In this document: piece after piece, positions 1-64,000 of the stretch
Layout of the letters: each line of letters starts with the position of its first letter
How positions within the stretch are numbered: position 1 is the stretch's first letter
Assembly (NCBI GenBank): GCA_029866125.1
Contig: JARWZZ010000004.1
Coordinates: 124,001 to 188,000, forward strand
Source of the DNA: Limnobacter sp.
Lineage (GTDB): Bacteria; Pseudomonadota; Gammaproteobacteria; Burkholderiales; Burkholderiaceae_B
Reading direction: 5' to 3'
Length of the DNA stretch: 64,000 nucleotides
Translations under genes and position numbers: made by a program
The notes under the pieces: model-generated
What the model was told of the DNA's origin: nothing
Database searches by the model: none
What the model saw: only the letters and a program-made list of their open reading frames with translations

Positions 1-28
1 AAAAAACCACCCAGAGGGTGGTTTTTTT
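1..28. terminator. Bidirectional rho-independent terminator
   Basis: A 12-bp stem (AAAAAACCACCC with GGGTGGTTTTTT) closes around a three-base AGA loop and has A and T runs on its two flanks, so it can terminate transcription in either direction. It lies just downstream of the desaturase gene read on the minus strand. Confidence 0.85.
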
Positions 29-69
29 ATCTGCGAATCAGCTGCAGCTCAATGTTTAGCCTCAGCCAA

Positions 70-1260
70 TTAGGCATAACGCCGTATGCGCTGGCTCATC
101 GCCTCAAGCCAACGAATACCGCTTTTCTCTGCGTTGTCGCACCAAGCGCGCAAATTGGCCAGCATCTGCTCTTTGCTCAAATTGGTGCTTTCCCAAATTT
201 CACGCAACTCACGGCGCTTTTCAACCAGAGTGTGAATCACTTGTGAACGCTTACACAATTCAGCCAAAGACGCTTTTTGCTCCACGCTCAACTTGGATTC
301 ATCCACGCTCAGCAGCTTTTTAGCCTTCACAATCATTCCGCGTTCTTCGGCGCTGCGGGCCTCGCTCAGCATACGGGCAGACTCTTCTCTAAAAGCCTTG
401 CGCAAATTGCCTGCATAACGGGCCATTACATCATAGCGGTGGTTAATCAAGGCTTGAACCGAGGCCAAATCCAAATGACCTGCTGGCTTAAACTTGGGCG
501 CTTCAGCCACTTTCTTAATTTTGACCAAACCCAGCATGCTGAAAATGCGAATGTACATCCAGCCAATATCAAACTCATACCACTTGGAACTGAGCTTGGC
601 CGAAGTGGCATGCGTGTGGTGGTTGTTGTGCAATTCTTCGCCACCCACAATAATGCCCCATGGGAACACATTGCGGCTTGCATCCGGGCAATCGTAGTTG
701 CGGTAGCCCCAGTAGTGGCCAATGCCGTTAATCACACCAGCAGCCCAGAAAGGAATCCACACCATTTGGATGGCCCACATGGTCAAGCCGGGCAAACCAA
801 ACATCAGGAAATCAATCACCAACATCAAACCCAAGCCTTGCCATGGGAATGCGCTGTAAACCTTGTTTTCTAGCCAATCGTCCGGCGTACCATGCCCGTA
901 TTTGCGAATGGTTTCGGTGTTTTTTGCTTCAGCACGGTACAGCTCAGCGCCTTCCCAAAACACCTTCTTCAAACCACGGGTTTGTGGGCTGTGCGGGTCT
1001 TCGTCTGTTTCGCATTTGGCGTGGTGTTTGCGGTGAATCGCAGCCCAAGCACGTGTGCCCATGCCTGTCGTCATCCACAACCACAAACGGAAAAAATGGG
1101 CCAGCGGTGCCTTCACATCCAAAGCACGGTGCGCTTGTGCACGATGCAAATACACAGTTACTGCAATAATAGTAATGTGGGTTGCAATCAGGGTGTACAC
1201 CACCATCTCAGTGATGGTGGAACCGGTCAGGCCGGAGGTTAAAAATTCAAGCATATTCAC
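70..1260 (-). CDS. Membrane fatty-acid (acyl-CoA delta-9 type) desaturase
   Basis: Predicted integral-membrane di-iron desaturase that introduces a double bond into a saturated acyl chain, probably at C9, to adjust membrane fluidity. The three histidine boxes of the family are present: HRAQAH at residues 39-44, HRKHH at 76-80 and HNNHH at 211-215, with GHYWGYRNY at about 181-189. Hydrophobic stretches lie near residues 15-35 and 140-180. The roughly 150 C-terminal residues are charged and helical and extend past the catalytic core. At 396 aa it is longer than minimal desaturases but normal for proteobacterial homologues. It stands alone, with a FabR/DesT-like palindrome about 70 bp upstream. 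Whether the substrate is acyl-CoA or a lipid-bound acyl chain cannot be read from the sequence. Confidence 0.93.
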   Translation of the reverse strand: MNMLEFLTSGLTGSTITEMVVYTLIATHITIIAVTVYLHRAQAHRALDVKAPLAHFFRLWLWMTTGMGTRAWAAIHRKHHAKCETDEDPHSPQTRGLKKVFWEGAELYRAEAKNTETIRKYGHGTPDDWLENKVYSAFPWQGLGLMLVIDFLMFGLPGLTMWAIQMVWIPFWAAGVINGIGHYWGYRNYDCPDASRNVFPWGIIVGGEELHNNHHTHATSAKLSSKWYEFDIGWMYIRIFSMLGLVKIKKVAEAPKFKPAGHLDLASVQALINHRYDVMARYAGNLRKAFREESARMLSEARSAEERGMIVKAKKLLSVDESKLSVEQKASLAELCKRSQVIHTLVEKRRELREIWESTNLSKEQMLANLRAWCDNAEKSGIRWLEAMSQRIRRYA

Positions 1261-1332
1261 CTACTCAATTTGTAATCTGTTCGCCTATCATAACGTCTTA
1301 CACGAAGAGTGACTTGATCCAAATCAATCAGT

Positions 1333-1344
1333 GTACAAGTGTAC
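1333..1344. promoter_or_regulatory. Possible FabR/DesT-like operator upstream of the desaturase
   Basis: The 12-mer GTACAAGTGTAC has perfect 5-bp inverted arms (GTACA, TGTAC) around AG. It sits about 73 bp upstream of the desaturase start codon, between that gene and the end of the convergently placed rRNA methyltransferase. It resembles the core of the TetR-family FabR/DesT operators that control unsaturated fatty-acid genes, as I recall that consensus. No regulator gene is in the window, so the assignment is inference. Confidence 0.35.
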
Positions 1345-1372
1345 TTATATTACCTGAGCTTTACTTTTTGCT

Positions 1373-2788
1373 CTACTCTTCATCACGGGTGGCTTCAACC
1401 ACCCCATCAGCAAGCACCGCAGTCTTGCTTCGTTGCAGTACAGCCGCAAAAAATCCGTCTGAATTGGACTGGTCAGGCCACAAACGCAAGGTGTCAGTGG
1501 TTTGGTCTGCCCCGTCTGGGCGCTCATTCGGGTTCAACACTTCAACCCAACGGCGCAGGCGGAAATCCGGGTTCTTGGCGAGGAAATCCTCAACAATGTC
1601 CTCGTTCTCTTCACGCAACACGCTGCATGTGATGTAAACCAAGCGCCCATCGGCCTTCACCAAACGGGCTGCATGTTCGATAATCGACTTCTGCTTTTCC
1701 ACCAACTCAGCCACAGTGTGCTGGTCTTGGCGAAATTTCAAATCGGGGTTACGCCTCAATGTGCCCATGCCCGTACAAGGCGTGTCCACCACCACACGGT
1801 CTGCTTTGCCGTAGTAAGTGTTCAAACGTGGGTCTGCTTCATCATTAATGACCATGGTGGAGCAATTGCTAACACCCGCACGCGCGGCACGTGGTTTTAA
1901 TTTTTGCAGGCGGCGTTCGGAGGTGTCAATGGCCACAATTCGGCCTGTGTTGCGCATCAATGCAGCGATGGCAAGTGTTTTTCCACCTGCACCGGCGCAA
2001 AAATCAACCACCAAATCGCCACGGCGCGGGGCCACCAAACGGCTCACCCACTGGCTACCGGCATCCTGCACCTCAAACCAGCCATCTTGAAAGTAATTGG
2101 TGCGGCCCAACGGCGGCTTGCCCTCTACCCGTAACCCTTCTGGCAAATTGGCAATCGGCTCCAAATTAAAGCCTTCAGCCTTCAAAGCACGAGTTACATC
2201 ATCGGCCGTGCTTTTTAAGGTGTTGGCCCGTATGTCCAAGGGCGCACCTTTTAGCATGGATGCTGCAAATATATAAGCGCGCTCTGTACCAAACTGGGTT
2301 TGCAATTTGGTAAACAACCACTCGGGCAGGCAAGTCTTGGGTTCCATCGCCAAATCACTGGCATTGATGTTAATGACGCGGCTTAACCACTCATTGTCAT
2401 CCGGTCGGCCCTTGGCCCACACTTCTTCAGACGCGCCAGACCACAGCAAAGCCAGCTTGGCTTGCCGCAAAGACACTCCGCCTGTGCCGCTTTCAGCCAA
2501 GTGATTGATCCGCAAACGGAATCTCAACCAGCAGTACGCACCTTCGGCCAAAATTCCACGGTCGCGGCTGCCCAAAAAGGAATACTTTTTGAAGTAATTG
2601 GACAGCACTGCATCCGCAGGCGAGTCAAATTTGGCCAATTCGTCAATCAAATCTGCCAGAAAACTGACCAATCCAAAGCGGGAGGAATGCTTACCTACAA
2701 CCTCTTTTTCCTTGCCTGACCTGCCTACATTCCTGCTTGCAGAGCGGTCTAATTTGGGCCTTAAGGCATTGCGTTTGTTCTTACTCAA
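1373..2788 (-). CDS. RsmB/NOL1-NOP2 family rRNA (cytosine-C5) methyltransferase
   Basis: SAM-dependent RNA m5C methyltransferase of the RsmB family, expected to modify 16S rRNA. The N-terminal 150 residues resemble the NusB-like RNA-binding region. The Rossmann SAM site VVDFCAGAGGKT is at about 260-271. The two family cysteines are seen in DTPCTGMG (Cys338) and YITCSV (Cys388), the second followed by LREENE. At 471 aa it is slightly longer than E. coli RsmB, with a basic N-terminal tail. Its start codon overlaps the purN stop by 4 bp (ATGA), so the two genes are co-transcribed and translationally coupled. Pairing of purN with an rsmB-like gene is common in Burkholderiales. Base specificity cannot be proven here. 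Confidence 0.9.
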   Translation of the reverse strand: MSKNKRNALRPKLDRSASRNVGRSGKEKEVVGKHSSRFGLVSFLADLIDELAKFDSPADAVLSNYFKKYSFLGSRDRGILAEGAYCWLRFRLRINHLAESGTGGVSLRQAKLALLWSGASEEVWAKGRPDDNEWLSRVININASDLAMEPKTCLPEWLFTKLQTQFGTERAYIFAASMLKGAPLDIRANTLKSTADDVTRALKAEGFNLEPIANLPEGLRVEGKPPLGRTNYFQDGWFEVQDAGSQWVSRLVAPRRGDLVVDFCAGAGGKTLAIAALMRNTGRIVAIDTSERRLQKLKPRAARAGVSNCSTMVINDEADPRLNTYYGKADRVVVDTPCTGMGTLRRNPDLKFRQDQHTVAELVEKQKSIIEHAARLVKADGRLVYITCSVLREENEDIVEDFLAKNPDFRLRRWVEVLNPNERPDGADQTTDTLRLWPDQSNSDGFFAAVLQRSKTAVLADGVVEATRDEE

Positions 2789-3432
2789 GATTTTTCCATT
2801 TCAAAAATCAGCGGGGCTTCCAAGCTACCCACTACAATTCCATTTTCAACCCGAATGCGGCCATTGGCAAAAGCAGCTATCGCTCGGGGGTACATGCGGT
2901 GTTCCAGCTTGAGAAGCCGATCAGCCAGTGAAGTCGCCGTGTCGTTGGGCTGGACCTGAACAATGGCTTGGTCAAGTATGGGCCCATGGTCCAGTTGTGC
3001 CGTCACCAAATGAACAGTTGCGCCGTGCAACCTAACCCCAGCATCCAAAGCCTGCTGGTGGGTGTTTAAGCCCGGAAAAGCAGGCAACAAAGACGGATGA
3101 ATATTGACCAAACGCCCTTCAAAATGCGACACAAAACCGGGGGTCAAAATACGCATAAAACCGGCTAACACCACCAAATCAGCATCGAACGTGTCAATTT
3201 GAGCGGCCAAAGCTGCATCAAAAGCATCACGATCTGAAAATTGCTTGTGGTCCACCACCGCAGTGGGTATGCCATGCATTTGCGCAAAATCAAGGCCGGC
3301 CGCATCCGGGCGGTTACTTAGAACAGCCGACACACGGTAATCGCCGAAGGTTTGTGAGTGGGCCAGAATGGCCGATAAATTCGAACCCCGACCAGAAATC
3401 AGGACAACAATAGACGGAACACTTTTTTGCAT
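2785..3432 (-). CDS. purN: Phosphoribosylglycinamide formyltransferase (GART)
   Basis: Cytosolic enzyme of de novo purine synthesis; it transfers the formyl group of 10-formyl-THF to GAR. Family hallmarks are the N-terminal nucleotide site SGRGSNLSA (residues 13-21), the formyl-THF/catalytic segment NIHPSLLPAFPG at about 110-121, and the later HLVTAQLDHGP region carrying the catalytic Asp. The length of 215 aa is typical. It is the first gene of a two-gene minus-strand operon with the downstream rRNA methyltransferase (4-bp overlap). It is divergent from ribF, leaving about 150 bp for both promoters. Confidence 0.95.
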   Translation of the reverse strand: MQKSVPSIVVLISGRGSNLSAILAHSQTFGDYRVSAVLSNRPDAAGLDFAQMHGIPTAVVDHKQFSDRDAFDAALAAQIDTFDADLVVLAGFMRILTPGFVSHFEGRLVNIHPSLLPAFPGLNTHQQALDAGVRLHGATVHLVTAQLDHGPILDQAIVQVQPNDTATSLADRLLKLEHRMYPRAIAAFANGRIRVENGIVVGSLEAPLIFEMEKS

Positions 3433-3580
3433 GGCGCGAGTTTATCACTCTATGCGGGAAAAAGCCCTGAAATTTCACGCCAAGGCCTTATAATGACAGG
3501 TTGTTTTGCTGCGACTGCAACATCAGTCACGACGACCGAACCCAATCAAATGAACCGAATGAAATGAATAAGCACGACGC

Positions 3581-4558
3581 ATGAAAATTGTTCGCCGTAT
3601 CAGCCCATATTTGCCCACCCCCGACGCACCACAGCATGCGGGCTCGCTCGCCCACGCATCCGCTTTAAGCATTGGCAATTTTGATGGGGTGCATTTGGGT
3701 CATCAAGCCTTGCTCAGCAGAGTGGTCAACACCGCCAAAGCAAACCATTGGGTGCCTACAGTTGTTACTTTTCAGCCTCACCCCAAAGAGTTTTTTGATC
3801 CCCAATTCAAGCTAAACCGCATCAGTAAACTGCGCGATAAGTTGGCCGCCATGAAGCAGGTGGGCATAGAACAAGTGTGCATCTTGCCGTTTAACCGGGC
3901 CATGGCCAGCCTCAGCCCCGAAGCTTTTGTACAACAAGTTTTGCTCAAGCAGCTCAATGCCAAACAAGTGTGGGTGGGCGATGACTTCCGCTTTGGTGCA
4001 CGGCGTGCTGGCGACTTCAAAATGCTCAAAAAGCTGGGGGACGACTTGGGCTTCCAAGTGCAGGACATCGCAGAAATTCAAGCCGAAGGCAGCCGTATTT
4101 CAAGTTCTCACATCCGTGAAGCTTTGATTGAAGGCAATGTGGAGTTGGCCCAAAAACTGCTGGGCCGCCCACTGACCTACTCTGGCCACATCATTCACGG
4201 CAAAAAACTGGGCCGCACGCTGGGCTTTCCCACCATGAACCTGCCCATCGAAGGCCGCGCCAGCGCACTCAGCGGCATTTTGGCGGTTTGGGTGCACGGC
4301 ATTGAGGCCAGCCCCCTGCCCGCTGTGGCCAGCATGGGTGTACGCCCCACTGTTGAAAAATCAGATCAAATTCTGCTGGAAACTTTCATCCCCGGCTGGA
4401 CTGGAAATGCCTACGGGCGCCTTGTCACCATTGAAGTGGTTGCGCACATTAGGCCCGAATTGCATTTCGACAACCTGGACCTGATGGTTGAGCAAATGCA
4501 CAAAGACACTGCCACTGCGCTGGAAATCCTAAAGCACACTGAATCGAAAAACCGCTAA
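3581..4558 (+). CDS. ribF: Bifunctional riboflavin kinase / FAD synthetase
   Basis: Converts riboflavin to FMN and then FAD. The N-terminal adenylyltransferase domain shows SIGNFDGVHLGHQALL (about residues 30-45, a HxGH-type nucleotidyltransferase motif) and the later SSSHIREAL. The C-terminal flavokinase domain shows HGKKLGRTLGFPTMNL (about 205-220) followed by the GILAVWV strand. The length of 325 aa is typical. It precedes ileS by 46 bp. The ribF-ileS-lspA order is a widely conserved proteobacterial cluster. No FMN riboswitch is visible upstream. Confidence 0.96.
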   Translation: MKIVRRISPYLPTPDAPQHAGSLAHASALSIGNFDGVHLGHQALLSRVVNTAKANHWVPTVVTFQPHPKEFFDPQFKLNRISKLRDKLAAMKQVGIEQVCILPFNRAMASLSPEAFVQQVLLKQLNAKQVWVGDDFRFGARRAGDFKMLKKLGDDLGFQVQDIAEIQAEGSRISSSHIREALIEGNVELAQKLLGRPLTYSGHIIHGKKLGRTLGFPTMNLPIEGRASALSGILAVWVHGIEASPLPAVASMGVRPTVEKSDQILLETFIPGWTGNAYGRLVTIEVVAHIRPELHFDNLDLMVEQMHKDTATALEILKHTESKNR

Positions 4559-4604
4559 AACAACGCATCCTTGATGCACCCACATTGAAGTAAAAGCGAA
4601 GCTC

Positions 4605-7400
4605 ATGGACTACAAAAATACACTTAACCTGCCTGACACCAAATTCCCCATGCGAGGCAATTTGCCAGAGCGCGAGCCCAAATGGGTCGAGCAGTGGGTC
4701 AAAGAAGACCTGTATCAGGCCATTCGCAAGTCCAAAGCGGGCAAGCCCAAATTTATCCTTCACGATGGCCCCCCCTATGCCAACGGCGACATCCACATTG
4801 GCCATGCGGTCAATAAAATCCTGAAAGACATCATCGTCAAATCCCGCTGCCTACACGGCATGGACGCGCGCTATGTACCGGGCTGGGATTGCCACGGCAT
4901 GCCGATTGAAATTCAAATCGAAAAAACCCACGGCAAGGGTTTGCCCACGCTGGATGTACAAACCAAAAGCCGCGCTTATGCCACCGAGCAAATTGAGCGC
5001 CAGCTGAAAGACTTCGTCCGCTTGGGCGTTCTGGGTGACTGGAATAACCCGTACAAAACCATGAATTTCAGCAACGAGGCGGATGAGCTTCGCGCCTTGG
5101 GCAAAATTCTGGAACAGGGTTATGTATTCCGCGGCCTAAAACCCGTCAACTGGTGTTTTGACTGTGGTTCCGCTTTGGCGGAAGCCGAGGTGGAGTACAA
5201 AGACAAGCAAGACATCGCTGTGGATGTGGGTTTCCCGTTTGCACAAGACCAACTGGGCAAGCTGGCAGAAGCATTTGGCGTACCCTTGGCTACTTTACAA
5301 AGCAAGCCTGGCCAACTGGTCATTTGGACCACAACGCCTTGGACCCTGCCTGCCAACCAAGCACTGAATATGCACCCCGAGTTGGTGTACAGCTTGATTG
5401 ACACGGGCAGCAAGTTTTTGTTGTTGGCCCAAGCCCGCAGCGAGGAATGCCTAAAAAGCTACGCCTTGGAAGGCCAAGAAATTGCAAACACCACCGGCGC
5501 GAAGCTGGAAGGCATTGCATTCCACCACCCTTTCTACGACCGCATGTCCCCGGTGTATTTGGCCGATTATGTCAGTACCGATGCTGGTACAGGCATTGTG
5601 CATTGCTCACCCGCCTATGGTGTGGATGACTTCATCACCTCTAAAAAATACGGATTGAAAGACGACGCCATCATCAACCCTGTTATGGGTCATGGCGTGT
5701 ACGTGGACACACTGCCCTTCTTCGGTGGCATGCACATCTGGAAAGCCAACCCGGTGATTGTTGAAAAACTGATTGAAAACGGCAACCTGATTAAACAAGT
5801 TAAGTTTGGCCACAGCTACATGCACTGCTGGAGGCACAAAACACCCGTGATTTTCCGGGCCACTTCCCAGTGGTTTGCAGGCATGGACATTGCCCCCAAA
5901 GACGGCACAGCCAGCCTGCGCGACAAAGCTTTGGCCGGCATTGAAGCCACCCAGTTTTTCCCCGCATGGGGCAAAGCGCGTTTGCACGCCATGATTGCCA
6001 ACCGCCCAGACTGGACCCTTTCCCGCCAACGCCAATGGGGCGTACCCATGGCCTTCTTTGTGCACAAAGCCACTGGCGAACTGCACCCCCGCAGCGTGGA
6101 GTTGATTGAACAAATCGCCCAACGCATCGAGAGAGAAGGCATTGAAGCTTGGCAAAACATCCAACCTGCCGACTTGCTGGGCGACGAAGCTGCTGATTAC
6201 ATCAAAAACCCAGACACACTGGACGTGTGGTTTGACTCCGGCACCACGCACGAAACTGTGCTGCGCGGCTCGCATGCGCAAGACAGCCACTTCCCGGCAG
6301 ATTTATACCTTGAAGGCTCTGACCAACACCGCGGTTGGTTCCACTCCTCCTTGCTGACAAGCTGCATGATCAACGGTGTACCACCCTACAAAGCCCTGCT
6401 CACGCATGGTTTCGTGGTGGACGGTCAAGGCCGAAAAATGAGCAAGTCCGTGGGCAACGTGATTGCGCCCCAACAAGTGTCAGACAAAATGGGCGCTGAA
6501 ATTCTGCGCCTGTGGGTGGCCAGTACCGATTACTCGGGCGAACTCACCATTTCTGACGAAATCCTGAAGCGAGTCGTGGAAGGCTACCGCCGCATCCGCA
6601 ACACATTGCGCTTCCTGATGGCCAACATCTCCGACTTCGACATCGCCAAAGACGGCGTTGTCGTGCAAGATTTGTGTGAAATTGACCAAGTTGGCCTGCG
6701 CCTGTTCACTGCCCTGCAAAATAAGGCCAAAGGGCATTACGAAAAATACGAATTCCACCCTATTGTCAGCGACATCCAAATTTTCTGCTCCGAAGACCTC
6801 GGCGCCTTCTATTTGGACGTACTCAAAGACCGCCTCTATACCACCCACGTCAATTCACAAGCCCGTCGCAGCGCCCAAACCGCGCTGTATCACATCACCC
6901 ACGGCTTGGTGCGTTTGATGGCACCTATCCTCAGCTTCACCGCCGAGGAAATTTGGGAAGTGTTGGGTCGCCCAAGCCCATCGGTGTTCTGTGAAGAGTT
7001 CTATGAAGTACCCGCCCCGCAAGTGGCTGAAGGCTTTGATGCCAAATGGTCTGCCCTGCGTGAACTACGCGCCCGTGTGGTCAAAGAGCTTGAAAACCTG
7101 CGTACAGCCGGTGAAATCGGTTCATCCTTGCAAGGCGCGGTTGACCTCACTTTGACGCCTGAACTGTATGCGCAAGCTGCCTCATTGGGCGATGACTTGA
7201 AGTTCTTGCTGATTGTGTCGGAAGTCACGCTGACGCAAGGTGCTGAAGAACAAATCAGCCCCCACAAAGCCGTCGGTGAAAAATGTGAGCGGTGTTGGCA
7301 TGTGCGTGAGGATGTAAGCTCACACGCAGACCACTCTGGCATTTGTGGCCGTTGCGTCAGCAACCTGTTTGGCGAAGGCGAGGCACGTCAACATGTCTGA
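4605..7400 (+). CDS. ileS: Isoleucyl-tRNA synthetase
   Basis: Class I aminoacyl-tRNA synthetase charging tRNA-Ile. The HIGH motif is in [12 protein letters not shown] (about residues 58-69) and the KMSKS loop in [10 protein letters not shown]. The editing CP1 domain lies between them. The C-terminal zinc finger uses CERCWHV and ICGRC pairs. The length of 931 aa is standard for the bacterial form. Its stop codon overlaps the lspA ATG by 8 bp, so the two are probably translationally coupled. Confidence 0.98.
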
Positions 7401-8124
7401 TCCTAAAAAACCCGTGTTGACCACGCCGCCGCAAGGCTCAACAACCGCCCCAACGCGCGCACCCCGCACCCCAAAATCGCAAAAGCCAGTGGCTGCCCCA
7501 ACCAAGCAGCACAACCCGGCGCTTACTCAGGGCCAAGCTGTTCAGGGCCAAGCTGCTCAGGGTCAAACCCAACCCAGCAAAGGGGCCATGGCGTTAAAAC
7601 CATCCCGGCCTAGCAAAAAAGCAGCAATTCTGCCCTGGTTGGGCCTAAGCGCCATTTGGATTTTGCTGGACCAAATCACCAAGCTTTGGGTACAAGCGTC
7701 ATTGGATGTGGGCAGTGTGGTCGAAGTCACAGGCTTCTTCAACTTGGTCCATGTGCTAAACCCGGGCGCAGCCTTCAGCTTTTTAGCCAACGAGCCAGGG
7801 TGGCAAAAGCACTTTCTGTCTGGCGTGGCCGTGGTTGCCTCTGTCATCATTGTCTTTCTCATGAGGTCAAGCGCCGACAAACGGTTCAGCATGTTCTGTC
7901 TTGCAGGCATTCTGGGCGGGGCAATCGGCAACTTAATTGACCGTCAATTGCACGGCGCCGTGATTGACTTTCTGGACTTTTACGTGAATAACTACCACTG
8001 GCCTGCCTTTAACGTGGCAGACATTGCCATATCAGTGGGTGCAATCGGCTTGATTATTGACGAAATTCTGTTTGGTAAAGCCAGAGAGGAAAAATCCAAG
8101 CTTGAGGCAAAACCCAAGGCTTAA
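7393..8124 (+). CDS. lspA: Lipoprotein signal peptidase II with a long N-terminal extension
   Basis: Inner-membrane aspartyl protease that cleaves prolipoprotein signal peptides after lipidation. Family motifs are [20 protein letters not shown] (first catalytic Asp) and FNVADI (second catalytic Asp), with four hydrophobic segments. From the ATG overlapping ileS the protein is 243 aa, against about 160-170 for the family. The first 65 or so residues are Pro/Gln/Ala-rich and contain repeats of [12 protein letters not shown]. An internal ATG at 7588, preceded by AAAGGGG, would give a normal 178-aa LspA. I list the longer form because the frame is open and coupled to ileS, but the shorter start is a real alternative. 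Confidence 0.9.
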
Positions 8125-8183
8125 GGGCGTGATGGGTAATTGGGATGGACAATCTGAGTGGGAAAGCTTGATGAGTAAGTGTA

Positions 8184-9446
8184 ATGAGTAAGCACGACCT
8201 GCCTCAACTGCCCGGTTTACGCGGCAAAACTATCACGCTAGGGGTGTGTGGTGGCATTGCGGCTTACAAATCCGCAGAACTGGTGCGACTGCTGATCAAG
8301 CAGGGCTGCACAGTCCATGTGGTGATGACCCCATCAGCCACTCAGTTTATCCAGCCCCTTACATTTCAAGCCTTGTCAGGTCGCCCTGTGCATGTGTCGC
8401 AGTGGCCAGAGGGAAACAACGACCGTGGCATGCCCCACATTGACCTTAGCCGCACAGCCGACTGTTTGCTGATTGCACCCGCAACCGCCAATTCCATCGC
8501 AAAGTACGCCAACGGCCTTGCTGACAACCTGCTGGACAATTTGGTACTTGCCCGCAATTGCCACTTGCTAATTGCCCCAGCCATGAACGTGGAAATGTGG
8601 AACAACCCAGCAACCCAACGCAACCTGCAGCAATTACGCCAAGATGGCGTGCACATTGCAGGACCAGCCAGTGGTGAACAAGCCTGCGGCGAAGTCGGCT
8701 CGGGCAGAATGCTGGAAGCCGATGAAATTGTGTACGAACTGGCCCGGGCCCTGAACCCCAAACCGCTGGCCGGCAAAATGATACTGCTGACCGCAGGCCC
8801 CACCTTCGAAGCAATCGACCCGGTGCGCGGCATCACCAATCGCTCCACAGGCAAAATGGGCTACGCCATGGCACAAGCCGCATGGTTGATGGGCGCACAA
8901 GTGCAGGTGGTAAGTGGGCCAGTGGGCGGAAAATCTAGCGAACTTACCCAATACGGCTTGGAAATTGTGCCGGTAGAATCTGCCAAAGACATGCACCTCC
9001 AGGTGATGCAAGCCATCCAAACTGGCTTGGTGGATGTGTTTATTGGCGTGGCTGCTGTGGCAGATTACGGCATCAAAAACCCCAGCACCCACAAGCAAAA
9101 GAAAATCGACAATGCGGACACGCAAACCATCGGTCTGAAAATCGACTTTGAATTGAATCCCGATATTTTGGCCGATGTGGGCCAATGGTCAAACGACAAC
9201 CAAAGGCGCACAACCGTGGTGGGTTTTGCAGCAGAAACGCAAAACATGCACGAATATGCATTAAAGAAATTAAGCTCGAAAAAAGCAGACTTCATCATCG
9301 GCAATTTGGCGCAACATGCACTTGGCGCGGCAGACACACAACTCACCCTTTTCGGCACAAAATTGACGCAAGGGCTTGAACTGGAGCATTTGCCCAAGCT
9401 GGATGCCGCTTTGAAAGTACTCGAGATTATTCAACAAACAACTTAA
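8184..9446 (+). CDS. coaBC: Bifunctional phosphopantothenoylcysteine decarboxylase / phosphopantothenate-cysteine ligase
   Basis: Performs two steps of coenzyme A synthesis: ligation of cysteine to 4'-phosphopantothenate and FMN-dependent decarboxylation. The N-terminal CoaC flavoprotein domain (about residues 14-190) shows GVCGGIAAYKSAELVR, the active-site HIDLSR, the APAMNVEMW (PXMNXXMW) motif and the substrate-clamp cysteine in GEQACGEVGSGRM. The CoaB domain (about 195-415) begins with ILLTAGPTFEAIDPVR and contains the HKQKKID lysine segment. It is followed by dut after 20 bp, a common pairing. A 13-bp duplication just upstream (8171 and 8184) creates a short overlapping upstream reading frame. 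Confidence 0.96.
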   Translation: MSKHDLPQLPGLRGKTITLGVCGGIAAYKSAELVRLLIKQGCTVHVVMTPSATQFIQPLTFQALSGRPVHVSQWPEGNNDRGMPHIDLSRTADCLLIAPATANSIAKYANGLADNLLDNLVLARNCHLLIAPAMNVEMWNNPATQRNLQQLRQDGVHIAGPASGEQACGEVGSGRMLEADEIVYELARALNPKPLAGKMILLTAGPTFEAIDPVRGITNRSTGKMGYAMAQAAWLMGAQVQVVSGPVGGKSSELTQYGLEIVPVESAKDMHLQVMQAIQTGLVDVFIGVAAVADYGIKNPSTHKQKKIDNADTQTIGLKIDFELNPDILADVGQWSNDNQRRTTVVGFAAETQNMHEYALKKLSSKKADFIIGNLAQHALGAADTQLTLFGTKLTQGLELEHLPKLDAALKVLEIIQQTT

Positions 9447-9466
9447 ACACCCAATAAAAGCACTCC

Positions 9467-9919
9467 ATGAACCTACCTGTCGAACTCAAAATTCTGGATG
9501 AACGCATCCGTGACAACCTGCCCACCTATGGCACCTCCGGCAGCGCTGGTCTTGATTTACGCGCCTGCATCGGCGAGCCCATGACGCTGGCACCCGGCCA
9601 GGCTGAGCTTATTCCAACTGGCTTTTCCATCTACCTAGCCGACCCTCGCTATTGCGCCACCCTACTTCCACGCTCGGGCCTAGGCCACAAGAAAGGTTTG
9701 GTCTTGGGCAATTTGGTGGGTTTGATCGATTCAGACTACCAAGGCCCCCTGATGGTGTCTTTGTGGAATCGCAGCCAAGTGCCAGTGACCATTGAACCCT
9801 TGGAGAGAATCGCACAAATGGTGATTCTTCCGGTTGTACAGGCTGAATTCAAAGTCGTGGCTGACTTCACCCCCACAGAGCGTGGAACAGGTGGATTTGG
9901 CAGCACAGGCACCCGGTAA
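9467..9919 (+). CDS. dut: dUTP diphosphatase (trimeric dUTPase)
   Basis: Hydrolyses dUTP to dUMP, keeping uracil out of DNA and supplying dTMP synthesis. All five trimeric dUTPase motifs can be followed: [10 protein letters not shown] near residue 25, [10 protein letters not shown] near 68, GLIDSDYQG near 86, the [10 protein letters not shown] strand, and the C-terminal P-loop-like [10 protein letters not shown]. The length of 150 aa is standard. It lies 20 bp after coaBC and is probably in the same transcript. Confidence 0.97.
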
Positions 9920-10061
9920 GCACCCATTTTTAAATCCAGAACCGAAGAACAAATTCACTGCGAGTGGACTTGCGACAAACAAATTCATAAACTAGGCTAC
10001 ATTTTGGAACTCGGGTGGACCATATGCCACAAAGGTCAATATGACTTAATTCCAGAGTGCA

Positions 10062-11258
10062 ATGAATGTAGCTGACGAATGGAAGACGGATCTCAAAGAT
10101 CAATACGGCAGAGGACTTAACCGTCTCCTGCCGTTTTTGTTGAAAGCGTTTAGCTTCGTCTGGCTGTCTTTGTGCATTTTGTTGGCTGGTAGCGCCATTT
10201 ACAACCTGTTTCAGGTGCAATCCTTGCGCACTGAAACTGCGCACCGCCGCGAGCTGGAAGGGCAAATTGAAAGCCTGATACTCAAAAGCACTGCCCTACG
10301 TCATTTGGACCATTTGACGCAAAAGCCAAGCTTACAGGCACGCCTGCACAGGGCTGGCTATTCGGACGCTTCCGATTTGGTGACTCAACTTCAAATCCAA
10401 GTTCAAGCCATCAACAACATGGACAAAGACTATGGGCTAACCGACTGGACCGGTCAACTCGACAGCATCCTGCTCAAAATTCAAAAAACGCACAATCAAA
10501 ACATCACCACCCCTGTTTTGCATGTCGACGATTATTCCAATTCAATCACCGGGTTGATTGATGAATGGTTTGCCACGAGTGAGGGCCTCAGCCGTTTTGG
10601 GAAATACCTATCCAGTATTCAAGATGACCGCAGCGGCGAATTGCAGCGTAACAATGTGCTACTGGCAGTGGCAGTGCTGGGCTTTTCCCTTGCGTTGGTG
10701 GGCCTGAATTTGTGGAAACAGGCGCGAGAGTCCGAGCGACATGCCTTGGAAATGAACTCACTGCATGACGAGATCCGAAAAGACCCCCTCACCGGTGTTT
10801 TAAACAGACGTGGTTGGGTTGATTTGACCGCCAGGCAAATACGCCACATGAACAAGTTTGGTCGCACTGCGGTCAGCGTCGCCATTCTGGACATTGATCA
10901 CTTTAAGCAATTCAACGACACGCACGGTCATGATGCGGGCGATCGTCGTTTGATCGAGTTTGGCCACATGCTGAAGCTGAACTTCCGACCTTGCGACTTA
11001 ATTTCGCGAATTGGCGGCGAAGAATTTGCCATTTTGCTGCCCAATTGCACGGTAGAAGACTCCAAGCGAATCATCGACCGAATTCGCGAACTACCGGACA
11101 GCAAGATCAAGTTTTCAGCGGGCATTGCCAGCTTGGAAGAGTGCCACGGCCTGGAAAATGCCATGCTGGTGGCCGATGAGGCGATGTATCAGGCCAAGAA
11201 CAGCGGCCGCAATCAGTGTTGCATTGGGCATCCGCAGAGTTTGCATCAGGTGGGTTAA
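10062..11258 (+). CDS. Membrane-anchored diguanylate cyclase (GGDEF)
   Basis: Predicted c-di-GMP synthase. A transmembrane helix lies at about residues 28-50, a periplasmic sensor region of about 140 residues with no recognised fold follows, and a second helix at about 197-217 leads into the cytoplasmic GGDEF domain (about 235-390). The active-site signature is GGEEF at 318-322, a catalytically competent variant. The inhibitory I-site RPCD at 309-312 sits the canonical five residues upstream, implying product feedback. It stands alone between dut and a repeat-rich gap. The signal sensed cannot be deduced. Confidence 0.93.
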   Translation: MNVADEWKTDLKDQYGRGLNRLLPFLLKAFSFVWLSLCILLAGSAIYNLFQVQSLRTETAHRRELEGQIESLILKSTALRHLDHLTQKPSLQARLHRAGYSDASDLVTQLQIQVQAINNMDKDYGLTDWTGQLDSILLKIQKTHNQNITTPVLHVDDYSNSITGLIDEWFATSEGLSRFGKYLSSIQDDRSGELQRNNVLLAVAVLGFSLALVGLNLWKQARESERHALEMNSLHDEIRKDPLTGVLNRRGWVDLTARQIRHMNKFGRTAVSVAILDIDHFKQFNDTHGHDAGDRRLIEFGHMLKLNFRPCDLISRIGGEEFAILLPNCTVEDSKRIIDRIRELPDSKIKFSAGIASLEECHGLENAMLVADEAMYQAKNSGRNQCCIGHPQSLHQVG

Positions 11259-11311
11259 TTGGCAGCTTGATTGGGCGCTGCTTGTGCGACTCCATTTTCT
11301 GCGCGAGTACT

Positions 11312-11362
11312 TTTGCTGCGCTGCTTCTTTTGCTGCGCTGCTTCTTTTGCTACGCTGCTTTT
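11312..11362. repeat. 17-bp tandem repeat, three copies
   Basis: Two identical copies of TTTGCTGCGCTGCTTCT (11312-11328 and 11329-11345) are followed by a third copy with two changes (11346-11362). The GCTGCTT word also dominates the repeats at 26.34-26.48 kb. Confidence 0.85.
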
Positions 11363-11420
11363 TTTCTGCACGGCTTCTTTAGTAGCCCAGCTCAATTGGC
11401 TGGCCACCGCGCTTAAAGCC

Positions 11421-11726
11421 GCTTGTTTCCGGGCGCCCGAGCGGGCTTAGATTCATCGATACGCAATTGTTTTGTCGCCCGGTGCAGCTTTTTGAATCGC
11501 GCGCGTGGCTCAGTCCCACTGAGCGGGGCTACGTGCCAAGTAGTAACTCGGACCATCCCGCGAATTCAATTGAAGCCGCACACTGCAGCCAAATTGTCAC
11601 CGCTCCATAACGACGCTGCGCAAGCGCAATCGGACTGAACCGTGGTTGCGATTCAGGGGGCGCGCCGGGCGACAAAACACATCTACACCGATGAATCTAA
11701 GCACGCAGCGGAGCCCGGAAACAAGC
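11421..11726. repeat. Large imperfect inverted repeat (about 306 bp, arms of roughly 95 bp)
   Basis: The left arm (11421 to about 11515) read in reverse complement matches the right arm (about 11635 to 11726). Shared words include GCTTGTTTCCGGGC, CTTAGATTCATCG, TTTTGTCGCCCGG and TGAATCGC. The central 120 bp are not paired. The right arm is part of an element found again at 26779-26897. The arrangement resembles a non-autonomous mobile or REP-like element, but no transposase or clear target duplication is seen. Confidence 0.7.
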
Positions 11727-11736
11727 GTCACCAAGC
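11618..11736 (+). repeat. Dispersed 119-bp repeat, copy 1
   Basis: This stretch is closely similar to 26779-26897 in the same orientation and of the same length. Shared blocks include GCGCAAGCGCAATCGGAC, CGCGCCGGGCGACAAAACAC and ATGAATCTAAGCA. Weaker similarity (ATTGTCACCGC-CCA) continues about 25 bp upstream of both copies. Both copies lie in gene-free gaps. Confidence 0.85.
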
Positions 11737-11744
11737 AAACATGG

Positions 11745-11890
11745 TCAGCCGGTTGCGGTTGCACTGCGCCATACCAAACAGTACGCCACTTGACAAGGTG
11801 GTGTCAGCCGGTTGCGGTTGTACGGCGTCATACCAAACAGTACACCACATGACAAGGTGGTGTCAGCCGGTTGCGGTTGCACGGCGTCAC
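11745..11890 (+). repeat. 59-bp tandem repeat, about 2.5 copies
   Basis: TCAGCCGGTTGCGGTTG begins at 11745, 11804 and 11863, an exact period of 59 bp, with only a few substitutions between units. Each full unit carries a small hairpin, for example CACCAC at 11843-11848 with GTGGTG at 11857-11862. The units are contiguous, without unique spacers. Confidence 0.88.
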
Positions 11891-11976
11891 TACAAACGAC
11901 CCGCGCAATAGAAAAGACCCAAGCACCTTCACACTTGGGCCTTCTTACAACCAAACAATTTAAAGCCAAATCAGCT

Positions 11977-14298
11977 TTACTCGTCCAGCATCACTTCATC
12001 ACCGCTTTCAGTTTCTTGACCCGTATCCGCTTCGCCAAAGTTCAACTGCACCTGATCATCAATCAAGTCCACAGTCACTTTGCCACCGCCAGTCAACTTG
12101 CCAAACAGCAGCTCGTCAGCCAAGGCCTTGCGAATCGTGTCCTGAATCAAACGCTGCATTGGGCGTGCACCCATCAGCGGGTCGAAGCCTTTCTTGCCAA
12201 GGTGCTTACGCAACTCGTCAGTGAAAATGGCATCCACTTTCTTCTGGTGCAACTGCTCTTCCAGCTCCATCAAGAACTTGTCCACCACGCGAAGGATAAT
12301 TTCTTCGTCCAGCGGACGGAAGCTGATGATGCTGTCCAAACGGTTGCGGAACTCTGGCGTGAACATGCGCTTGATGTCTTCCATCTCGTCGCCCTGCACT
12401 TTCGCCTCGGTAAAGCCAATATTGCGTTTGGTCAAGGCTTCGGCACCCGCGTTGGTGGTCATGATAATGATCACATTGCGGAAGTCAGCTTTACGCCCGT
12501 TGTTGTCGGTCAACGTGCCGTTGTCCATCACCTGCAACAGGATGTTAAACACATCCGGGTGCGCCTTTTCAATTTCGTCCAGCAACAGCACGCAATGCGG
12601 CTTCTTGGTGATGGCCTCGGTCAACAAACCGCCTTGGTCAAATCCAACATAGCCGGGTGGCGCGCCAATTAAGCGAGACACCGCATGACGCTCCATGTAT
12701 TCCGACATGTCAAAGCGCAACATTTCGATGCCCAAGATAAATGCCAGCTGCTTGGCCACCTCTGTTTTACCCACACCCGTAGGGCCTGAGAACAAGAATG
12801 AGCCAATCGGCTTGTCGGGCTTGCCCAAACCAGAGCGAGACATCTTGATTGCAGCGGCAAGCGCTTCAATCGCAGGGTCCTGACCGAACACCACAGACTT
12901 CAGATCGCGGTCCAGTGTGGACAGCTTGTTGCGGTCATCGGTGTTTACAGACTGAGGTGGAATGCGGGCGATTTTTGCCACGATGTCTTCCACATCCGCC
13001 TTGGTAATGGTTTTACGCTGTTTGCTTTTCGGCAAAATACGTTGTGCCGCACCGGCCTCATCAATCACGTCAATCGCCTTGTCAGGCAAATGGCGGTCAT
13101 TGATAAACTTGGCAGACAACTCAGCAGCAGCAGAAATTGCAGCTGCAGAATATTTCACGCCGTGGTGATCTTCAAAACGGCTCTTCAAGCCGCGCAGAAT
13201 TTCAATCGTCTGCTCAACCGAAGGCTCGTTCACGTCAATCTTTTGGAAGCGACGTGACAAAGCATGGTCTTTCTCAAAAATGCCACGGTATTCAGTGAAG
13301 GTGGTTGCACCAATGCACTTCAACTGGCCTGAAGACAATGCCGGTTTAAGCAAGTTGGACGCATCCAGCGTACCGCCCGATGCAGAACCCGCACCAATCA
13401 GTGTGTGGATTTCGTCGATGAACAATATCGAGTCTGGGTTGGACTTGAGTTGTTTCAACACGGCTTTTAAGCGCTGCTCAAAATCACCGCGGTATTTGGT
13501 ACCCGCCAGCAAAGCGCCCATGTCGAGGGAATGCACCTGGGCCGATTCCAAAATTTCCGGAACCTCACCTTGTACAATTCTCCAAGCCAAGCCTTCGGCG
13601 ATCGCCGTCTTACCCACGCCAGCCTCACCCACCAACAGTGGGTTGTTTTTGCGGCGGCGGCACAAGATTTGAATCACACGCTCAACTTCACCCTCGCGAC
13701 CAATCAACGGATCAATCTTACCCTCACGCGCCAAGGCATTCAGGTTTTGAGTGTACTGATCCAGTGGGGATTGCTTTTCACCGCCAGCCTGAGTCGCTTC
13801 CGCCTCCTGCTCTTGATTCTCGCTGGGCGCACTTTCCTGCTTGGGCTGAGGCGCTTGCGGCGTTTTGGTGATGCCATGCGAAATGAAGTTCACCACATCC
13901 AAGCGAGTAATGCCCTGTTGGTGCAGGTAATACACCGCGTGGGAATCTTTCTCGCCAAAAATGGCAACCAACACATTGGCACCCGTCACTTCCTTCTTGC
14001 CATTGGACGTGGATTGCACGTGCATAATGGCGCGCTGAATAACGCGCTGAAAGCCTAGCGTAGGTTGAGTGTCGACTTCATCTTGGCCAGACACCACAGG
14101 GGTGTTGTCCCGAATGAAGTTTTGCAAGTTCTTGCGAATCTCTTCAATATCGCAAGAACAATTGCGCAGCACTTCCGCAGCGGAGGGGTTGTCAAGCAAT
14201 GCCAATAGCAAATGCTCAACTGTTATGAATTCATGCTTTTGCTGACGTGCGTCAACAAATGCCATGTGCAAACTGACTTCTAACTCTTGCGCGATCAT
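11977..14298 (-). CDS. clpA: ATP-dependent Clp protease ATP-binding subunit ClpA
   Basis: AAA+ unfoldase that feeds substrates to ClpP and works with the adaptor ClpS. It has the N-domain double repeat (1-145), an acidic/Gln-rich linker, AAA module 1 with [13 protein letters not shown] and module 2 with [13 protein letters not shown], and a C-terminal D2-small domain ending in acidic residues. The start is set at 14298 ([14 protein letters not shown]), directly after a strong GGAGGA Shine-Dalgarno; an upstream in-frame codon would add six residues without support. Length is 773 aa. The clpS stop overlaps this start (ATGA), so clpS-clpA form a coupled operon. Confidence 0.97.
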
Positions 14299-14603
14299 GT
14301 TTCCTCCATCACGCACTGCAGCGGATGCTGGTGCTGCCTTGCGAAACTACAGACCAATTCAACCTTGGTCGAGGCTATGTCCTTGGGATAAACCCCGCAG
14401 ACTCCTTTCCCATCTCGATGCACTTTCAGCATGATTTGGGTAGCCTGCTCCCTGCCCTTACCAAAAAACTGTTGCAACACAATGACTACAAACTCCATAG
14501 GAGTGTAGTCGTCATTCAATAAAACCACTTGGTACATAGGAGGAAGTTTAGCCTTCTGCTCCTTGGATTCCAGTACTGGTGTTGGGTTATTCTGCGTACT
14601 CAT
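14295..14603 (-). CDS. clpS: ATP-dependent Clp protease adaptor ClpS
   Basis: N-recognin adaptor that binds proteins with N-degron residues and hands them to ClpA. The core shows [17 protein letters not shown] (about residues 24-40), containing the N-degron pocket, and the [12 protein letters not shown] segment. The length of 102 aa is typical. It is translated ahead of clpA with a 4-bp overlap. Confidence 0.97.
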
Positions 14604-14989
14604 AACTTCATTGTAATCACTTCTGTAGACGCTGCAACACAGAGAAGCAGGGATTAACAGGCTCTATCTTATGTCTTGGATGAAAAACATCATAAATTCA
14701 AGGATGAGCAATTAAAAAAATTGTATGAAGCTCTGCATAAAAATACAATTTACCAAGCAGGGGGGCCTGGATTTGCACTAATTGCGGTCAATACGGCCGT
14801 CTGGACATTCTGTATCGCGATAAGTTCCCAAGAATTTACAAAAAACAAGGGAAAACACCTAAATTGTATCTAATGTATTGTTGACCAATTGTTACTCCCG
14901 TTTCAACATTAAACCAAGCCTACCTAGGGGTGGCGAGCAGTTGACGCGTCGTCGTCAATGGAGTTTAGTTTTTAGAAGGAGGGCTCGCA
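14604..14989. other. AT-rich intergenic region between clpS and the cold-shock gene
   Basis: This 386-bp gap contains the divergent promoters for clpS and the cold-shock gene. It also holds an AT-rich stretch (14676-14873) that can be read as a 65-codon frame from TTG, with a hydrophobic middle but no good ribosome-binding site. I do not recognise the peptide and regard it as a possible relic. A short inverted repeat (TTGACG/CGTCAA, 14940-14957) lies in the likely leader of the cold-shock mRNA. Confidence 0.5.
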
Positions 14990-15211
14990 ATGGCGACCGG
15001 CACCGTTAAGTGGTTCAATGATGCCAAAGGATTTGGCTTTATTACACCTGATTCAGGAAGTGAAGAGTTGTTTGCTCATTTCTCTGCAATTCAGTCCAAT
15101 GGTTTTCGTTCTTTGAAGGAAGGCCAAAAAGTCACATTCGATATCGTCGAAGGACCCAAGGGTAAACAAGCACAAAATATTTGTCCGGTTGAAGCAACAA
15201 GCGCAGCCTGA
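14990..15211 (+). CDS. Cold-shock domain protein (CspA family)
   Basis: Small single-strand nucleic-acid-binding OB-fold protein acting as an RNA chaperone. RNP1 is GFGFITPD (about residues 15-22) and RNP2-like LFAHFSAI is at about 27-34, after the conserved GTVKWFND start. The length of 73 aa is typical for betaproteobacterial Csp proteins. A strong Shine-Dalgarno (AAGGAGG) lies about 9 bp before the ATG. The probable long, structured 5' leader fits cold-inducible control, though that is not proven by sequence. Confidence 0.95.
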
Positions 15212-15266
15212 AATTAAAAATAGCTTGAATACGCCCTTTGGCGCATAGCAATTAAAGCAGTAAGTG

Positions 15267-15296
15267 AAAAGCCAGCTCTCAAAAGCTGGCTTTTTT
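15267..15296 (+). terminator. Rho-independent terminator after the cold-shock gene
   Basis: AAAAGCCAGCT pairs with AGCTGGCTTTT around a CTCAAA loop, followed by a run of six T. It lies 55 bp past the cold-shock stop codon and rules out using the most upstream start codon of the following kinase frame. Confidence 0.9.
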
Positions 15297-15413
15297 CATG
15301 GGCTCCAACCCACCAACAGATGGGTGAATACACACCAGTTCCGCAAAACAGTTTTTTACATTCGAATTAACATGGTCTACGGTCTTAACCTCAGTTTGAA
15401 CAGAGGGGGCCAA

Positions 15414-17546
15414 ATGTTCACATTCAATTCGGTGCAGACAACCTTGCAAAACTCAGTACCAAACACCTCCATAACTGACACAATCCCCAGCGCGCTGCAA
15501 ACCTTGCTGCCGCATGGTTTTTGCATCAACTGGAACCCTACCCTGCTGGCCATGCATGTAGGGTCAGACGCGTTGATTGCATTGGCCTATTTCTCCATTC
15601 CAATCAGTTTGATTTGGATCAGCCGCAGGCTTTCCCTGGGCAAGCTGCAGAACTTTTATTACCTGTTTGCCACTTTTATTCTGGCATGCGGCGTCACTCA
15701 TGTGTTTGGAATTCTGACGCTTTGGACCCCAATGTACATGTACCAAGGCTATGCAAAAGTATTCACCGCCGTGGTGTCCATCATCACTGCGGGTTACATG
15801 ATTCCCAAGTTAAAAACAGTGCTGTCACTTCCCAACCTGGACGACCTGATTCAGCTCAATGCAAACCTGCAAGCTCAAATCAGTAACAATGAGAAAATTC
15901 AAATCGAGTTGCGCGACTCTGTAAAAAAGGCGCTGGAAGCCCAACAAACCCAAGCACAATTTTTGGCCAACATGAGCCATGAAATACGCACCCCGATGAA
16001 CGGGGTTGTGGGGGCCACAGCGCTGCTGTTGGACACGCAGATGTCTGAGGTGCAGCATTCCCTGACCAACACGGTCAGGGCCAGTGCAAACTCGCTTCTG
16101 AAGCTGCTTAATGACATTCTGGACATCTCCAAGGTTGAAAGCGGGCTGATGACCTTGTCCATGTCCGAGTTTGAATTGGCGGAGCTTTTCGAAGAAGTAA
16201 ACCAAAGTTTTGGCATTGAGGCTGACAGGAAAAATATTGAATTGGTGTGCCCTATCAAGCCCGTACAGGGGCTGCACATTGAGTCTGATTTTCTAAGACT
16301 CAAGCAGATTGTTTTCAATTTGGTGGGCAATGCAATCAAGTTCACAGACAAAGGGTGCGTCACGCTGGAATGTGAGGTCTTACCCAACCCGGCAGACAGC
16401 GACCGAGGCCTTCTGAACCTCAAAATTAGGGACACCGGTACCGGTATTCCAAAAGAGGCACTCGGCACTGTGTTTGATCGATTTAAACAGGCCAGTCACT
16501 ATTTGGACTCGCGCAATCGCGGCGGCACAGGCTTGGGTTTGGCAATTGTGCGGGAATTGATTCACCTGATGGGCGGGAACATCCAACTGCGCAGTGAGCT
16601 GGGTGTGGGTACCGAAGTTGAGTTGTCGATTCCAGTCAAAATCGATGCCCAAACCAAGGACAAAGCCCCGCAGGCAGAAAAAGAACAAGGGAGCATACTA
16701 ATCCACATCATCGCCACGACGCCTGATGTCAAACAGTCGCTTCTCAATTACCTCAGTATCCTCAATTGCACCCCTGTGCATGACTTGGATGACTTTTTAG
16801 AACGCTGCACCGTCAATATTGCCACCGACGCAACCAGCCCTACCGCTTCCCAAATCAACAAGGCAGTACCTATTTTGGTGCTGGACTACGGGAAATCGCT
16901 CAAGGACCTGAGCCAATCTGACAGTGTGGTTAATCTGGTTCAGTCGGGCAAATTGGATTTACTTACCATTCGATCTGTTAGCCATGAACGTGAGGATTCG
17001 ATTGAGGTGGAACGGCTTCGAACCCATTCCATCTTCCGACCTATTTCCTTCAAGAAAATTCAGGATCTTCTGGACAACCTGAAAAGTGGATTGCCAAGCG
17101 GTCGATCGAATACGGTAGGTGGGTTTTCTGGGCAGGCAGCATTAAGCGGCAAGGTGCTTTTGGTGGAGGATTCGATTGTCAGCCAAAAAATTGTGAAACT
17201 GGCATTGGAAAAACGCGGGCTTACTGTGATCACCGCCAACAACGGAGAAGAAGCAATCCACTACTTGAGAGGCAACACTGCCGATTTGGTGCTGATGGAC
17301 GGTCAAATGCCAATAATAGACGGCTACCAAGCCACCGCGATGATTCGTGAAGGCCAAGTGGGCGAGGTAAACCAAAACCTGACCATTGTTGCTTTAACTG
17401 CCCATGCGATGGAAGGCGAGAAAGAGCGGTGCTTGAAATTGGGAATGAATGATTTTTTGATCAAGCCGCTGGATTTGGACCACTTGGACCAAATACTGAA
17501 AAGGTATTTGAAGCAGAACGACCTAGGGAAACAAGCGCTTCCCTAG
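15414..17546 (+). CDS. Hybrid histidine kinase with an ethylene-receptor-like (ETR1-type) membrane sensor
   Basis: Predicted sensor kinase of 710 aa. Three N-terminal transmembrane helices (about residues 42-135) match the ethylene-binding domain of plant ETR1. The residues matching ETR1 Asp25, Tyr32, Ile62, Cys65 and His69 are all present here as Asp52, Tyr59, Ile89, Cys92 and His96, in ALAYFSIP and ACGVTH. Cys and His are the Cu(I) ligands in the plant receptor. A coiled coil (140-180) leads directly to the HisKA domain (SHEIRTPMNG, His189) with no GAF or PAS domain, then a HATPase domain with a GGTGLGLAI box. A degenerate receiver-like region follows, then a true receiver (about 579-705, Asp629, Lys684). 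The start at 15414 has a GAGGGGG ribosome-binding site; frames from 15264 would begin inside the terminator. Confidence 0.92.
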   Translation: MFTFNSVQTTLQNSVPNTSITDTIPSALQTLLPHGFCINWNPTLLAMHVGSDALIALAYFSIPISLIWISRRLSLGKLQNFYYLFATFILACGVTHVFGILTLWTPMYMYQGYAKVFTAVVSIITAGYMIPKLKTVLSLPNLDDLIQLNANLQAQISNNEKIQIELRDSVKKALEAQQTQAQFLANMSHEIRTPMNGVVGATALLLDTQMSEVQHSLTNTVRASANSLLKLLNDILDISKVESGLMTLSMSEFELAELFEEVNQSFGIEADRKNIELVCPIKPVQGLHIESDFLRLKQIVFNLVGNAIKFTDKGCVTLECEVLPNPADSDRGLLNLKIRDTGTGIPKEALGTVFDRFKQASHYLDSRNRGGTGLGLAIVRELIHLMGGNIQLRSELGVGTEVELSIPVKIDAQTKDKAPQAEKEQGSILIHIIATTPDVKQSLLNYLSILNCTPVHDLDDFLERCTVNIATDATSPTASQINKAVPILVLDYGKSLKDLSQSDSVVNLVQSGKLDLLTIRSVSHEREDSIEVERLRTHSIFRPISFKKIQDLLDNLKSGLPSGRSNTVGGFSGQAALSGKVLLVEDSIVSQKIVKLALEKRGLTVITANNGEEAIHYLRGNTADLVLMDGQMPIIDGYQATAMIREGQVGEVNQNLTIVALTAHAMEGEKERCLKLGMNDFLIKPLDLDHLDQILKRYLKQNDLGKQALP

Positions 17547-17604
17547 GTTGATGTTGCTGGAGTGATGAAGCGAAGATCAGCCTCGGTACTTCAGTCTCGG
17601 TACT

Positions 17605-17946
17605 TCAGTCTCGCGTCAGCACTTCGACCAATTCAACCTCAAAAATAAGGTCGGAGTTGGCCTTGATCGGGCCCATTGAGCGTGAGCCATAAGCCAAGTG
17701 GGCAGGTACGGAAAGCTTGCGCTTGCCCCCAACCTTCATGCCCGGAATGCCTTGGTCCCAACCTTGAATGACCCGGCCTACGCCGATGACAGTCTCGAAA
17801 GGCTGACCACGGCCATAAGAGGAATCAAACTCTTTGCCATCCAGCAAAGTACCGCGGTAGTGCGCACGAATTAACGCGCCCTTGACGGCCTCTTTGCCTT
17901 CACCCACTACCAAATCTTCAATAACCAGTTCTTTGATGTCGCTCAT
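17605..17946 (-). CDS. FKBP-type peptidyl-prolyl cis-trans isomerase
   Basis: Small single-domain FKBP rotamase (113 aa), probably cytosolic since no signal peptide is seen. Active-site features of the fold are visible: the strand AHYRGTLLDGKEFDSSYGRG, the VIQGWDQGIPGMKVGG segment containing the conserved Trp, and the LAYGSRSMG loop followed by LIFEVELVEV. It lies 13 bp downstream of icd on the same strand and may be co-transcribed. A 14-bp word (TCGGTACTTCAGTC) is duplicated in the 40 bp straddling its stop codon. Confidence 0.93.
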   Translation of the reverse strand: MSDIKELVIEDLVVGEGKEAVKGALIRAHYRGTLLDGKEFDSSYGRGQPFETVIGVGRVIQGWDQGIPGMKVGGKRKLSVPAHLAYGSRSMGPIKANSDLIFEVELVEVLTRD

Positions 17947-17958
17947 ATTGCACTCAGC

Positions 17959-19206
17959 TCACATGTTTTCGATCATGACTTGACCGAAGCCGGAGCAACT
18001 CACTTGGGTAGCGCCTTCCATCAAACGTGCAAAGTCATACGTCACTTTCTTGGAGTTGATTGAACGGCCCATGGATTCAATAATCATGTCCGCTGCTTCA
18101 AACCAGCCCATGTGGCGCAACATCATTTCTGCTGACAGAATTTCTGAACCGGGGTTCACGTAGTCTTTGCCTGCATACTTGGGTGCTGTGCCGTGCGTGG
18201 CTTCAAACATCGCAATCGTGTCTGACAAGTTGGCACCGGGGGCAATACCAATACCGCCCACTTGGGCCGCCAAAGCGTCAGAAATGTAGTCGCCATTCAG
18301 GTTCATGGTGGCAATCACGCTGTACTCTGCGGGACGCAGCAAAATTTGCTGCAAGAAAGCATCGGCAATCACGTCTTTAATTACGATGTCGCCGTGAGGG
18401 GCTTTGATTTTCAACCATGGGCCACCATCCAACAGCTCTGCACCAAACTCGCTTTTTGCCAAGCCGTAGCACCATGAAGCAAACGCGCCTTCGGTGTACT
18501 TCATGATGTTGCCCTTGTGCACGATGGTCACGGAAGGCTTTTTGTTGTCAATCGCGTACTGCACTGCTTTGCGGAACAGGCGCTCTGAACCGTCTTTTGA
18601 GCAGGGCTTGATGCCAATGCCTGAAGTCTCGGGGAAGCGAATTTTTGTGACGTTGAATTCGTCTTGCAAAAACTTGATCAGCTTTTTGGCTTTGTCAGAC
18701 TTGGCTTCGAACTCGATGCCGGCATAAATGTCCTCTGAGTTTTCACGGAAGATCACCATGTCCGTTTTTTCGGGCTCTTTCACTGGGCTGGGCACGCCGG
18801 GGAAGTAGCGCACGGGGCGCAGGCACACATACAAATCCAGCTCTTGACGCATGGCCACGTTGATGGAGCGAATGCCGCCGCCAACCGGTGTTGTCAATGG
18901 GCCTTTGATGGACACCACATATTCTTTCAGCACTTGCAGCGTTTCTTCTGGCAGCCACACATCGGGGCCATACACTTTGGTTGCCTTCTCACCAGCGTAC
19001 ACTTCCATCCAGCTAATTTTTTTCTTGCCACCGTAAGCTTTAGCCACGGCTGCGTCTACGACGTCGATCATTACGGGTGTAATGTCAAAACCTGTGCCAT
19101 CCCCTTCAATAAAAGGAATAATCGGCTGATCAGGTACATTCAAGGAAAAGTCAGGATTGACTGTGATTTTTTGACCGACTTTAGGTACTTGTATGTGTTG
19201 GTACAT
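17959..19206 (-). CDS. icd: NADP-dependent isocitrate dehydrogenase
   Basis: TCA-cycle enzyme oxidising isocitrate to 2-oxoglutarate with NADP. It is of the E. coli Icd type: [16 protein letters not shown] at the N-terminus, the substrate-binding [13 protein letters not shown] containing the phosphorylatable/isocitrate-binding Ser, and [22 protein letters not shown] with the metal-binding Asp residues. [12 protein letters not shown] contributes to the NADP site. The start at 19206 ([10 protein letters not shown]) follows GGAGTGAGC; an upstream in-frame codon would add 16 residues not typical of the family. Length is 415 aa. A promoter candidate lies about 60 bp upstream. Confidence 0.96.
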
Positions 19207-19264
19207 GCTCACTCCGCTTCTTACCAAATTGTTAGGGGGCCCACTTAGAGGCAATGCTCTAGAT

Positions 19265-19293
19265 AGTGTATCCCGACGAGAGACAAATCACAA
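19265..19293 (-). promoter_or_regulatory. Candidate sigma-70 promoter for icd
   Basis: On the minus strand TTGTGA (-35) and TACACT (-10) are separated by exactly 17 bp, about 60 bp upstream of the icd start codon. This is a reasonable but unproven match to the consensus. Confidence 0.4.
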
Positions 19294-19382
19294 TTATTTC
19301 GTAATGTGAAATGTAATTCCTTATTACGCTATAGGGGTATGATAACCTGAACTTCTTTCAGTTCTCTGACACAGGGGTCAAT

Positions 19383-19829
19383 GTGCTGCCCGCTTTGCTA
19401 GTTTTCTCGATTGCTGCATCGTTTCTTTACTCGCCCATCCTACAAGCTGAAGGCTTGCAAAAAGCCAGCATAGAGGGGCAATTCATCCAAGTGGAAATGG
19501 CAGATACGCCGCTGGAACGGCAAAAAGGCTTGATGTTTCGGGCAGAAATGCCGGAGAACCAAGGCATGCTGTTTCGCTTCGATCAAGCGGAAACTCAATG
19601 CATGTGGATGAAAAACACGCTGATTGATCTGGATGTGGCTTTTATGGACAAAGAGCTGCGTGTAATCAATGTGGAAGGAATGCAAGCAGGCACAACAGAG
19701 GCTCACTGCTCTGAAAAACCCGCCACTTGGGCTCTGGAAATGAACCGACTGTGGTTTGCCAAGAAAAACATCGGGCCGGGTGCCCAACTCAAACTTTTAA
19801 ACAAAACCAAGCCAACAAAAACCCCCTGA
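19383..19829 (+). CDS. DUF192 family exported protein
   Basis: Protein of 148 aa with a hydrophobic N-terminal signal (about residues 1-20) and a DUF192 fold. Visible family features are TPLERQKGLMFR, the MPENQGMLFRF strand, the conserved MWMKNTLIDLDVAF block and the late ALEMN segment. The domain's biochemical function is not established. The start is GTG at 19383; an ATG overlapping it at 19381 is out of frame. The gene is divergent from icd. The terminator stem at 19817-19852 overlaps its last codons. Confidence 0.85.
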   Translation: MLPALLVFSIAASFLYSPILQAEGLQKASIEGQFIQVEMADTPLERQKGLMFRAEMPENQGMLFRFDQAETQCMWMKNTLIDLDVAFMDKELRVINVEGMQAGTTEAHCSEKPATWALEMNRLWFAKKNIGPGAQLKLLNKTKPTKTP

Positions 19830-19856
19830 CCACCAAGTGGCGAGGGGGTTTTGCTT
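19817..19856. terminator. Bidirectional terminator between the DUF192 gene and sodB
   Basis: AAAACCCCCT (19817-19826) pairs with AGGGGGTTTT (19843-19852), with T-rich sequence on either side, placed between two convergent genes. The left arm lies inside the final codons of the DUF192 gene. Confidence 0.8.
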
Positions 19857-19891
19857 ATTCGATACTGCTTTTTTAATTGCGCTGATTGTAA

Positions 19892-20470
19892 TTAGGCAAA
19901 GTTGGCCGCAGCAAAATTCCAGTTCACCAAAGCCCAGAAGGACTCAATGTACTTGGGGCGCGCATTGCGGTAATCGATGTAGTAAGCATGTTCCCACAAG
20001 TCGCAAGTTAACAAAGGCTTGTCAGCTGTTGTTAATGGCGTTGCTGCGTTGCTGGTGTTCACGATGTCCAGTGAACCGTCGGCTTTTTTGACCAACCATG
20101 TCCAGCTGGAACCAAAGTTGCCAATTGCGCTTTTTGTGAAGGCTTCTTTGAATGCATCAAAGGAGCCCCACTTTGCATCAATTGCCGCAGCCAAAGCACC
20201 AGTGGGCGCGCCACCTGCTTGAGGTGCCAAACCGTTCCAGTAGAAGGTGTGGTTCCAAATTTGAGCGGCGTTGTTGAACATGCCACCAGTGGACTTCTTA
20301 ACGATGTCTTCCAGCGTGCTGTTTTCAAACTCAGTGCCCTTGACCAAATTGTTCAGGTTGGTCACGTAGGTCTGGTGGTGCTTACCGTAGTGAAACTCCA
20401 ATGTTTCCTTGGAGATGTGTGGGGCCAAAGCGTCCATTGCATAGGGCAAGGCGGGTAGTGTGTGTTCCAT
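19892..20470 (-). CDS. sodB: Iron superoxide dismutase
   Basis: Cytosolic Fe-SOD converting superoxide to peroxide and oxygen. Metal ligands are visible in order: His in [12 protein letters not shown], His in IWNHTFYW, and the Asp and His of [17 protein letters not shown]. The [11 protein letters not shown] context and the Gln-containing segment are typical of the iron enzyme. The length of 192 aa is standard. It stands alone and convergent with the DUF192 gene. Confidence 0.96.
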
Positions 20471-20592
20471 GGTTTGATCCTCTCAATTTAAATCATTGGT
20501 TGAATGATTGACTGCTTCATTGTCTGGTCATGCGGAATTACTCGCTTCCCATAGATTCTAGCCCCAAAATTGCCCGGTTTTGCCAAAGGGGG

Positions 20593-21933
20593 TCAGCTTG
20601 CCCGCTTCTCTTGTACCTCAAGCGTCAGTTTGCCGTCTGCAAGGGTGGCTTCTAGCATGCTGCCCACAGCCGCCTGAGCAATGGAGGCAACCACTTTGCC
20701 CGACCCGTCTGTGCTGGGTACCTGCATGAATGCATAGCCTTTTTCGAGATTGCGTTGTGGGGACAAGGCTTGCAGCACAGCCTCGGCCTTCTGAAGGCGT
20801 AGGTCCTCCCGCTGCTCAACTTTATGGCGCAGGCTCTGCAATTGGAGGGTATGGGATTGCAAGTCCGAGGACAGGTCGCGCAAATTCTGAGCAACATGCC
20901 TGCGCAGGCTTTGCGCGGTTTGAGCGTGGGAGCGACTGCATCGATCAACCAGGTTGTTCATGTTCTGCCGCAGCAATCCCCACGCATTGTCGGTGCGTTG
21001 GCCCAAGCGCTCCACATATTTGTCTGGGGTAACAAGGCCCATCTCAGCACGATCAACTTTTTGAGCCAAGCGCTGCATTTGGCGATTCCACATCACTTGC
21101 ATGCGCTCGTAGCGGTACTCCACCTCGCCCAACAACTCGGCGGTAGACCGACTAATCAACTCCACCGCTGCAGTGGGTGTGGCCGCCCGCAAATCGGCAG
21201 CAAGTTCAGCCAAGGTGAAATCAGACTCATGCCCCACCCCGACCACGATGGGTGTTTCACAAGCGTGTACCTGCCTAACCACCGCCTCTTCATTGAATGA
21301 CCAAAGGTCCTCCAAACTGCCACCGCCACGGGCCAGAATCAGCACATCGTAGCCTTGGGCATCCGCGTCCCTGAGTGCTTTTACGATGGCTGTTGCAGCC
21401 CCCTCACCCTGCACCAAGGTGTGGTGCACATGGTATTGAATGTGGGGCACACGCCTTTGCAAAGCGCGACGTATATCAGCCAGCGCTGCCGCTTGTAAGG
21501 AGGTTATTACCCCCACGCGAAAAACATACTGGGGCAATGGCCGTTTGTGCTCGGCATCAAAAAGGCCTTCGGCAGTTAGCTTTTCCTTCAGTTTTACAAA
21601 CTGCTCGAATAAGCTGCCTTGCCCTGCCCGCTTCAAAGTTTCAATGGTCAGTTGTAAATCGCCACGTGGTTCATACACACTGACCTGAGCCAGAATCTCA
21701 ACCTGATCGCCCAACTGCGGAACAAAACCAACCAAGACATTTCGCTGACGAAACATGACCGCCTTGATTTGCGCAGAGTTGTCTTTCAAGGTTAAATACC
21801 AGTGACCGGAACTTGCGCGAGTCAGTTGTGAAATTTCGCCCACCACTTTTGCAACTGGCAAATTGCTTCTTAGAATTTGGTTGAGGTATGCGGATAACTC
21901 ACTCACACTGAAAGGGGTTTTGCTTTCTATCAT
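20593..21933 (-). CDS. xseA: Exodeoxyribonuclease VII large subunit
   Basis: Catalytic large subunit of ExoVII, which degrades single-stranded DNA in both directions during repair. It has an N-terminal OB-fold (FSVSELSAYLNQILRSNL, then GEISQLTRASSGHWYLTLKD), the catalytic core with RGGGSLEDLWSFNEE, VGVGHESDFTLAELAADLRA and PTPTAAVE-like PTAAVELIS, and a long coiled-coil C-terminus. The start is placed at 21933 (MIESKTPFS); ATG at 21963 or a start at 22029 in the same frame would add 10 or 32 residues of unconserved sequence. The small subunit xseB is not adjacent. The gene is divergent from exbB across an AT-rich spacer. Confidence 0.94.
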   Translation of the reverse strand: MIESKTPFSVSELSAYLNQILRSNLPVAKVVGEISQLTRASSGHWYLTLKDNSAQIKAVMFRQRNVLVGFVPQLGDQVEILAQVSVYEPRGDLQLTIETLKRAGQGSLFEQFVKLKEKLTAEGLFDAEHKRPLPQYVFRVGVITSLQAAALADIRRALQRRVPHIQYHVHHTLVQGEGAATAIVKALRDADAQGYDVLILARGGGSLEDLWSFNEEAVVRQVHACETPIVVGVGHESDFTLAELAADLRAATPTAAVELISRSTAELLGEVEYRYERMQVMWNRQMQRLAQKVDRAEMGLVTPDKYVERLGQRTDNAWGLLRQNMNNLVDRCSRSHAQTAQSLRRHVAQNLRDLSSDLQSHTLQLQSLRHKVEQREDLRLQKAEAVLQALSPQRNLEKGYAFMQVPSTDGSGKVVASIAQAAVGSMLEATLADGKLTLEVQEKRAS

Positions 21934-22227
21934 CCCGGTTTTGCACTTCAAAAAATTAGACATATCCACAGCCCTACCAAAATGACAAATTGATTGCAAG
22001 TCATCTGGAGGACCAATCGATCCGTTCAAGTGTTTGATATATAAAGGTTATTTTTTATTAAAAAGTTCAATTTTTTTTGGGGGACTCACTAAGCCCCGAA
22101 TTTCATTCCGTTTAGCGGACTTTTCCCCAAAGTTATCCACATTTTTTTCACACCCTTATCGCAAGCCTTATTTGTCATTGGGGCGGATTTTGGTTAGAGT
22201 CGCGGTCTTAGGTTTAAGGAGTCTAAT

Positions 22228-22851
22228 GTGTGGTCCATCATTACAGCTGCGGGTTGGCCGATTTGGCCGTTGATTTTTGCATCCGTGGTGGCACTGGCAA
22301 TTGTCATTGAAAGAATTTGGGCACTGCGACCATCGATATTAGTGCCAGCAAACCTTGCACAAGAGGTTACAAAAACCCTGCCCCAGTTTGCTGAAAAACA
22401 AAACATCAGCCGATTGGCCTCGCACAGCGCGCTGGGTTCAATACTGGCCGAGGGCCTGACTGCGCACATGAATGGCAGCGACGTTGCGCTTGCCATGCAA
22501 GAAAAAGCAGAAGTGGTCAGCAAAGCGCTGGAGAAGCACCTTGATGTGCTGGCCCTGATAGCCAGTGCAGCCCCGCTGATGGGTTTGTTGGGTACTGTGG
22601 TGGGCATGATTGATATTTTTGCCGCCCAAGGCCAAGCCGTTCAAAGCCCTGAAGCAATTGCAGCGGGTATTGCGGTGGCTTTGTACAACACAGCATTTGG
22701 CTTGATTGTTGCCATTCCCGCTTTGGTGGCTTACCGCCTGCTTAAAATGCGCATTGGTCAAATCTTGGACAAAATAGAGCAAGAAGTGCAACCTTTGGAG
22801 CAGTTGCTTTTGGTTGCCAAACAAAAATCTGCCAAACCTGCCCGATCATGA
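22228..22851 (+). CDS. exbB: ExbB/TolQ/MotA-family proton channel
   Basis: Inner-membrane component of a proton-motive-force-driven complex that energises TonB-dependent outer-membrane transport. Three transmembrane helices are seen (about residues 10-30, 107-130 and 150-172). The conserved ASAAPLMGLLGTVVGMIDIF block precedes the AGIAVALYNTAFGLIVAIPA helix with its pore Thr/Ala/Gly pattern. The start is GTG at 22228, after AAGGAG with 8-bp spacing. It overlaps exbD by 4 bp. No tonB gene is adjacent. TolQ is less likely because lpxK rather than tolA follows. Confidence 0.92.
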   Translation: MWSIITAAGWPIWPLIFASVVALAIVIERIWALRPSILVPANLAQEVTKTLPQFAEKQNISRLASHSALGSILAEGLTAHMNGSDVALAMQEKAEVVSKALEKHLDVLALIASAAPLMGLLGTVVGMIDIFAAQGQAVQSPEAIAAGIAVALYNTAFGLIVAIPALVAYRLLKMRIGQILDKIEQEVQPLEQLLLVAKQKSAKPARS

Positions 22852-23273
22852 AAATTCGACGACCCATCGATACAGATCCTCCGGAAATTAACCTGATACC
22901 AATGATCGATATTTTGTTGGTCATCGTCATCTTTTTGGTGGTGTCGACTTCATTCGTGCGTCAAAGCCAGTTGAAGGTTGAACTGCCGGGCGTCAACCAA
23001 AAACAGTCCAGCGAAGATCCACAAGAACCCATTCGCGTCCGAATTGGCAAGGACGGCAATTACAGCTTGGGTGCACAATCTTTTAACTCTGAATCCAACT
23101 TGCGAGTGGCACTGAGCCAAGAATTGTCCAAACCTGGCTTGAAAAAAGATGAATTGAAAGCCATTTTGGAAGCCGATGCAACCGCCACCCACCAGTCTGT
23201 GGTGACAGTGATGGACATGCTTGCATCGCTGGGGGTAAGCCGAGTTTCCATTGCCACCGCGGCCAAACAATAG
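22848..23273 (+). CDS. exbD: ExbD/TolR-family biopolymer transport protein
   Basis: Partner of ExbB. A short cytoplasmic N-terminus leads to a single transmembrane helix (about residues 15-37, INLIPMIDILLVIVIFL) carrying the essential proton-translocating Asp of the family. A periplasmic domain ends in VSIATA. The length of 141 aa is typical. ATGA overlap with exbB indicates translational coupling. Confidence 0.93.
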   Translation: MKIRRPIDTDPPEINLIPMIDILLVIVIFLVVSTSFVRQSQLKVELPGVNQKQSSEDPQEPIRVRIGKDGNYSLGAQSFNSESNLRVALSQELSKPGLKKDELKAILEADATATHQSVVTVMDMLASLGVSRVSIATAAKQ

Positions 23274-23304
23274 CCTAGGTAAACTGGGCAAACCCTAGCC
23301 ACCC

Positions 23305-24462
23305 ATGATGCCTGCCAACCCTGCACCCCATGCGCCAAAAGCCAAACCAGCCACTTTTGAAAAAAAGCTGACGGACATTTGGTATGAAGGTGCAAACGCG
23401 GGCTGGCTCACTGGGCCGCTGGCGCTGCTCAGCCTGATTTACAGGGGTTTACGTTGGGCCACACAGCAGCACAGCAAAGCGCTGGCCAGTCGAAAACCCA
23501 CCCAACCCCCTGTGTTAGTCGTTGGCAATTTGATTGCAGGCGGGGCAGGCAAAACCCCGGTTGTGCTGGCTGTATGTGAAACATTGAAAGCCCAAGGCCT
23601 GAAGGTGGGCATTGTTAGCCGTGGCTATGGCAAGCAATCATCCACCGTGGTGGTTTTGTCGCCAGGTTTGAGTGGGGCAAGCCAAGCGCCCACGCTCGAT
23701 GCCAAGCAAATTGGTGATGAACCGGCCTGGCTACTCGAACAAACCCAATGCCCGATTGCAGTAGGCGCGCAACGCAAACAGGCTTACCTCGCCTTGATAG
23801 ACCGCCACCCCGATTTGGACTTGGTGGTGTCTGATGATGGCTTGCAGCACCACAAACTGGAAAGAACTTTGGAATGGGTGGTGTTTGATGACCGCCTGGT
23901 GGGCAATCGGAAAATGATTCCAGCTGGCCCATTGCGGGAGCCCCTGACGCGGCTACACACGGTGGATGCCATACTTGCCTCGAATGTGTCTGCCGAAGTG
24001 TTGAGCGCGGCACTCGGCAAAGAACGAAGTGAAGAACTCAGGGCGGAACTAAGTGCGCACATTCATGAGATCAAAGTCGTTCCACACCAGTTTCGCCACA
24101 TGCAAACCGGGCGAATTCTCTCCATTTCTGAAGCCCAAACGATTTGGGCAACAAAAGATGTGTGTGCATTTGCAGGGCTTGGAAATCCCAATAAGTTCTT
24201 CAAAGCCTTGAAAAAAATCAACATTCCCGTGGGGAAATCCATTGGACTACCCGATCATTTTGACTACCCCGCTGAATTTTGCGAAAGTTTGCCGCATGAA
24301 ATCTTGCTGACCACAGGTAAAGATGCCGTAAAATTGCCGCTTCAGGAATCAAGGCTTTGGGTGGTGGATGTGAAAGTCACTTTGCCCCCAGCGCTCATCC
24401 ATCAACTGGAGAATGCAATTGGACGCTCATTTGGTTCACGTATTGGTTTGCCCAATTTGTAA
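23305..24462 (+). CDS. lpxK: Tetraacyldisaccharide 4'-kinase
   Basis: Membrane-associated kinase that phosphorylates the 4' position of the lipid A disaccharide precursor. The P-loop is GNLIAGGAGKTPVV (about residues 73-86). The downstream VSRGYGK and DDGLQHHKLER motifs carry catalytic residues of the LpxK family. The amphipathic N-terminus with ALLSLIYRGLRW is the membrane-association region. The length of 385 aa is slightly long for the family. The gene follows exbD by 31 bp and its 3' end overlaps the Trm112 frame by 50 bp. Confidence 0.95.
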   Translation: MMPANPAPHAPKAKPATFEKKLTDIWYEGANAGWLTGPLALLSLIYRGLRWATQQHSKALASRKPTQPPVLVVGNLIAGGAGKTPVVLAVCETLKAQGLKVGIVSRGYGKQSSTVVVLSPGLSGASQAPTLDAKQIGDEPAWLLEQTQCPIAVGAQRKQAYLALIDRHPDLDLVVSDDGLQHHKLERTLEWVVFDDRLVGNRKMIPAGPLREPLTRLHTVDAILASNVSAEVLSAALGKERSEELRAELSAHIHEIKVVPHQFRHMQTGRILSISEAQTIWATKDVCAFAGLGNPNKFFKALKKINIPVGKSIGLPDHFDYPAEFCESLPHEILLTTGKDAVKLPLQESRLWVVDVKVTLPPALIHQLENAIGRSFGSRIGLPNL

Positions 24463-24604
24463 AGGCAAGCTGGAAAAGCGCCTCACTGACGGTTACTTGG
24501 TCTGCAAGGCCGACAAACTGGCCTACCCGGTTCGCGACGGCATTCCGATCATGATTGTTGAACAGGCTGTGCCGCTGGACCACTCCGATCATCAAGTCAA
24601 TTAA
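24413..24604 (+). CDS. Trm112 family protein (YcaR-like)
   Basis: Small zinc-ribbon-like protein of 63 aa. It has the HVLVCPICKGKL start and the LAYPVRDGIPIMI core typical of bacterial Trm112-like proteins, which are found between lpxK and kdsB in many proteobacteria. Only the first CxxC pair is complete; the second position has a single Cys (YLVCKADKLAYP). It overlaps the end of lpxK by 50 bp. Its precise role in bacteria is unclear; activation of a methyltransferase is suggested by the eukaryotic family. Confidence 0.9.
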   Translation: MQLDAHLVHVLVCPICKGKLEKRLTDGYLVCKADKLAYPVRDGIPIMIVEQAVPLDHSDHQVN

Positions 24605-24629
24605 ACATTAAGCACCGGGGGCTGGGCCT

Positions 24630-25400
24630 ATGTTCAAAGCGGTTATTCCTGCACGGTTTGCATCCACACGTTTGCCCGGCAAACCCTTGGCAGACATTGC
24701 GGGCAAGCCGATGGTGGTCCGTGTGGCTGAACGCGCTTTGCTGTCAAAGGCCGATGAAGTCATTGTTGCAACCGATCACGAAGACATTCTGAAAGCCTGC
24801 GCGGCGCACGGAATTAAAGCCATGATGACCCGCAGCGATTGGCCCACCGGCACAGACCGCATTGCCGAAGTCGCGGCAAAACAAGCTTGGGCTGATGGCC
24901 AAGTGGTTGTGAATGTGCAAGGGGATGAACCGCTGATTGACCCCGAGGTGATCAATCAAGTTGCGCTGGCCCTGCTGCAGGGCGATCAGGCCATATCAAC
25001 CTGCGCACACCCCATTCACGATTGGGCGGATTTTATGAACCCCAATGTGGTCAAAATCGCGCTTCAAGAAAACGGGAACGCTTTGTATTTTTCACGTGCT
25101 CCCATCCCTTACCCTCGGGACACCTTGGCAGGTCAATCTGCACAACAAATTCTAGAATTGCCACTTAAACCCACTGGTTTCAGGCATGTTGGGCTGTATG
25201 CCTACCGGACACATTTCCTTAGACATTACCAAAATTTGCCACCTGCTCAAATCGAGCAACTCGAATCTCTGGAGCAACTGCGGGCACTTGCGCATGGGTT
25301 TCAGATAAAAGTGTGTATGATTCAGGATGCTCCGGCAGCGGGCGTGGACACCCCCGAGGACTTAGAACGGGTGAGGGCCCACTTCATGCACCGCGAGTGA
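24630..25400 (+). CDS. kdsB: 3-deoxy-manno-octulosonate cytidylyltransferase
   Basis: Activates Kdo as CMP-Kdo for lipopolysaccharide inner-core synthesis. The CTP-binding start [19 protein letters not shown] (residues 4-22) and the metal/sugar-binding NVQGDEPLI are clear, and HVGLYAYR is the later family signature. The length of 256 aa is typical. It follows the Trm112 gene by 25 bp, completing an LPS precursor cluster with lpxK. Confidence 0.97.
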
Positions 25401-25507
25401 CAAGAAGTATGGGTGTTGCACAGTCTTTTTGTACATCGGGTAAGTTTGATGCAAGTAGACCGTGTCAATATTCATGTCTTATTTCATGTCAAAATTGAGC
25501 AATCTGA

Positions 25508-26266
<759 letters not shown>

Positions 26267-26296
26267 GCGGTTACTTTCGTCAAGTTTGCGTCAAGT

Positions 26297-26322
26297 AAAG
26301 ACCGCCTTCGGGCGGTTTTTTA
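26297..26322 (+). terminator. Rho-independent terminator of adk
   Basis: ACCGCC pairs with GGCGGT around a UUCG tetraloop, preceded by A residues and followed by a T run. It is a textbook stable terminator. Confidence 0.92.
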
Positions 26323-26338
26323 TTGGCATCATCACCAT

Positions 26339-26476
26339 TACCGCTTCGCGCCTCTGCCTGAGTCGTTGCTGCTTCGTTGCTGCTTCGTTGCTTCGTTGCT
26401 GCTTTGGTGTTGCATCGTTGCTGCTTCGGTGTTGCTACGTCACCGCTTCGCACCTCGGCCTGAGCCGTTGCTGCTT
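26339..26476 (+). repeat. 36-bp direct repeat with internal GTTGCTGCTTC units
   Basis: Copies at 26339-26374 and 26441-26476 (period 102 bp) differ at a handful of positions. The interval contains several GTTGCTGCTTC or shortened units. The same GCTGCTT word forms the 17-bp array at 11.3 kb. Confidence 0.75.
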
Positions 26477-26533
26477 GAAGGGCCTTGTCTTCGCACACCC
26501 TCTGCCTGTCCATGCCCCGCACGCAACTCGCTG

Positions 26534-26558
26534 AACCAGAACTTCCCAAGTTCTGGTT
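26534..26558. repeat. Perfect 11-bp inverted repeat (hairpin)
   Basis: AACCAGAACTT and AAGTTCTGGTT flank a CCC loop. No T run follows on either strand, so it is not a canonical terminator. Confidence 0.75.
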
Positions 26559-26714
26559 CTAGCTCAAACATGCGTGACGCGGGGGCTCTTCAGCCTTAGG
26601 GCTGAAGCGCAATGGACAGTTGCGAGCGCTTTAGCGGCGGCCCTTCTTCAATCGCAGCAAGGCTTCAGGCTGACGGCGCTTGGGTGACTGCGCTTGGGTG
26701 ACTGCGCTGGGGAC

Positions 26715-26750
26715 GATGCCGATGCCGATGCCGATGCCGATGCCGATGCC
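26715..26750 (+). repeat. Hexanucleotide microsatellite (GATGCC)6
   Basis: Six perfect tandem copies of GATGCC. It is intergenic and keeps frame in any overlapping reading, but no gene is supported there. Confidence 0.95.
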
Positions 26751-26778
26751 GCCAGCATTGTCACCGCCCCAAGCTGCC

Positions 26779-26897
26779 GCGCAAGCGCAATCGGACAGAA
26801 CCGGATAAGCGCTTCAGGGGACGCGCCGGGCGACAAAACACATCTGCACCTATGAATCTAAGCATGCTGTGGAGCCCGGAGAAAAGCGGCACCAAGC
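26779..26897 (+). repeat. Dispersed 119-bp repeat, copy 2
   Basis: Matches 11618-11736 in the same orientation and over the same length, including CGCGCCGGGCGACAAAACAC, ATGAATCTAAGCA and GGAGCCCGGA. Unlike copy 1 it has no obvious inverted partner nearby. Confidence 0.85.
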
Positions 26898-27092
26898 GTT
26901 CCGGTCTGTCGATTGTGATTGTGAGCAGCAAGAGGGAACAAGGTCTGACGGCTGCAATTGTGCAAGCTGATCCCTAAACCCAGCACGGCATGATGGATAA
27001 CCCTGAGTATTTTTAGGGAAAAAATCACCAGAATCTGCAAATAATTACACTACAATGAAAAAAAGACATAAATATGCAGCACTGGGATAGAC

Positions 27093-27800
27093 ATGCAGAC
27101 TTTCGGAGAGGCTTTTCAACAGGCCTTTATGCTCATTCTTCAAGCCGATGCAAAGCTGCTCAGCATCATTGGCTTGTCACTTCAAGTGACATTCACCGCA
27201 GTCACGATTGCTTGCTGTATCGCATTCCCAATTGGCGCCGCTTTGGCAGTAGGCCGTTTCCCCGGCCGTATGGCTTTGGTTGTCTTTCTTAACTCACTCA
27301 TGGGCTTGCCACCGGTGGTGGTGGGTTTGTGCATCTACCTGCTGTTGTCGGCATCGGGCCCGTTGGGTTCTATGCGCTTGCTTTACACACCCACTGCCAT
27401 GGTGATTGCTCAAGTGGTGCTCGTCACGCCAATCATTGCGGCACTTGCTCGGCAGGTGATTGAAGACTTTCACACCGAATACGACGAAATGCTGCGTTCC
27501 ATGAATGCCAGCGGTTTTCAAACCTTGACCACCTTGCTTTGGGACTCTCGCTATTCGTTGATGACAAGTGCATTGGCCGGTCTTGGCCGTGCATTGGCTG
27601 AAGTAGGGGCCGTCATTATTGTTGGGGGCAATATTGAAAACCTAACCCGCGTGATGACAACAACCATTGCGCTTGAAACCTCCAAAGGTGAGTTGGCACT
27701 GGCCTTGGGGTTGGGTTTGATCCTGATTACCTTGTCCATCATCATCAATGCCGCCTTGTTTTTGCTGCGACAAAGCGCACAAAAGTTGTCTTATGCTTAG
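27093..27800 (+). CDS. tupB: Tungstate/molybdate-type ABC transporter permease
   Basis: Inner-membrane permease of an oxyanion importer, 235 aa with about six hydrophobic segments. The cytoplasmic coupling loop ALAEVGAVIIVGGN resembles the EAA motif of the binding-protein-dependent permeases. It is assigned to the Tup group because it is followed by an ATPase and by a TupA-like binding protein with the TTSTQNSGL signature. WtpB or ModB-type alternatives cannot be fully excluded. The stop codon overlaps the next gene's first possible ATG. Confidence 0.85.
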   Translation: MQTFGEAFQQAFMLILQADAKLLSIIGLSLQVTFTAVTIACCIAFPIGAALAVGRFPGRMALVVFLNSLMGLPPVVVGLCIYLLLSASGPLGSMRLLYTPTAMVIAQVVLVTPIIAALARQVIEDFHTEYDEMLRSMNASGFQTLTTLLWDSRYSLMTSALAGLGRALAEVGAVIIVGGNIENLTRVMTTTIALETSKGELALALGLGLILITLSIIINAALFLLRQSAQKLSYA

Positions 27801-28569
27801 GCGCGCCATGCAATTCGATCTGTTCAAACCCATGCTGCCCAATGGCCAATCGCTGTTACCCCTCCAGTTAACAGGCATTTGTTTGAGCTTGGGTGGTAAA
27901 AAAGTCCTTAATCAAATCAGCTTTGATACTGACATTGCAGGTATTACCGCAATCATGGGTCCAAACGGCGCGGGCAAAAGCCTTTTGCTGCGTTTGATTG
28001 CTGGGCTTATTCGCCAGGACGCTGGGTCTGTCCAGTTGGGTGATGGCCAGCAAAGTATTCAAGGGCATTTGGGTTTCGTGTTTCAAAGGCCTGTGTTGTT
28101 GCGTCGCAGTGTCAAAGGCAACTTGATGCATGCACTCAAATTGGCTGGTTTTAAGTCTGAGGCCAGTCAGTTGCGTTGCGCGCAATTGCTGGACTTGGGC
28201 CAAATGACTGGGCTTGCAAACTCACCGGCCCGCAAATTGTCGGGTGGCGAACAGCAGCGGCTTTCCCTATTGCGGGCGCTGGCTTGCCAGCCTGCACTGT
28301 TGTTGCTGGATGAGCCCAGTGCCAGCTTGGACCCTCAAGCCACCTTTTTGCTGGAGGACTTGGTTCGAAAAGCAAGCGCTGCGGGCGTCAAAGTCATCAT
28401 CGTGACCCATGATCAGGGTCAGGCCATGCGTCTTGCTCAAGAGGTTGTTTTTATTCACAAGGGGCAATTCTTGGAAAAACAAAATACCCAGGCGTTTTTA
28501 AAGCACCCACAAACCAAGCAAGCAAAAGCTTATCTGGCTGGGGAATTGTTGCTCGATCATGAAATTTAA
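27793..28569 (+). CDS. tupC: Tungstate/molybdate-type ABC transporter ATP-binding protein
   Basis: Cytosolic ATPase that drives the permease. Walker A is GPNGAGKSLLL, the ABC signature is LSGGEQQRLSLLRAL, Walker B is ALLLLDEPSAS with the catalytic Glu, and the switch His lies in IIVTHDQGQA. The start is either 27793, giving an 8-bp overlap with tupB, or 27808; both are plausible. The length is about 258 aa. No C-terminal TOBE/MOP domain follows the ATPase core, unlike ModC. Confidence 0.87.
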   Translation: MLRRAMQFDLFKPMLPNGQSLLPLQLTGICLSLGGKKVLNQISFDTDIAGITAIMGPNGAGKSLLLRLIAGLIRQDAGSVQLGDGQQSIQGHLGFVFQRPVLLRRSVKGNLMHALKLAGFKSEASQLRCAQLLDLGQMTGLANSPARKLSGGEQQRLSLLRALACQPALLLLDEPSASLDPQATFLLEDLVRKASAAGVKVIIVTHDQGQAMRLAQEVVFIHKGQFLEKQNTQAFLKHPQTKQAKAYLAGELLLDHEI

Positions 28570-28593
28570 AATTGATTTTTATTGGGAGTCGAA

Positions 28594-29436
28594 ATGAAGT
28601 CCACACCTTTTAAGTTAGCGGTACAAACCCTGTCTGCAATCGCCATTGGCGCCGCCGCTTTGTCCAGTCAAGCCCTTGCGGCAGACGCACCTTTTATCGT
28701 TGTTCAATCAACCACCTCCACACAGAATTCAGGTTTGTATGAACATCTACTTCCTCAGTTCAAGAAGGACACGGGTATTGATGTTCGAGTGATTGCTGTA
28801 GGCACGGGCCAGGCCATCAAGAATGCGCAAAATTGCGATGGAGATGTGCTGTTGGTGCATGCCAAGGCGGATGAAGAAAAATTCGTGGCCTCGGGATTTG
28901 GCACCAAGCGCACCGATGTGATGTACAACGACTTTGTGATTGTGGGCCCAGGTAAAGACCCTGCGGGTATTGCAGGTAGCAGGGATGTGATCAAAGCCAT
29001 GCAAACCATCAGCAGCAAGGGCGCATTGTTTGCCTCTCGCGGTGACGACAGCGGAACCCACAAACTAGAGCAGCAATTGTGGAAAGAGGGCGGGGTAGAC
29101 TACAAAGCCTCAAGTGGGAAGTGGTACCGCGAGACAGGTTCAGGCATGGGTGCAACCCTTAACACGGGCATTGGCATGGGGGCCTACGTGCTTGCGGACC
29201 GCGCTTCTTGGATTGCGTTTGGAAACAAGTCAGACTACAAAATTGTAGTGGAAGGCGACACCAAAATGTTCAATCAATATGGTGTCATTCCAGTCAGCGC
29301 CGCCAAGTGCCCCAACGTAAAAGCAAAAGAAGCCCAAGTGTTCAATGACTGGATTGTTTCACCCAAAGGTCAAGCTGTGATTGCAGCGTACCAGAAAAAC
29401 GGTTTGTCCTTGTTTTTCCCGAACGCTCCAAAATAA
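28594..29436 (+). CDS. tupA: Periplasmic tungstate/molybdate-binding protein (TupA-like)
   Basis: Solute-binding protein with a cleavable signal peptide (about residues 1-30, ending SSQALAAD). The TTSTQNSGL segment corresponds to the TTTSTxDSGL anion-binding motif of TupA, with Asn in place of Asp. ASRGDDSGTHKLE and RETGSGMGATLN are the other family blocks. It is 280 aa, starting at 28594 after GGGAG. The gene comes last in the operon, 24 bp after tupC. Whether it prefers tungstate or molybdate needs binding data. Confidence 0.88.
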   Translation: MKSTPFKLAVQTLSAIAIGAAALSSQALAADAPFIVVQSTTSTQNSGLYEHLLPQFKKDTGIDVRVIAVGTGQAIKNAQNCDGDVLLVHAKADEEKFVASGFGTKRTDVMYNDFVIVGPGKDPAGIAGSRDVIKAMQTISSKGALFASRGDDSGTHKLEQQLWKEGGVDYKASSGKWYRETGSGMGATLNTGIGMGAYVLADRASWIAFGNKSDYKIVVEGDTKMFNQYGVIPVSAAKCPNVKAKEAQVFNDWIVSPKGQAVIAAYQKNGLSLFFPNAPK

Positions 29437-29452
29437 GTACTGGCGCCTTGCG

Positions 29453-29995
29453 TTAATTTGGGCTCAGCTTCTGAGCCCATTTTTTTAAGGTGGCCATTTG
29501 CTCTGCCAGCAGTGCAATCACTTTTTGATCAACCAAGTTGCCATAGGTGTCGAAAGAGTCGCTGAATGATTTTGCAAACACTTCGGGTTTGTTCAAAGGG
29601 TGTAGGTCCACATAGACACACACTTGTCTGAAGTGGTATTGAGATCGGGCTCCACCCATCCCTCCTCCAGAGCTAACTATGGCGCAGGCCTTGCCTGCCA
29701 GCAAAGTGTTGTCTGGAAAGCGGGATGCCCAGTCAATCGCATTCTTGAGCGCAGGGGCCAGTGAGTAATTGTATTCAGGGCAGGCCAGCACAAATGCGTC
29801 TGCCTCTGCCATTTGCTTGAACAGCCTTTCCACCGAAGCGGGGCGCTCAGTCAAATCTGAGTTGAAGAAGGGCACCTCGCTTAGGTCTGCGATTTCCATC
29901 GTTACGCCAGCGGGTAGGTTTTGTTGTGCAGCCCTTAGCAGGCCAGTGTTGTTGGATGCTTTGCGCAGACTGCCAGAGATTCCCAAAAATTTCAT
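29453..29995 (-). CDS. NADPH-dependent FMN reductase family flavoprotein
   Basis: Flavodoxin-like oxidoreductase of 180 aa. The FMN phosphate-binding loop is GISGSLRKASNNT (residues 5-17). The SPEYN-like block is CPEYNYSLAPALKNAIDWASR, and the later SSGGGMGGARSQYHFRQV is typical of the ArsH/YieF/ChrR group. The start at 29995 follows GAGAGGA; an in-frame codon at 30052 would add 19 unconserved residues. The substrate (quinone, chromate, azo compound or FMN) cannot be assigned. It lies 57 bp downstream of the regulator gene and may be in its operon. Confidence 0.88.
   Translation of the reverse strand: MKFLGISGSLRKASNNTGLLRAAQQNLPAGVTMEIADLSEVPFFNSDLTERPASVERLFKQMAEADAFVLACPEYNYSLAPALKNAIDWASRFPDNTLLAGKACAIVSSGGGMGGARSQYHFRQVCVYVDLHPLNKPEVFAKSFSDSFDTYGNLVDQKVIALLAEQMATLKKWAQKLSPN
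29457..29487 (+). terminator. Terminator of the Tup operon, inside the convergent gene
   Basis: GGGCTCAG pairs with CTGAGCCC around CTT, followed by ATTTTTTT. It lies within the last codons of the convergent FMN reductase gene. Confidence 0.85.
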
Positions 29996-30052
29996 GTTTT
30001 CCTCTCCTCGATGGTTGAGTTTAACTTCAGCTGTTATGCCGGGCGCTTCCAT

Positions 30053-30934
30053 TTAGAATGCCTCTGGCAACCAAACCACTTTGCCCAAGGCCTCTGTGTT
30101 GTAGCCGGGCATGTGAATTAACTTCTTTTGAAAAATCTCGCTGTGTGTGAATTCCAGCAGTGTCTGAAAAGCGGGTGTGAAGTAACTGTACCTGTCCACC
30201 AGCAAGTCGAAACGTTCCTCACGCAAGGGCAAAAAATCCAGCCCATACAAAGCCGCTAAATTTTCAAGGCCTGGCGCGCAGTCTGCCTGCCCACTGGCCA
30301 CGGCAGCAATAACCTCCGACTCTGTACGGCAGGTGTCTACCACTTCAAAATCATTCAAACTTAAGCCAGCAGTTTTCAACTCGTGTTGGAGCAAAATCAT
30401 TCCGCCCGCGCCTGCTTGCCGTATTGCAATGCGGCAGCCCTTCAGTTCAATCAAACTGTTAATCGATGCATGATTTTTACCCAGCACCAAACCTTGTTTG
30501 CGCCATGCCCAGTGAATGAGTACCACTGGGGTTTGCGCAAATCGATCCAGCACCACGTGGGTATTCCAACTTTCCACGCCTGCGTCAACATCAAGCACAT
30601 GCAGGCCAGTGGCCAAGCTGTTGCGGGCTTCAAAGCAATCCAATCCACTCAGGCTGCCATCCAGTTGTGTGGCCAAACCGCAAGCAGACTCACGGATCGC
30701 CCAGTCCAGCAAGGGGTCATGGCTGCCACTCACCACATTCGGCCTGTGCGCATCATTTTGCCCCAACCAAGCTTTCAAAGCCGCCCTTGGAAACAGCAGT
30801 TTGCCAGTGGCCTTGATGCAGGGTATAGCGTCCTCGGCCACCAAATCATAGACCTTGCGTTCTTTGATTCGAAGCAAATCCGCCACCTCCCGGGTGGTCA
30901 AGAATTCATGACCCGTGGCGGTTTGTTCTGGCAT
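30053..30934 (-). CDS. HTH (excisionase-type) plus periplasmic-binding-protein-like regulator
   Basis: Predicted DNA-binding regulator of 293 aa. An N-terminal excisionase/MerR-like helix-turn-helix is seen (EFLTTREVADLLRIKERKVY, about residues 10-29, then the wing with LLFPRAAL). The rest (about 75-290) resembles a type-2 binding-protein domain: GCRIAIRQAGAGGMILLQ, VASGQADCAPGLENLAALYGL and FLPLREERFDLLVDR. In such proteins the domain accompanies molybdenum/tungsten functions, and the adjacent Tup operon supports a metal-oxyanion role (inference). The start is ATG at 30934; GTG at 30958 is possible and neither has a clear ribosome-binding site. Confidence 0.82.
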   Translation of the reverse strand: MPEQTATGHEFLTTREVADLLRIKERKVYDLVAEDAIPCIKATGKLLFPRAALKAWLGQNDAHRPNVVSGSHDPLLDWAIRESACGLATQLDGSLSGLDCFEARNSLATGLHVLDVDAGVESWNTHVVLDRFAQTPVVLIHWAWRKQGLVLGKNHASINSLIELKGCRIAIRQAGAGGMILLQHELKTAGLSLNDFEVVDTCRTESEVIAAVASGQADCAPGLENLAALYGLDFLPLREERFDLLVDRYSYFTPAFQTLLEFTHSEIFQKKLIHMPGYNTEALGKVVWLPEAF

Positions 30935-30971
30935 AAGCGACGGCAATTTGTCGGGCACTGGGCTTGAATCC

Positions 30972-33900
30972 TTAAAGAGTTTCAGAAGCTGGTTTTTCTG
31001 TGTCGGTCAGTTTTTTAACCCAAGCACGAATGTCTTCAATCACCATGAACAAACAGGGCACCAGCAACAGCGAAATGGCTGTAGCAAACAATACCCCAAA
31101 GCCAAGCGAAATGGCCATGGGTATCATGAACCGAGCTTGCCTCGATGTTTCAAAAATCATTGGCGCCAAACCGCCAAAGGTGGTGATGGTGGTTAGCATA
31201 ATGGGCCTAAACCGCCTTGCGCCTGTGCAACAAATGGCCTCAAGGGGAGTCATTCCCTCTTTGACTTTGGAGTTGGCGTAGTCCACCATCACCAGCGAGT
31301 CATTCACCACCACGCCTGATAGCGCAATAATACCCATCATGGAAATGATGCTCATGCTGTAACCCATCACCATGTGGCCAACTATGGCACCCAAAATGCC
31401 GAAGGGTATGGCTAGCATCACGATCAAGGGCTGTAAATAACTGCCTGTGGGTATGGCAAGCAGCACGTAAATCACCAAGAGTATCAGCAGGTAGCCTTGG
31501 CCCAATGCTTTGATTGAATCGGCCAGTACTGCCTGACGGCCTTCAAAACTGTAAGTCAAACCGGGGTAATCCGCCAGCAGCCCGGGCAGTACATCTGCTT
31601 CGATGGTTTGCTTGACTCGCTGCCCGTCTTTTCTTGGGGTGACGTTTGCAGTCACATTGATTGTTCTACGCCCATCCTTCCGGGTAATGCTGGCGTAGGC
31701 ACGGTCGGGGTTCAGTTCCACCAAGGCGTGCAGCGGCACCATCACACCGTCGGGGGTGCGAATCAGCAAATCGCGAACATCCGTTTGGGATTGGCGTTCC
31801 GTTTCAGGCCGCGTTACCACCACCTTCACTTCATTACGCCCCCGTTGTTGGCGAAGGGCTTCCGCACCAAAAAATGCAGCACGCACTTGGCGGCCAATTT
31901 CATTGGAGCTCAGGCTCAAGCGGCGAGCCTCTTCCTTCAGCGTGAAGTTAAACTGCTGCTTGCCTTCTTGAAAGCCCGCGTCAATTTCTGAGAGTCGCGA
32001 GTAATCTGCCAGCCGGGCAGCCAGTTGCTCAGCTGCTTCCCGCAAGGTATCCACATCCCTGTGGCTTAACTCGACTGTTAGGCCTGCACCGCCGCCGGGG
32101 CCGCCGGAGTCTGCTGCAAAACGCAAAGAATCCACACCGGGTATGGTACCGACTGCCTCACGCCACATGTCGGTGAATTCAGCGGTTTGAATGGGCCGTA
32201 CATCAGGCGCGGTCAGGTAGGTGCGAACGGTAATTTGGTTTTGGTTGATGCTGGTGTACGTGCCAGTGCTCAGCTGGTCGCCACCGTTCTCTTCAACCAG
32301 TTTTCGGGATTTTTCCACCAGTATGGCTGCAACCCTTTCTACCTCGGCTTTGGGGCTGCCCAGTGGTAGGCTGGCGCGCGCATCTGACCGGTCTGCTTCC
32401 ACAATTGGAAACAGTTCAAAACCCATGCGACCACTCATTGGCCATGAAATGACAACAATCATAACGCCCACACCTATCGCCAAAGACAAGTACCTTGCCT
32501 TGACCACTTTGGCAATAATCGGGGGGTACACCCTGTGGATGAAGGCCACAAAGCCATTGCTGAATTTACGCTGCCATTCGCTGAATCGATTTAATTTTTT
32601 GAAGTCTTTGGAATGCGCCAAGTGGGCCGGTAGAATGAACATGGTTTCCACCAGCGACACAATAAACACGGTGCCCACCACAACGGGTATGACGCTCCAA
32701 ATTTTTCCCAGAAAGCCGGGAATCATCAGCAATGGCATAAATGCCACCACATTGGTCAACAGGCTGAACACCACAGGCATCGCCACATCGCGGGTGCCTT
32801 GTATGGATGCATCCAGCAAATTCATACCCCGTTGTCGGTACTCATAAATATTTTCGCCAATCACAATTGCATCATCCACCACAATGCCCGTGGCAATAAT
32901 GAATGCGAACATGGACACCATGTTAATACTGACCCCAAGGAAGGGCAGTATCACCATCGCACCTAGGAACGAAACCGGAATACCCATGGTGACCCAAAAG
33001 GCCAATTTCCAGTCCAGGAAAAGGGTTAGCATCACCATCACAAGAAGCACGCCTTGCAAGGCATTCCATGACAGCAAACTCAAGCGTTGGCGGTATTGCT
33101 CTGACCGGTCACTCAGCACCGACAATTCGATACCCTTGGGTAAGCCAGGCCTGATTTTCTCAATGGCGCTTAATGTGGCGTCTGACACACCAATCGGGGT
33201 TTGATCGCCCACACGGTCAACCACCAATTCAATCGAAGGCTTGCCATTAAAAAAAGCGTATCGGTCTACATCTTCAAAATTTTCCCGTACATCGGCAATT
33301 TGCCCCAAGGGTATTGGGCTGCCTGTGCGGGGCGACACGATTGCCAGTCTTTCAAATTGGCTTGCAAAATCCCGACGTTCAGAAACCCGCAGTAAAATCT
33401 CGCCACTGCTGGTGGTCAAACTGCCGCCAGACACTTCCACCACTTCACGTCGAATGCTGTCAGCCACGTTTTGCAGGGTCAGCCCGTAAGCGGACAAGCG
33501 CGCCTCGGGTATCTGAATTTGAATTTCCATGGGGCGTGCATCATTCATCAGCACTCTGGAAATACCGGGGCTACCTAGTAGGGCATCTCTCACCTCTTCT
33601 GCAGAATTGCGCAGGCTACGCTCGTCCGTTTGCCCATATAGCACAAGGCTCATCACCGTGCGTTGTTGCACACTCAGCGACACTTTGGGTTCTTCCGCAT
33701 CAACCGGGAATGTGCGTATACGGTCAACCTCTTGCTTGATGTTTTGATACACCAGTTGGCTGTTGGCGGACTCATCCAGTTCAACGCTGACGTTGCCTGC
33801 ACCTTCGCCTGCCGTGGAATTGATGGCTTCAATGCCGTCTACATCTGAAATGGCTTCTTCAATGGCCAAAATGACACCTTGCTCCACATCCTCAGGGCTG

Positions 33901-34088
33901 GAGCCGGGGTAGGGCACAGTGATGGTGACCAAATCCAGTTCGTATTCCGGAAAAACTTCCTTCTTGATTGCATAAAACCCATACAACCCGCCAATTAGGC
34001 ACACCCACATCAAGATGTTGGCCGCCACTGAGTTTTTGGTCATCCAAGCCAGCGGGCCTTTGTGGTTGATTGCGTCATTCGAGCTCAT
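30972..34088 (-). CDS. RND efflux transporter, inner-membrane permease
   Basis: Proton-driven trimeric exporter subunit of the AcrB/HAE superfamily, 1038 aa with 12 predicted helices and two large periplasmic loops. The N-terminus (SVAANILMWVCLIGG) and the GSSPEDVEQGV porter motif are typical. TM4 keeps the proton-relay pair in GIVVDDAIVIGENI. The TM10 position usually Lys in AcrB is Asn here (GVVVNDSLVMVDYAN), as in a common divergent subgroup. It overlaps the upstream periplasmic adaptor gene by 4 bp. The substrate is not deducible. Confidence 0.93.
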   Translation of the reverse strand: MSSNDAINHKGPLAWMTKNSVAANILMWVCLIGGLYGFYAIKKEVFPEYELDLVTITVPYPGSSPEDVEQGVILAIEEAISDVDGIEAINSTAGEGAGNVSVELDESANSQLVYQNIKQEVDRIRTFPVDAEEPKVSLSVQQRTVMSLVLYGQTDERSLRNSAEEVRDALLGSPGISRVLMNDARPMEIQIQIPEARLSAYGLTLQNVADSIRREVVEVSGGSLTTSSGEILLRVSERRDFASQFERLAIVSPRTGSPIPLGQIADVRENFEDVDRYAFFNGKPSIELVVDRVGDQTPIGVSDATLSAIEKIRPGLPKGIELSVLSDRSEQYRQRLSLLSWNALQGVLLVMVMLTLFLDWKLAFWVTMGIPVSFLGAMVILPFLGVSINMVSMFAFIIATGIVVDDAIVIGENIYEYRQRGMNLLDASIQGTRDVAMPVVFSLLTNVVAFMPLLMIPGFLGKIWSVIPVVVGTVFIVSLVETMFILPAHLAHSKDFKKLNRFSEWQRKFSNGFVAFIHRVYPPIIAKVVKARYLSLAIGVGVMIVVISWPMSGRMGFELFPIVEADRSDARASLPLGSPKAEVERVAAILVEKSRKLVEENGGDQLSTGTYTSINQNQITVRTYLTAPDVRPIQTAEFTDMWREAVGTIPGVDSLRFAADSGGPGGGAGLTVELSHRDVDTLREAAEQLAARLADYSRLSEIDAGFQEGKQQFNFTLKEEARRLSLSSNEIGRQVRAAFFGAEALRQQRGRNEVKVVVTRPETERQSQTDVRDLLIRTPDGVMVPLHALVELNPDRAYASITRKDGRRTINVTANVTPRKDGQRVKQTIEADVLPGLLADYPGLTYSFEGRQAVLADSIKALGQGYLLILLVIYVLLAIPTGSYLQPLIVMLAIPFGILGAIVGHMVMGYSMSIISMMGIIALSGVVVNDSLVMVDYANSKVKEGMTPLEAICCTGARRFRPIMLTTITTFGGLAPMIFETSRQARFMIPMAISLGFGVLFATAISLLLVPCLFMVIEDIRAWVKKLTDTEKPASETL

Positions 34089-35362
34089 GGCTTGAGCTCC
34101 TGTTCTTTACCTTTGGGCTTCTCTTTTGCCTTACTGTCTGCTGTACGTATAGCCATGTCTTCAATCGGGGCGCTTAGGTTGGAGGTTACGATTTCCTCGC
34201 CTTCTTGAATGCCAGAATCAGCTTGAACATTGAGGTCGCCGCGGATCAATACAAACTCTGCTGACCTAAAAGCAATTGGAACCTTGCGTATTTCAAGTGT
34301 GCCTTGCTTATTGATCCACACGGTGTCTTCATGGACCAACCTGGGGTTCAGTTTGAATACATCTGGCAGTGTTACGCCCTGAATACGGGCCTCCACATAC
34401 TGCGACACCAGCATGGGTACTGCCTTGGGGTTCATGCCCTGTGCCGGAATTTCAACCAGTACTTGAGCCTGACGTCCATTGTCTTGCACAAAGCCCTGCA
34501 GGCTTAACACATAGCCTTTGTGGCATTCAGTGGATTGGGCAGAAGCATCATTGACGCACACCGCAGAGCCTTTTTTGCCTGACTCCGGAAAGGAAATCCA
34601 TTGCAGATCGGCTTGCGGAATGGCGACGTTCACCCAAAACGCGCGGCTGCTGGCCATGCTGCCCAAAACGGAAGTGGGGCTAACTTGCCCGCCTAAACTG
34701 GTGTCGCGGCCAATAATCAAACCATCAAACGGGGCGCGAATCACTGTGCGCTCCAAGTTCAGTTCAGCTCGCTTCACCGATGCTTGTGCCGATGCAACTG
34801 CAGCTTTCGCGGCCTCCAGTTGGGGTTGGCGAAGTATCAGCGATTTTTCAGCTTCAGTGGTTGTTAAAGCCAGTGCATCCAAGTCAGACTTGGCAACCGC
34901 TTGATTACCCATTTCGGCACTCAGGCTGGCTTTGGCTTGGGCCAGTGTGGCGTTGGCATTGGCCAAATCGAGTTTGTAATCTGTGTCATCAAGCACCACC
35001 AGCACTTCGCCTTTTTGCACGCGGGTGCCCGGTACAAATTTTGCCCCCAGTTGCTTGACCACGCCCGATACGCGGGCTTGAAGGTTGGTTTGCTGGTCGG
35101 GTTTCACTACGCCAAAGCCCAGCACCTCCACTTGCACATCTTCTTTTTTCAGCACCGAGGTGTTGACCAAACGCGAGGGTTTGGGCGGCGCGGCGCGTTT
35201 TTCAGTTTTGGGTGCTGAGGTAATCACCATTTGGGCGCCCAGGAGGGCAATTGCCAGCACCACAACAGTCAACACGATTTGGATGATTGTGCGCTTTCTA
35301 CTGCGCTCGGTGACCGCGGCATTGGCTGATGTGTCGTCATTGCTTGGTGTTGTGTTGCTCAT
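34085..35362 (-). CDS. RND efflux periplasmic adaptor (membrane fusion protein)
   Basis: HlyD/AcrA-type adaptor of 425 aa joining the permease to the outer-membrane channel. It has a cytoplasmic N-terminal stretch, one transmembrane anchor (about residues 28-50, IIQIVLTVVVLAIALLGAQM) and no lipobox. The first lipoyl half includes RVQKGEVLVVLDDTDYKLDLANA, an alpha-helical hairpin follows with repeated Ala-rich heptads, and the second lipoyl half has RTVIRAPFDGLIIGRDTSLGG. The C-terminus is Lys/Glu-rich. It lies in the middle of a three-gene operon. Confidence 0.92.
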   Translation of the reverse strand: MSNTTPSNDDTSANAAVTERSRKRTIIQIVLTVVVLAIALLGAQMVITSAPKTEKRAAPPKPSRLVNTSVLKKEDVQVEVLGFGVVKPDQQTNLQARVSGVVKQLGAKFVPGTRVQKGEVLVVLDDTDYKLDLANANATLAQAKASLSAEMGNQAVAKSDLDALALTTTEAEKSLILRQPQLEAAKAAVASAQASVKRAELNLERTVIRAPFDGLIIGRDTSLGGQVSPTSVLGSMASSRAFWVNVAIPQADLQWISFPESGKKGSAVCVNDASAQSTECHKGYVLSLQGFVQDNGRQAQVLVEIPAQGMNPKAVPMLVSQYVEARIQGVTLPDVFKLNPRLVHEDTVWINKQGTLEIRKVPIAFRSAEFVLIRGDLNVQADSGIQEGEEIVTSNLSAPIEDMAIRTADSKAKEKPKGKEQELKP

Positions 35363-35368
35363 AAGTTT

Positions 35369-36859
35369 TTACTGCGCTTGTGTATTGGACTGTTGGATCG
35401 GGCCTGAAAGTGCTCGATATAAGGCAATTCGGAATGTGAGTTCTTGCTGTTGCGCGTTAATCAGAGAGCGTTTAAGCGCGCTGGCACTTTGTTGTGCATT
35501 CAATATGGCCAAATAGTTTGCACCGCCACTGCGGTAGGCTGCAAAAAGGCGGTTTAGGCTAAGCTCAGCCAGTGCGATTTGCTTTTTCAGGCTTTGCACC
35601 GCTTCACGTTGCCCGTCCTCTTGCACCCAAGCGTTGTCCACTTCTTGCAAGGCCCTCAGGCTCACCTGTTGGTACTGGGCAATTGCTTGCCTCATCAAGG
35701 CTTGGCGACGTTCTACTTCCGCAGCGCGGGCACCCCCATCAAACAAAGGGGCCAACAGGTTGATGGACAAATTTCGCACCCAATTGTCGAATAAAAATTC
35801 AGAATCCCGAACTTGATCCCCAAAACTGGCTTGTATGGTCAGCTGGGGCAGTCGCGCAGCCATGGCCGCTGCCACGCTTTGGTCAGTTGATGCCAGTTGT
35901 GCCCAAGCCTGCTGCACGTCCGGGCGCCTTTGCAGCACATCAGCCGGAATGCCCAAAGGGGGCGGCGTTGTAGGCACGGGTAGGGCATTCAAGGGGCTTA
36001 TTTTTAATTGATTCGGTGGCCGGCCTGTTAGTAGGTTCAGGCTGTTGGCAATCACATCCTTGTTGGCCTGTGCCAAGGCAAGATTACCCAGTGACGATTC
36101 CAACAATTGCCTTTGTTGCAGAACATCTGAGGCTGGAATACTGCCTTGCTTAAACCTGAATTCAACCAACTTTAAATTGGTTTGAAAGTCGGCCACCTCT
36201 TTTTCAAATTGCTGCACCGTCAATTGGGCGGCTTGCCACTGGATGTAAGCGGTTGCTACTTGCCCCGCGATTGACAATTCGGCGGCTTGCACCTCGTAGG
36301 CGGTGGCCTGAAATTGCAAATTGGCTGCTTGCCTGCTGGCCCGAACACGGGACCACACATCCAACTCGTAACTGGCGCTGAACTGTGCGCTGGTTGTAAA
36401 GCCCCGGGTGTTGTTCACATTGCCTTGAATGGCAGAGCCTTTCACCACGCTTTTGGTGCGGGTGGTGCTGAAGTTCAGGGTTGGAAACAAACTGGCAGTG
36501 GCCGCATCCAAACTGGCTTGGCTGGCTTCCAAGCGGGCCAGTGCTGCGTCTAAGTCTTTGTTGTTCTCGATTGCATCTTTAATTAATGCATTCAGTTGCG
36601 CATCGCCAAACACTTCCCACCATGTGCCTTGTGTCAGGTTGGCTGTTGATTCAACAACCGTTGCGTCTTGGTTGGTGGTGGTTTGGTTTCTAAACTGTGC
36701 GTCTTTAAAAGGCACGTCCAGCTCGCTTTTTTCACCCAGGGTGCTGCAGGCTGATAGCAGCAGTGCGGCTTGAATTAGCATGCCTTTCAAACACACACCT
36801 TTAACCGTGAAGGCGGGTTGGTTCTTCTTTCTATGGCTTGAACTGTATTGTGTATGCAT
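35369..36859 (-). CDS. Outer-membrane efflux lipoprotein (NodT/TolC family)
   Basis: Outer-membrane channel of the tripartite pump, 496 aa. A signal peptide with lipobox LLSAC (about residues 34-38) predicts a lipid anchor. The protein has the two-fold repeated TolC architecture, with alpha-helical barrel segments rich in Ala/Gln and repeated LxxAYxxG-like ends (FAAYRSGGANYLAILNAQ). The PADVLQRRPDVQQAWAQL segment is diagnostic of the NodT branch. The N-terminus before the lipobox is long, so the true start may be internal (Met at about residue 27). First gene of the efflux operon; no regulator is adjacent. Confidence 0.91.
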   Translation of the reverse strand: MHTQYSSSHRKKNQPAFTVKGVCLKGMLIQAALLLSACSTLGEKSELDVPFKDAQFRNQTTTNQDATVVESTANLTQGTWWEVFGDAQLNALIKDAIENNKDLDAALARLEASQASLDAATASLFPTLNFSTTRTKSVVKGSAIQGNVNNTRGFTTSAQFSASYELDVWSRVRASRQAANLQFQATAYEVQAAELSIAGQVATAYIQWQAAQLTVQQFEKEVADFQTNLKLVEFRFKQGSIPASDVLQQRQLLESSLGNLALAQANKDVIANSLNLLTGRPPNQLKISPLNALPVPTTPPPLGIPADVLQRRPDVQQAWAQLASTDQSVAAAMAARLPQLTIQASFGDQVRDSEFLFDNWVRNLSINLLAPLFDGGARAAEVERRQALMRQAIAQYQQVSLRALQEVDNAWVQEDGQREAVQSLKKQIALAELSLNRLFAAYRSGGANYLAILNAQQSASALKRSLINAQQQELTFRIALYRALSGPIQQSNTQAQ

Positions 36860-36996
36860 CTGCCAATTTTCTTTGAGTGTGTGCTGCTTGAGGTATTATC
36901 GCCTTGAACTAGGGGTCAGACCCATCCCTGTCCATGGGGTTCACCGATTTACCTAACTTTACGCAAATCAACCGTCTCGGTCATCAGGAGTTATGC

Positions 36997-38016
36997 ATGC
37001 AGTCCCCAGTTTCTAGCCCTTCATCGAGCGCCCTTTTTAGCCCGATGCGAATGGGCGACATCACACTTCAGAACAGGATTGTGATGGCCCCAATGACCCG
37101 GAACCGGGCGGGGCAGGGCAACGTGCCATCCACCCTGAATGCCCATTATTACCGCCAACGCGCCACTGCGGGCCTGATTATCACTGAGGCTGCTCAAGTA
37201 AGCCCCCAAGCGGCGGCTTTCCCTTCCACCCCAGGCATTCACAATAAGAATCAAGTCGAAGGTTGGAAAGGGGTTTCCTCCGCTGTGCACGAAAAAGGCG
37301 GGAAAGTCTTTATGCAGCTGTGGCATGTGGGCCGCATCAACCCCAACTGCCCCGTCAGTGAGTTGACGGGCATCGTGAATGATTATCGGCTGGCGGCCAT
37401 CAACGCAAAGATTGCTTGCTTTGATGGCATAGAAATACATGCAGCCAATGGCTATTTGTTGGATCAATTTTTGCGTGAGGGCTCCAACCCACGCACAGAC
37501 GGTTATGGGGGCACCCTCAAAAACCGCCCCCGGTTGTTGCTTGAAGTGCTGGATGCACTACTGACCGTGTGGCCCGCCAATCGGGTGGGTATAAAACTTT
37601 CGCCAAGTTGTATATTGAAGGGTGTTGACGACACGGACCCCCAAGCCCTTTTTAAGTATGTGGCGCAGCAACTCAACGCCTACAGCTTGGCTTATCTACA
37701 TGTGGAAGAAGGGCATGAAGCCGTGATGAAGTATGGAGCCGATGGGCTAACCGATACCTCAGCTCTGGTGCCGACCTCTTTTTTTAGGGATATTTATGAA
37801 GGTCAATTGATGGTCAGCGGTGGTTACAGCTTTGAAAATGCTCAAACAGCGATTGCTAACAATGAGGCTGATTTAATCGCCTTTGGTCGCCTGTTTGTGG
37901 CCAATCCCGATTTGCCAGCCCGCTTGCAAAAGGGCGTACACCTCAACGAAGCAGACCCAACGACCTTCTATGGTGGCAGTGAAAAAGGTTACACGGATTA
38001 TCTATCTTTACGTTGA
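36997..38016 (+). CDS. Old yellow enzyme family NADH:flavin oxidoreductase, shortened
   Basis: FMN-dependent ene-reductase-like TIM-barrel protein of 339 aa. It has LFSPMRMGDITLQNRIVMAP at the start, the TEAAQVSP strand, and the substrate-binding HxxN pair (His148, Asn151) in EIHAANGYLLDQFL. SNPRTDGYGG and the late VSGGYS and FGRLFVANPDL phosphate-binding strands are also present. About 45 residues normally found between LWHVGR and the GIVNDYR helix, the capping-hairpin region, are missing (junction at about residues 114-124) while the frame stays open. The start at 36997 follows AGGAG. Activity is uncertain. Confidence 0.87.
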   Translation: MQSPVSSPSSSALFSPMRMGDITLQNRIVMAPMTRNRAGQGNVPSTLNAHYYRQRATAGLIITEAAQVSPQAAAFPSTPGIHNKNQVEGWKGVSSAVHEKGGKVFMQLWHVGRINPNCPVSELTGIVNDYRLAAINAKIACFDGIEIHAANGYLLDQFLREGSNPRTDGYGGTLKNRPRLLLEVLDALLTVWPANRVGIKLSPSCILKGVDDTDPQALFKYVAQQLNAYSLAYLHVEEGHEAVMKYGADGLTDTSALVPTSFFRDIYEGQLMVSGGYSFENAQTAIANNEADLIAFGRLFVANPDLPARLQKGVHLNEADPTTFYGGSEKGYTDYLSLR

Positions 38017-38162
38017 TTACCCCTGCAATGGGTGTACTTTACTAGCTAAGTTTAATGACTAAGGTTATTCAATAAGTTTAATCACTCAGGTTATTCAATA
38101 AATTTATTTAATAAGATGAATCAGTTGGATGGATTAATTTTAGCTTCTGGCAGCGCTCTAAA

Positions 38163-38576
38163 TTGACACAATTTAAACTCACCAGCATCACAATCACAGT
38201 CACAGACATGGCCTCCGGGCTGCGCAACAAGGAGCACATTGTCTATTCCTTGTTTGAGGCTGACCGGATGATTGAGCAAATTCGAGCCCAAAGCCCAGCC
38301 GCCCATGAGTTGGAATTGCGCTTTAAAGTAAGCTACACCGAGAAGGACAAACCGAGGTCCTATCGGGGTATATTTCGCTACGCAGGCAAAACTGGGCCGT
38401 TGTCGCTGCAGCAACATATTTTGAATTTCTTTGATGAATTCAACGACCGCTTGGATGTGCTAAAAATTACGCCTGAAGCCTTTGAAAAACTACGCAACAA
38501 CATGGTTCAGCTGTTTGATTCTTGCGCCACTGAACAAATGTTCAGCATCAATAGAAAAACTGCATTCACCAAGTAA
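38163..38576 (+). CDS. Hypothetical protein, unrecognised
   Basis: Predicted soluble, charged protein of 137 aa with mixed beta (residues 1-15, 45-75) and helical (80-125) character, without signal peptide or membrane segment. The first codon of the open frame is TTG; ATG at 38208 is an alternative. No strong ribosome-binding site is seen. I do not recognise a family. It lies between the old-yellow-enzyme gene and convergent aroQ, flanked on both sides by short A/T-rich direct repeats (AGGTTATTCAATAA twice upstream, CAACTAACTCAA-like words downstream). Confidence 0.6.
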   Translation: MTQFKLTSITITVTDMASGLRNKEHIVYSLFEADRMIEQIRAQSPAAHELELRFKVSYTEKDKPRSYRGIFRYAGKTGPLSLQQHILNFFDEFNDRLDVLKITPEAFEKLRNNMVQLFDSCATEQMFSINRKTAFTK

Positions 38577-38608
38577 TTCAACTAACTCAACTAGCTCAAT
38601 TAATTCAA

Positions 38609-39040
38609 TTAACTATTAGCCAATTGAGTCAAAGCGTAGCTGTATCCCTTCCAACCCAAACCCGCAATCACGCCCACCGAGATGTCTGAAAAATACGAAT
38701 GGTGACGGAAGGGCTCACGCTTGTACACATTCGACAAATGCACTTCCACAAACGGAATGGCCACCCCAGCCAACGCATCACGCAAGGCCACGCTGGTGTG
38801 CGTGTAACCGCCCGGGTTAATCACAATCCCGTTTACATCTTCCACCTTGGCAAGGTGCACCCTATCAATCAACGCGCCTTCATGGTTACTTTGAAAGGTC
38901 AGCAGCTCAAACCCTTCAGAGGCAGCCTGTTTATGCAGGGCGTTTTCAATGTCGGATAAGGTCATGTGACCATACACTCCGGGTTCGCGCGTGCCCAAAA
39001 GGTTGAGGTTGGGGCCATTCAAAAGCAGTAGTTTTTTCAT
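38609..39040 (-). CDS. aroQ: Type II 3-dehydroquinate dehydratase
   Basis: Dodecameric shikimate-pathway enzyme dehydrating 3-dehydroquinate. [16 protein letters not shown] (residues 5-20), the catalytic Tyr in [16 protein letters not shown], the [17 protein letters not shown] block and [17 protein letters not shown] with the catalytic His are all present. The start at 39040 (MKKLLLLNG) removes six residues of an upstream in-frame codon. The length of 143 aa is typical. It is isolated from other aro genes in the window. Confidence 0.97.
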
Positions 39041-39210
39041 AGATAACGAGGTGGGCAACTTAAGTTGAAGGTGACTATCCGATCATTTTGCATGAGTTTT
39101 GCCTGTCTGGGCAGGTCTTGTGGGTTGATGCGCTAACATCAAGCAACTTGTTACAGAATAGAATGAGAAATTCAGAATTCAGTTAATTTATAAAACCAAC
39201 GAGACAGACG

Positions 39211-39984
39211 ATGAGCAACGAACTAGAAGCCGTAATCCACTTAGTTTCTGGCACAGCACGGGGCTGGCGAGGCGCCAACCGCATTAGCCAAGCCAAAAAA
39301 CAGCCTGAAAAACTGTTGAAGCTGTATGACATTGAGGCAAGCCCGTTTTGCCGTTTGGTGCGCGAAGTACTCAGCGAAATGGACGTGGACGTGATGATTC
39401 TGCCTTGCCCTGCGGGCGGCAAACGTTTCCGCCCCGAGGCCAAAGCACTTTTGTCACGCGTTACTTTCCCCTTGCTGGTGGATGACAACACCGGCGACGT
39501 CATGATTGAGTCCTCCGACATCATTGAACACCTTGGGCGCACCTACCATGCCAAAGTGCGCAATTCCAAAGGAGTGATGCGTGGTGTGGCGGTGGGTACC
39601 TCCGTTTTGTCGACGCTTTTGGGCACGCGGCCAAGTGGTATTCAAGGCTTGAAAGCCCGCCCCTCCAAAGCGCCACAGCAACCTTTGGAGCTTTACAGCT
39701 TTGAAGCCAGCCCTTACTCCAAACCTGTGCGTGCGCGCTTGTGCGAATTGGAAATACCGTACATATTGCGCAACACACCCAAAGCCGCAAAAACAGATTT
39801 GGGCCCCCCGTTTTTCAGGGATAAACTATTCAAAGGCCCGAAAGGTACAACCCGCCATCGCCAGTTTTTGGCGGATACCACCGGTATGGTTCAAGTGCCT
39901 TACTTGGTCGACCCCAACACCGGTGTTGCCATGTATGAATCTGCTGACATCGTGAAGTACCTCGACAAGACTTACGGAGCTTAA
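39211..39984 (+). CDS. Tandem thioredoxin-fold (double GST N-terminal domain) protein
   Basis: Protein of 257 aa with two glutathione-S-transferase N-terminal-like domains. Domain 1 is at about residues 33-110 (LKLYDIEASPFCRLVREVL, then FPLLVDDNTGDVMIESSDI). Domain 2 is at about 168-257 (LELYSFEASPYSKPVRARL, then VPYLVDPNTGVAMYESADI). The helical GST C-terminal domain is absent. Domain 1 keeps a cysteine at the active-site position; domain 2 has Ser-Pro-Tyr-Ser. Similar two-domain proteins are known in plants and other bacteria, with unclear function. It is followed by the molybdopterin oxidoreductase after only 4 bp. Confidence 0.88.
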   Translation: MSNELEAVIHLVSGTARGWRGANRISQAKKQPEKLLKLYDIEASPFCRLVREVLSEMDVDVMILPCPAGGKRFRPEAKALLSRVTFPLLVDDNTGDVMIESSDIIEHLGRTYHAKVRNSKGVMRGVAVGTSVLSTLLGTRPSGIQGLKARPSKAPQQPLELYSFEASPYSKPVRARLCELEIPYILRNTPKAAKTDLGPPFFRDKLFKGPKGTTRHRQFLADTTGMVQVPYLVDPNTGVAMYESADIVKYLDKTYGA

Positions 39985-39988
39985 ATCC

Positions 39989-42127
39989 ATGTCCGAACTT
40001 CAAACCCAAGGCACCGCAGTACACCGCAGGGCATGCCATTTGTGCGAGGCCATTTGCGGCTTGGTCATCGAAACCCGTGGGGCAGAAATTGTATCCATCC
40101 GCGGCGATGAGCAAGACCCCTTCAGCCGGGGCCACATATGCCCCAAAGCCTTGGGTTTGAAGGACATTCATGAAGACCCAGACCGCCTGCGCAAGCCGGT
40201 TAAAAAAGTCGATGGCCAGTGGGTCGAAACCAGCTGGGAAGATGCAATTGAAACCGCTTGCGAAGGCTTGTTTCAGGTCCAAAAAACACACGGCAGCCAA
40301 GCCATTGGGGTGTATCAGGGTAACCCCAATGTGCACAACTGGGGTTTGATGACCCATGCCGCCAATTTTCTGGGTTTGATTAAAACCAAGAACCGCTTTT
40401 CCGCAACCTCGGTTGATCAGCTGCCCCTGCAGTTGATGGGCTACTGGATGTACGGGCATCAATTGCTGATTCCCATCCCAGACATTGACCACACCGATTA
40501 CTTTTTGATGCTGGGTGCCAACCCCATCGCCAGCAATGGCAGTTTGATGACCGTGCCTGACGTGGCCAAGCGCATCAAAGCGTTGCAAGCAAGGGGTGGT
40601 AAACTCATTGTGATTGACCCCCGGCGCACCGAAACAGCCGATGTTGCAGACCACCACCACTTTATACAGCCGGGCACCGACGCCGCTTTTTTGTTTGCCT
40701 TAATCAACACCATTGTTGAGGCCAAAGCCACCCGCCTTGGCCGCTTGGAAGAATTCACCCAAGGTTTACAAGAAGCACTGGATTCAATTGCAGGCATCAC
40801 CGCTGAAGTGGCGTCCAAGGTATGCGGCATTTCCGCCGACCAAATTCGAGCCATTGCGCTGGACTTTGCACGAGCCGAAAAAGCCGTGTGTTACGGCCGC
40901 ATGGGCACCTGCACCCAGCGCCACGGCACCCTGTGCCAATGGGCTATGCAATTGCTGAATTTAATCACGGGCAATTTGGACTCAGTGGGTGGCGCATTGG
41001 TTACCCAACCTGCGGTTGATTTGCTGAATGCACCGGGTAACAAACCCGGTAGTTATGGTCGCTGGGCCAGCCGTGTGGGTCAAAAATCTGAGGTGCTGGG
41101 TGAATTCCCAAGCAGCCTGATGGCCGAGGAAATTTTGACCGAAGGCGAGGGGAAAATCCAAGCCATGGTTACTGTGGCGGGTAACCCGGTGTTGTCCACC
41201 CCGAATGGGCAAAAGCTTGATCAAGCCTTGGAAAGTCTCAAGTTTATGGTCAGCATTGATTTGTACATCAACGAGACTTCCCGTCATGCCGATGTGATTT
41301 TGCCCACCAGCGGCCCTTTGGAGCATGACCACTACGATTTGATTTTCAATATATTTGGCGTGCGCAACCAAGCCAAATACAGTGCTGCCACCATGCCCCG
41401 GCAAGAGGGGCTTTTGCATGACTGGGAGTTATTCAACAAGTTGGCTGCATGCTACAGCGCCAAACTGGGTACTGCGCCCAAGCCCTCATTCCCGCCGCAA
41501 ATGGTTTTGGACATGGGTTTGCAGATGGGGCCCTATGGTGCCCAGTCAACAGTGGGTTTGTCGCTTGAAAAACTCAAAGCCCACCCCGAAGGCATTGATT
41601 TGGGGCCATTGAAACCCAGCTTCCCTGCGCGATTGATGAACGAAAGCAAAATCATTCAAGCCGCCCCAGAAGTGGTGGTAACTGCTGCTAAGGCTTATGT
41701 GGCTGAGTTACTGCAAGCTGTACCCCCAATGCCATCGCCAACACTCAGCTTGATTGGTCGCAGGCATGTGCGAAGCAACAATTCATGGATGCACAATTCC
41801 CTTCGGTTGGTGAAAGGAAAAAACCGCTGCACGCTGTGGATTCACCCCGCAGACGCTCAGGCATTGGGCTTAAAAGAGGGCGATTCTGCTCAAGTACAAA
41901 GCCGGGTGGGGCGCTTGACTGTACCCGTGGAAGTGACTGACGGCATTATGCCCGGCGTGGTAAGTTTGCCGCACGGATGGGGCCACGCCCGCGCAGGTGT
42001 GAAGCAGCGCGTGGCAGTGGAACATGCGGGTGTCAGCGCGAATGATTTAACTGACGATCTGTATGTGGATGTGGTGTCGGGCAATGCAGCGGTGAACGGG
42101 GTGAGCGTCACCGTCAGCAAGGGTTGA
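39989..42127 (+). CDS. Molybdopterin-dependent oxidoreductase with [4Fe-4S] cluster
   Basis: Large catalytic subunit of the DMSO-reductase/formate-dehydrogenase-like superfamily, 712 aa, probably cytosolic because no Tat signal is seen. The cluster ligands are Cys16, Cys19, Cys23 and Cys51 (CHLCEAIC and GHICPK). Cofactor-binding landmarks follow (LMLGANPIASNG, VIDPRRTETAD, TSGPLEHDHYDL). The C-terminal dinucleotide-binding beta-barrel includes NNSWMHNSLRLV and LPHGWGHARAG. The last segment resembles enzymes that work as single subunits. No iron-sulfur or membrane partner is adjacent. Electron donor and substrate are unknown. It is translationally close to the double-GST gene. Confidence 0.9.
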   Translation: MSELQTQGTAVHRRACHLCEAICGLVIETRGAEIVSIRGDEQDPFSRGHICPKALGLKDIHEDPDRLRKPVKKVDGQWVETSWEDAIETACEGLFQVQKTHGSQAIGVYQGNPNVHNWGLMTHAANFLGLIKTKNRFSATSVDQLPLQLMGYWMYGHQLLIPIPDIDHTDYFLMLGANPIASNGSLMTVPDVAKRIKALQARGGKLIVIDPRRTETADVADHHHFIQPGTDAAFLFALINTIVEAKATRLGRLEEFTQGLQEALDSIAGITAEVASKVCGISADQIRAIALDFARAEKAVCYGRMGTCTQRHGTLCQWAMQLLNLITGNLDSVGGALVTQPAVDLLNAPGNKPGSYGRWASRVGQKSEVLGEFPSSLMAEEILTEGEGKIQAMVTVAGNPVLSTPNGQKLDQALESLKFMVSIDLYINETSRHADVILPTSGPLEHDHYDLIFNIFGVRNQAKYSAATMPRQEGLLHDWELFNKLAACYSAKLGTAPKPSFPPQMVLDMGLQMGPYGAQSTVGLSLEKLKAHPEGIDLGPLKPSFPARLMNESKIIQAAPEVVVTAAKAYVAELLQAVPPMPSPTLSLIGRRHVRSNNSWMHNSLRLVKGKNRCTLWIHPADAQALGLKEGDSAQVQSRVGRLTVPVEVTDGIMPGVVSLPHGWGHARAGVKQRVAVEHAGVSANDLTDDLYVDVVSGNAAVNGVSVTVSKG

Positions 42128-42145
42128 TTGCGGACTTCAACCGTT

Positions 42146-43270
42146 TCACTGCTTTTTCACAATCACACTACCAATTGAATAGCCCGCCCCAAACGAGCAA
42201 ATTACGCCCACATCGCCAGTCTTCAAATCCGCCTTGTGGCGGTGGAAGGCGATAATCGACCCGGCAGAAGCGGTGTTTGCAAATTCATCCAGAATCACTG
42301 GCGCTTGGTCGGGCGTCAGCTCTGAAGTGCCAAACAGCTTTTTGGCAATCAGTTGGTTCATGCTCAGGTTGGCTTGATGCAACCAATAACGACGCACGTC
42401 GGTGGTGGACTCCAATCCCAAAGTGTTTAAATGCTCAGCCATGTGTTCAGCCGCCATTGGGCATACTTCCTTGAACACTTTGCGGCCTTCTTGCTTAAAC
42501 AATTTGTCTCGGGCTGCAGGGTCAGAATCCTCACTGCGATTCATAAAACCAAAGTTGTTGCGGATGTTGTTCGAGAAGCTGGTTGCCAGTTTGGTGCCCA
42601 ACACTTCCCAGCTGCCGGGCTGCGCGTCTTCCAGGCGTTCAACAATCACCGCTGTGCACACATCACCAAAAATAAAGTGGCAGTCACGGTCCGCCCAAGC
42701 ATGGTGTGCAGAGGTAATTTCAGGGTTCACCATCAACACAGCACGGGCTGTACCGGACTTCACAGCATTGACCGCTTGTTCCAAGCCGAATGTTGCGGAC
42801 GAGCAAGCCACGTTCATGTCGTAACCATAACCCTTGATGCCCAAAGCACCCTGGATTTCAATCGCCATGGCTGGGTAAGCCCGCTGCATGTTGGAGGCTG
42901 AGCAAATAACGGCATCAATGTCCTCCGGCCGTTTGCCCGCCGCTTCCATTGCTGCTTTGGCGGCTTTGACCGCAATTTCAGCCTGTAATGACAATTCATC
43001 GTTTTCACGCTGCGGCAAATGGGGGTGCATGCGTGTGGGGTCTAAAATGCCTTTTTTCTCAATCACGTAGCGGTTTTTAATGCCGGACGCTTTTTCAACA
43101 AATTCAGAGCTGGACGGGGCCAAAGCCTCCACACTTCCAGCTGCAATTTCAGATGCATGCGCGGTGTTGTAAATTTCCACATATTGGTTGTACGACGTCA
43201 CCAATTCTTCGTTGGTAATGATCTCGCTGGGAATCCAAAGTCCTGTTCCGCTGATTGCAACTCTTGTCAT
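42146..43270 (-). CDS. Beta-ketoacyl-ACP synthase III-like protein (long FabH-type)
   Basis: Thiolase-fold condensing enzyme. The FabH catalytic triad is present: Cys156 in [10 protein letters not shown], His in [13 protein letters not shown] and Asn in [11 protein letters not shown]. At 374 aa it is about 55 residues longer than housekeeping FabH, with inserts after residue 25 (a [11 protein letters not shown] helix) and near 70-90. This size and pattern match the accessory FabH group that feeds medium-chain acyl-CoA into fatty-acid synthesis, as described for Pseudomonas (inference). The start is at 43270 ([10 protein letters not shown]). It is not in a fab operon. Confidence 0.88.
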
Positions 43271-43346
43271 GTCTCTGGCCTGTGGCAGTTTTGTAATGTG
43301 GCTCAATGATAATTCCAAAGCACCTACTGCGATATATGCGGACAAC

Positions 43347-43381
43347 AAAAAAGAGCCGCTGTCTACACAGGGCTCTTTTTT
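43347..43381 (-). terminator. Rho-independent terminator upstream of the FabH-like gene
   Basis: AAAAAGAGCC (43347-43356) pairs with GGCTCTTTTT (43371-43380), with T runs on both strands. It most likely ends the small membrane-protein transcript coming from 43686 on the minus strand. Confidence 0.8.
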
Positions 43382-43455
43382 GTGGGGGGCTTGCCCCGCT
43401 TACGCGCTAGCTAAGTGATTCAGCTGAGCAAGCAGCGTCGGGGCTGAGGGCTGTT

Positions 43456-43686
43456 TTACGCCGAAATTTCGCTGGATTTTACCTGCTGCTTGGCTTTGCG
43501 GAACTGGTGAATAATCACCACCAGAATTTGGGCAATAACCAGTGCACCTGCAGCCAACAGGCTTCCGCCTTCTGTGCCGCTCTCGTTGATGTATTGAACG
43601 CCAGCGTTCACTACAAAGCCGAATGTCAAAATGGACATCAGCAATACACCCGGTGTGCGAAAGATTGAGTCGATAAAGTTTTTCAT
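43456..43686 (-). CDS. Small two-helix membrane protein, unrecognised
   Basis: Predicted inner-membrane protein of 76 aa with two hydrophobic helices (about residues 12-32, LLMSILTFGFVVNAGVQYI, and 42-62, LLAAGALVIAQILVVIIHQF), followed by a basic, Lys-rich tail. A strong AGGAGG Shine-Dalgarno precedes the ATG. It has its own terminator downstream, and upstream sits a 28-bp perfect palindrome, so it is probably a regulated monocistronic gene. I recognise no family. Confidence 0.8.
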   Translation of the reverse strand: MKNFIDSIFRTPGVLLMSILTFGFVVNAGVQYINESGTEGGSLLAAGALVIAQILVVIIHQFRKAKQQVKSSEISA

Positions 43687-43796
43687 GATGACCTCCTGGT
43701 CGATTTTACTGAGTGGCTACCATTAGCCGCCTCTTACTTGCTGCTCTGATCGCGGGTAGCAATCGAACTTGCATGTGAACATTGTGTACATAACAA

Positions 43797-43810
43797 ATTG
43801 AGTGCTCAAT
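43797..43810. promoter_or_regulatory. Second TTGAG/CTCAA inverted repeat
   Basis: ATTGAG (43797-43802) and CTCAAT (43805-43810) are separated by 2 bp. The half-site TTGAG matches that of the 28-bp palindrome 14 bp away, but with a 2-bp rather than 6-bp gap. This suggests a second binding site for the same factor. Confidence 0.45.
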
Positions 43811-43823
43811 CTAACTGCAGCTC

Positions 43824-43851
43824 AAATACTTGAGTAATTACTCAAGTATTT
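43824..43851. promoter_or_regulatory. 28-bp perfect palindrome, probable operator
   Basis: AAATACTTGAGTAA is followed immediately by its exact reverse complement TTACTCAAGTATTT. It lies about 140 bp upstream of the small membrane-protein gene in an AT-rich spacer. The lack of a loop makes it a better candidate for a dimeric repressor site than for an RNA hairpin. Confidence 0.65.
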
Positions 43852-43916
43852 AATAAGTGATTGAAAATAAATAAAAAAAGTTCGTAAAAAATGTGTTGTT
43901 GTAAAATTACAGCCAT

Positions 43917-43956
43917 AAAAAAAGACACCTTGGCGGTCTACCAAGGTGTCTTTTTA
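43917..43956 (-). terminator. Rho-independent terminator of the 43973-44969 gene pair
   Basis: AAAGACACCTTGG pairs with CCAAGGTGTCTTT around CGGTCTA, flanked by A and T runs. It lies just past the stop codon of the 259-aa gene read on the minus strand. Confidence 0.9.
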
Positions 43957-43972
43957 ATCAATTTAATCCAAT

Positions 43973-44752
43973 TCAAGCCGCAAAATAAGCGCTAAGGCGA
44001 TCCGCGTAACCCATCTCTTCTGCCTTGGCTTTGGCCATACCAATAAAGTCAGCATTTACTTTTTTGGTCAGCTTGGCCATGCGTTTTTGGCCTTCCGCAT
44101 TCATTTCAGCGGTAATCATGCCCACTTCAACCAGCAAGTTTTCATCAGCAAAAGCAGCGGCAATCAGCTCAATCAGCTTTTCATCGTCCAAATGACCCGC
44201 CAAATTGGCGATCCGATCTTTGCGCTGTGCAAAGGTGGAAATGTGCAGGCTTTCCGCCGGGTTTTGAATCACTTGCATAATCTCGGCTGCTTTTTTCTCA
44301 GGCATAAAGTCTGTAAAGCCGCCCAGCACATGGTAGTCCTTCTGTTCTACCAATTTCAGCGTGACCTTTTTCATCAAGTCCACGGGCAATTCCGCCAGCA
44401 TGTCCTTGGCCCGCTCGGGGATTTGTTCCCGTGCCACATCGGCCATAAAGTTGGCATCAAAATGTTTGCACATACCAACCGCTTTGGCCATGGGCGTGTA
44501 GTAGCTCATGTTGGCAGTCAATGCTGGGCCAAACACCTTGGTGCACAAGGTGGCGCTCAATGCATCCGGTGCCAACTTGCCTGCACCTGCAATCTTCTCG
44601 AACACATGTCCAAATTTGTCCAGCAAGCCGTTTTGAAAGCGCATTCTCAGCTTTTGCAAGGCGGTAGCGTCCAAAGCGTCAAGGTAAGACAACTCTTCAG
44701 CTGACTTGTGCAGCAACTGGCCTAAACGGCGAATCTCAGTATTTCTGTCCAT
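43973..44752 (-). CDS. Hypothetical all-helical protein, unrecognised
   Basis: Soluble 259-aa protein with no signal peptide or transmembrane segment, almost entirely predicted helix. Two stretches (about residues 105-150, ending in HVLGGFTDFMPEKKAAEIM, and 170-215, with HLDDEKLIELIAAAFADENLL) look like successive helical hairpins reminiscent of the MgtE-N/HEAT style. I do not recognise the family. It follows the 70-aa gene by 4 bp, so the two are probably co-translated, and the pair has its own terminator. Confidence 0.75.
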   Translation of the reverse strand: MDRNTEIRRLGQLLHKSAEELSYLDALDATALQKLRMRFQNGLLDKFGHVFEKIAGAGKLAPDALSATLCTKVFGPALTANMSYYTPMAKAVGMCKHFDANFMADVAREQIPERAKDMLAELPVDLMKKVTLKLVEQKDYHVLGGFTDFMPEKKAAEIMQVIQNPAESLHISTFAQRKDRIANLAGHLDDEKLIELIAAAFADENLLVEVGMITAEMNAEGQKRMAKLTKKVNADFIGMAKAKAEEMGYADRLSAYFAA

Positions 44753-44756
44753 GGAT

Positions 44757-44969
44757 TTACAGCCCCAAAATCTTTTTCACTGCACCGCGCAGCAGGAATG
44801 GAATGTGCGACAAAGCGTCTTCCATGCTTTTTTGCAAAAATGCGTCGTGCTTTTGGTGGGCCACAGTCAAGTCGGCCGCCAACTGCTTTTGTGCATCTGC
44901 GCTCAGTAATTCCAGTTCGGGAAGGGGTTCGCCAATTGCCTTCAAAAGGCTGGCTTCTAGTTTGGCCAT
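44757..44969 (-). CDS. Small hypothetical protein paired with the 259-aa gene
   Basis: Predicted 70-aa helical protein (start MAKLEASLLKAIGEPL, preceded by GGAG at 8 bp spacing; an in-frame codon at 45014 is less likely). The C-terminus SHIPFLLRGAVKKILGL is amphipathic and could touch a membrane. No family is recognised. The tight spacing to the next gene suggests the two products act together. Confidence 0.65.
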   Translation of the reverse strand: MAKLEASLLKAIGEPLPELELLSADAQKQLAADLTVAHQKHDAFLQKSMEDALSHIPFLLRGAVKKILGL

Positions 44970-45157
44970 GTGGGTGTCTCCGGTCTGACTCTTCGTTTTC
45001 TCATTTGTAAGCAAAGTGTAACCTTGATTTCATCGGCTGCAGCACCCAGTAAACGCCTCTTTATCGAAGAGTTTTTCTAATTTTGGAACTCCCAGACAGT
45101 TGAACAGACCGGAGTTGAACGACAATCAAGCCATCTTCGAAAAGTTTGAGACAGTCC

Positions 45158-46069
45158 ATGTACATACCCAGAATCCAAGCTACCGATCAACAACTCAACC
45201 TAAGGGGGTTAAAAACTCACCTACGGGTATGGGGCAGGGCGGACGCACCCTTGCTGGTTCTCATCCATGGTTGGATGGACCTGGGTGCCAGCTTTCAATT
45301 TGTGGTGGATCACCTTCAAAAAGACTGGCGAGTGGTAGCGCCCGACATGCGTGGTTTTGGTCACACCGCATGGCCTGTTTCTGACTGTGGGGGCGTTCGC
45401 AATTATTGGTACATCGATTACCTGGCCGACTTGGATGCATTGCTGGACGAAATCAGCCCCGATCAACCCGTCAATTTGGTGGGCCACAGCATGGGTGGCA
45501 ACATCGTCATGATGTATGCCGGTATTCGGCCCAAGCGGGTGCGCAGCGTGGTTAACTTGGAAGGTTTTGGCATGCTGGACACCCCTGTTGAAAAGGTGCC
45601 CTCGCGCTACGCGGCGTGGCTTGATCAGTTGAAAGAGCCCTCACAACTGCGCCCTTACGTCAACCTGGGCGAAGTGGCCAAACGACTGCAAAAAACCAAC
45701 TACCGCCTGAGTGATGACAAAGCGCAGTTTCTTGCCCAACATTGGGCAACAGAAATTGCACCCGGCCACTTCAAATTATTGGGTGACCCTGCACATCGCA
45801 TCCCCAGCCCCTTGCCTTACCGCTTGGCTGATGTACAGCAAGTGTGGTCAGCCATCGAAGTGCCAGTTTTGCATGTGGAAGCCTCCGAAACTGAAGCTGC
45901 ACTGTGGCTGAGTCGCGCTGGCGAGCCGGTTGATTTTGATGAGTTCCGAAAACGCTATGAATGCGTGAAAGACTGGAGGTTCAAGTTGGTGGAAAAGGCT
46001 GGGCACATGTTGCATCATGACCAGCCCCAAGCCGTGGCGGACTTGATCGAATCACATGTAAGTCCGTAA
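45158..46069 (+). CDS. Alpha/beta-hydrolase fold protein
   Basis: Predicted serine hydrolase of 303 aa. The oxyanion-hole HGWMDLGASF (about residues 38-47), the nucleophile elbow GHSMGGN (Ser at about 111) and the catalytic His in KAGHMLHHDQP near the C-terminus are clear; the acid is probably the Glu/Asp after VPVLHVEAS. RDMRGFGHT-like DMRGFGHTAW is typical of epoxide-hydrolase/haloperoxidase-like members. No signal peptide. Substrate unknown. The start is ATG at 45158; TTG at 45146 in frame is less likely. Confidence 0.9.
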   Translation: MYIPRIQATDQQLNLRGLKTHLRVWGRADAPLLVLIHGWMDLGASFQFVVDHLQKDWRVVAPDMRGFGHTAWPVSDCGGVRNYWYIDYLADLDALLDEISPDQPVNLVGHSMGGNIVMMYAGIRPKRVRSVVNLEGFGMLDTPVEKVPSRYAAWLDQLKEPSQLRPYVNLGEVAKRLQKTNYRLSDDKAQFLAQHWATEIAPGHFKLLGDPAHRIPSPLPYRLADVQQVWSAIEVPVLHVEASETEAALWLSRAGEPVDFDEFRKRYECVKDWRFKLVEKAGHMLHHDQPQAVADLIESHVSP

Positions 46070-46089
46070 CTACAGCCACATCGCACCAG

Positions 46090-46240
46090 CAAAAAAAAAC
46101 CGACCCGGTTAGGGGTCGGTTGAACCTTTCTCACTTGCGGAGAAGAGGAGACATTGGGTTGATGGGTGTAATGGAGCGAAACCAGAAGCTCACTGTTACA
46201 GCGATCAATGTAAGCATTGTGATATCTGACCGGCGGGTTA
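46090..46240 (-). ncRNA. Candidate small RNA (minus strand)
   Basis: On the minus strand a stem (CCGACCC with GGGTCGG) is followed by a run of nine T (opposite 46091-46099), an intrinsic terminator with no minus-strand gene upstream of it. Just before it are two more inverted repeats: TTCTC/GAGAA near 46130-46145 and an interrupted TCAC-TTACA/TGTAA-GTGA at 46190-46222. The 5' end is unknown. The same stem could instead serve weakly as a terminator for the plus-strand hydrolase. Confidence 0.3.
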
Positions 46241-46339
46241 TCAAGTCTATTCGTAGGTAATTCATACTAGTTCAGTAGGGAACTATGTTGAATTCCTATG
46301 TACAATCGGGGTGGCAAAACATGACAAGCCCCATACTTT

Positions 46340-46705
46340 ATGCCCCACATCACCCTAGAATATTCCGAGAATCTCAAGCACATTGATTTGCCTTGGGTGA
46401 TGTTTCAAATCAATCGCACCATTTGCGACCTCAACCAGTTTGATGAAAACGACATCAAAACCCGCGCCTACCCAGCAAAAAGCTACTTGATAGGGCTGGG
46501 CGAGTCCAACGTAGAACAAGCCTTTTTGTCCATCAAAGTTGAATTGCTGTGCGGGCGTGACCCCGGCGTCAAAGAAATGCTTGGCCAAGCAGTTTTGCGC
46601 ACCTTGGACTCCTGTGTCGAAAACGCAGCAGGAATGATCACCCAAATTTGTGTTGAAGTCCGCGACATTCCTTCCGAACTTTATTTCAAATCCGTACTAG
46701 GCTAA
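46340..46705 (+). CDS. 5-carboxymethyl-2-hydroxymuconate isomerase family protein
   Basis: Tautomerase-superfamily protein of 121 aa, CHMI type. The start is Met-Pro-His-Ile-Thr-Leu-Glu-Tyr-Ser, giving the catalytic N-terminal proline after Met removal, and the length matches HpcD/HpaF-like proteins. In homoprotocatechuate degradation the enzyme isomerises CHM, but no other hpc/hpa genes are nearby, so the true substrate may differ. It precedes the GGDEF-EAL gene by 140 bp. Confidence 0.85.
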   Translation: MPHITLEYSENLKHIDLPWVMFQINRTICDLNQFDENDIKTRAYPAKSYLIGLGESNVEQAFLSIKVELLCGRDPGVKEMLGQAVLRTLDSCVENAAGMITQICVEVRDIPSELYFKSVLG

Positions 46706-46845
46706 CGGCGACCATTCGCTGGTTCCTGATTGCTTAGGATGGCTGTATTACCTCGTTTGGGGCAAGTGCAAACCACAGTTACCTCCTGTGGCGTTCATAA
46801 GACACAATGGCGGTCTGACCACATCCGCAGGTTCCGTTCAATCTT

Positions 46846-49788
46846 GTGAAGCGTATCCATTGGCCCTCGCGAGAGGGCGGATTTTCCATCTGGTCCTACA
46901 CCACTCTGGCATTTCGGGTGCTTCAGGGCATGCTCATCATGCTTTTAATTGTGTTGGTCATGTTGGCGTTTGAGTCAATGTCAGACTCTTGGTCCACTAA
47001 CCGAAACCTATCCCACATACCCTTTAAAGTGCAACCCGATTTAACGGAAAGCCTTTCCGAGCAAGCAGCCCTCCAACAGCTCAAGCAATCTGGATTGATC
47101 CAAGAGCTGCGCACCTCCCTTCAAACCCATCCATTTTGGGTCAGCATCGATCTTCCGCCTGTTCATTACTCTGATGCAGTACTCCTCCTTCAAACCCGGC
47201 ATTTGTCCAACGCCCGCTGCTGGCAGGTCAACACCGTGGGCGACCGTTATGAGTTTTGGTCCACAGTGGAAGACCCCACCTACAAACGTTACCGAACAGG
47301 GCTTTGGGTATTGAATCTGCGTGAATTCGGCCTGAAGGGTCAGATATTATGCAAACTCCATTTTGTGGGCCCAGCCAAATTAAACGTGGGCCTGATGCCC
47401 GAAAACCTGCTCTTGGCCACCGATTCCATGAAGTCCGAGAAGCGCAGAGGGTTTCTGGAAGGCTCACTCATCCTGCTTATTTCCACCATGGCTGTCGTCG
47501 CCTTGTTTGGTCGTTCCTCGCTTTTTATGGTGTACGGCCTTTGGCTGTTCTTCGGTTTGAGGATGGCCATGATCTTCGAAGGTTGGGATCATGAGTTTTT
47601 CGGCATGGAAATCCCAATGGGTTCCTTGCCCAGTTATCGCAAGTTGGTCCTGGCTGCGTATTATTTTTTTACCGCGTTGCTGGCTGTGCTTTTGTTTGAA
47701 AATCTGAAGCGGCCGCAATGGCGAAGCATGGTCAGGGTGGTGTTTGCAATTGCGGGCCTACTCATTATTTTGGCCGCTGTTTCAACCTACTCCATATTCC
47801 TACAGGTGTATTGGCCGCTTAGTTTGGTCAGCATGGCGGTGCTTTTTGTCGCCGCGTTGCAGTTGATGCTAGAGCGCCGCAAAGGTATTACCCTCTACTT
47901 CTCTTTGGGGCTGGCCATCGCGTTTTCAGGAGTGGTGCTGGAGCTGATGGACATCTGGTTCCAAGTCAACTGGAAAGTATTCATCCTCAATAGCGCCTCC
48001 ATGACTTTGGCTGCCAGTTTGATGACCGCCATTCTTCTGGCCGAGCGATTTCGCTTGGTTCAGGACCAAAGGCGGGTGGCCAAACGCTCCTTGAGTTTGG
48101 TTAACCAAAGGCTGCAGCGCGTGTTTCACATGGCGCCGTCTGCCATGTTCAGCGTGTCGCCTTCGGGGCAGCTACTCAATTACAACGCCAAGTTTCAAGA
48201 TGAATTCTTGGATGTCTACCAACGGCCTGTTTACCCCTTTCTTGAAGAGTTGAATCTTCAGCAACTATTCAGCCACATTGAGCCCAGCCAAACCCCACAT
48301 CGCAGGGAAATGCTGTTGAACAAAGGCGGAGCCTCCAGCCGTTGGTTTGAATTGATTTTAACGCGTGATGAATCTGTGCTTACCGGCGTTATTGATGACA
48401 TTACGCAGCACAAACAAAGGGAAACTGAACTGGAGTACCATGCAAATCATGATGAATTAACTGGTGCATTGAACCGCCGGGGTTTTCAAACCTTGTTGCG
48501 CACGCAGTTGGATGAAGACTGCAACACCGAAGTCATTATGTACGCCATCGACATTCGCAGGTTTTCAAGATTGTCTGTGGTGTACGGGGCCCCCTTGGCC
48601 GAAAAAGTGCTGAAGGCATGCTTTGAGCGTTTGAATGCCAAGCTTCGGTGCTGGGGCGAACTGGCTCGCTTTGGGAGTGATCAATTCGTTCTATTCATCA
48701 ACCCTCGCCACACCGAATTTCAATTCGTAAGCCTACGGGGCATTGATCAAGATCCATTCCTCGATGGCAACTGGTGCCCACCCATCTCAATTGAAGGCCA
48801 TTTGTTCCAGCTGGAGTTTCAAACCTGCATGCTTCGCATGGATCAGTCTTTTCAAGTTCAAGATGTATTTGAGTCCATCGAAGAAGTTTTCCGTCGCGGC
48901 CACTACTCCAACCGCACAATCGAGCCCCACGGCTACTTTCATGTCAATTCCGTGCAAATGCAGGATTTCCTTGAACAAACTCGGATTCAACGTTCACTCT
49001 ACCTTCGTCAACTTCCAGAAAACTTGGCCGTGCTGTGGCAACCCATACTTAGCCTGAGCAACCCCTACGGCGAGCTTCATGCCGAAGCCTTGTTGCGAAT
49101 GCGCAAACCAGATGGTGAATATGTGTTGGCCAATGAGCTTTTGCATGCCTCGGTTGCCAGTGGGCATTCCCATTACTTGGACGAATGGGTGATGAAAGAG
49201 GTGCTTGAGTTCTTGCATCAGCACCAAAGCGATTTAATCAACCTCACACGAATCAATGTGAATGTGTCACCCCATTCCCTCAATAACCCTCAGTTTATTG
49301 AGAAGGCACTTGAATTACTGGCCAAGTATTCGGATGTGTCCGGGCGGCTTTGCCTTGAAATCACCGAAGTCGGCATGATTCTCAACCTGGAGCGTGTCAA
49401 AGAATTCATAGGCAAGGTTCGAGATTTTGGCACTTTGATTGCCATTGATGATTTTGGGGCGGGCTACAGCAACTTCAACTATGCCGTGGATTTGCATTGT
49501 GACGTCATTAAGATCGACGGTGCCTTGGTCCAAGGGTTAAGCCGCTGCCCCCAAAATCTCGCTGTGGTTAAAGCGATTGTTGGCTTGGCGCATGATTTAG
49601 GTTGCCAATGCGTGGCCGAGTGGGTGGAAAACCCGGAAACCCTTCGACTGGTGCAGGGGCTATCGATTGATTATGCCCAAGGGTTTCTCATATCACCCGC
49701 ATTGGAACCAGCGAAATTCCTTCATCTCGATTCAGACGCAATCATGAACATCCGCCTTAACCTAGAAGGCATTCACCTTGCCGCTTAA
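46846..49788 (+). CDS. 7TM-sensor PAS-GGDEF-EAL c-di-GMP phosphodiesterase
   Basis: Large signalling protein of 980 aa. N-terminal helix (about 23-42), periplasmic domain (about 50-200) and seven helices (about 203-400) fit the 7TMR-DISM architecture. A PAS domain (VFHMAPSAMFSVSPSGQLLNYN, split about 425-530) leads to a GGDEF domain (about 540-690) whose signature is degenerate (ARFGSDQFVLF). The EAL domain (about 705-960) keeps AEALLRM, VNVSPHSL, EITE, IDDFGAGYSN and KIDGALV, so phosphodiesterase activity is likely; AEWVEN carries Trp where Gly is usual. The start is GTG at 46846. Confidence 0.92.
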   Translation: MKRIHWPSREGGFSIWSYTTLAFRVLQGMLIMLLIVLVMLAFESMSDSWSTNRNLSHIPFKVQPDLTESLSEQAALQQLKQSGLIQELRTSLQTHPFWVSIDLPPVHYSDAVLLLQTRHLSNARCWQVNTVGDRYEFWSTVEDPTYKRYRTGLWVLNLREFGLKGQILCKLHFVGPAKLNVGLMPENLLLATDSMKSEKRRGFLEGSLILLISTMAVVALFGRSSLFMVYGLWLFFGLRMAMIFEGWDHEFFGMEIPMGSLPSYRKLVLAAYYFFTALLAVLLFENLKRPQWRSMVRVVFAIAGLLIILAAVSTYSIFLQVYWPLSLVSMAVLFVAALQLMLERRKGITLYFSLGLAIAFSGVVLELMDIWFQVNWKVFILNSASMTLAASLMTAILLAERFRLVQDQRRVAKRSLSLVNQRLQRVFHMAPSAMFSVSPSGQLLNYNAKFQDEFLDVYQRPVYPFLEELNLQQLFSHIEPSQTPHRREMLLNKGGASSRWFELILTRDESVLTGVIDDITQHKQRETELEYHANHDELTGALNRRGFQTLLRTQLDEDCNTEVIMYAIDIRRFSRLSVVYGAPLAEKVLKACFERLNAKLRCWGELARFGSDQFVLFINPRHTEFQFVSLRGIDQDPFLDGNWCPPISIEGHLFQLEFQTCMLRMDQSFQVQDVFESIEEVFRRGHYSNRTIEPHGYFHVNSVQMQDFLEQTRIQRSLYLRQLPENLAVLWQPILSLSNPYGELHAEALLRMRKPDGEYVLANELLHASVASGHSHYLDEWVMKEVLEFLHQHQSDLINLTRINVNVSPHSLNNPQFIEKALELLAKYSDVSGRLCLEITEVGMILNLERVKEFIGKVRDFGTLIAIDDFGAGYSNFNYAVDLHCDVIKIDGALVQGLSRCPQNLAVVKAIVGLAHDLGCQCVAEWVENPETLRLVQGLSIDYAQGFLISPALEPAKFLHLDSDAIMNIRLNLEGIHLAA

Positions 49789-49842
49789 GGTTTTTGAGTT
49801 ACACTTTTCAGAATAACTCAATTTCCTTTATACAACCGCTAT

Positions 49843-51390
49843 ATGCCTAATTTTCCAGCCACCCACACATTAGCCTCCCACGCCTCAGCCAAACACCCGG
49901 TTATACCTGTCATTTTGTGTGGTGGTGCTGGCACACGTTTGTGGCCACTCTCCCGAAAAAACTTCCCCAAACCCTTTTTGAGGGTAGGCAATGCTTCCCT
50001 CATTGCCCAAACGGTAGAACGTGCTGCAGCCGTCATGGCCGCCTATGGCAACGCTGCCAATTCAGGGCAAACTGGCCAAAACCTACTTTTGGTCAGCAAT
50101 GAGTCCTATCAATTTCTGCTTCAGGACGAATGCGCCCCTGTGCTTGGCAAAGCCCTTCCCAACGCCGTGCTGCATCAAATCTTAGAGCCCAATGGTCGCA
50201 ACACCGCACCCGCAATTGCTTTGGCCGCTTTGTGGTCACAAACCTTGCAGCAGGGGCTTGACCCTGTGTTGCTTGTTTTGCCTGCAGACCACCTCATTTC
50301 CCCAATAGACCAGTTTATTCAAACCGCACAATTGGCTATTCAAGCCGCATTGGGTGGCAGTTTGGCCTGTTTTGGTATCAATCCCACCGCTCCCGAAACG
50401 GGTTTTGGTTACATTCAAAAAGGCGAGGCGCTGCCCAATTTACCGGGCGCTTTTTCTGTTCAGCGTTTTGTTGAGAAGCCATCCCAAGCTGTGGCGCTTG
50501 AATACTTAGTCAGCGGCCAATACGTGTGGAATGGGGGCATGTTTGCACTCAAGGCCAGCGACGTGCTCAAGGGCTTGTTGGAACACGCGCCTGACGTGCA
50601 CCAAGCAGCCACACAGGTTTGGGGCAATGTAAAGGGTGCCCAAGGGCAGGCGCAGGGTCAGGTTTGCACCTTCGATGCAGCCGAATTCAACACGCTTCCC
50701 GACATCAGTATTGACTACGCCTTAATGGAAAGGTCCTCCAATGTGGCAGTTGTACCTGCTGCTTTCCAGTGGAGCGACATTGGCAGCTGGGCCGCATTGG
50801 CCGAGCAAAACACGGCAGATTCCGACGGCAACACTGTTCAAGCCGAAGGGCGTGGCGAGCTGATTAACATCGACAGCAAAGGCACCCATGTGCAAATGGC
50901 TCAGCGTACAGTGGCTACTTTGGGTTTAACCGACATATTGATTGTAGATACTCCTGACGCTTTGCTGGTGGCCGATAAGTCTCGCCACCAAGATGTCAAA
51001 AAAGTGGTGGAGGTGCTTAAAGCCAAAGGCAGCCCATTGGTGGACTTTCACCCCACCGTGCATCGCCCTTGGGGTACTTACACCGTGCTTGAAGATTCAA
51101 ACGGCTACAAAATCAAGCGAATCGAGGTCAAGCCCCGGGCCAGCCTTTCTTTGCAAATGCACCACCACCGCAGCGAGCACTGGATTGTTGTTAGCGGCAC
51201 AGCAGAAGTCACCAATGGCGAAAATGTTTTCCTAGTCCGCAAAAATGAATCGACTTACATCCCCGCCGGCAACAAGCACCGATTGATCAACCCCGGTAAA
51301 ACTCTTCTTGTTATGATCGAGGTGCAAAGTGGTGATTACCTCGAAGAAGATGACATTGTTCGTTTTGACGACAAATATGGGCGGGCCTAG
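49843..51390 (+). CDS. Mannose-1-phosphate guanylyltransferase / mannose-6-phosphate isomerase
   Basis: Bifunctional CpsB/ManC-type enzyme (515 aa) making GDP-mannose for polysaccharides. The nucleotidyltransferase signature is VILCGGAGTRLWPLSR (about residues 24-39) followed by FPKPFL, with FVEKP and WNGGMF further on. The C-terminal cupin isomerase domain shows RPWGTYTVLED, ASLSLQMHHHRSEHW with metal-binding His residues, and FIPAG-like YIPAGNKHRL. It stands alone, with no exopolysaccharide genes next to it. Confidence 0.95.
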   Translation: MPNFPATHTLASHASAKHPVIPVILCGGAGTRLWPLSRKNFPKPFLRVGNASLIAQTVERAAAVMAAYGNAANSGQTGQNLLLVSNESYQFLLQDECAPVLGKALPNAVLHQILEPNGRNTAPAIALAALWSQTLQQGLDPVLLVLPADHLISPIDQFIQTAQLAIQAALGGSLACFGINPTAPETGFGYIQKGEALPNLPGAFSVQRFVEKPSQAVALEYLVSGQYVWNGGMFALKASDVLKGLLEHAPDVHQAATQVWGNVKGAQGQAQGQVCTFDAAEFNTLPDISIDYALMERSSNVAVVPAAFQWSDIGSWAALAEQNTADSDGNTVQAEGRGELINIDSKGTHVQMAQRTVATLGLTDILIVDTPDALLVADKSRHQDVKKVVEVLKAKGSPLVDFHPTVHRPWGTYTVLEDSNGYKIKRIEVKPRASLSLQMHHHRSEHWIVVSGTAEVTNGENVFLVRKNESTYIPAGNKHRLINPGKTLLVMIEVQSGDYLEEDDIVRFDDKYGRA

Positions 51391-51501
51391 TGCCGCTTAG
51401 CGCTGCTTAGTATTTGCTTTGTGCGGTATCAAACAGACTGTAAGTTGGAGGTATTTCAGGATGGTGGACGGAATTTTCCGAAAATCACACCTGGAGCTGA
51501 A

Positions 51502-51906
51502 ATGCTAAACCAAAAAGAAATAAAACGCCTGCGCGTTATTTGCCATGTACCACTGCTGGCCTTGTGCCTTTCCTCTGCTGCATGGGCACAAAATATGACA
51601 CCAAACCCTGCTACCACAATGCCTGCAAGCAAGGCGGCGACGCAGGGTGCCAAAGAACAGCAGGATATGAAAAACTCCATGATGACCAATCACATGGATA
51701 AAATGAATCAAATGACTATGTCTGGTGACGTGGACAAAGACTTCGCCAGCATGATGAAAATGCACCACCAACATGGCGTTGAAATGGCGCAGATGCACCT
51801 GAAAAACGGTAAATCACCCGAAATGAAGAAGATGGCCAAGCAAATCATCGCCTCGCAGAACAAAGAGATTTCTCAGATTGACGCATGGCTGTCCAAGCAA
51901 AAGTGA
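51502..51906 (+). CDS. DUF305 family exported protein
   Basis: Exported protein of 134 aa with a signal peptide (about residues 9-31, LLALCLSSAAWAQ) and a ferritin-like DUF305 region. DFASMMKMHHQHGVEMAQM holds the family's paired histidines, followed by KKMAKQIIASQNKEISQID. The region between signal and domain is Met/Thr/Ala-rich, and the domain is strikingly Met- and His-rich, suggesting metal contact (inference). The start at 51502 follows GGAG; frames from 51421 add unconserved sequence. A terminator follows. Confidence 0.87.
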   Translation: MLNQKEIKRLRVICHVPLLALCLSSAAWAQNMTPNPATTMPASKAATQGAKEQQDMKNSMMTNHMDKMNQMTMSGDVDKDFASMMKMHHQHGVEMAQMHLKNGKSPEMKKMAKQIIASQNKEISQIDAWLSKQK

Positions 51907-51940
51907 AGCAAGTTCAGCTGATTGATTCATAAACAAAAAT

Positions 51941-52005
51941 CACAAACAAAAAAACCAACCTCATGGGTTGGCTTTTTTGTTTGTATGGTGGAGCCGGCGG
52001 GAATC
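51941..52005. repeat. Duplicated ssrA 3' end and terminator, distal copy
   Basis: This 65-bp stretch matches 52124-52188 with only a few changes, mostly in the hairpin loop (TCAT against GCAA). It includes a CCAACC/GGTTGG terminator and 20 bp equal to the tmRNA 3' end (TGGTGGAGCCGGCGGGAATC on the plus strand). The period is 183 bp. The pattern resembles attachment-site duplication left by an ssrA-targeting integrative element. Confidence 0.85.
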
Positions 52006-52123
52006 TCCCGGCCCTCGCCATGTATGGCTCGTGCGTTCGCCCGGAACGGCCCCAAACTGTTGGGCCCGTTGATTTCCGGCCTTACCCCGCGTCCCGCGAG
52101 TTCTCACTCCTCGGAGACCGCTT

Positions 52124-52188
52124 CACAAACAAAAAAACCAACCGCAAGGGTTGGTTTTTTTGTTTGTATGGTGGAGCCGGCGGGAATC
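52124..52188. repeat. ssrA 3' end and terminator, native copy
   Basis: This copy overlaps the 3' terminus of the functional tmRNA gene (52169-52188) and its terminator stem CCAACC/GGTTGG (52139-52155). It is the partner of 51941-52005. Confidence 0.85.
52133..52162 (-). terminator. Terminator of ssrA
   Basis: AAAAACCAACC and GGTTGGTTTTT pair around GCAAG, with A and T runs on each side. It lies immediately beyond the CCA end of the tmRNA. Confidence 0.88.
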
Positions 52189-52543
52189 GAACCCGCGTCC
52201 GCAAATCCTCCACATGCAGTTCTACGTGTGTAGTCACCTTATTTGGTTTTAACAGTCCGTGTCGTGAAGGAACACACTACACTTACCGCGAGTCACTTAG
52301 TTTAGCCAGCTGTAACGTGACCGTACTGCAAGCGATCTGATATGCGATGATCCCGCAGCGGTTTTGACACCGCCCAGCCTATCAGCAAGCTGTTGCAGGA
52401 GAGTAGCTGACCGCTTACGCGGCCAGGGCTACTTCAAACGATGAGTCGTTTGCGTTTAAAGTTTTTCAGATGGATTTACGAGGTAACTGATCCTCGACAC
52501 GCCCTACAAGCTTCGCAATCCACGTCGAAACCAGATCGGCCCC
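52169..52543 (-). ncRNA. ssrA: Transfer-messenger RNA (one-piece)
   Basis: tmRNA of about 375 nt that rescues stalled ribosomes. The 5' end GGGGCCG pairs with CGGCTCC just before the encoded CCA, forming the acceptor stem. The D-like start CTGGTTTCGACG and the T-arm GGTTCGATTCC are present. The tag reading frame (52453 down to 52415) encodes ANDSSFEVALAA followed by TAA, ending in the ALAA degradation signal. It is read toward the left, with its terminator at 52133-52162. Its 3' end is duplicated 183 bp downstream. Confidence 0.96.
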
Positions 52544-52604
52544 AATGGGATGCTAAGTATATCCCCGCGGGCTCTTGCACGCAAACACATCCTCAACTTA
52601 TTAC

Positions 52605-53285
52605 CTATATCGGGTCAAACCTGCCAATTTCAAGCCATTGGTGCAAATCTTTTGTGGTGCTAAACACAAAGTCGGCGCCCCATTGCTCAATCGGGCTAGC
52701 AATGTAACCATATGCCACAGCGGCGGTGCGCATTCCTGCAGCCTTTCCACTCACAATGTCGCGCGCATCGTCACCCACCATCAAGCTCAGTTCCGGTGCA
52801 ACACCTACCTTTTCACTGGCCAAAAGGCAGGGCAGGGGTGATGGCTTGGGTTTTTCCGCTGTGTCGCCGCCAATTAGCACCGCACATCGTTCAAACAAAT
52901 TGAGTTCACGCATCAATTTGTCAGCCAAGTAGTAAGGCTTGTTCGTCACCACTCCCCATGCCAATCCGCGGGCCTCAAGTAGCGCCAGCACATCTTCCAT
53001 TCCAGCGTAAATGAAACTGGCTTGGGCTATTCGGGCCTCATAGCGCTCTAAAAACTCCAAGCGCATTTTGGCAAACTCATCTTGACCCGGTTCTAAGCCA
53101 AACCCTATGCCCAGCAATGCGCGGGCACCACCTGAGGACAAATGCTCCATGGCCTCAAACGGCGTCACATCGGCCCCACGGTCTTTCTGCATGTCTTGGA
53201 TGGTTCCGCACAGGTCGGGCGCAGTGTCAATCAGCGTGCCATCCAAATCAAAAAAAACAGCTTTCAAAGCGGCATTGTTGGTCAT
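52605..53285 (-). CDS. gph: Phosphoglycolate phosphatase (HAD family)
   Basis: HAD-superfamily phosphatase (226 aa) removing 2-phosphoglycolate. Motif I is [14 protein letters not shown] (about residues 11-24), motif II lies in WGVVTNKP, and motif III/IV is [13 protein letters not shown] and MVGDDARDI. An alpha-helical cap (about 25-85) is present. The start at 53285 overlaps the ubiG stop (ATGA). The ubiG-gph pair is conserved in Burkholderiales, where the phosphatase may equally serve other small substrates. Confidence 0.92.
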
Positions 53286-54016
53286 GCCGGCTTCCTGCAA
53301 GCCACCATGTAGTTCACATCGGTGTCTTTGGCAAGGCGGTAAATTTTGGTAATCGGGTTGTACACCAAACCAATAATTTCATTGAAGTCCAGTCCAGCCT
53401 TACGTGCATGGGAGGCCAGTTCTGATGGCTTGATAAACTTTTCATAGCTGTGTGTACCTTTGGGCAAAAGGTTCAGCACATATTCAGCGCCCACGATGGC
53501 AAATACAAAGCTTTTGGGGTTGCGGTTGATGGTTGAGAAAAACAGCCAACCGCCCGGTTTGCACAAATCGGCGCAGGCTTGTATGGTTTGCGAAGGGTCT
53601 GGCACGTGTTCCAACATTTCCATGCAGGTTACAACATCATATTGCTCGCGTTCTTCCATGGCCAGTTGTTCAGCGCTGATGCACCGGTAGTTCACCTGGG
53701 CTCCGCTTTCCAACCGGTGTAGTTCTGCCACTTTCAAAGATTTGTCGGCCAAGTCTACACCCAATACGCTTGCGCCCCGGTTGGCCATGCTTTCGGCCAA
53801 AATGCCGCCGCCACAACCCACATCCAGCACTCTTTTGCCTTTCAGTTGCGCACGTTGGTCAATCCAGTTCAAACGCAGGGGGTTAATTTCATGCAGGGGG
53901 CGAAACTCGCTGTTGGGGTCCCACCATTTGCTGGCCAAGGCCGAAAAGCGTGCCAGTTCGCCTTGATCAAAATTTGCATTGGGGGAAATAGGGGGGCTGG
54001 AAGGGGTGCTGCTCAT
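53282..54016 (-). CDS. ubiG: Ubiquinone biosynthesis O-methyltransferase
   Basis: SAM-dependent methyltransferase performing both O-methylations of ubiquinone synthesis. It begins with an [20 protein letters not shown] block typical of UbiG, followed by the SAM motif [16 protein letters not shown] (about residues 65-80), then [13 protein letters not shown] and the later INRNPKSF segment. The length of 244 aa is standard. Overlaps gph by 4 bp. Confidence 0.96.
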
Positions 54017-54075
54017 GGTCTATGTAGTCCACTTGAAAGTTCTTGAATGACAAGAAGTGTACCGCAATCAGCCAT

Positions 54076-54104
54076 AAAAAAAGCCCGACCAAAGCCGGGC
54101 TTTC
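54076..54104 (-). terminator. Rho-independent terminator of the ompA-like gene
   Basis: GCCCG and CGGGC pair around ACCAAAGC with an A run on the plus strand (T run on the minus), located 45 bp beyond the ompA-like stop codon. Confidence 0.85.
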
Positions 54105-54148
54105 CTACTATCGGTTGTGAAGCCTCCGGGGAGGCCTCTCGACAGGAA

Positions 54149-54820
54149 TTACTGTGTAGAACGCTGAGTTACTGTGAACTCGATTTCTACGCGACGGTTT
54201 TTGGCACGGCCATCTTTCGTCTTGTTGTCAGCAACTGGCTTGCTTTCGCCCAAGCCTTTGATTGTGATCTTGTCTGCTGCAACGCCCTTGCTAACCATGT
54301 AGTTTTTCACGGCTTGTGCACGACGCTCAGACAATTTCTGGTTGTACTTGTCAGTACCGATTGAGTCTGTGTGACCTTCGGCAATCACAGCATTCAACTC
54401 AACCTGGCCCAGCTTAGCGATTTCAGCGTCAATGCGCTGTTGACCGGCTGGCTTCAGTGTTGCTTTGTCGAAGTCGAAGTAAGCATCAGCTTCCAAATTC
54501 ACTTTGGACACAACAACTTTCGGTGCTGGTGCTGGTGTTGGGGCTGGTGCCGGAGCAACTGGTGCTGGAGCTGGTGCTGGTGCCTGTACTACCTTCTTGG
54601 GGATCAGGTCAGGGTCACATTCCTGAACAGCCATTGCTGGCGTGAAGTAACCAGTTCTCCAGCACAGGCCAAATGGGTCCTTAACGATTTTGCCGCTGTT
54701 ATCAACGGTGTAACCAGACAGGTTTTCGCCTTTGTCTGTTGTGTGAGCCATTACGGCTGTAGACGCGGTACCGATGGCAACAGCCAGCAGCATTTGCGTA
54801 AGAGTCGACATTCTTTTCAT
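54149..54820 (-). CDS. OmpA-family outer-membrane protein
   Basis: Peptidoglycan-binding outer-membrane protein of 223 aa. It has a signal peptide (about residues 1-25, ending AVMAH), a short conserved region with two Cys (LCWRTGYFTPAMAVQECDP), a Pro-Ala linker (about residues 80-101) and the OmpA C-terminal domain (about 108-218). That domain holds the YFDFDKATLKP start, VIAEGHTDSIG and the NRRVEIE end. It lacks the eight-stranded barrel of E. coli OmpA, like other Burkholderiales proteins of this type. The start lies after AAGGAG. Confidence 0.93.
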   Translation of the reverse strand: MKRMSTLTQMLLAVAIGTASTAVMAHTTDKGENLSGYTVDNSGKIVKDPFGLCWRTGYFTPAMAVQECDPDLIPKKVVQAPAPAPAPVAPAPAPTPAPAPKVVVSKVNLEADAYFDFDKATLKPAGQQRIDAEIAKLGQVELNAVIAEGHTDSIGTDKYNQKLSERRAQAVKNYMVSKGVAADKITIKGLGESKPVADNKTKDGRAKNRRVEIEFTVTQRSTQ

Positions 54821-54889
54821 TGTAGCTCCTTGGGATTGGTTGAATACTTCGCCAGTTATTTTATCAGCAAACCTGAAGGCTCACGATTT

Positions 54890-56212
54890 TTAACTAACTT
54901 GCTCAATGCGAGTCTGCCACACTCGATGGGCTTTTCGTATGGTTTGCGCCTCTAAATCGGCGGCCTTGCCGACAAGTTGTTGTGTATCCACAACTAGTTT
55001 GCCAGCAACCCAAACATTCACAATGTCTCTGGAATGCCCGCTGTAAGCCAGCTTTGACACCAAGTTATTAATCGGCCATTGGTGGGCTTTGTCATTGATT
55101 TCAATGGAAATCATGTCAGCAAAATACCCACTTTTGACCATGCCCAGCTCGTGGTCTTTGCCCAATGCGGCGGCAGCATCAACTGTCATGCTTTTCAGCA
55201 CTTTCCAGGCTGGCCAGGCCGTGGCATTGCCTGCATAACCCTTTGATAACAATGAACCCAATCTGGCCTCGTCCCACAAATCCAACTTATTATTGCTGGC
55301 TGCACCGTCAGTTCCCACTGTTACACGCACGCCAAGGTCAAGCGCCTGGGCTGTTGGCGCAAATCCGCTGGCCAATTTCAGGTTGGAAGAGGGGCAATGC
55401 ACCAAAGTGCAACCCTTTTGAGCCATGATTTCCAACTCGCTGGTGTTTAAATGTACGCCGTGTACCGCCAAAAAACGTTCGTTGATGAGTCCCAACTTGT
55501 CCAAACGTTGGAATGGGCGCAAACCATCGCGGCTGATGCCATCGGTTACTTCAGATGCAGTTTCGTGCAAATGGCAGTGTATTTGTAGATCCAATTCTTC
55601 TGCCAACAAGCCCAGGCGCTTAAAAGTGTCATCCGATACGGTGTAAGGCGCATGTGGGGCCACTGTCCAATGAACAGTGCTTTCTCCGGCAAATTCGTCT
55701 CGGGCGGCAAGGCTTTTTTTGATGTAATCATCAGGCCCGTTGCCGTATCGGGTGGGAAATTCAATCGCAATAATGCCTGCAAATACCCTTGAACCTACGG
55801 CCAACGCGGCCCTCACGGTTTGCTCGGGGAAAAAGTACATGTCATTGAATGTCGTAATTCCACCCTTGAGCATTTCCGAAGCGGCTAGAACGGAGCCATC
55901 GAACACGAATTCATCATCTGCCAACGCACCTTCAAGCGGCCAAATGCGGTTTTGCAACCAATCATGCAGCGCCAAATCGTCAGCCGCACCTCTGAGCAAA
56001 TTCATCGCCGCATGGGTGTGGGTGTTAATCAAACCCGGCATCAAAACTTGATTGGGCAGTTCCATAATTTTGGCGTTGGGGTAAAGGTGCTCTAGCTCAG
56101 ACCTTGGGCCAACTGCTTTGATTCGTTCTTGATCGATTAAAACAGCTTGGTTTTCAAGAGGAGCTTCGCTATCAGCCATGCTGAGTAGCCATTGGGGGCA
56201 GATGAGTTGCAT
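54890..56212 (-). CDS. TRZ/ATZ-family amidohydrolase (methylthioadenosine/adenosylhomocysteine deaminase-like)
   Basis: Metal-dependent deaminase of 440 aa. Zinc ligands are in GLINTHTHAAMNLLRG, QIHCHLHE and VGTDGAASNN, and the catalytic Glu/His pair follows the family pattern. Proteins of this group deaminate S-adenosylhomocysteine, methylthioadenosine or other N-heterocycles, and they were once annotated as chlorohydrolases, so the exact substrate is not settled. The position between ompA and gyrA, next to ubiG (a source of SAH), is conserved in Burkholderiales. Confidence 0.9.
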   Translation of the reverse strand: MQLICPQWLLSMADSEAPLENQAVLIDQERIKAVGPRSELEHLYPNAKIMELPNQVLMPGLINTHTHAAMNLLRGAADDLALHDWLQNRIWPLEGALADDEFVFDGSVLAASEMLKGGITTFNDMYFFPEQTVRAALAVGSRVFAGIIAIEFPTRYGNGPDDYIKKSLAARDEFAGESTVHWTVAPHAPYTVSDDTFKRLGLLAEELDLQIHCHLHETASEVTDGISRDGLRPFQRLDKLGLINERFLAVHGVHLNTSELEIMAQKGCTLVHCPSSNLKLASGFAPTAQALDLGVRVTVGTDGAASNNKLDLWDEARLGSLLSKGYAGNATAWPAWKVLKSMTVDAAAALGKDHELGMVKSGYFADMISIEINDKAHQWPINNLVSKLAYSGHSRDIVNVWVAGKLVVDTQQLVGKAADLEAQTIRKAHRVWQTRIEQVS

Positions 56213-56270
56213 AGGGGGAGATCTGTATGATTTGGAAAGTCACTGGTACCCCAGTTTAAGCGATTTTGGC

Positions 56271-56279
56271 TGATACAAT
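56271..56279 (+). promoter_or_regulatory. Candidate extended -10 promoter of gyrA
   Basis: TGATACAAT fits the extended -10 pattern (TGn followed by TACAAT), about 74 bp before the gyrA start, without a good -35 box. Confidence 0.35.
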
Positions 56280-56352
56280 CGAAAGCTCGAAAGGCATTCG
56301 AAAACCGCTGCCTCACCTCCGTATTCACCCGCGTTAATAAAGTACAAGAAAC

Positions 56353-58986
56353 ATGGATTCATTTGCCAAGGAAACACTGCCGATTAGCCTCGAAGAGGAA
56401 ATGCGGCGGTCCTACCTGGATTATGCAATGAGCGTGATTGTTGGGCGTGCCTTGCCTGATGCGCGCGATGGTCTTAAACCCGTACACAGACGCGTGCTGT
56501 TTGCCATGCACGAGTTGAACAACGACTGGAACCGGGCTTACAAGAAGTCTGCGCGTATTGTCGGTGACGTGATCGGTAAGTACCATCCTCACGGCGACTC
56601 TGCGGTCTACGACACGATTGTTCGTATGGCTCAGGACTTTTCCCTGCGCTACATGCTGGTGGACGGCCAAGGTAACTTTGGTTCGATTGACGGCGACAAC
56701 GCGGCGGCTATGCGTTACACGGAAATCCGTCTGTCCAAAATCGCACATGAAATGTTGCTGGACATTGACAAGGAAACCGTCGATTTTGGCCCCAACTACG
56801 ATGGCAGTGAGAAAGAGCCCAAGGTTCTGCCTGCCCGCATCCCCAACCTGTTGATCAACGGTTCATCCGGCATTGCAGTGGGTATGGCCACCAACATGCC
56901 ACCGCACAACCTCAAAGAGGTGGTTGCCGCGTGTTTGTACGCCATTGATAACCCCGATTGCTCCATTGACGACCTGATTGAACTGATTCCCGCGCCTGAC
57001 TTCCCAACTGCCGCCACCATTTATGGCATTCAAGGCGTGCGTGAAGGGTACCGCACAGGCCGTGGCCGCGTGGTTATGCGTGCCAAAACCCATTTTGAAG
57101 AGCTTGATCGAGGCAATCGCATGTCCATCATTGTGGACGAGCTGCCTTACCAAGTGAATAAAAAGACTTTGCTGGAACGCATTGCCGAGCTGGTTCAAGA
57201 AAAGAAAATTGAAGGCATTTCCGACCTGCGCGATGAGTCGGACAAAGACGGTATTCGCGTTGTGATCGAGCTTAAACGCGGCGAGGTGCCTGAGGTTATC
57301 TTGAATAACCTGTACAAAAACACCCAGCTGCAAGACACCTTCGGCATGAACATGGTGGCACTGGTGGACGGTCAACCCCGTCTTCTGAACCTCAAGCAGT
57401 TGATTGTTTACTTCTTGCAGCACCGTCGCGAAGTGGTTACACGCCGCACTGTGTACGACTTGCGCAAAGCCCGCGAGCGTGGCCATGTGTTGGAAGGTTT
57501 GGCGGTGGCTTTGGCCAATATTGATGAGTTTATTGCTCTCATCAAGGCCGCGCCCACACCACCAGTTGCCCGTGAAGAATTGATGAACCGCACTTGGGAT
57601 TCTTCCTTGGTGCGAGAAATGTTGTCCCGCACCGAGCTGGGCGATTCCGGCGGTGCAAAAGCATTCCGCCCGGATGGTTTACCTGCCCGCATGGGACTAC
57701 AAGCGGACGGCAGTTATCGCCTAAGCGACGTTCAAGCGCAAGAGATTTTGAACATGCGCTTGCAACGCCTGACTGGCCTTGAGCAAGACAAAATCGTCAA
57801 TGAATACAAAGAGATCATCGACGTTATTGCTGACCTTTTGGACATTCTGAGCAAGCCTGCCCGTATCAATCAAATCATCAAAGACGAGCTAACTGTCATC
57901 GTTAACGAATTTGGTGATGACCGCCGTTCAGTGATTGAATTCAACGCCACTGAACTCGGTACCGAGGATTTGATCACACCGCAGGACATGGTTGTAACCC
58001 TGTCTCACAGCGGTTACATCAAGAGTCAACCCCTGACCGAATACCGGGCACAAAAGCGTGGTGGCCGTGGCAAACAAGCTGCAGCAACCAAAGAAGACGA
58101 TTGGATTGACTACCTGTTTGTGGCCAACACCCATGACACGATTTTGTGTTTCTCCAACGCAGGCCGGGTGTATTGGTTGAAGGTGTATGAAGTGCCGCAA
58201 GGTTCACGCACTTCACGTGGTCGCCCAATCATCAACATGTTCCCTCTGGTGGATGGCGAGAAAATCACCGCTGTATTGCCAGTTAAAGAGTTTGAAGAAG
58301 ACAAGTACGTGTTCATGGCCACACGCCAAGGCACTGTCAAGAAAACGCCTCTGTCCGATTTCTCTCGCCCAATGAAGCGCGGCATTATCGCGGTTACATT
58401 GGATGAAGGGGATTACCTGATTGGTGTGGCCAAAACAGACGGCACACATGATGTGATGTTGTTCTCAGACTCAGGCAAAGCCGTGCGTTTCGACGAAAAC
58501 GATGTACGCGCCATGGGCCGTGGTGCCCGCGGTGTACGGGGTATGACTTTGGACGAAACGCAAAGCGTGATCGCCATGTTGGTGGCCGAAAGCGAAGACC
58601 AGTCCGTGCTGACAGCCACAGAAAACGGCTACGGCAAGCGTACTCCAGTTGCGGAATACACTCGCCATGGGCGCGGCACCAAAGGCATGATCGCCATTCA
58701 AACCAGCGAGCGAAATGGCCGCGTGGTTTCGGCTGTATTGGTCAATCCGACAGATGAAATCATGTTGATTACCACCGGTGGTGTGTTGGTTCGCACACGG
58801 GTTTCTGAAATCCGCGAAATGGGCCGCGCGACACAAGGCGTAACCTTGATCAACATCGATGAAGGTACACGCCTGTCTGGTTTGCAACGCATTGTTGAAT
58901 CCGATGTAGAGGGCAATTCAGAAGAAGCTGCAGATGACGCTTCGGCTTCACGGGACGATTCATCTGACACCGCACCGACTGAATAA
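56353..58986 (+). CDS. gyrA: DNA gyrase subunit A
   Basis: Breakage-reunion subunit of gyrase, 877 aa. The start is [18 protein letters not shown]. The quinolone-resistance region [20 protein letters not shown] keeps Ser and Asp at the positions matching E. coli 83 and 87 (wild type). The catalytic Tyr lies in [12 protein letters not shown]. Six C-terminal beta-pinwheel blades and a GyrA-box (QKRGGRGKQ) follow. The acidic Ser/Asp tail is typical. First gene of a long operon with serC, pheA, hisC, tyrA and aroA. Confidence 0.98.
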
Positions 58987-59004
58987 GGCAAGGCAAGACA
59001 GAGC

Positions 59005-60147
59005 ATGACTAGAGTTTGGAATTTTTCTGCTGGCCCGGCTGTTTTGCCCGAGGAGGTGCTGCAGCAGGCCGCCGATGAAATGCTGGACTGGCGGGGCAGG
59101 GGCCTTTCCGTGATGGAAATGAGCCATCGTGGAGCGGAGTTCACTGAAATATTCGACACTGCGCGAAGTAACTTCCGTAAGCTATTGAATATTCCCGACT
59201 CGCATGATGTACTGTTTATGCAGGGTGGCGCGATTGGTCAAAATGCAATCGTTCCGCTCAACTTGTCGGCGGGGTTTACCCAAGCGGCTTTTGTTAACAC
59301 GGGTTCTTGGTCTAAAAAAACTTTTCAAGAATACAAAAAGTACGGTGAAGCAGTTGCCGTGCTTAGTAATTCATTGCCTGCGTTAACAGATGGTACAGCG
59401 CGTGATTTGACCCACAGCGCCTCCGCCTATGTGCCTGATTGCAGCGGCTTGCCCGCATTGGTCAATAGTCAAAATTTTGCCTATTTGCATTATTGCGACA
59501 ACGAAACCATTGGCGGAGTGGAGTTCCATGGGCAAATCGAGGCCCTTGCCAGCCAGCTGGATTGCCCTGTGGTGGCAGACATGTCGTCCAATATTTTATC
59601 GAGACAGTTTGACGTCAGCCAATACGGCTTGATTTATGGCGGCGCGCAAAAAAACATTGGCCCAGCTGGGCTCACTTTTGTGATCATCAAGAAAGAATTA
59701 TTAAGCCGAAGCTTGCCCATTTGCCCCTCCGCATTTGAGTTTAAAACCGTGTCTGAAAACGGTTCCATGTACAACACGCCACCCACCTACAGCATATATG
59801 TCGCGGGTTTGGTGTTTGAGTGGTTGTTGAAACAGGGTGGTGTAAATTGGGCTCAAGCCGAAGCCAAACGCAAATCAGAACTGCTTTACAGTTATTTGGA
59901 TCAAAGTGAATTTTTCCGCAGCCCTGTTGCATCCGCAGATCGTTCCCGCATGAACATTCCTTTTGTATTGGCTGACGAAAGCCTCAATGCCACATTTTTA
60001 AGCCAAGCCGCCGAGCGAGGCCTGGTGCAACTGAAGGGCCATAAATCGGTGGGCGGAATGCGCGCATCCATTTACAACGCGATGCCTTATGAAGGGGTTG
60101 CCGCACTGGTTGATTTCATGCGCGATTTTGAAGCAGAGGTGGTGTGA
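59005..60147 (+). CDS. serC: Phosphoserine aminotransferase
   Basis: PLP-dependent class V aminotransferase making phosphoserine, also acting in vitamin B6 synthesis. It has the WNFSAGPAVLPEEVL start, FMQGGAIGQNAIVPLNL cofactor region, and the PLP lysine in GLIYGGAQKNIGPAGLTFV (Lys at about residue 216). The length of 380 aa is standard. It is 18 bp after gyrA and overlaps pheA by 4 bp. Confidence 0.97.
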   Translation: MTRVWNFSAGPAVLPEEVLQQAADEMLDWRGRGLSVMEMSHRGAEFTEIFDTARSNFRKLLNIPDSHDVLFMQGGAIGQNAIVPLNLSAGFTQAAFVNTGSWSKKTFQEYKKYGEAVAVLSNSLPALTDGTARDLTHSASAYVPDCSGLPALVNSQNFAYLHYCDNETIGGVEFHGQIEALASQLDCPVVADMSSNILSRQFDVSQYGLIYGGAQKNIGPAGLTFVIIKKELLSRSLPICPSAFEFKTVSENGSMYNTPPTYSIYVAGLVFEWLLKQGGVNWAQAEAKRKSELLYSYLDQSEFFRSPVASADRSRMNIPFVLADESLNATFLSQAAERGLVQLKGHKSVGGMRASIYNAMPYEGVAALVDFMRDFEAEVV

Positions 60148-61277
60148 TGAGTCAATCTGGCGCAAATCCCCAAGACAACGTCATTCAAGAATTATTGAAG
60201 TTTCGCGATCAAATTGACGCGATCGATCAACATATTCTGTCTTTGCTGAATAAGCGAGCCGCTTTGGCTCAATCCATTGGTCATGTCAAAGCCAAAACCG
60301 ATGCCCCAGTCATGCGCCCCGAGCGTGAGGCTCAAGTGCTGGACAAACTCAATGCCAGCAATCAAGGGCCTTTGGGTTCAGATCACATCAATGTGTTGTT
60401 CAAGGAAATCATGTCCGCATGCCGCTCCTTGGAGCGCAAAGTACAGGTGTCGTTCCTTGGGCCTTTGGGCACCTACAGCGAACAGGCCGTGTGGGCCTTT
60501 TTTGGTCACTGTATTGATGCTGAACCCGTTGAAAGCATTGAGGAAGCTTGCCGTCAAGTGCAGGTCAAACAAGCTGATTTTGCGGTAGTTCCGGTTGAAA
60601 ACTCCACCGAAGGTTCTGTGGCCCGTACGCTGGATGCATTGGTAGAATCCAATCTATTCATTTGTGGCGAAGTGCTGCTGCCCATCCATCACCAGCTGTT
60701 GACACACAATGGCAAGCTTGATGGAGTGGAGAAAATTTGCGCGCATCCGCAAGCCTTGGGTCAGTGCCGCAATTGGCTACGCCAGTACGCACCCCATATT
60801 CCGCAAGAGGCCGTGTCCAGCAACGCCATGGCTGCCCAAATGGCAAGCGAAAACCCCAAAGTGGCCGCCATCGCAGGTGAGGCAGCTCGAGAGCGTTATT
60901 CACTGCAAGCCGTTCAGGAACACATTCAAGACGACGCCAACAACACCACGCGTTTTTTGGTCTTGGGCAACCAGCACACTGGGCCCTCAGGTCAAGACAA
61001 AACCAGCTTGGTGGCCTCAGTGCCCAACCAGCCGGGCGCCGTTTATAAAATGCTCGAACCGTTTAATCGCGAGAATGTGTCGCTGACTCGTTTGGAGTCT
61101 AGGCCAGCGCGCAATGGGCTTTTTGAATATAACTTTTTCATTGATCTGCAAGGCCACCAAAGCGACCCTACCGTTGCCAAGGCCTTGGTAGAGCTTCAAA
61201 AAATGGCATCTTTTCTACGCGTGTTGGGTTCATATCCCGCTGCGCAACGAAATTCCAGTATTTCCCGCAGGTCTTAA
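60144..61277 (+). CDS. pheA: Bifunctional chorismate mutase / prephenate dehydratase
   Basis: Converts chorismate to phenylpyruvate for phenylalanine synthesis. The chorismate mutase domain (about residues 14-100, with LLKFRDQIDAIDQHIL and NKRAALAQSIGHVK) is followed by the dehydratase domain (about 103-280, FLGPLGTYSEQAV, VPVENSTEGSV, DDANNTTRFLV). The C-terminal ACT regulatory domain has the SRPARNGLFEYNFFID block that binds phenylalanine for feedback. Length is 377 aa. Overlaps serC by 4 bp. Confidence 0.97.
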   Translation: MMSQSGANPQDNVIQELLKFRDQIDAIDQHILSLLNKRAALAQSIGHVKAKTDAPVMRPEREAQVLDKLNASNQGPLGSDHINVLFKEIMSACRSLERKVQVSFLGPLGTYSEQAVWAFFGHCIDAEPVESIEEACRQVQVKQADFAVVPVENSTEGSVARTLDALVESNLFICGEVLLPIHHQLLTHNGKLDGVEKICAHPQALGQCRNWLRQYAPHIPQEAVSSNAMAAQMASENPKVAAIAGEAARERYSLQAVQEHIQDDANNTTRFLVLGNQHTGPSGQDKTSLVASVPNQPGAVYKMLEPFNRENVSLTRLESRPARNGLFEYNFFIDLQGHQSDPTVAKALVELQKMASFLRVLGSYPAAQRNSSISRRS

Positions 61278-61279
61278 TC

Positions 61280-62401
61280 ATGGTTTCAATTTCCGATCAG
61301 TCCCCTGAATTCATTCGCGCTATTGCACCGTATAAAACGGGAAAACCGATTTCGGATGTGGTGCGTGAGTTGGGGCTTGACCCCACCAAAGTGGTCAAAT
61401 TGGCCTCGAATGAAAACCCTTTGGGTATGGGTCAAAAGGCCAAGCAGGCCATCGCCAAAACCATTTCTGACCTAGGCCGCTACCCCGATGCCAACGGTTT
61501 TGAGCTAAAATCCACTTTGGCCAAAAAATACAAGGTCAATGCCGATCAAATCACCTTGGGCAATGGGTCAAACGACATCTTGGAATTGGCCGCCAAAGCG
61601 TTTTTGTCAGTCGGTACAAACGCAGTGTTTTCCCAATATGCATTTGCGGTTTATCCACTCGCCACTCAGGGTTGCGGTGCCATATCCAAAGTGGTTCCTG
61701 CCGTCAATTTTGGTCATGATTTAAATGCGTTTCTAAAAGCCGTTGATGCGCAAACTCATGTGGTGTTTGTGGCCAACCCCAATAATCCGACAGGCACTTT
61801 TTTAAGTGCCACTGAATTAATCGCCTTTCTCGAGCAAGTGCCTAGCCATGTCCTGGTGGTCCTGGACGAAGCTTACAACGAGTTTCTTGGACTGGACCAG
61901 CAATATGATGCAACCCAGTGGGTTGCCCGGTTTCCCAATTTGTTGGTGTCTCGCAGTTTCTCAAAAGCTTATGGCTTGGCGGGTTTGCGGGTGGGTTACT
62001 GCGTGTCGTCTCCCGAGGTGGCAGATCTGCTCAATCGGGTTCGCCAGCCTTTCAATGTCAACAGCATCGCGTTGGCAGCCGCCGAGGCTGCCTTGAATGA
62101 TGTGGAGTTTCTTGAAGAGTCATTCCGCGTCAATCAATCCGGTTTGAAGCAGCTCAGCGAAGGTGTTGCAGCCTTAGGCTTGGAGTATGTGCCGTCCTCC
62201 GGCAATTTTGTATTGATCAAAGTGGGCGAAGCCCAAGATGCAGGTGCCAAAGTATTTGATGCCTTGCAGCGTTTGGGCGTGATCGTCCGACCCGTGGGAA
62301 ATTACGGTCTGCCCCAGTGGCTGCGTATTTCTGTGGGTACACAGGCCGAGAATGCAACCTTCCTTGAGGCATTGCCCAAGGCACTCCAAGTGTTGAAATA
62401 A
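61280..62401 (+). CDS. hisC: Histidinol-phosphate / aromatic aminotransferase
   Basis: Class I/II PLP aminotransferase. Substrate and cofactor landmarks include KLASNENPLGMG, NGSNDILEL, NPNNPTGTFLS and the PLP lysine in SRSFSKAYGLAGLRVGY. The position between pheA and tyrA argues that it also transaminates aromatic 2-oxo acids or prephenate, as in other betaproteobacteria (inference). It is 2 bp after pheA. Length is 373 aa. Confidence 0.95.
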   Translation: MVSISDQSPEFIRAIAPYKTGKPISDVVRELGLDPTKVVKLASNENPLGMGQKAKQAIAKTISDLGRYPDANGFELKSTLAKKYKVNADQITLGNGSNDILELAAKAFLSVGTNAVFSQYAFAVYPLATQGCGAISKVVPAVNFGHDLNAFLKAVDAQTHVVFVANPNNPTGTFLSATELIAFLEQVPSHVLVVLDEAYNEFLGLDQQYDATQWVARFPNLLVSRSFSKAYGLAGLRVGYCVSSPEVADLLNRVRQPFNVNSIALAAAEAALNDVEFLEESFRVNQSGLKQLSEGVAALGLEYVPSSGNFVLIKVGEAQDAGAKVFDALQRLGVIVRPVGNYGLPQWLRISVGTQAENATFLEALPKALQVLK

Positions 62402-62410
62402 AGTGACGAA

Positions 62411-63316
62411 ATGAGTCAGTCTACAAAGCAAGCCCCACTTTTTAAGCGTTTTTTAGCCATTGGGGTGGGGTTGATAGGCGGTTCAGCCTGCTTGTCAGCC
62501 AAAAAGCAAGGCTTGGTTGGGTATGTCCTGGGTTACTCGCGTCGATTCGAGACATCCCATCAAGCGCTAAGCCTGGGCATTATTGATGAATGTATTTCCG
62601 ATGCAAGCGACCCCAATTTGCGTTCAGTCGACGCGGTATTGCTGTCCATTCCGGTGCGTCAGTACGAAGCAGTGCTGCGGCAGTTTTTGCCTGTCCTTCC
62701 TGCCAATGCCCTCATTTTTGATGCAGGCAGCACCAAAAATGATGTGAGCTTGGTGGTTGATAAACTTGAGCACGAATTCCCCGGGTTGAAGGCTCGCTTT
62801 GTTGGGGCCCACCCTATTGCAGGCGGAGAGCAGAACGGCCCCAAAGCAGCAGTAGCAGGCCTGTACCAAGATAAAACCTGCGTCATTTGTGCAGACCCTA
62901 AAACCGACATTTCCCGCAAAAAGCTGGTTGAAAAATTTTGGTCTGCGTTAGGTTCAAAGCTTGTTGAGATGGACCCATTGGACCATGACGAAATGTTTGG
63001 TGCGGTTAGTCATTTGCCCCATTTGCTGTCATTTGCCTATGTGTCCTCAGTCTTGGAGCATCCCAAAGGCGCGAAATTCATGTCAGAAGGTGGGGCTGGT
63101 TTTCGGGACTTTACTCGCATTGCTGCAAGCAGCCCAGAAATGTGGGCCGACATTTTCCAGAACAATGACAAAGCACTGCTGAGTTTGTTGGATAACTTTG
63201 AAGAAACCTTGAAGCAGTGGCGTTCAGCAATACAAAACAAGGATCGCAAATTTTTGGACCAAGCCCTAAAGCGTGCCTCTGAGTACAGAGAAGGCTGGCC
63301 CAACGGACATGTGTGA
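62411..63316 (+). CDS. tyrA: Prephenate dehydrogenase
   Basis: NAD(P)-dependent dehydrogenase of tyrosine synthesis, 301 aa. The Rossmann motif IGVGLIGGSACLSAKKQG lies at about residues 17-34. The catalytic segment DAGSTKNDV and the HPIAGGEQNGP block follow. VSHLPHLLSF holds the conserved His. No ACT domain is present, so it is the monofunctional form. It lies 10 bp after hisC and is transcribed toward aroA. Confidence 0.95.
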   Translation: MSQSTKQAPLFKRFLAIGVGLIGGSACLSAKKQGLVGYVLGYSRRFETSHQALSLGIIDECISDASDPNLRSVDAVLLSIPVRQYEAVLRQFLPVLPANALIFDAGSTKNDVSLVVDKLEHEFPGLKARFVGAHPIAGGEQNGPKAAVAGLYQDKTCVICADPKTDISRKKLVEKFWSALGSKLVEMDPLDHDEMFGAVSHLPHLLSFAYVSSVLEHPKGAKFMSEGGAGFRDFTRIAASSPEMWADIFQNNDKALLSLLDNFEETLKQWRSAIQNKDRKFLDQALKRASEYREGWPNGHV

Positions 63317-63337
63317 AACCGGCGGGGCGCGTCAGAT

Positions 63338-64000
<663 letters not shown>

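Follow-up and report, generated by a model that had tools for sequence, protein, structure and literature searches.

The question raised by this locus is whether a hybrid histidine kinase of the free-living betaproteobacterium Limnobacter sp. is a receptor for ethylene and, if so, how its membrane sensor acts on the kinase behind it. Ethylene-binding domains in many proteobacteria, joined to outputs absent from plants, are already in print (PMC7700396). A 2026 review describes the passage of the signal from the membrane domain to the cytoplasmic domains as an open question, and a high-resolution structure of the ethylene domain as lacking (PMC13012798). The window, as the whole stretch of 64,000 nucleotides analysed is called here, carries the gene as a single frame with no internal stop, with the following features:

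15414..17546, plus strand: hybrid histidine kinase with an N-terminal ethylene-binding domain, 710 residues (open frame and Pfam)
Upstream of the kinase start, plus strand: AGAGGGGG (read by eye)
15510..15533, plus strand: PHGFCINW motif, residues 33-40, before helix 1 and outside the Pfam match, kept in relatives
15543..15830, plus strand: ETR1_N ethylene-binding domain, residues 44-139, containing D52, Y59, I62, P63, I89, C92, H96 and K115 (Pfam)
15951..16145, plus strand: HisKA, residues 180-244, with H189 within SHEIRTP (Pfam and sequence)
16287..16640, plus strand: HATPase_c, residues 292-409 (Pfam and sequence)
16695..17087, plus strand: degenerate receiver-like domain, residues 428-558 (AlphaFold2 fold, no Pfam match of its own)
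17154..17498, plus strand: receiver, residues 581-695, with D629 in LVLMDGQMP and K684 in LIKP (Pfam and sequence)

An earlier sequence-only reading of this DNA had proposed a profile search as a check on its assignment of the sensor, and this search found ETR1_N well above the curated cut-off (98 bits against 27, E 4e-28, profile positions 2-97 of 97). There were 0 matches to ETR1_N in 14 control genomes, so the match in the window is not due to chance. The protein is a hybrid histidine kinase: HisKA, HATPase_c and the receiver, which that reading had also placed after the sensor, are all matched by Pfam, each with its signature residues, and the kinase signatures SHEIRTP, NLVGNAIKF, DTGTG and GTGLGLAI are intact. 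The best 25 of 153 NCBIfam matches to the protein, headed by BarA, were all under their cut-offs. Neither GAF nor PAS was matched in the kinase by Pfam at E 0.01, and a GAF domain of the plant type is absent between sensor and kinase. Residues 428-558, which had been overlooked, are modelled with strands alternating with helices as in a receiver. Because the first of these strands is without the acidic pair and the last without the usual lysine (by eye), this stretch is probably a second receiver, degenerate and inactive; the homologue from Limnobacter litoralis (L061) shows two Pfam receiver stretches.

The five residues to which ethylene and copper binding had been attributed (D52, Y59, I89, C92 and H96) are all present at the positions first given for them. 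All seven residues counted as essential for ethylene binding are kept, the other two being I35 and P36 of ETR1, equivalent to I62 and P63 here, and the helix-3 lysine, K115, is kept as well. The count of seven comes from published work, as does the site of AzoEtr1 from Azospirillum brasilense, formed by D35, C75, H79 and K98 with 19 residues from H79 to K98 (PMC11819568). The spacing of D52, C92, H96 and K115 is the same throughout, with 19 residues from H96 to K115, whereas in plant ETR1 the stretch from H69 to K91 has 22 residues, three more than in the window protein (PMC11819568). Residues 1-130 of AzoEtr1 bind labelled ethylene in yeast (PMC11819568). All seven residues are kept in 94 of the 144 bacterial ethylene domains sampled (161 loci, less three without a row, three identical rows and 11 rows with fewer than 100 aligned positions), so tuning to ethylene need not extend to the whole family.

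Among characterized systems, AzoEtr1 shares with the window protein an ethylene domain with the same D-C-H-K residues, a kinase output and the absence of GAF; AzoEtr1 itself binds ethylene, whereas binding by the window protein is presumed (PMC11819568). The two differ in that AzoEtr1 consists of ethylene domain, PAS and kinase, with no receiver and with a response regulator gene directly downstream (PMC11819568), whereas the window protein has no PAS but its own receiver and the degenerate second one. SynEtr1 (slr1212) of Synechocystis and GeiEtr1 and GeiEtr2 of Geitlerinema likewise have an ethylene domain, one cysteine before helix 1 and a histidine kinase, but all three contain GAF, SynEtr1 and GeiEtr2 also contain PAS, and SynEtr1 is in addition a light sensor (PMC6682694). 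Plant ETR1 is also of the hybrid type, with ethylene domain, kinase and receiver, but it has a GAF domain and two N-terminal cysteines rather than one (PMC6682694 for the cysteines), and it acts through CTR1 (PMC7700396). Proteins from Bradyrhizobium (L099), Bradyrhizobiaceae (L108), Tardiphaga (L123) and Pseudanabaena (L084) resemble the window protein in having a receiver and, between sensor and kinase, no Pfam match to GAF or PAS. Their linkers differ in length from that of the window protein, the first three have another phospho-acceptor motif and L084 carries its own Hpt.

The sequence-only reading is borne out where it describes a betaproteobacterial hybrid kinase with an ETR1-type domain and no GAF, but the GAF-less form is not the unusual feature that it was taken to be. 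GAF was found in 0 of 30 ethylene-domain proteins scanned with Pfam (the window protein and 29 of 80 matching loci, found by conserved patterns and including only two cyanobacteria), and AzoEtr1 is also without it. PAS was matched in seven of these proteins (L065, L066, L067, L107, L113, L115 and L129). Fourteen of the 30 (the window protein, nine from Limnobacter, L084, L099, L108 and L123) have the order ethylene domain, HisKA, HATPase and receiver without PAS or GAF, so that a hybrid lacking GAF is no rarity among the ethylene-domain proteins of proteobacteria. Other loci carry other arrangements. A Spirulina subsalsa protein (L121, 5998-7743) combines the ethylene domain with a methyl-accepting chemotaxis signalling domain and is a candidate ethylene chemoreceptor, and a 398-residue protein (L090, 5998-7191) has the ethylene domain and no further Pfam match at E 0.01. 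At further loci (L033, L034, L141, L176, L180 and others) the ethylene domain is degenerate, with one copper ligand or both gone; some of the genomes concerned also carry intact copies, and the degenerate domains may be decoys or sensors of something else.

The PHGxC motif before helix 1 follows the copper ligands. Of the 124 domains with C92 and H96, 122 also have both H34 and C37, against 3 of the 12 in which a ligand is missing; these 136 domains are the sample of 144 less eight with an unaligned N-terminus, and the Limnobacter rows as well as many related rows from cyanobacteria are part of them. In the same 12 ligand-deficient domains, H34 remains in six and C37 in seven, G35 in 10 and W40 in 11, whereas P63 is kept in three, I89 in four, G112 in four and T118 in five. 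The motif thus accompanies the copper ligands but not specifically, and general decay may explain the link, since several other residues of the site drop as much or more. A single cysteine before helix 1 has been described for cyanobacteria and proposed to form a disulfide (PMC6682694). No mention of a histidine at this place was found in the accessible parts of the ethylene-receptor literature, and one may exist.

Two AlphaFold2 models were obtained, one of the sensor (137 residues, 36 rows, mean pLDDT 88.2, with a poor N-terminus at ten-residue means of 51 and 66) and one of the full-length protein (21 rows, mean pLDDT 78.5). Three helices of membrane length are predicted in both, with the putative copper ligands in the second:

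15537..15629, plus strand: predicted membrane helix 1, residues 42-72 (AlphaFold2 models)
15639..15725, plus strand: predicted membrane helix 2, residues 76-104, with the putative copper ligands C92 and H96 (AlphaFold2 models)
15735..15827, plus strand: predicted membrane helix 3, residues 108-138, with K115 (AlphaFold2 models)
15837..16031, plus strand: continuous predicted helix from sensor to kinase, residues 142-206, including the phospho-acceptor H189 (full-length model)

Solved structures gave no match in sequence searches with the sensor domain alone (E up to 1) or with a profile (E up to 10), and a fold search with the sensor model gave none at 0.001 among the best 50 of 180 matches (E 10 or better). 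The helix of residues 142-206 is modelled as running into the HisKA region and through H189. This prediction, together with the heptad-spaced linkers of relatives, supports the direct coiled-coil coupling that had been proposed. In all 10 Limnobacter proteins tested, the phospho-histidine lies 97 residues after the copper cysteine. This Cys-to-His distance was obtained for 114 loci and is 150 or less in 52, which form 19 clusters of equal distance and 60% identity. Seventeen of these short-linker clusters occupy three of the seven heptad registers, with five at remainder 1 modulo 7 (distances of 92, 106 and 113), seven at remainder 3 (101, 108, 115, 122 and 129) and five at remainder 6 (all 97); remainders 0 and 5 have one each. 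Compared with lengths drawn uniformly at random from 88-140, the p value is 0.007 for the 19 clusters; for the distinct lengths, of which there are 11, it is 0.015. When periods of 3-12 were tested on these 11 lengths, only 7 stood out (p 0.017, uncorrected). The linker sequences are related and were chosen by a pattern that requires HGxC; as the clusters are not independent, this result is support rather than proof. In engineered photoreceptor kinases, a change in linker length can reverse the response, and the reversed variants are spread over several registers, unlike those of YF1 (PMC11164954).

On one side of the kinase gene lie ClpS/ClpA-like and cold-shock genes, and on the other side FKBP and isocitrate dehydrogenase-like genes. 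The following features are directly upstream:

14990..15211, plus strand: cold-shock-domain gene (Pfam CSD, E 5e-31)
Near 15270-15296: terminator-like hairpin between the cold-shock gene and the kinase (by eye, not listed by the hairpin scan)

The six flanking genes tested with Pfam (ClpA-like, ClpS, cold-shock, FKBP, isocitrate dehydrogenase-like and DUF192) include no response regulator. In 10 Limnobacter loci searched with the window's other open frames of at least 90 residues, none turned up near the receptor (at least half of the query aligned, flanks of up to 6 kb per side, shorter in L059). In seven Limnobacter loci, a convergent stand-alone HPt gene lies directly past the receptor (the one tested matches Pfam Hpt at E 1.6e-10). 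This HPt matches 13 of the 16 Limnobacter genomes at E 0.001. The match is strong (E 1.7e-23 or better) in nine, each time 1266-1715 bases from the ethylene domain; the remaining matches are weak (29% identity or less) and lie elsewhere in the genome. Judged by the strong matches, this HPt is thus present in 9 of 12 receptor-bearing genomes against 0 of 4 receptor-less ones (Fisher p 0.019, in a test that treats related genomes as independent). The window's own genome (G000), G002 and G003, all with the receptor, have no orthologue of this HPt. Six Hpt matches were found in the window's genome, one of them a stand-alone protein of 120 residues encoded about 88 kb from the receptor on the same contig, next to genes resembling flhB and a chemoreceptor (by eye). 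This protein was considered as the orthologue of the relatives' HPt and rejected, there being no match between the two. Other neighbours were seen in some relatives. In L056 (1074-5947), two NMT1-type binding proteins flank a 905-residue HAMP-PAS hybrid kinase directly upstream of the receptor, an arrangement also found in L055, L058 and L062, and in L060 with one binding protein. In L. litoralis (L061, 8091-9830), a second hybrid-kinase-like gene lies directly downstream of the receptor, in the position of the relatives' HPt.

The best named match to the window sensor is Limnobacter humi (71% identity over the sensor), the next nine being Limnobacter or Burkholderiales MAGs, and the ethylene domain is present in 12 of 16 Limnobacter genomes; the four without it are 85, 65, 91 and 96% complete. 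In the family Burkholderiaceae, nine of the 151 genomes sampled have a match at E 0.001, and the seven over the cut-off are all Limnobacter; among the 43 genera sampled it stands alone over the cut-off, one other genus having partial matches below it. ETR1_N is matched in 14 of 274 genomes of the class (10 over the cut-off), 23 of 299 of the phylum (all over it) and 45 of 146 cyanobacterial genomes (44 over it). In a tree of 69 domains, the eight Limnobacter rows form one group with weak support (91/23), this group and one uncultured gammaproteobacterium are joined at 100/98, and the window domain pairs with that of L. humi at 100/99, all from few columns. The patchy spread suggests, by inference, transfer of the domain into the genus, from a source that a tree with few columns cannot show. 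ACC deaminase was considered as a sign of an ethylene-related lifestyle and rejected, because the weak matches in 14 of 16 Limnobacter genomes were all under the cut-off and similar ones occurred in 6 of 14 controls. Among the listed matches of a literature search for Limnobacter and ethylene, no receptor is reported in a title or at the start of an abstract.

From likeness of site and layout, the window protein is probably a bacterial ethylene receptor of the same kind as SynEtr1 and AzoEtr1, dependent on copper and signalling by phosphorelay. In a presumed dimer, C92 and H96 of membrane helix 2 would coordinate Cu(I). This copper would bind ethylene, and D52 and K115 would help to relay the change to helix 3, the role of K115 and the lysine-aspartate contact being taken over from published models. 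From helix 3, the change would pass along the long coiled-coil helix to the HisKA helices, with no GAF or PAS as a relay, and would shift the kinase-phosphatase balance at H189, in a direction that can only be presumed. Phosphate would then move from H189 to D629 of the receiver, to an HPt protein (a presumed partner in the window strain) and to a separate response regulator.

The same site could be read as a Cu(I) sensor, with C92 and H96 reporting periplasmic or membrane copper and ethylene incidental. The company kept by H34 and C37 with the copper ligands (122 of 124 domains against 3 of 12) would fit such a sensor, as would a DUF305 gene at 51421-51906 (E 2.5e-16), a family that includes copper-binding proteins, although this gene is 34 kb away. 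We nevertheless consider copper sensing unlikely: none of D52, Y59, I62, P63 and I89, considered necessary for ethylene binding by ETR1, has been lost, and the six flanking genes tested with Pfam include no recognised copper-handling family (the other window genes were read by eye). The copper dissociation constant of ETR1, near 1e-15 M (PMC6586836), also fits a cofactor better than a signal. It is rather unlikely that the fold serves another unsaturated or pi-acceptor gas, such as carbon monoxide, propene or acetylene, or redox or light. Cu(I) sites do bind several small ligands of this type, and the single family tested, ACC deaminase, gave no sign of ethylene metabolism. SynEtr1 also responds to UV-A light (PMC6682694), but its light sensing has been ascribed to GAF (PMC7700396), which is missing here, and the full set of seven ethylene residues argues against this whole group of signals.

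A working kinase on which the ethylene domain is a relic, a mere membrane anchor, seems very improbable. The window copy does sit on a long end branch (0.62 against a median of 0.29), and its gene lies away from the neighbourhood and the HPt gene of most relatives. Against this, its seven residues, the lysine and PHGxC have persisted despite a divergence of 29-41% from the ethylene domains of four other Limnobacter, and all are also kept in its sister copy from L. humi (L012).

Ethylene receptors in bacteria were known already; what stands out in this one is the unusually direct predicted link of sensor to kinase and, in most close relatives, the adjacent HPt gene, a likely relay partner. Because no folded domain separates sensor from kinase and relatives carry the HPt beside the receptor, the system is a simpler test bed than ETR1, and it extends likely ethylene sensing to the Burkholderiaceae. 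A broader proposal, put forward tentatively and with more doubt than confidence, is that bacteria have a class of minimal ethylene receptors whose copper-ethylene membrane bundle acts directly on the kinase by way of a coiled coil with a fixed register. Selection would have fixed the three registers, which could stand for responses of opposite sign (ethylene-on and ethylene-off), in the way that linker shifts act in engineered photoreceptor kinases; Limnobacter, at register 97, would have the simplest natural ethylene phosphorelay, with a dedicated HPt, and PHGxC would be a copper entry or extra ligand site, replaced in plants by the cysteine pair. The ethylene that such a relay would report may reach Limnobacter from algae or from photochemistry.

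Two further features were observed in this genome. The only Rfam match in the window is a tmRNA gene on the minus strand at 52169-52543 (211.6 bits), far from the kinase. On another stretch of the same genome (L248, 6996-8099), a glycine- and threonine-rich protein of near-identical repeats is encoded.
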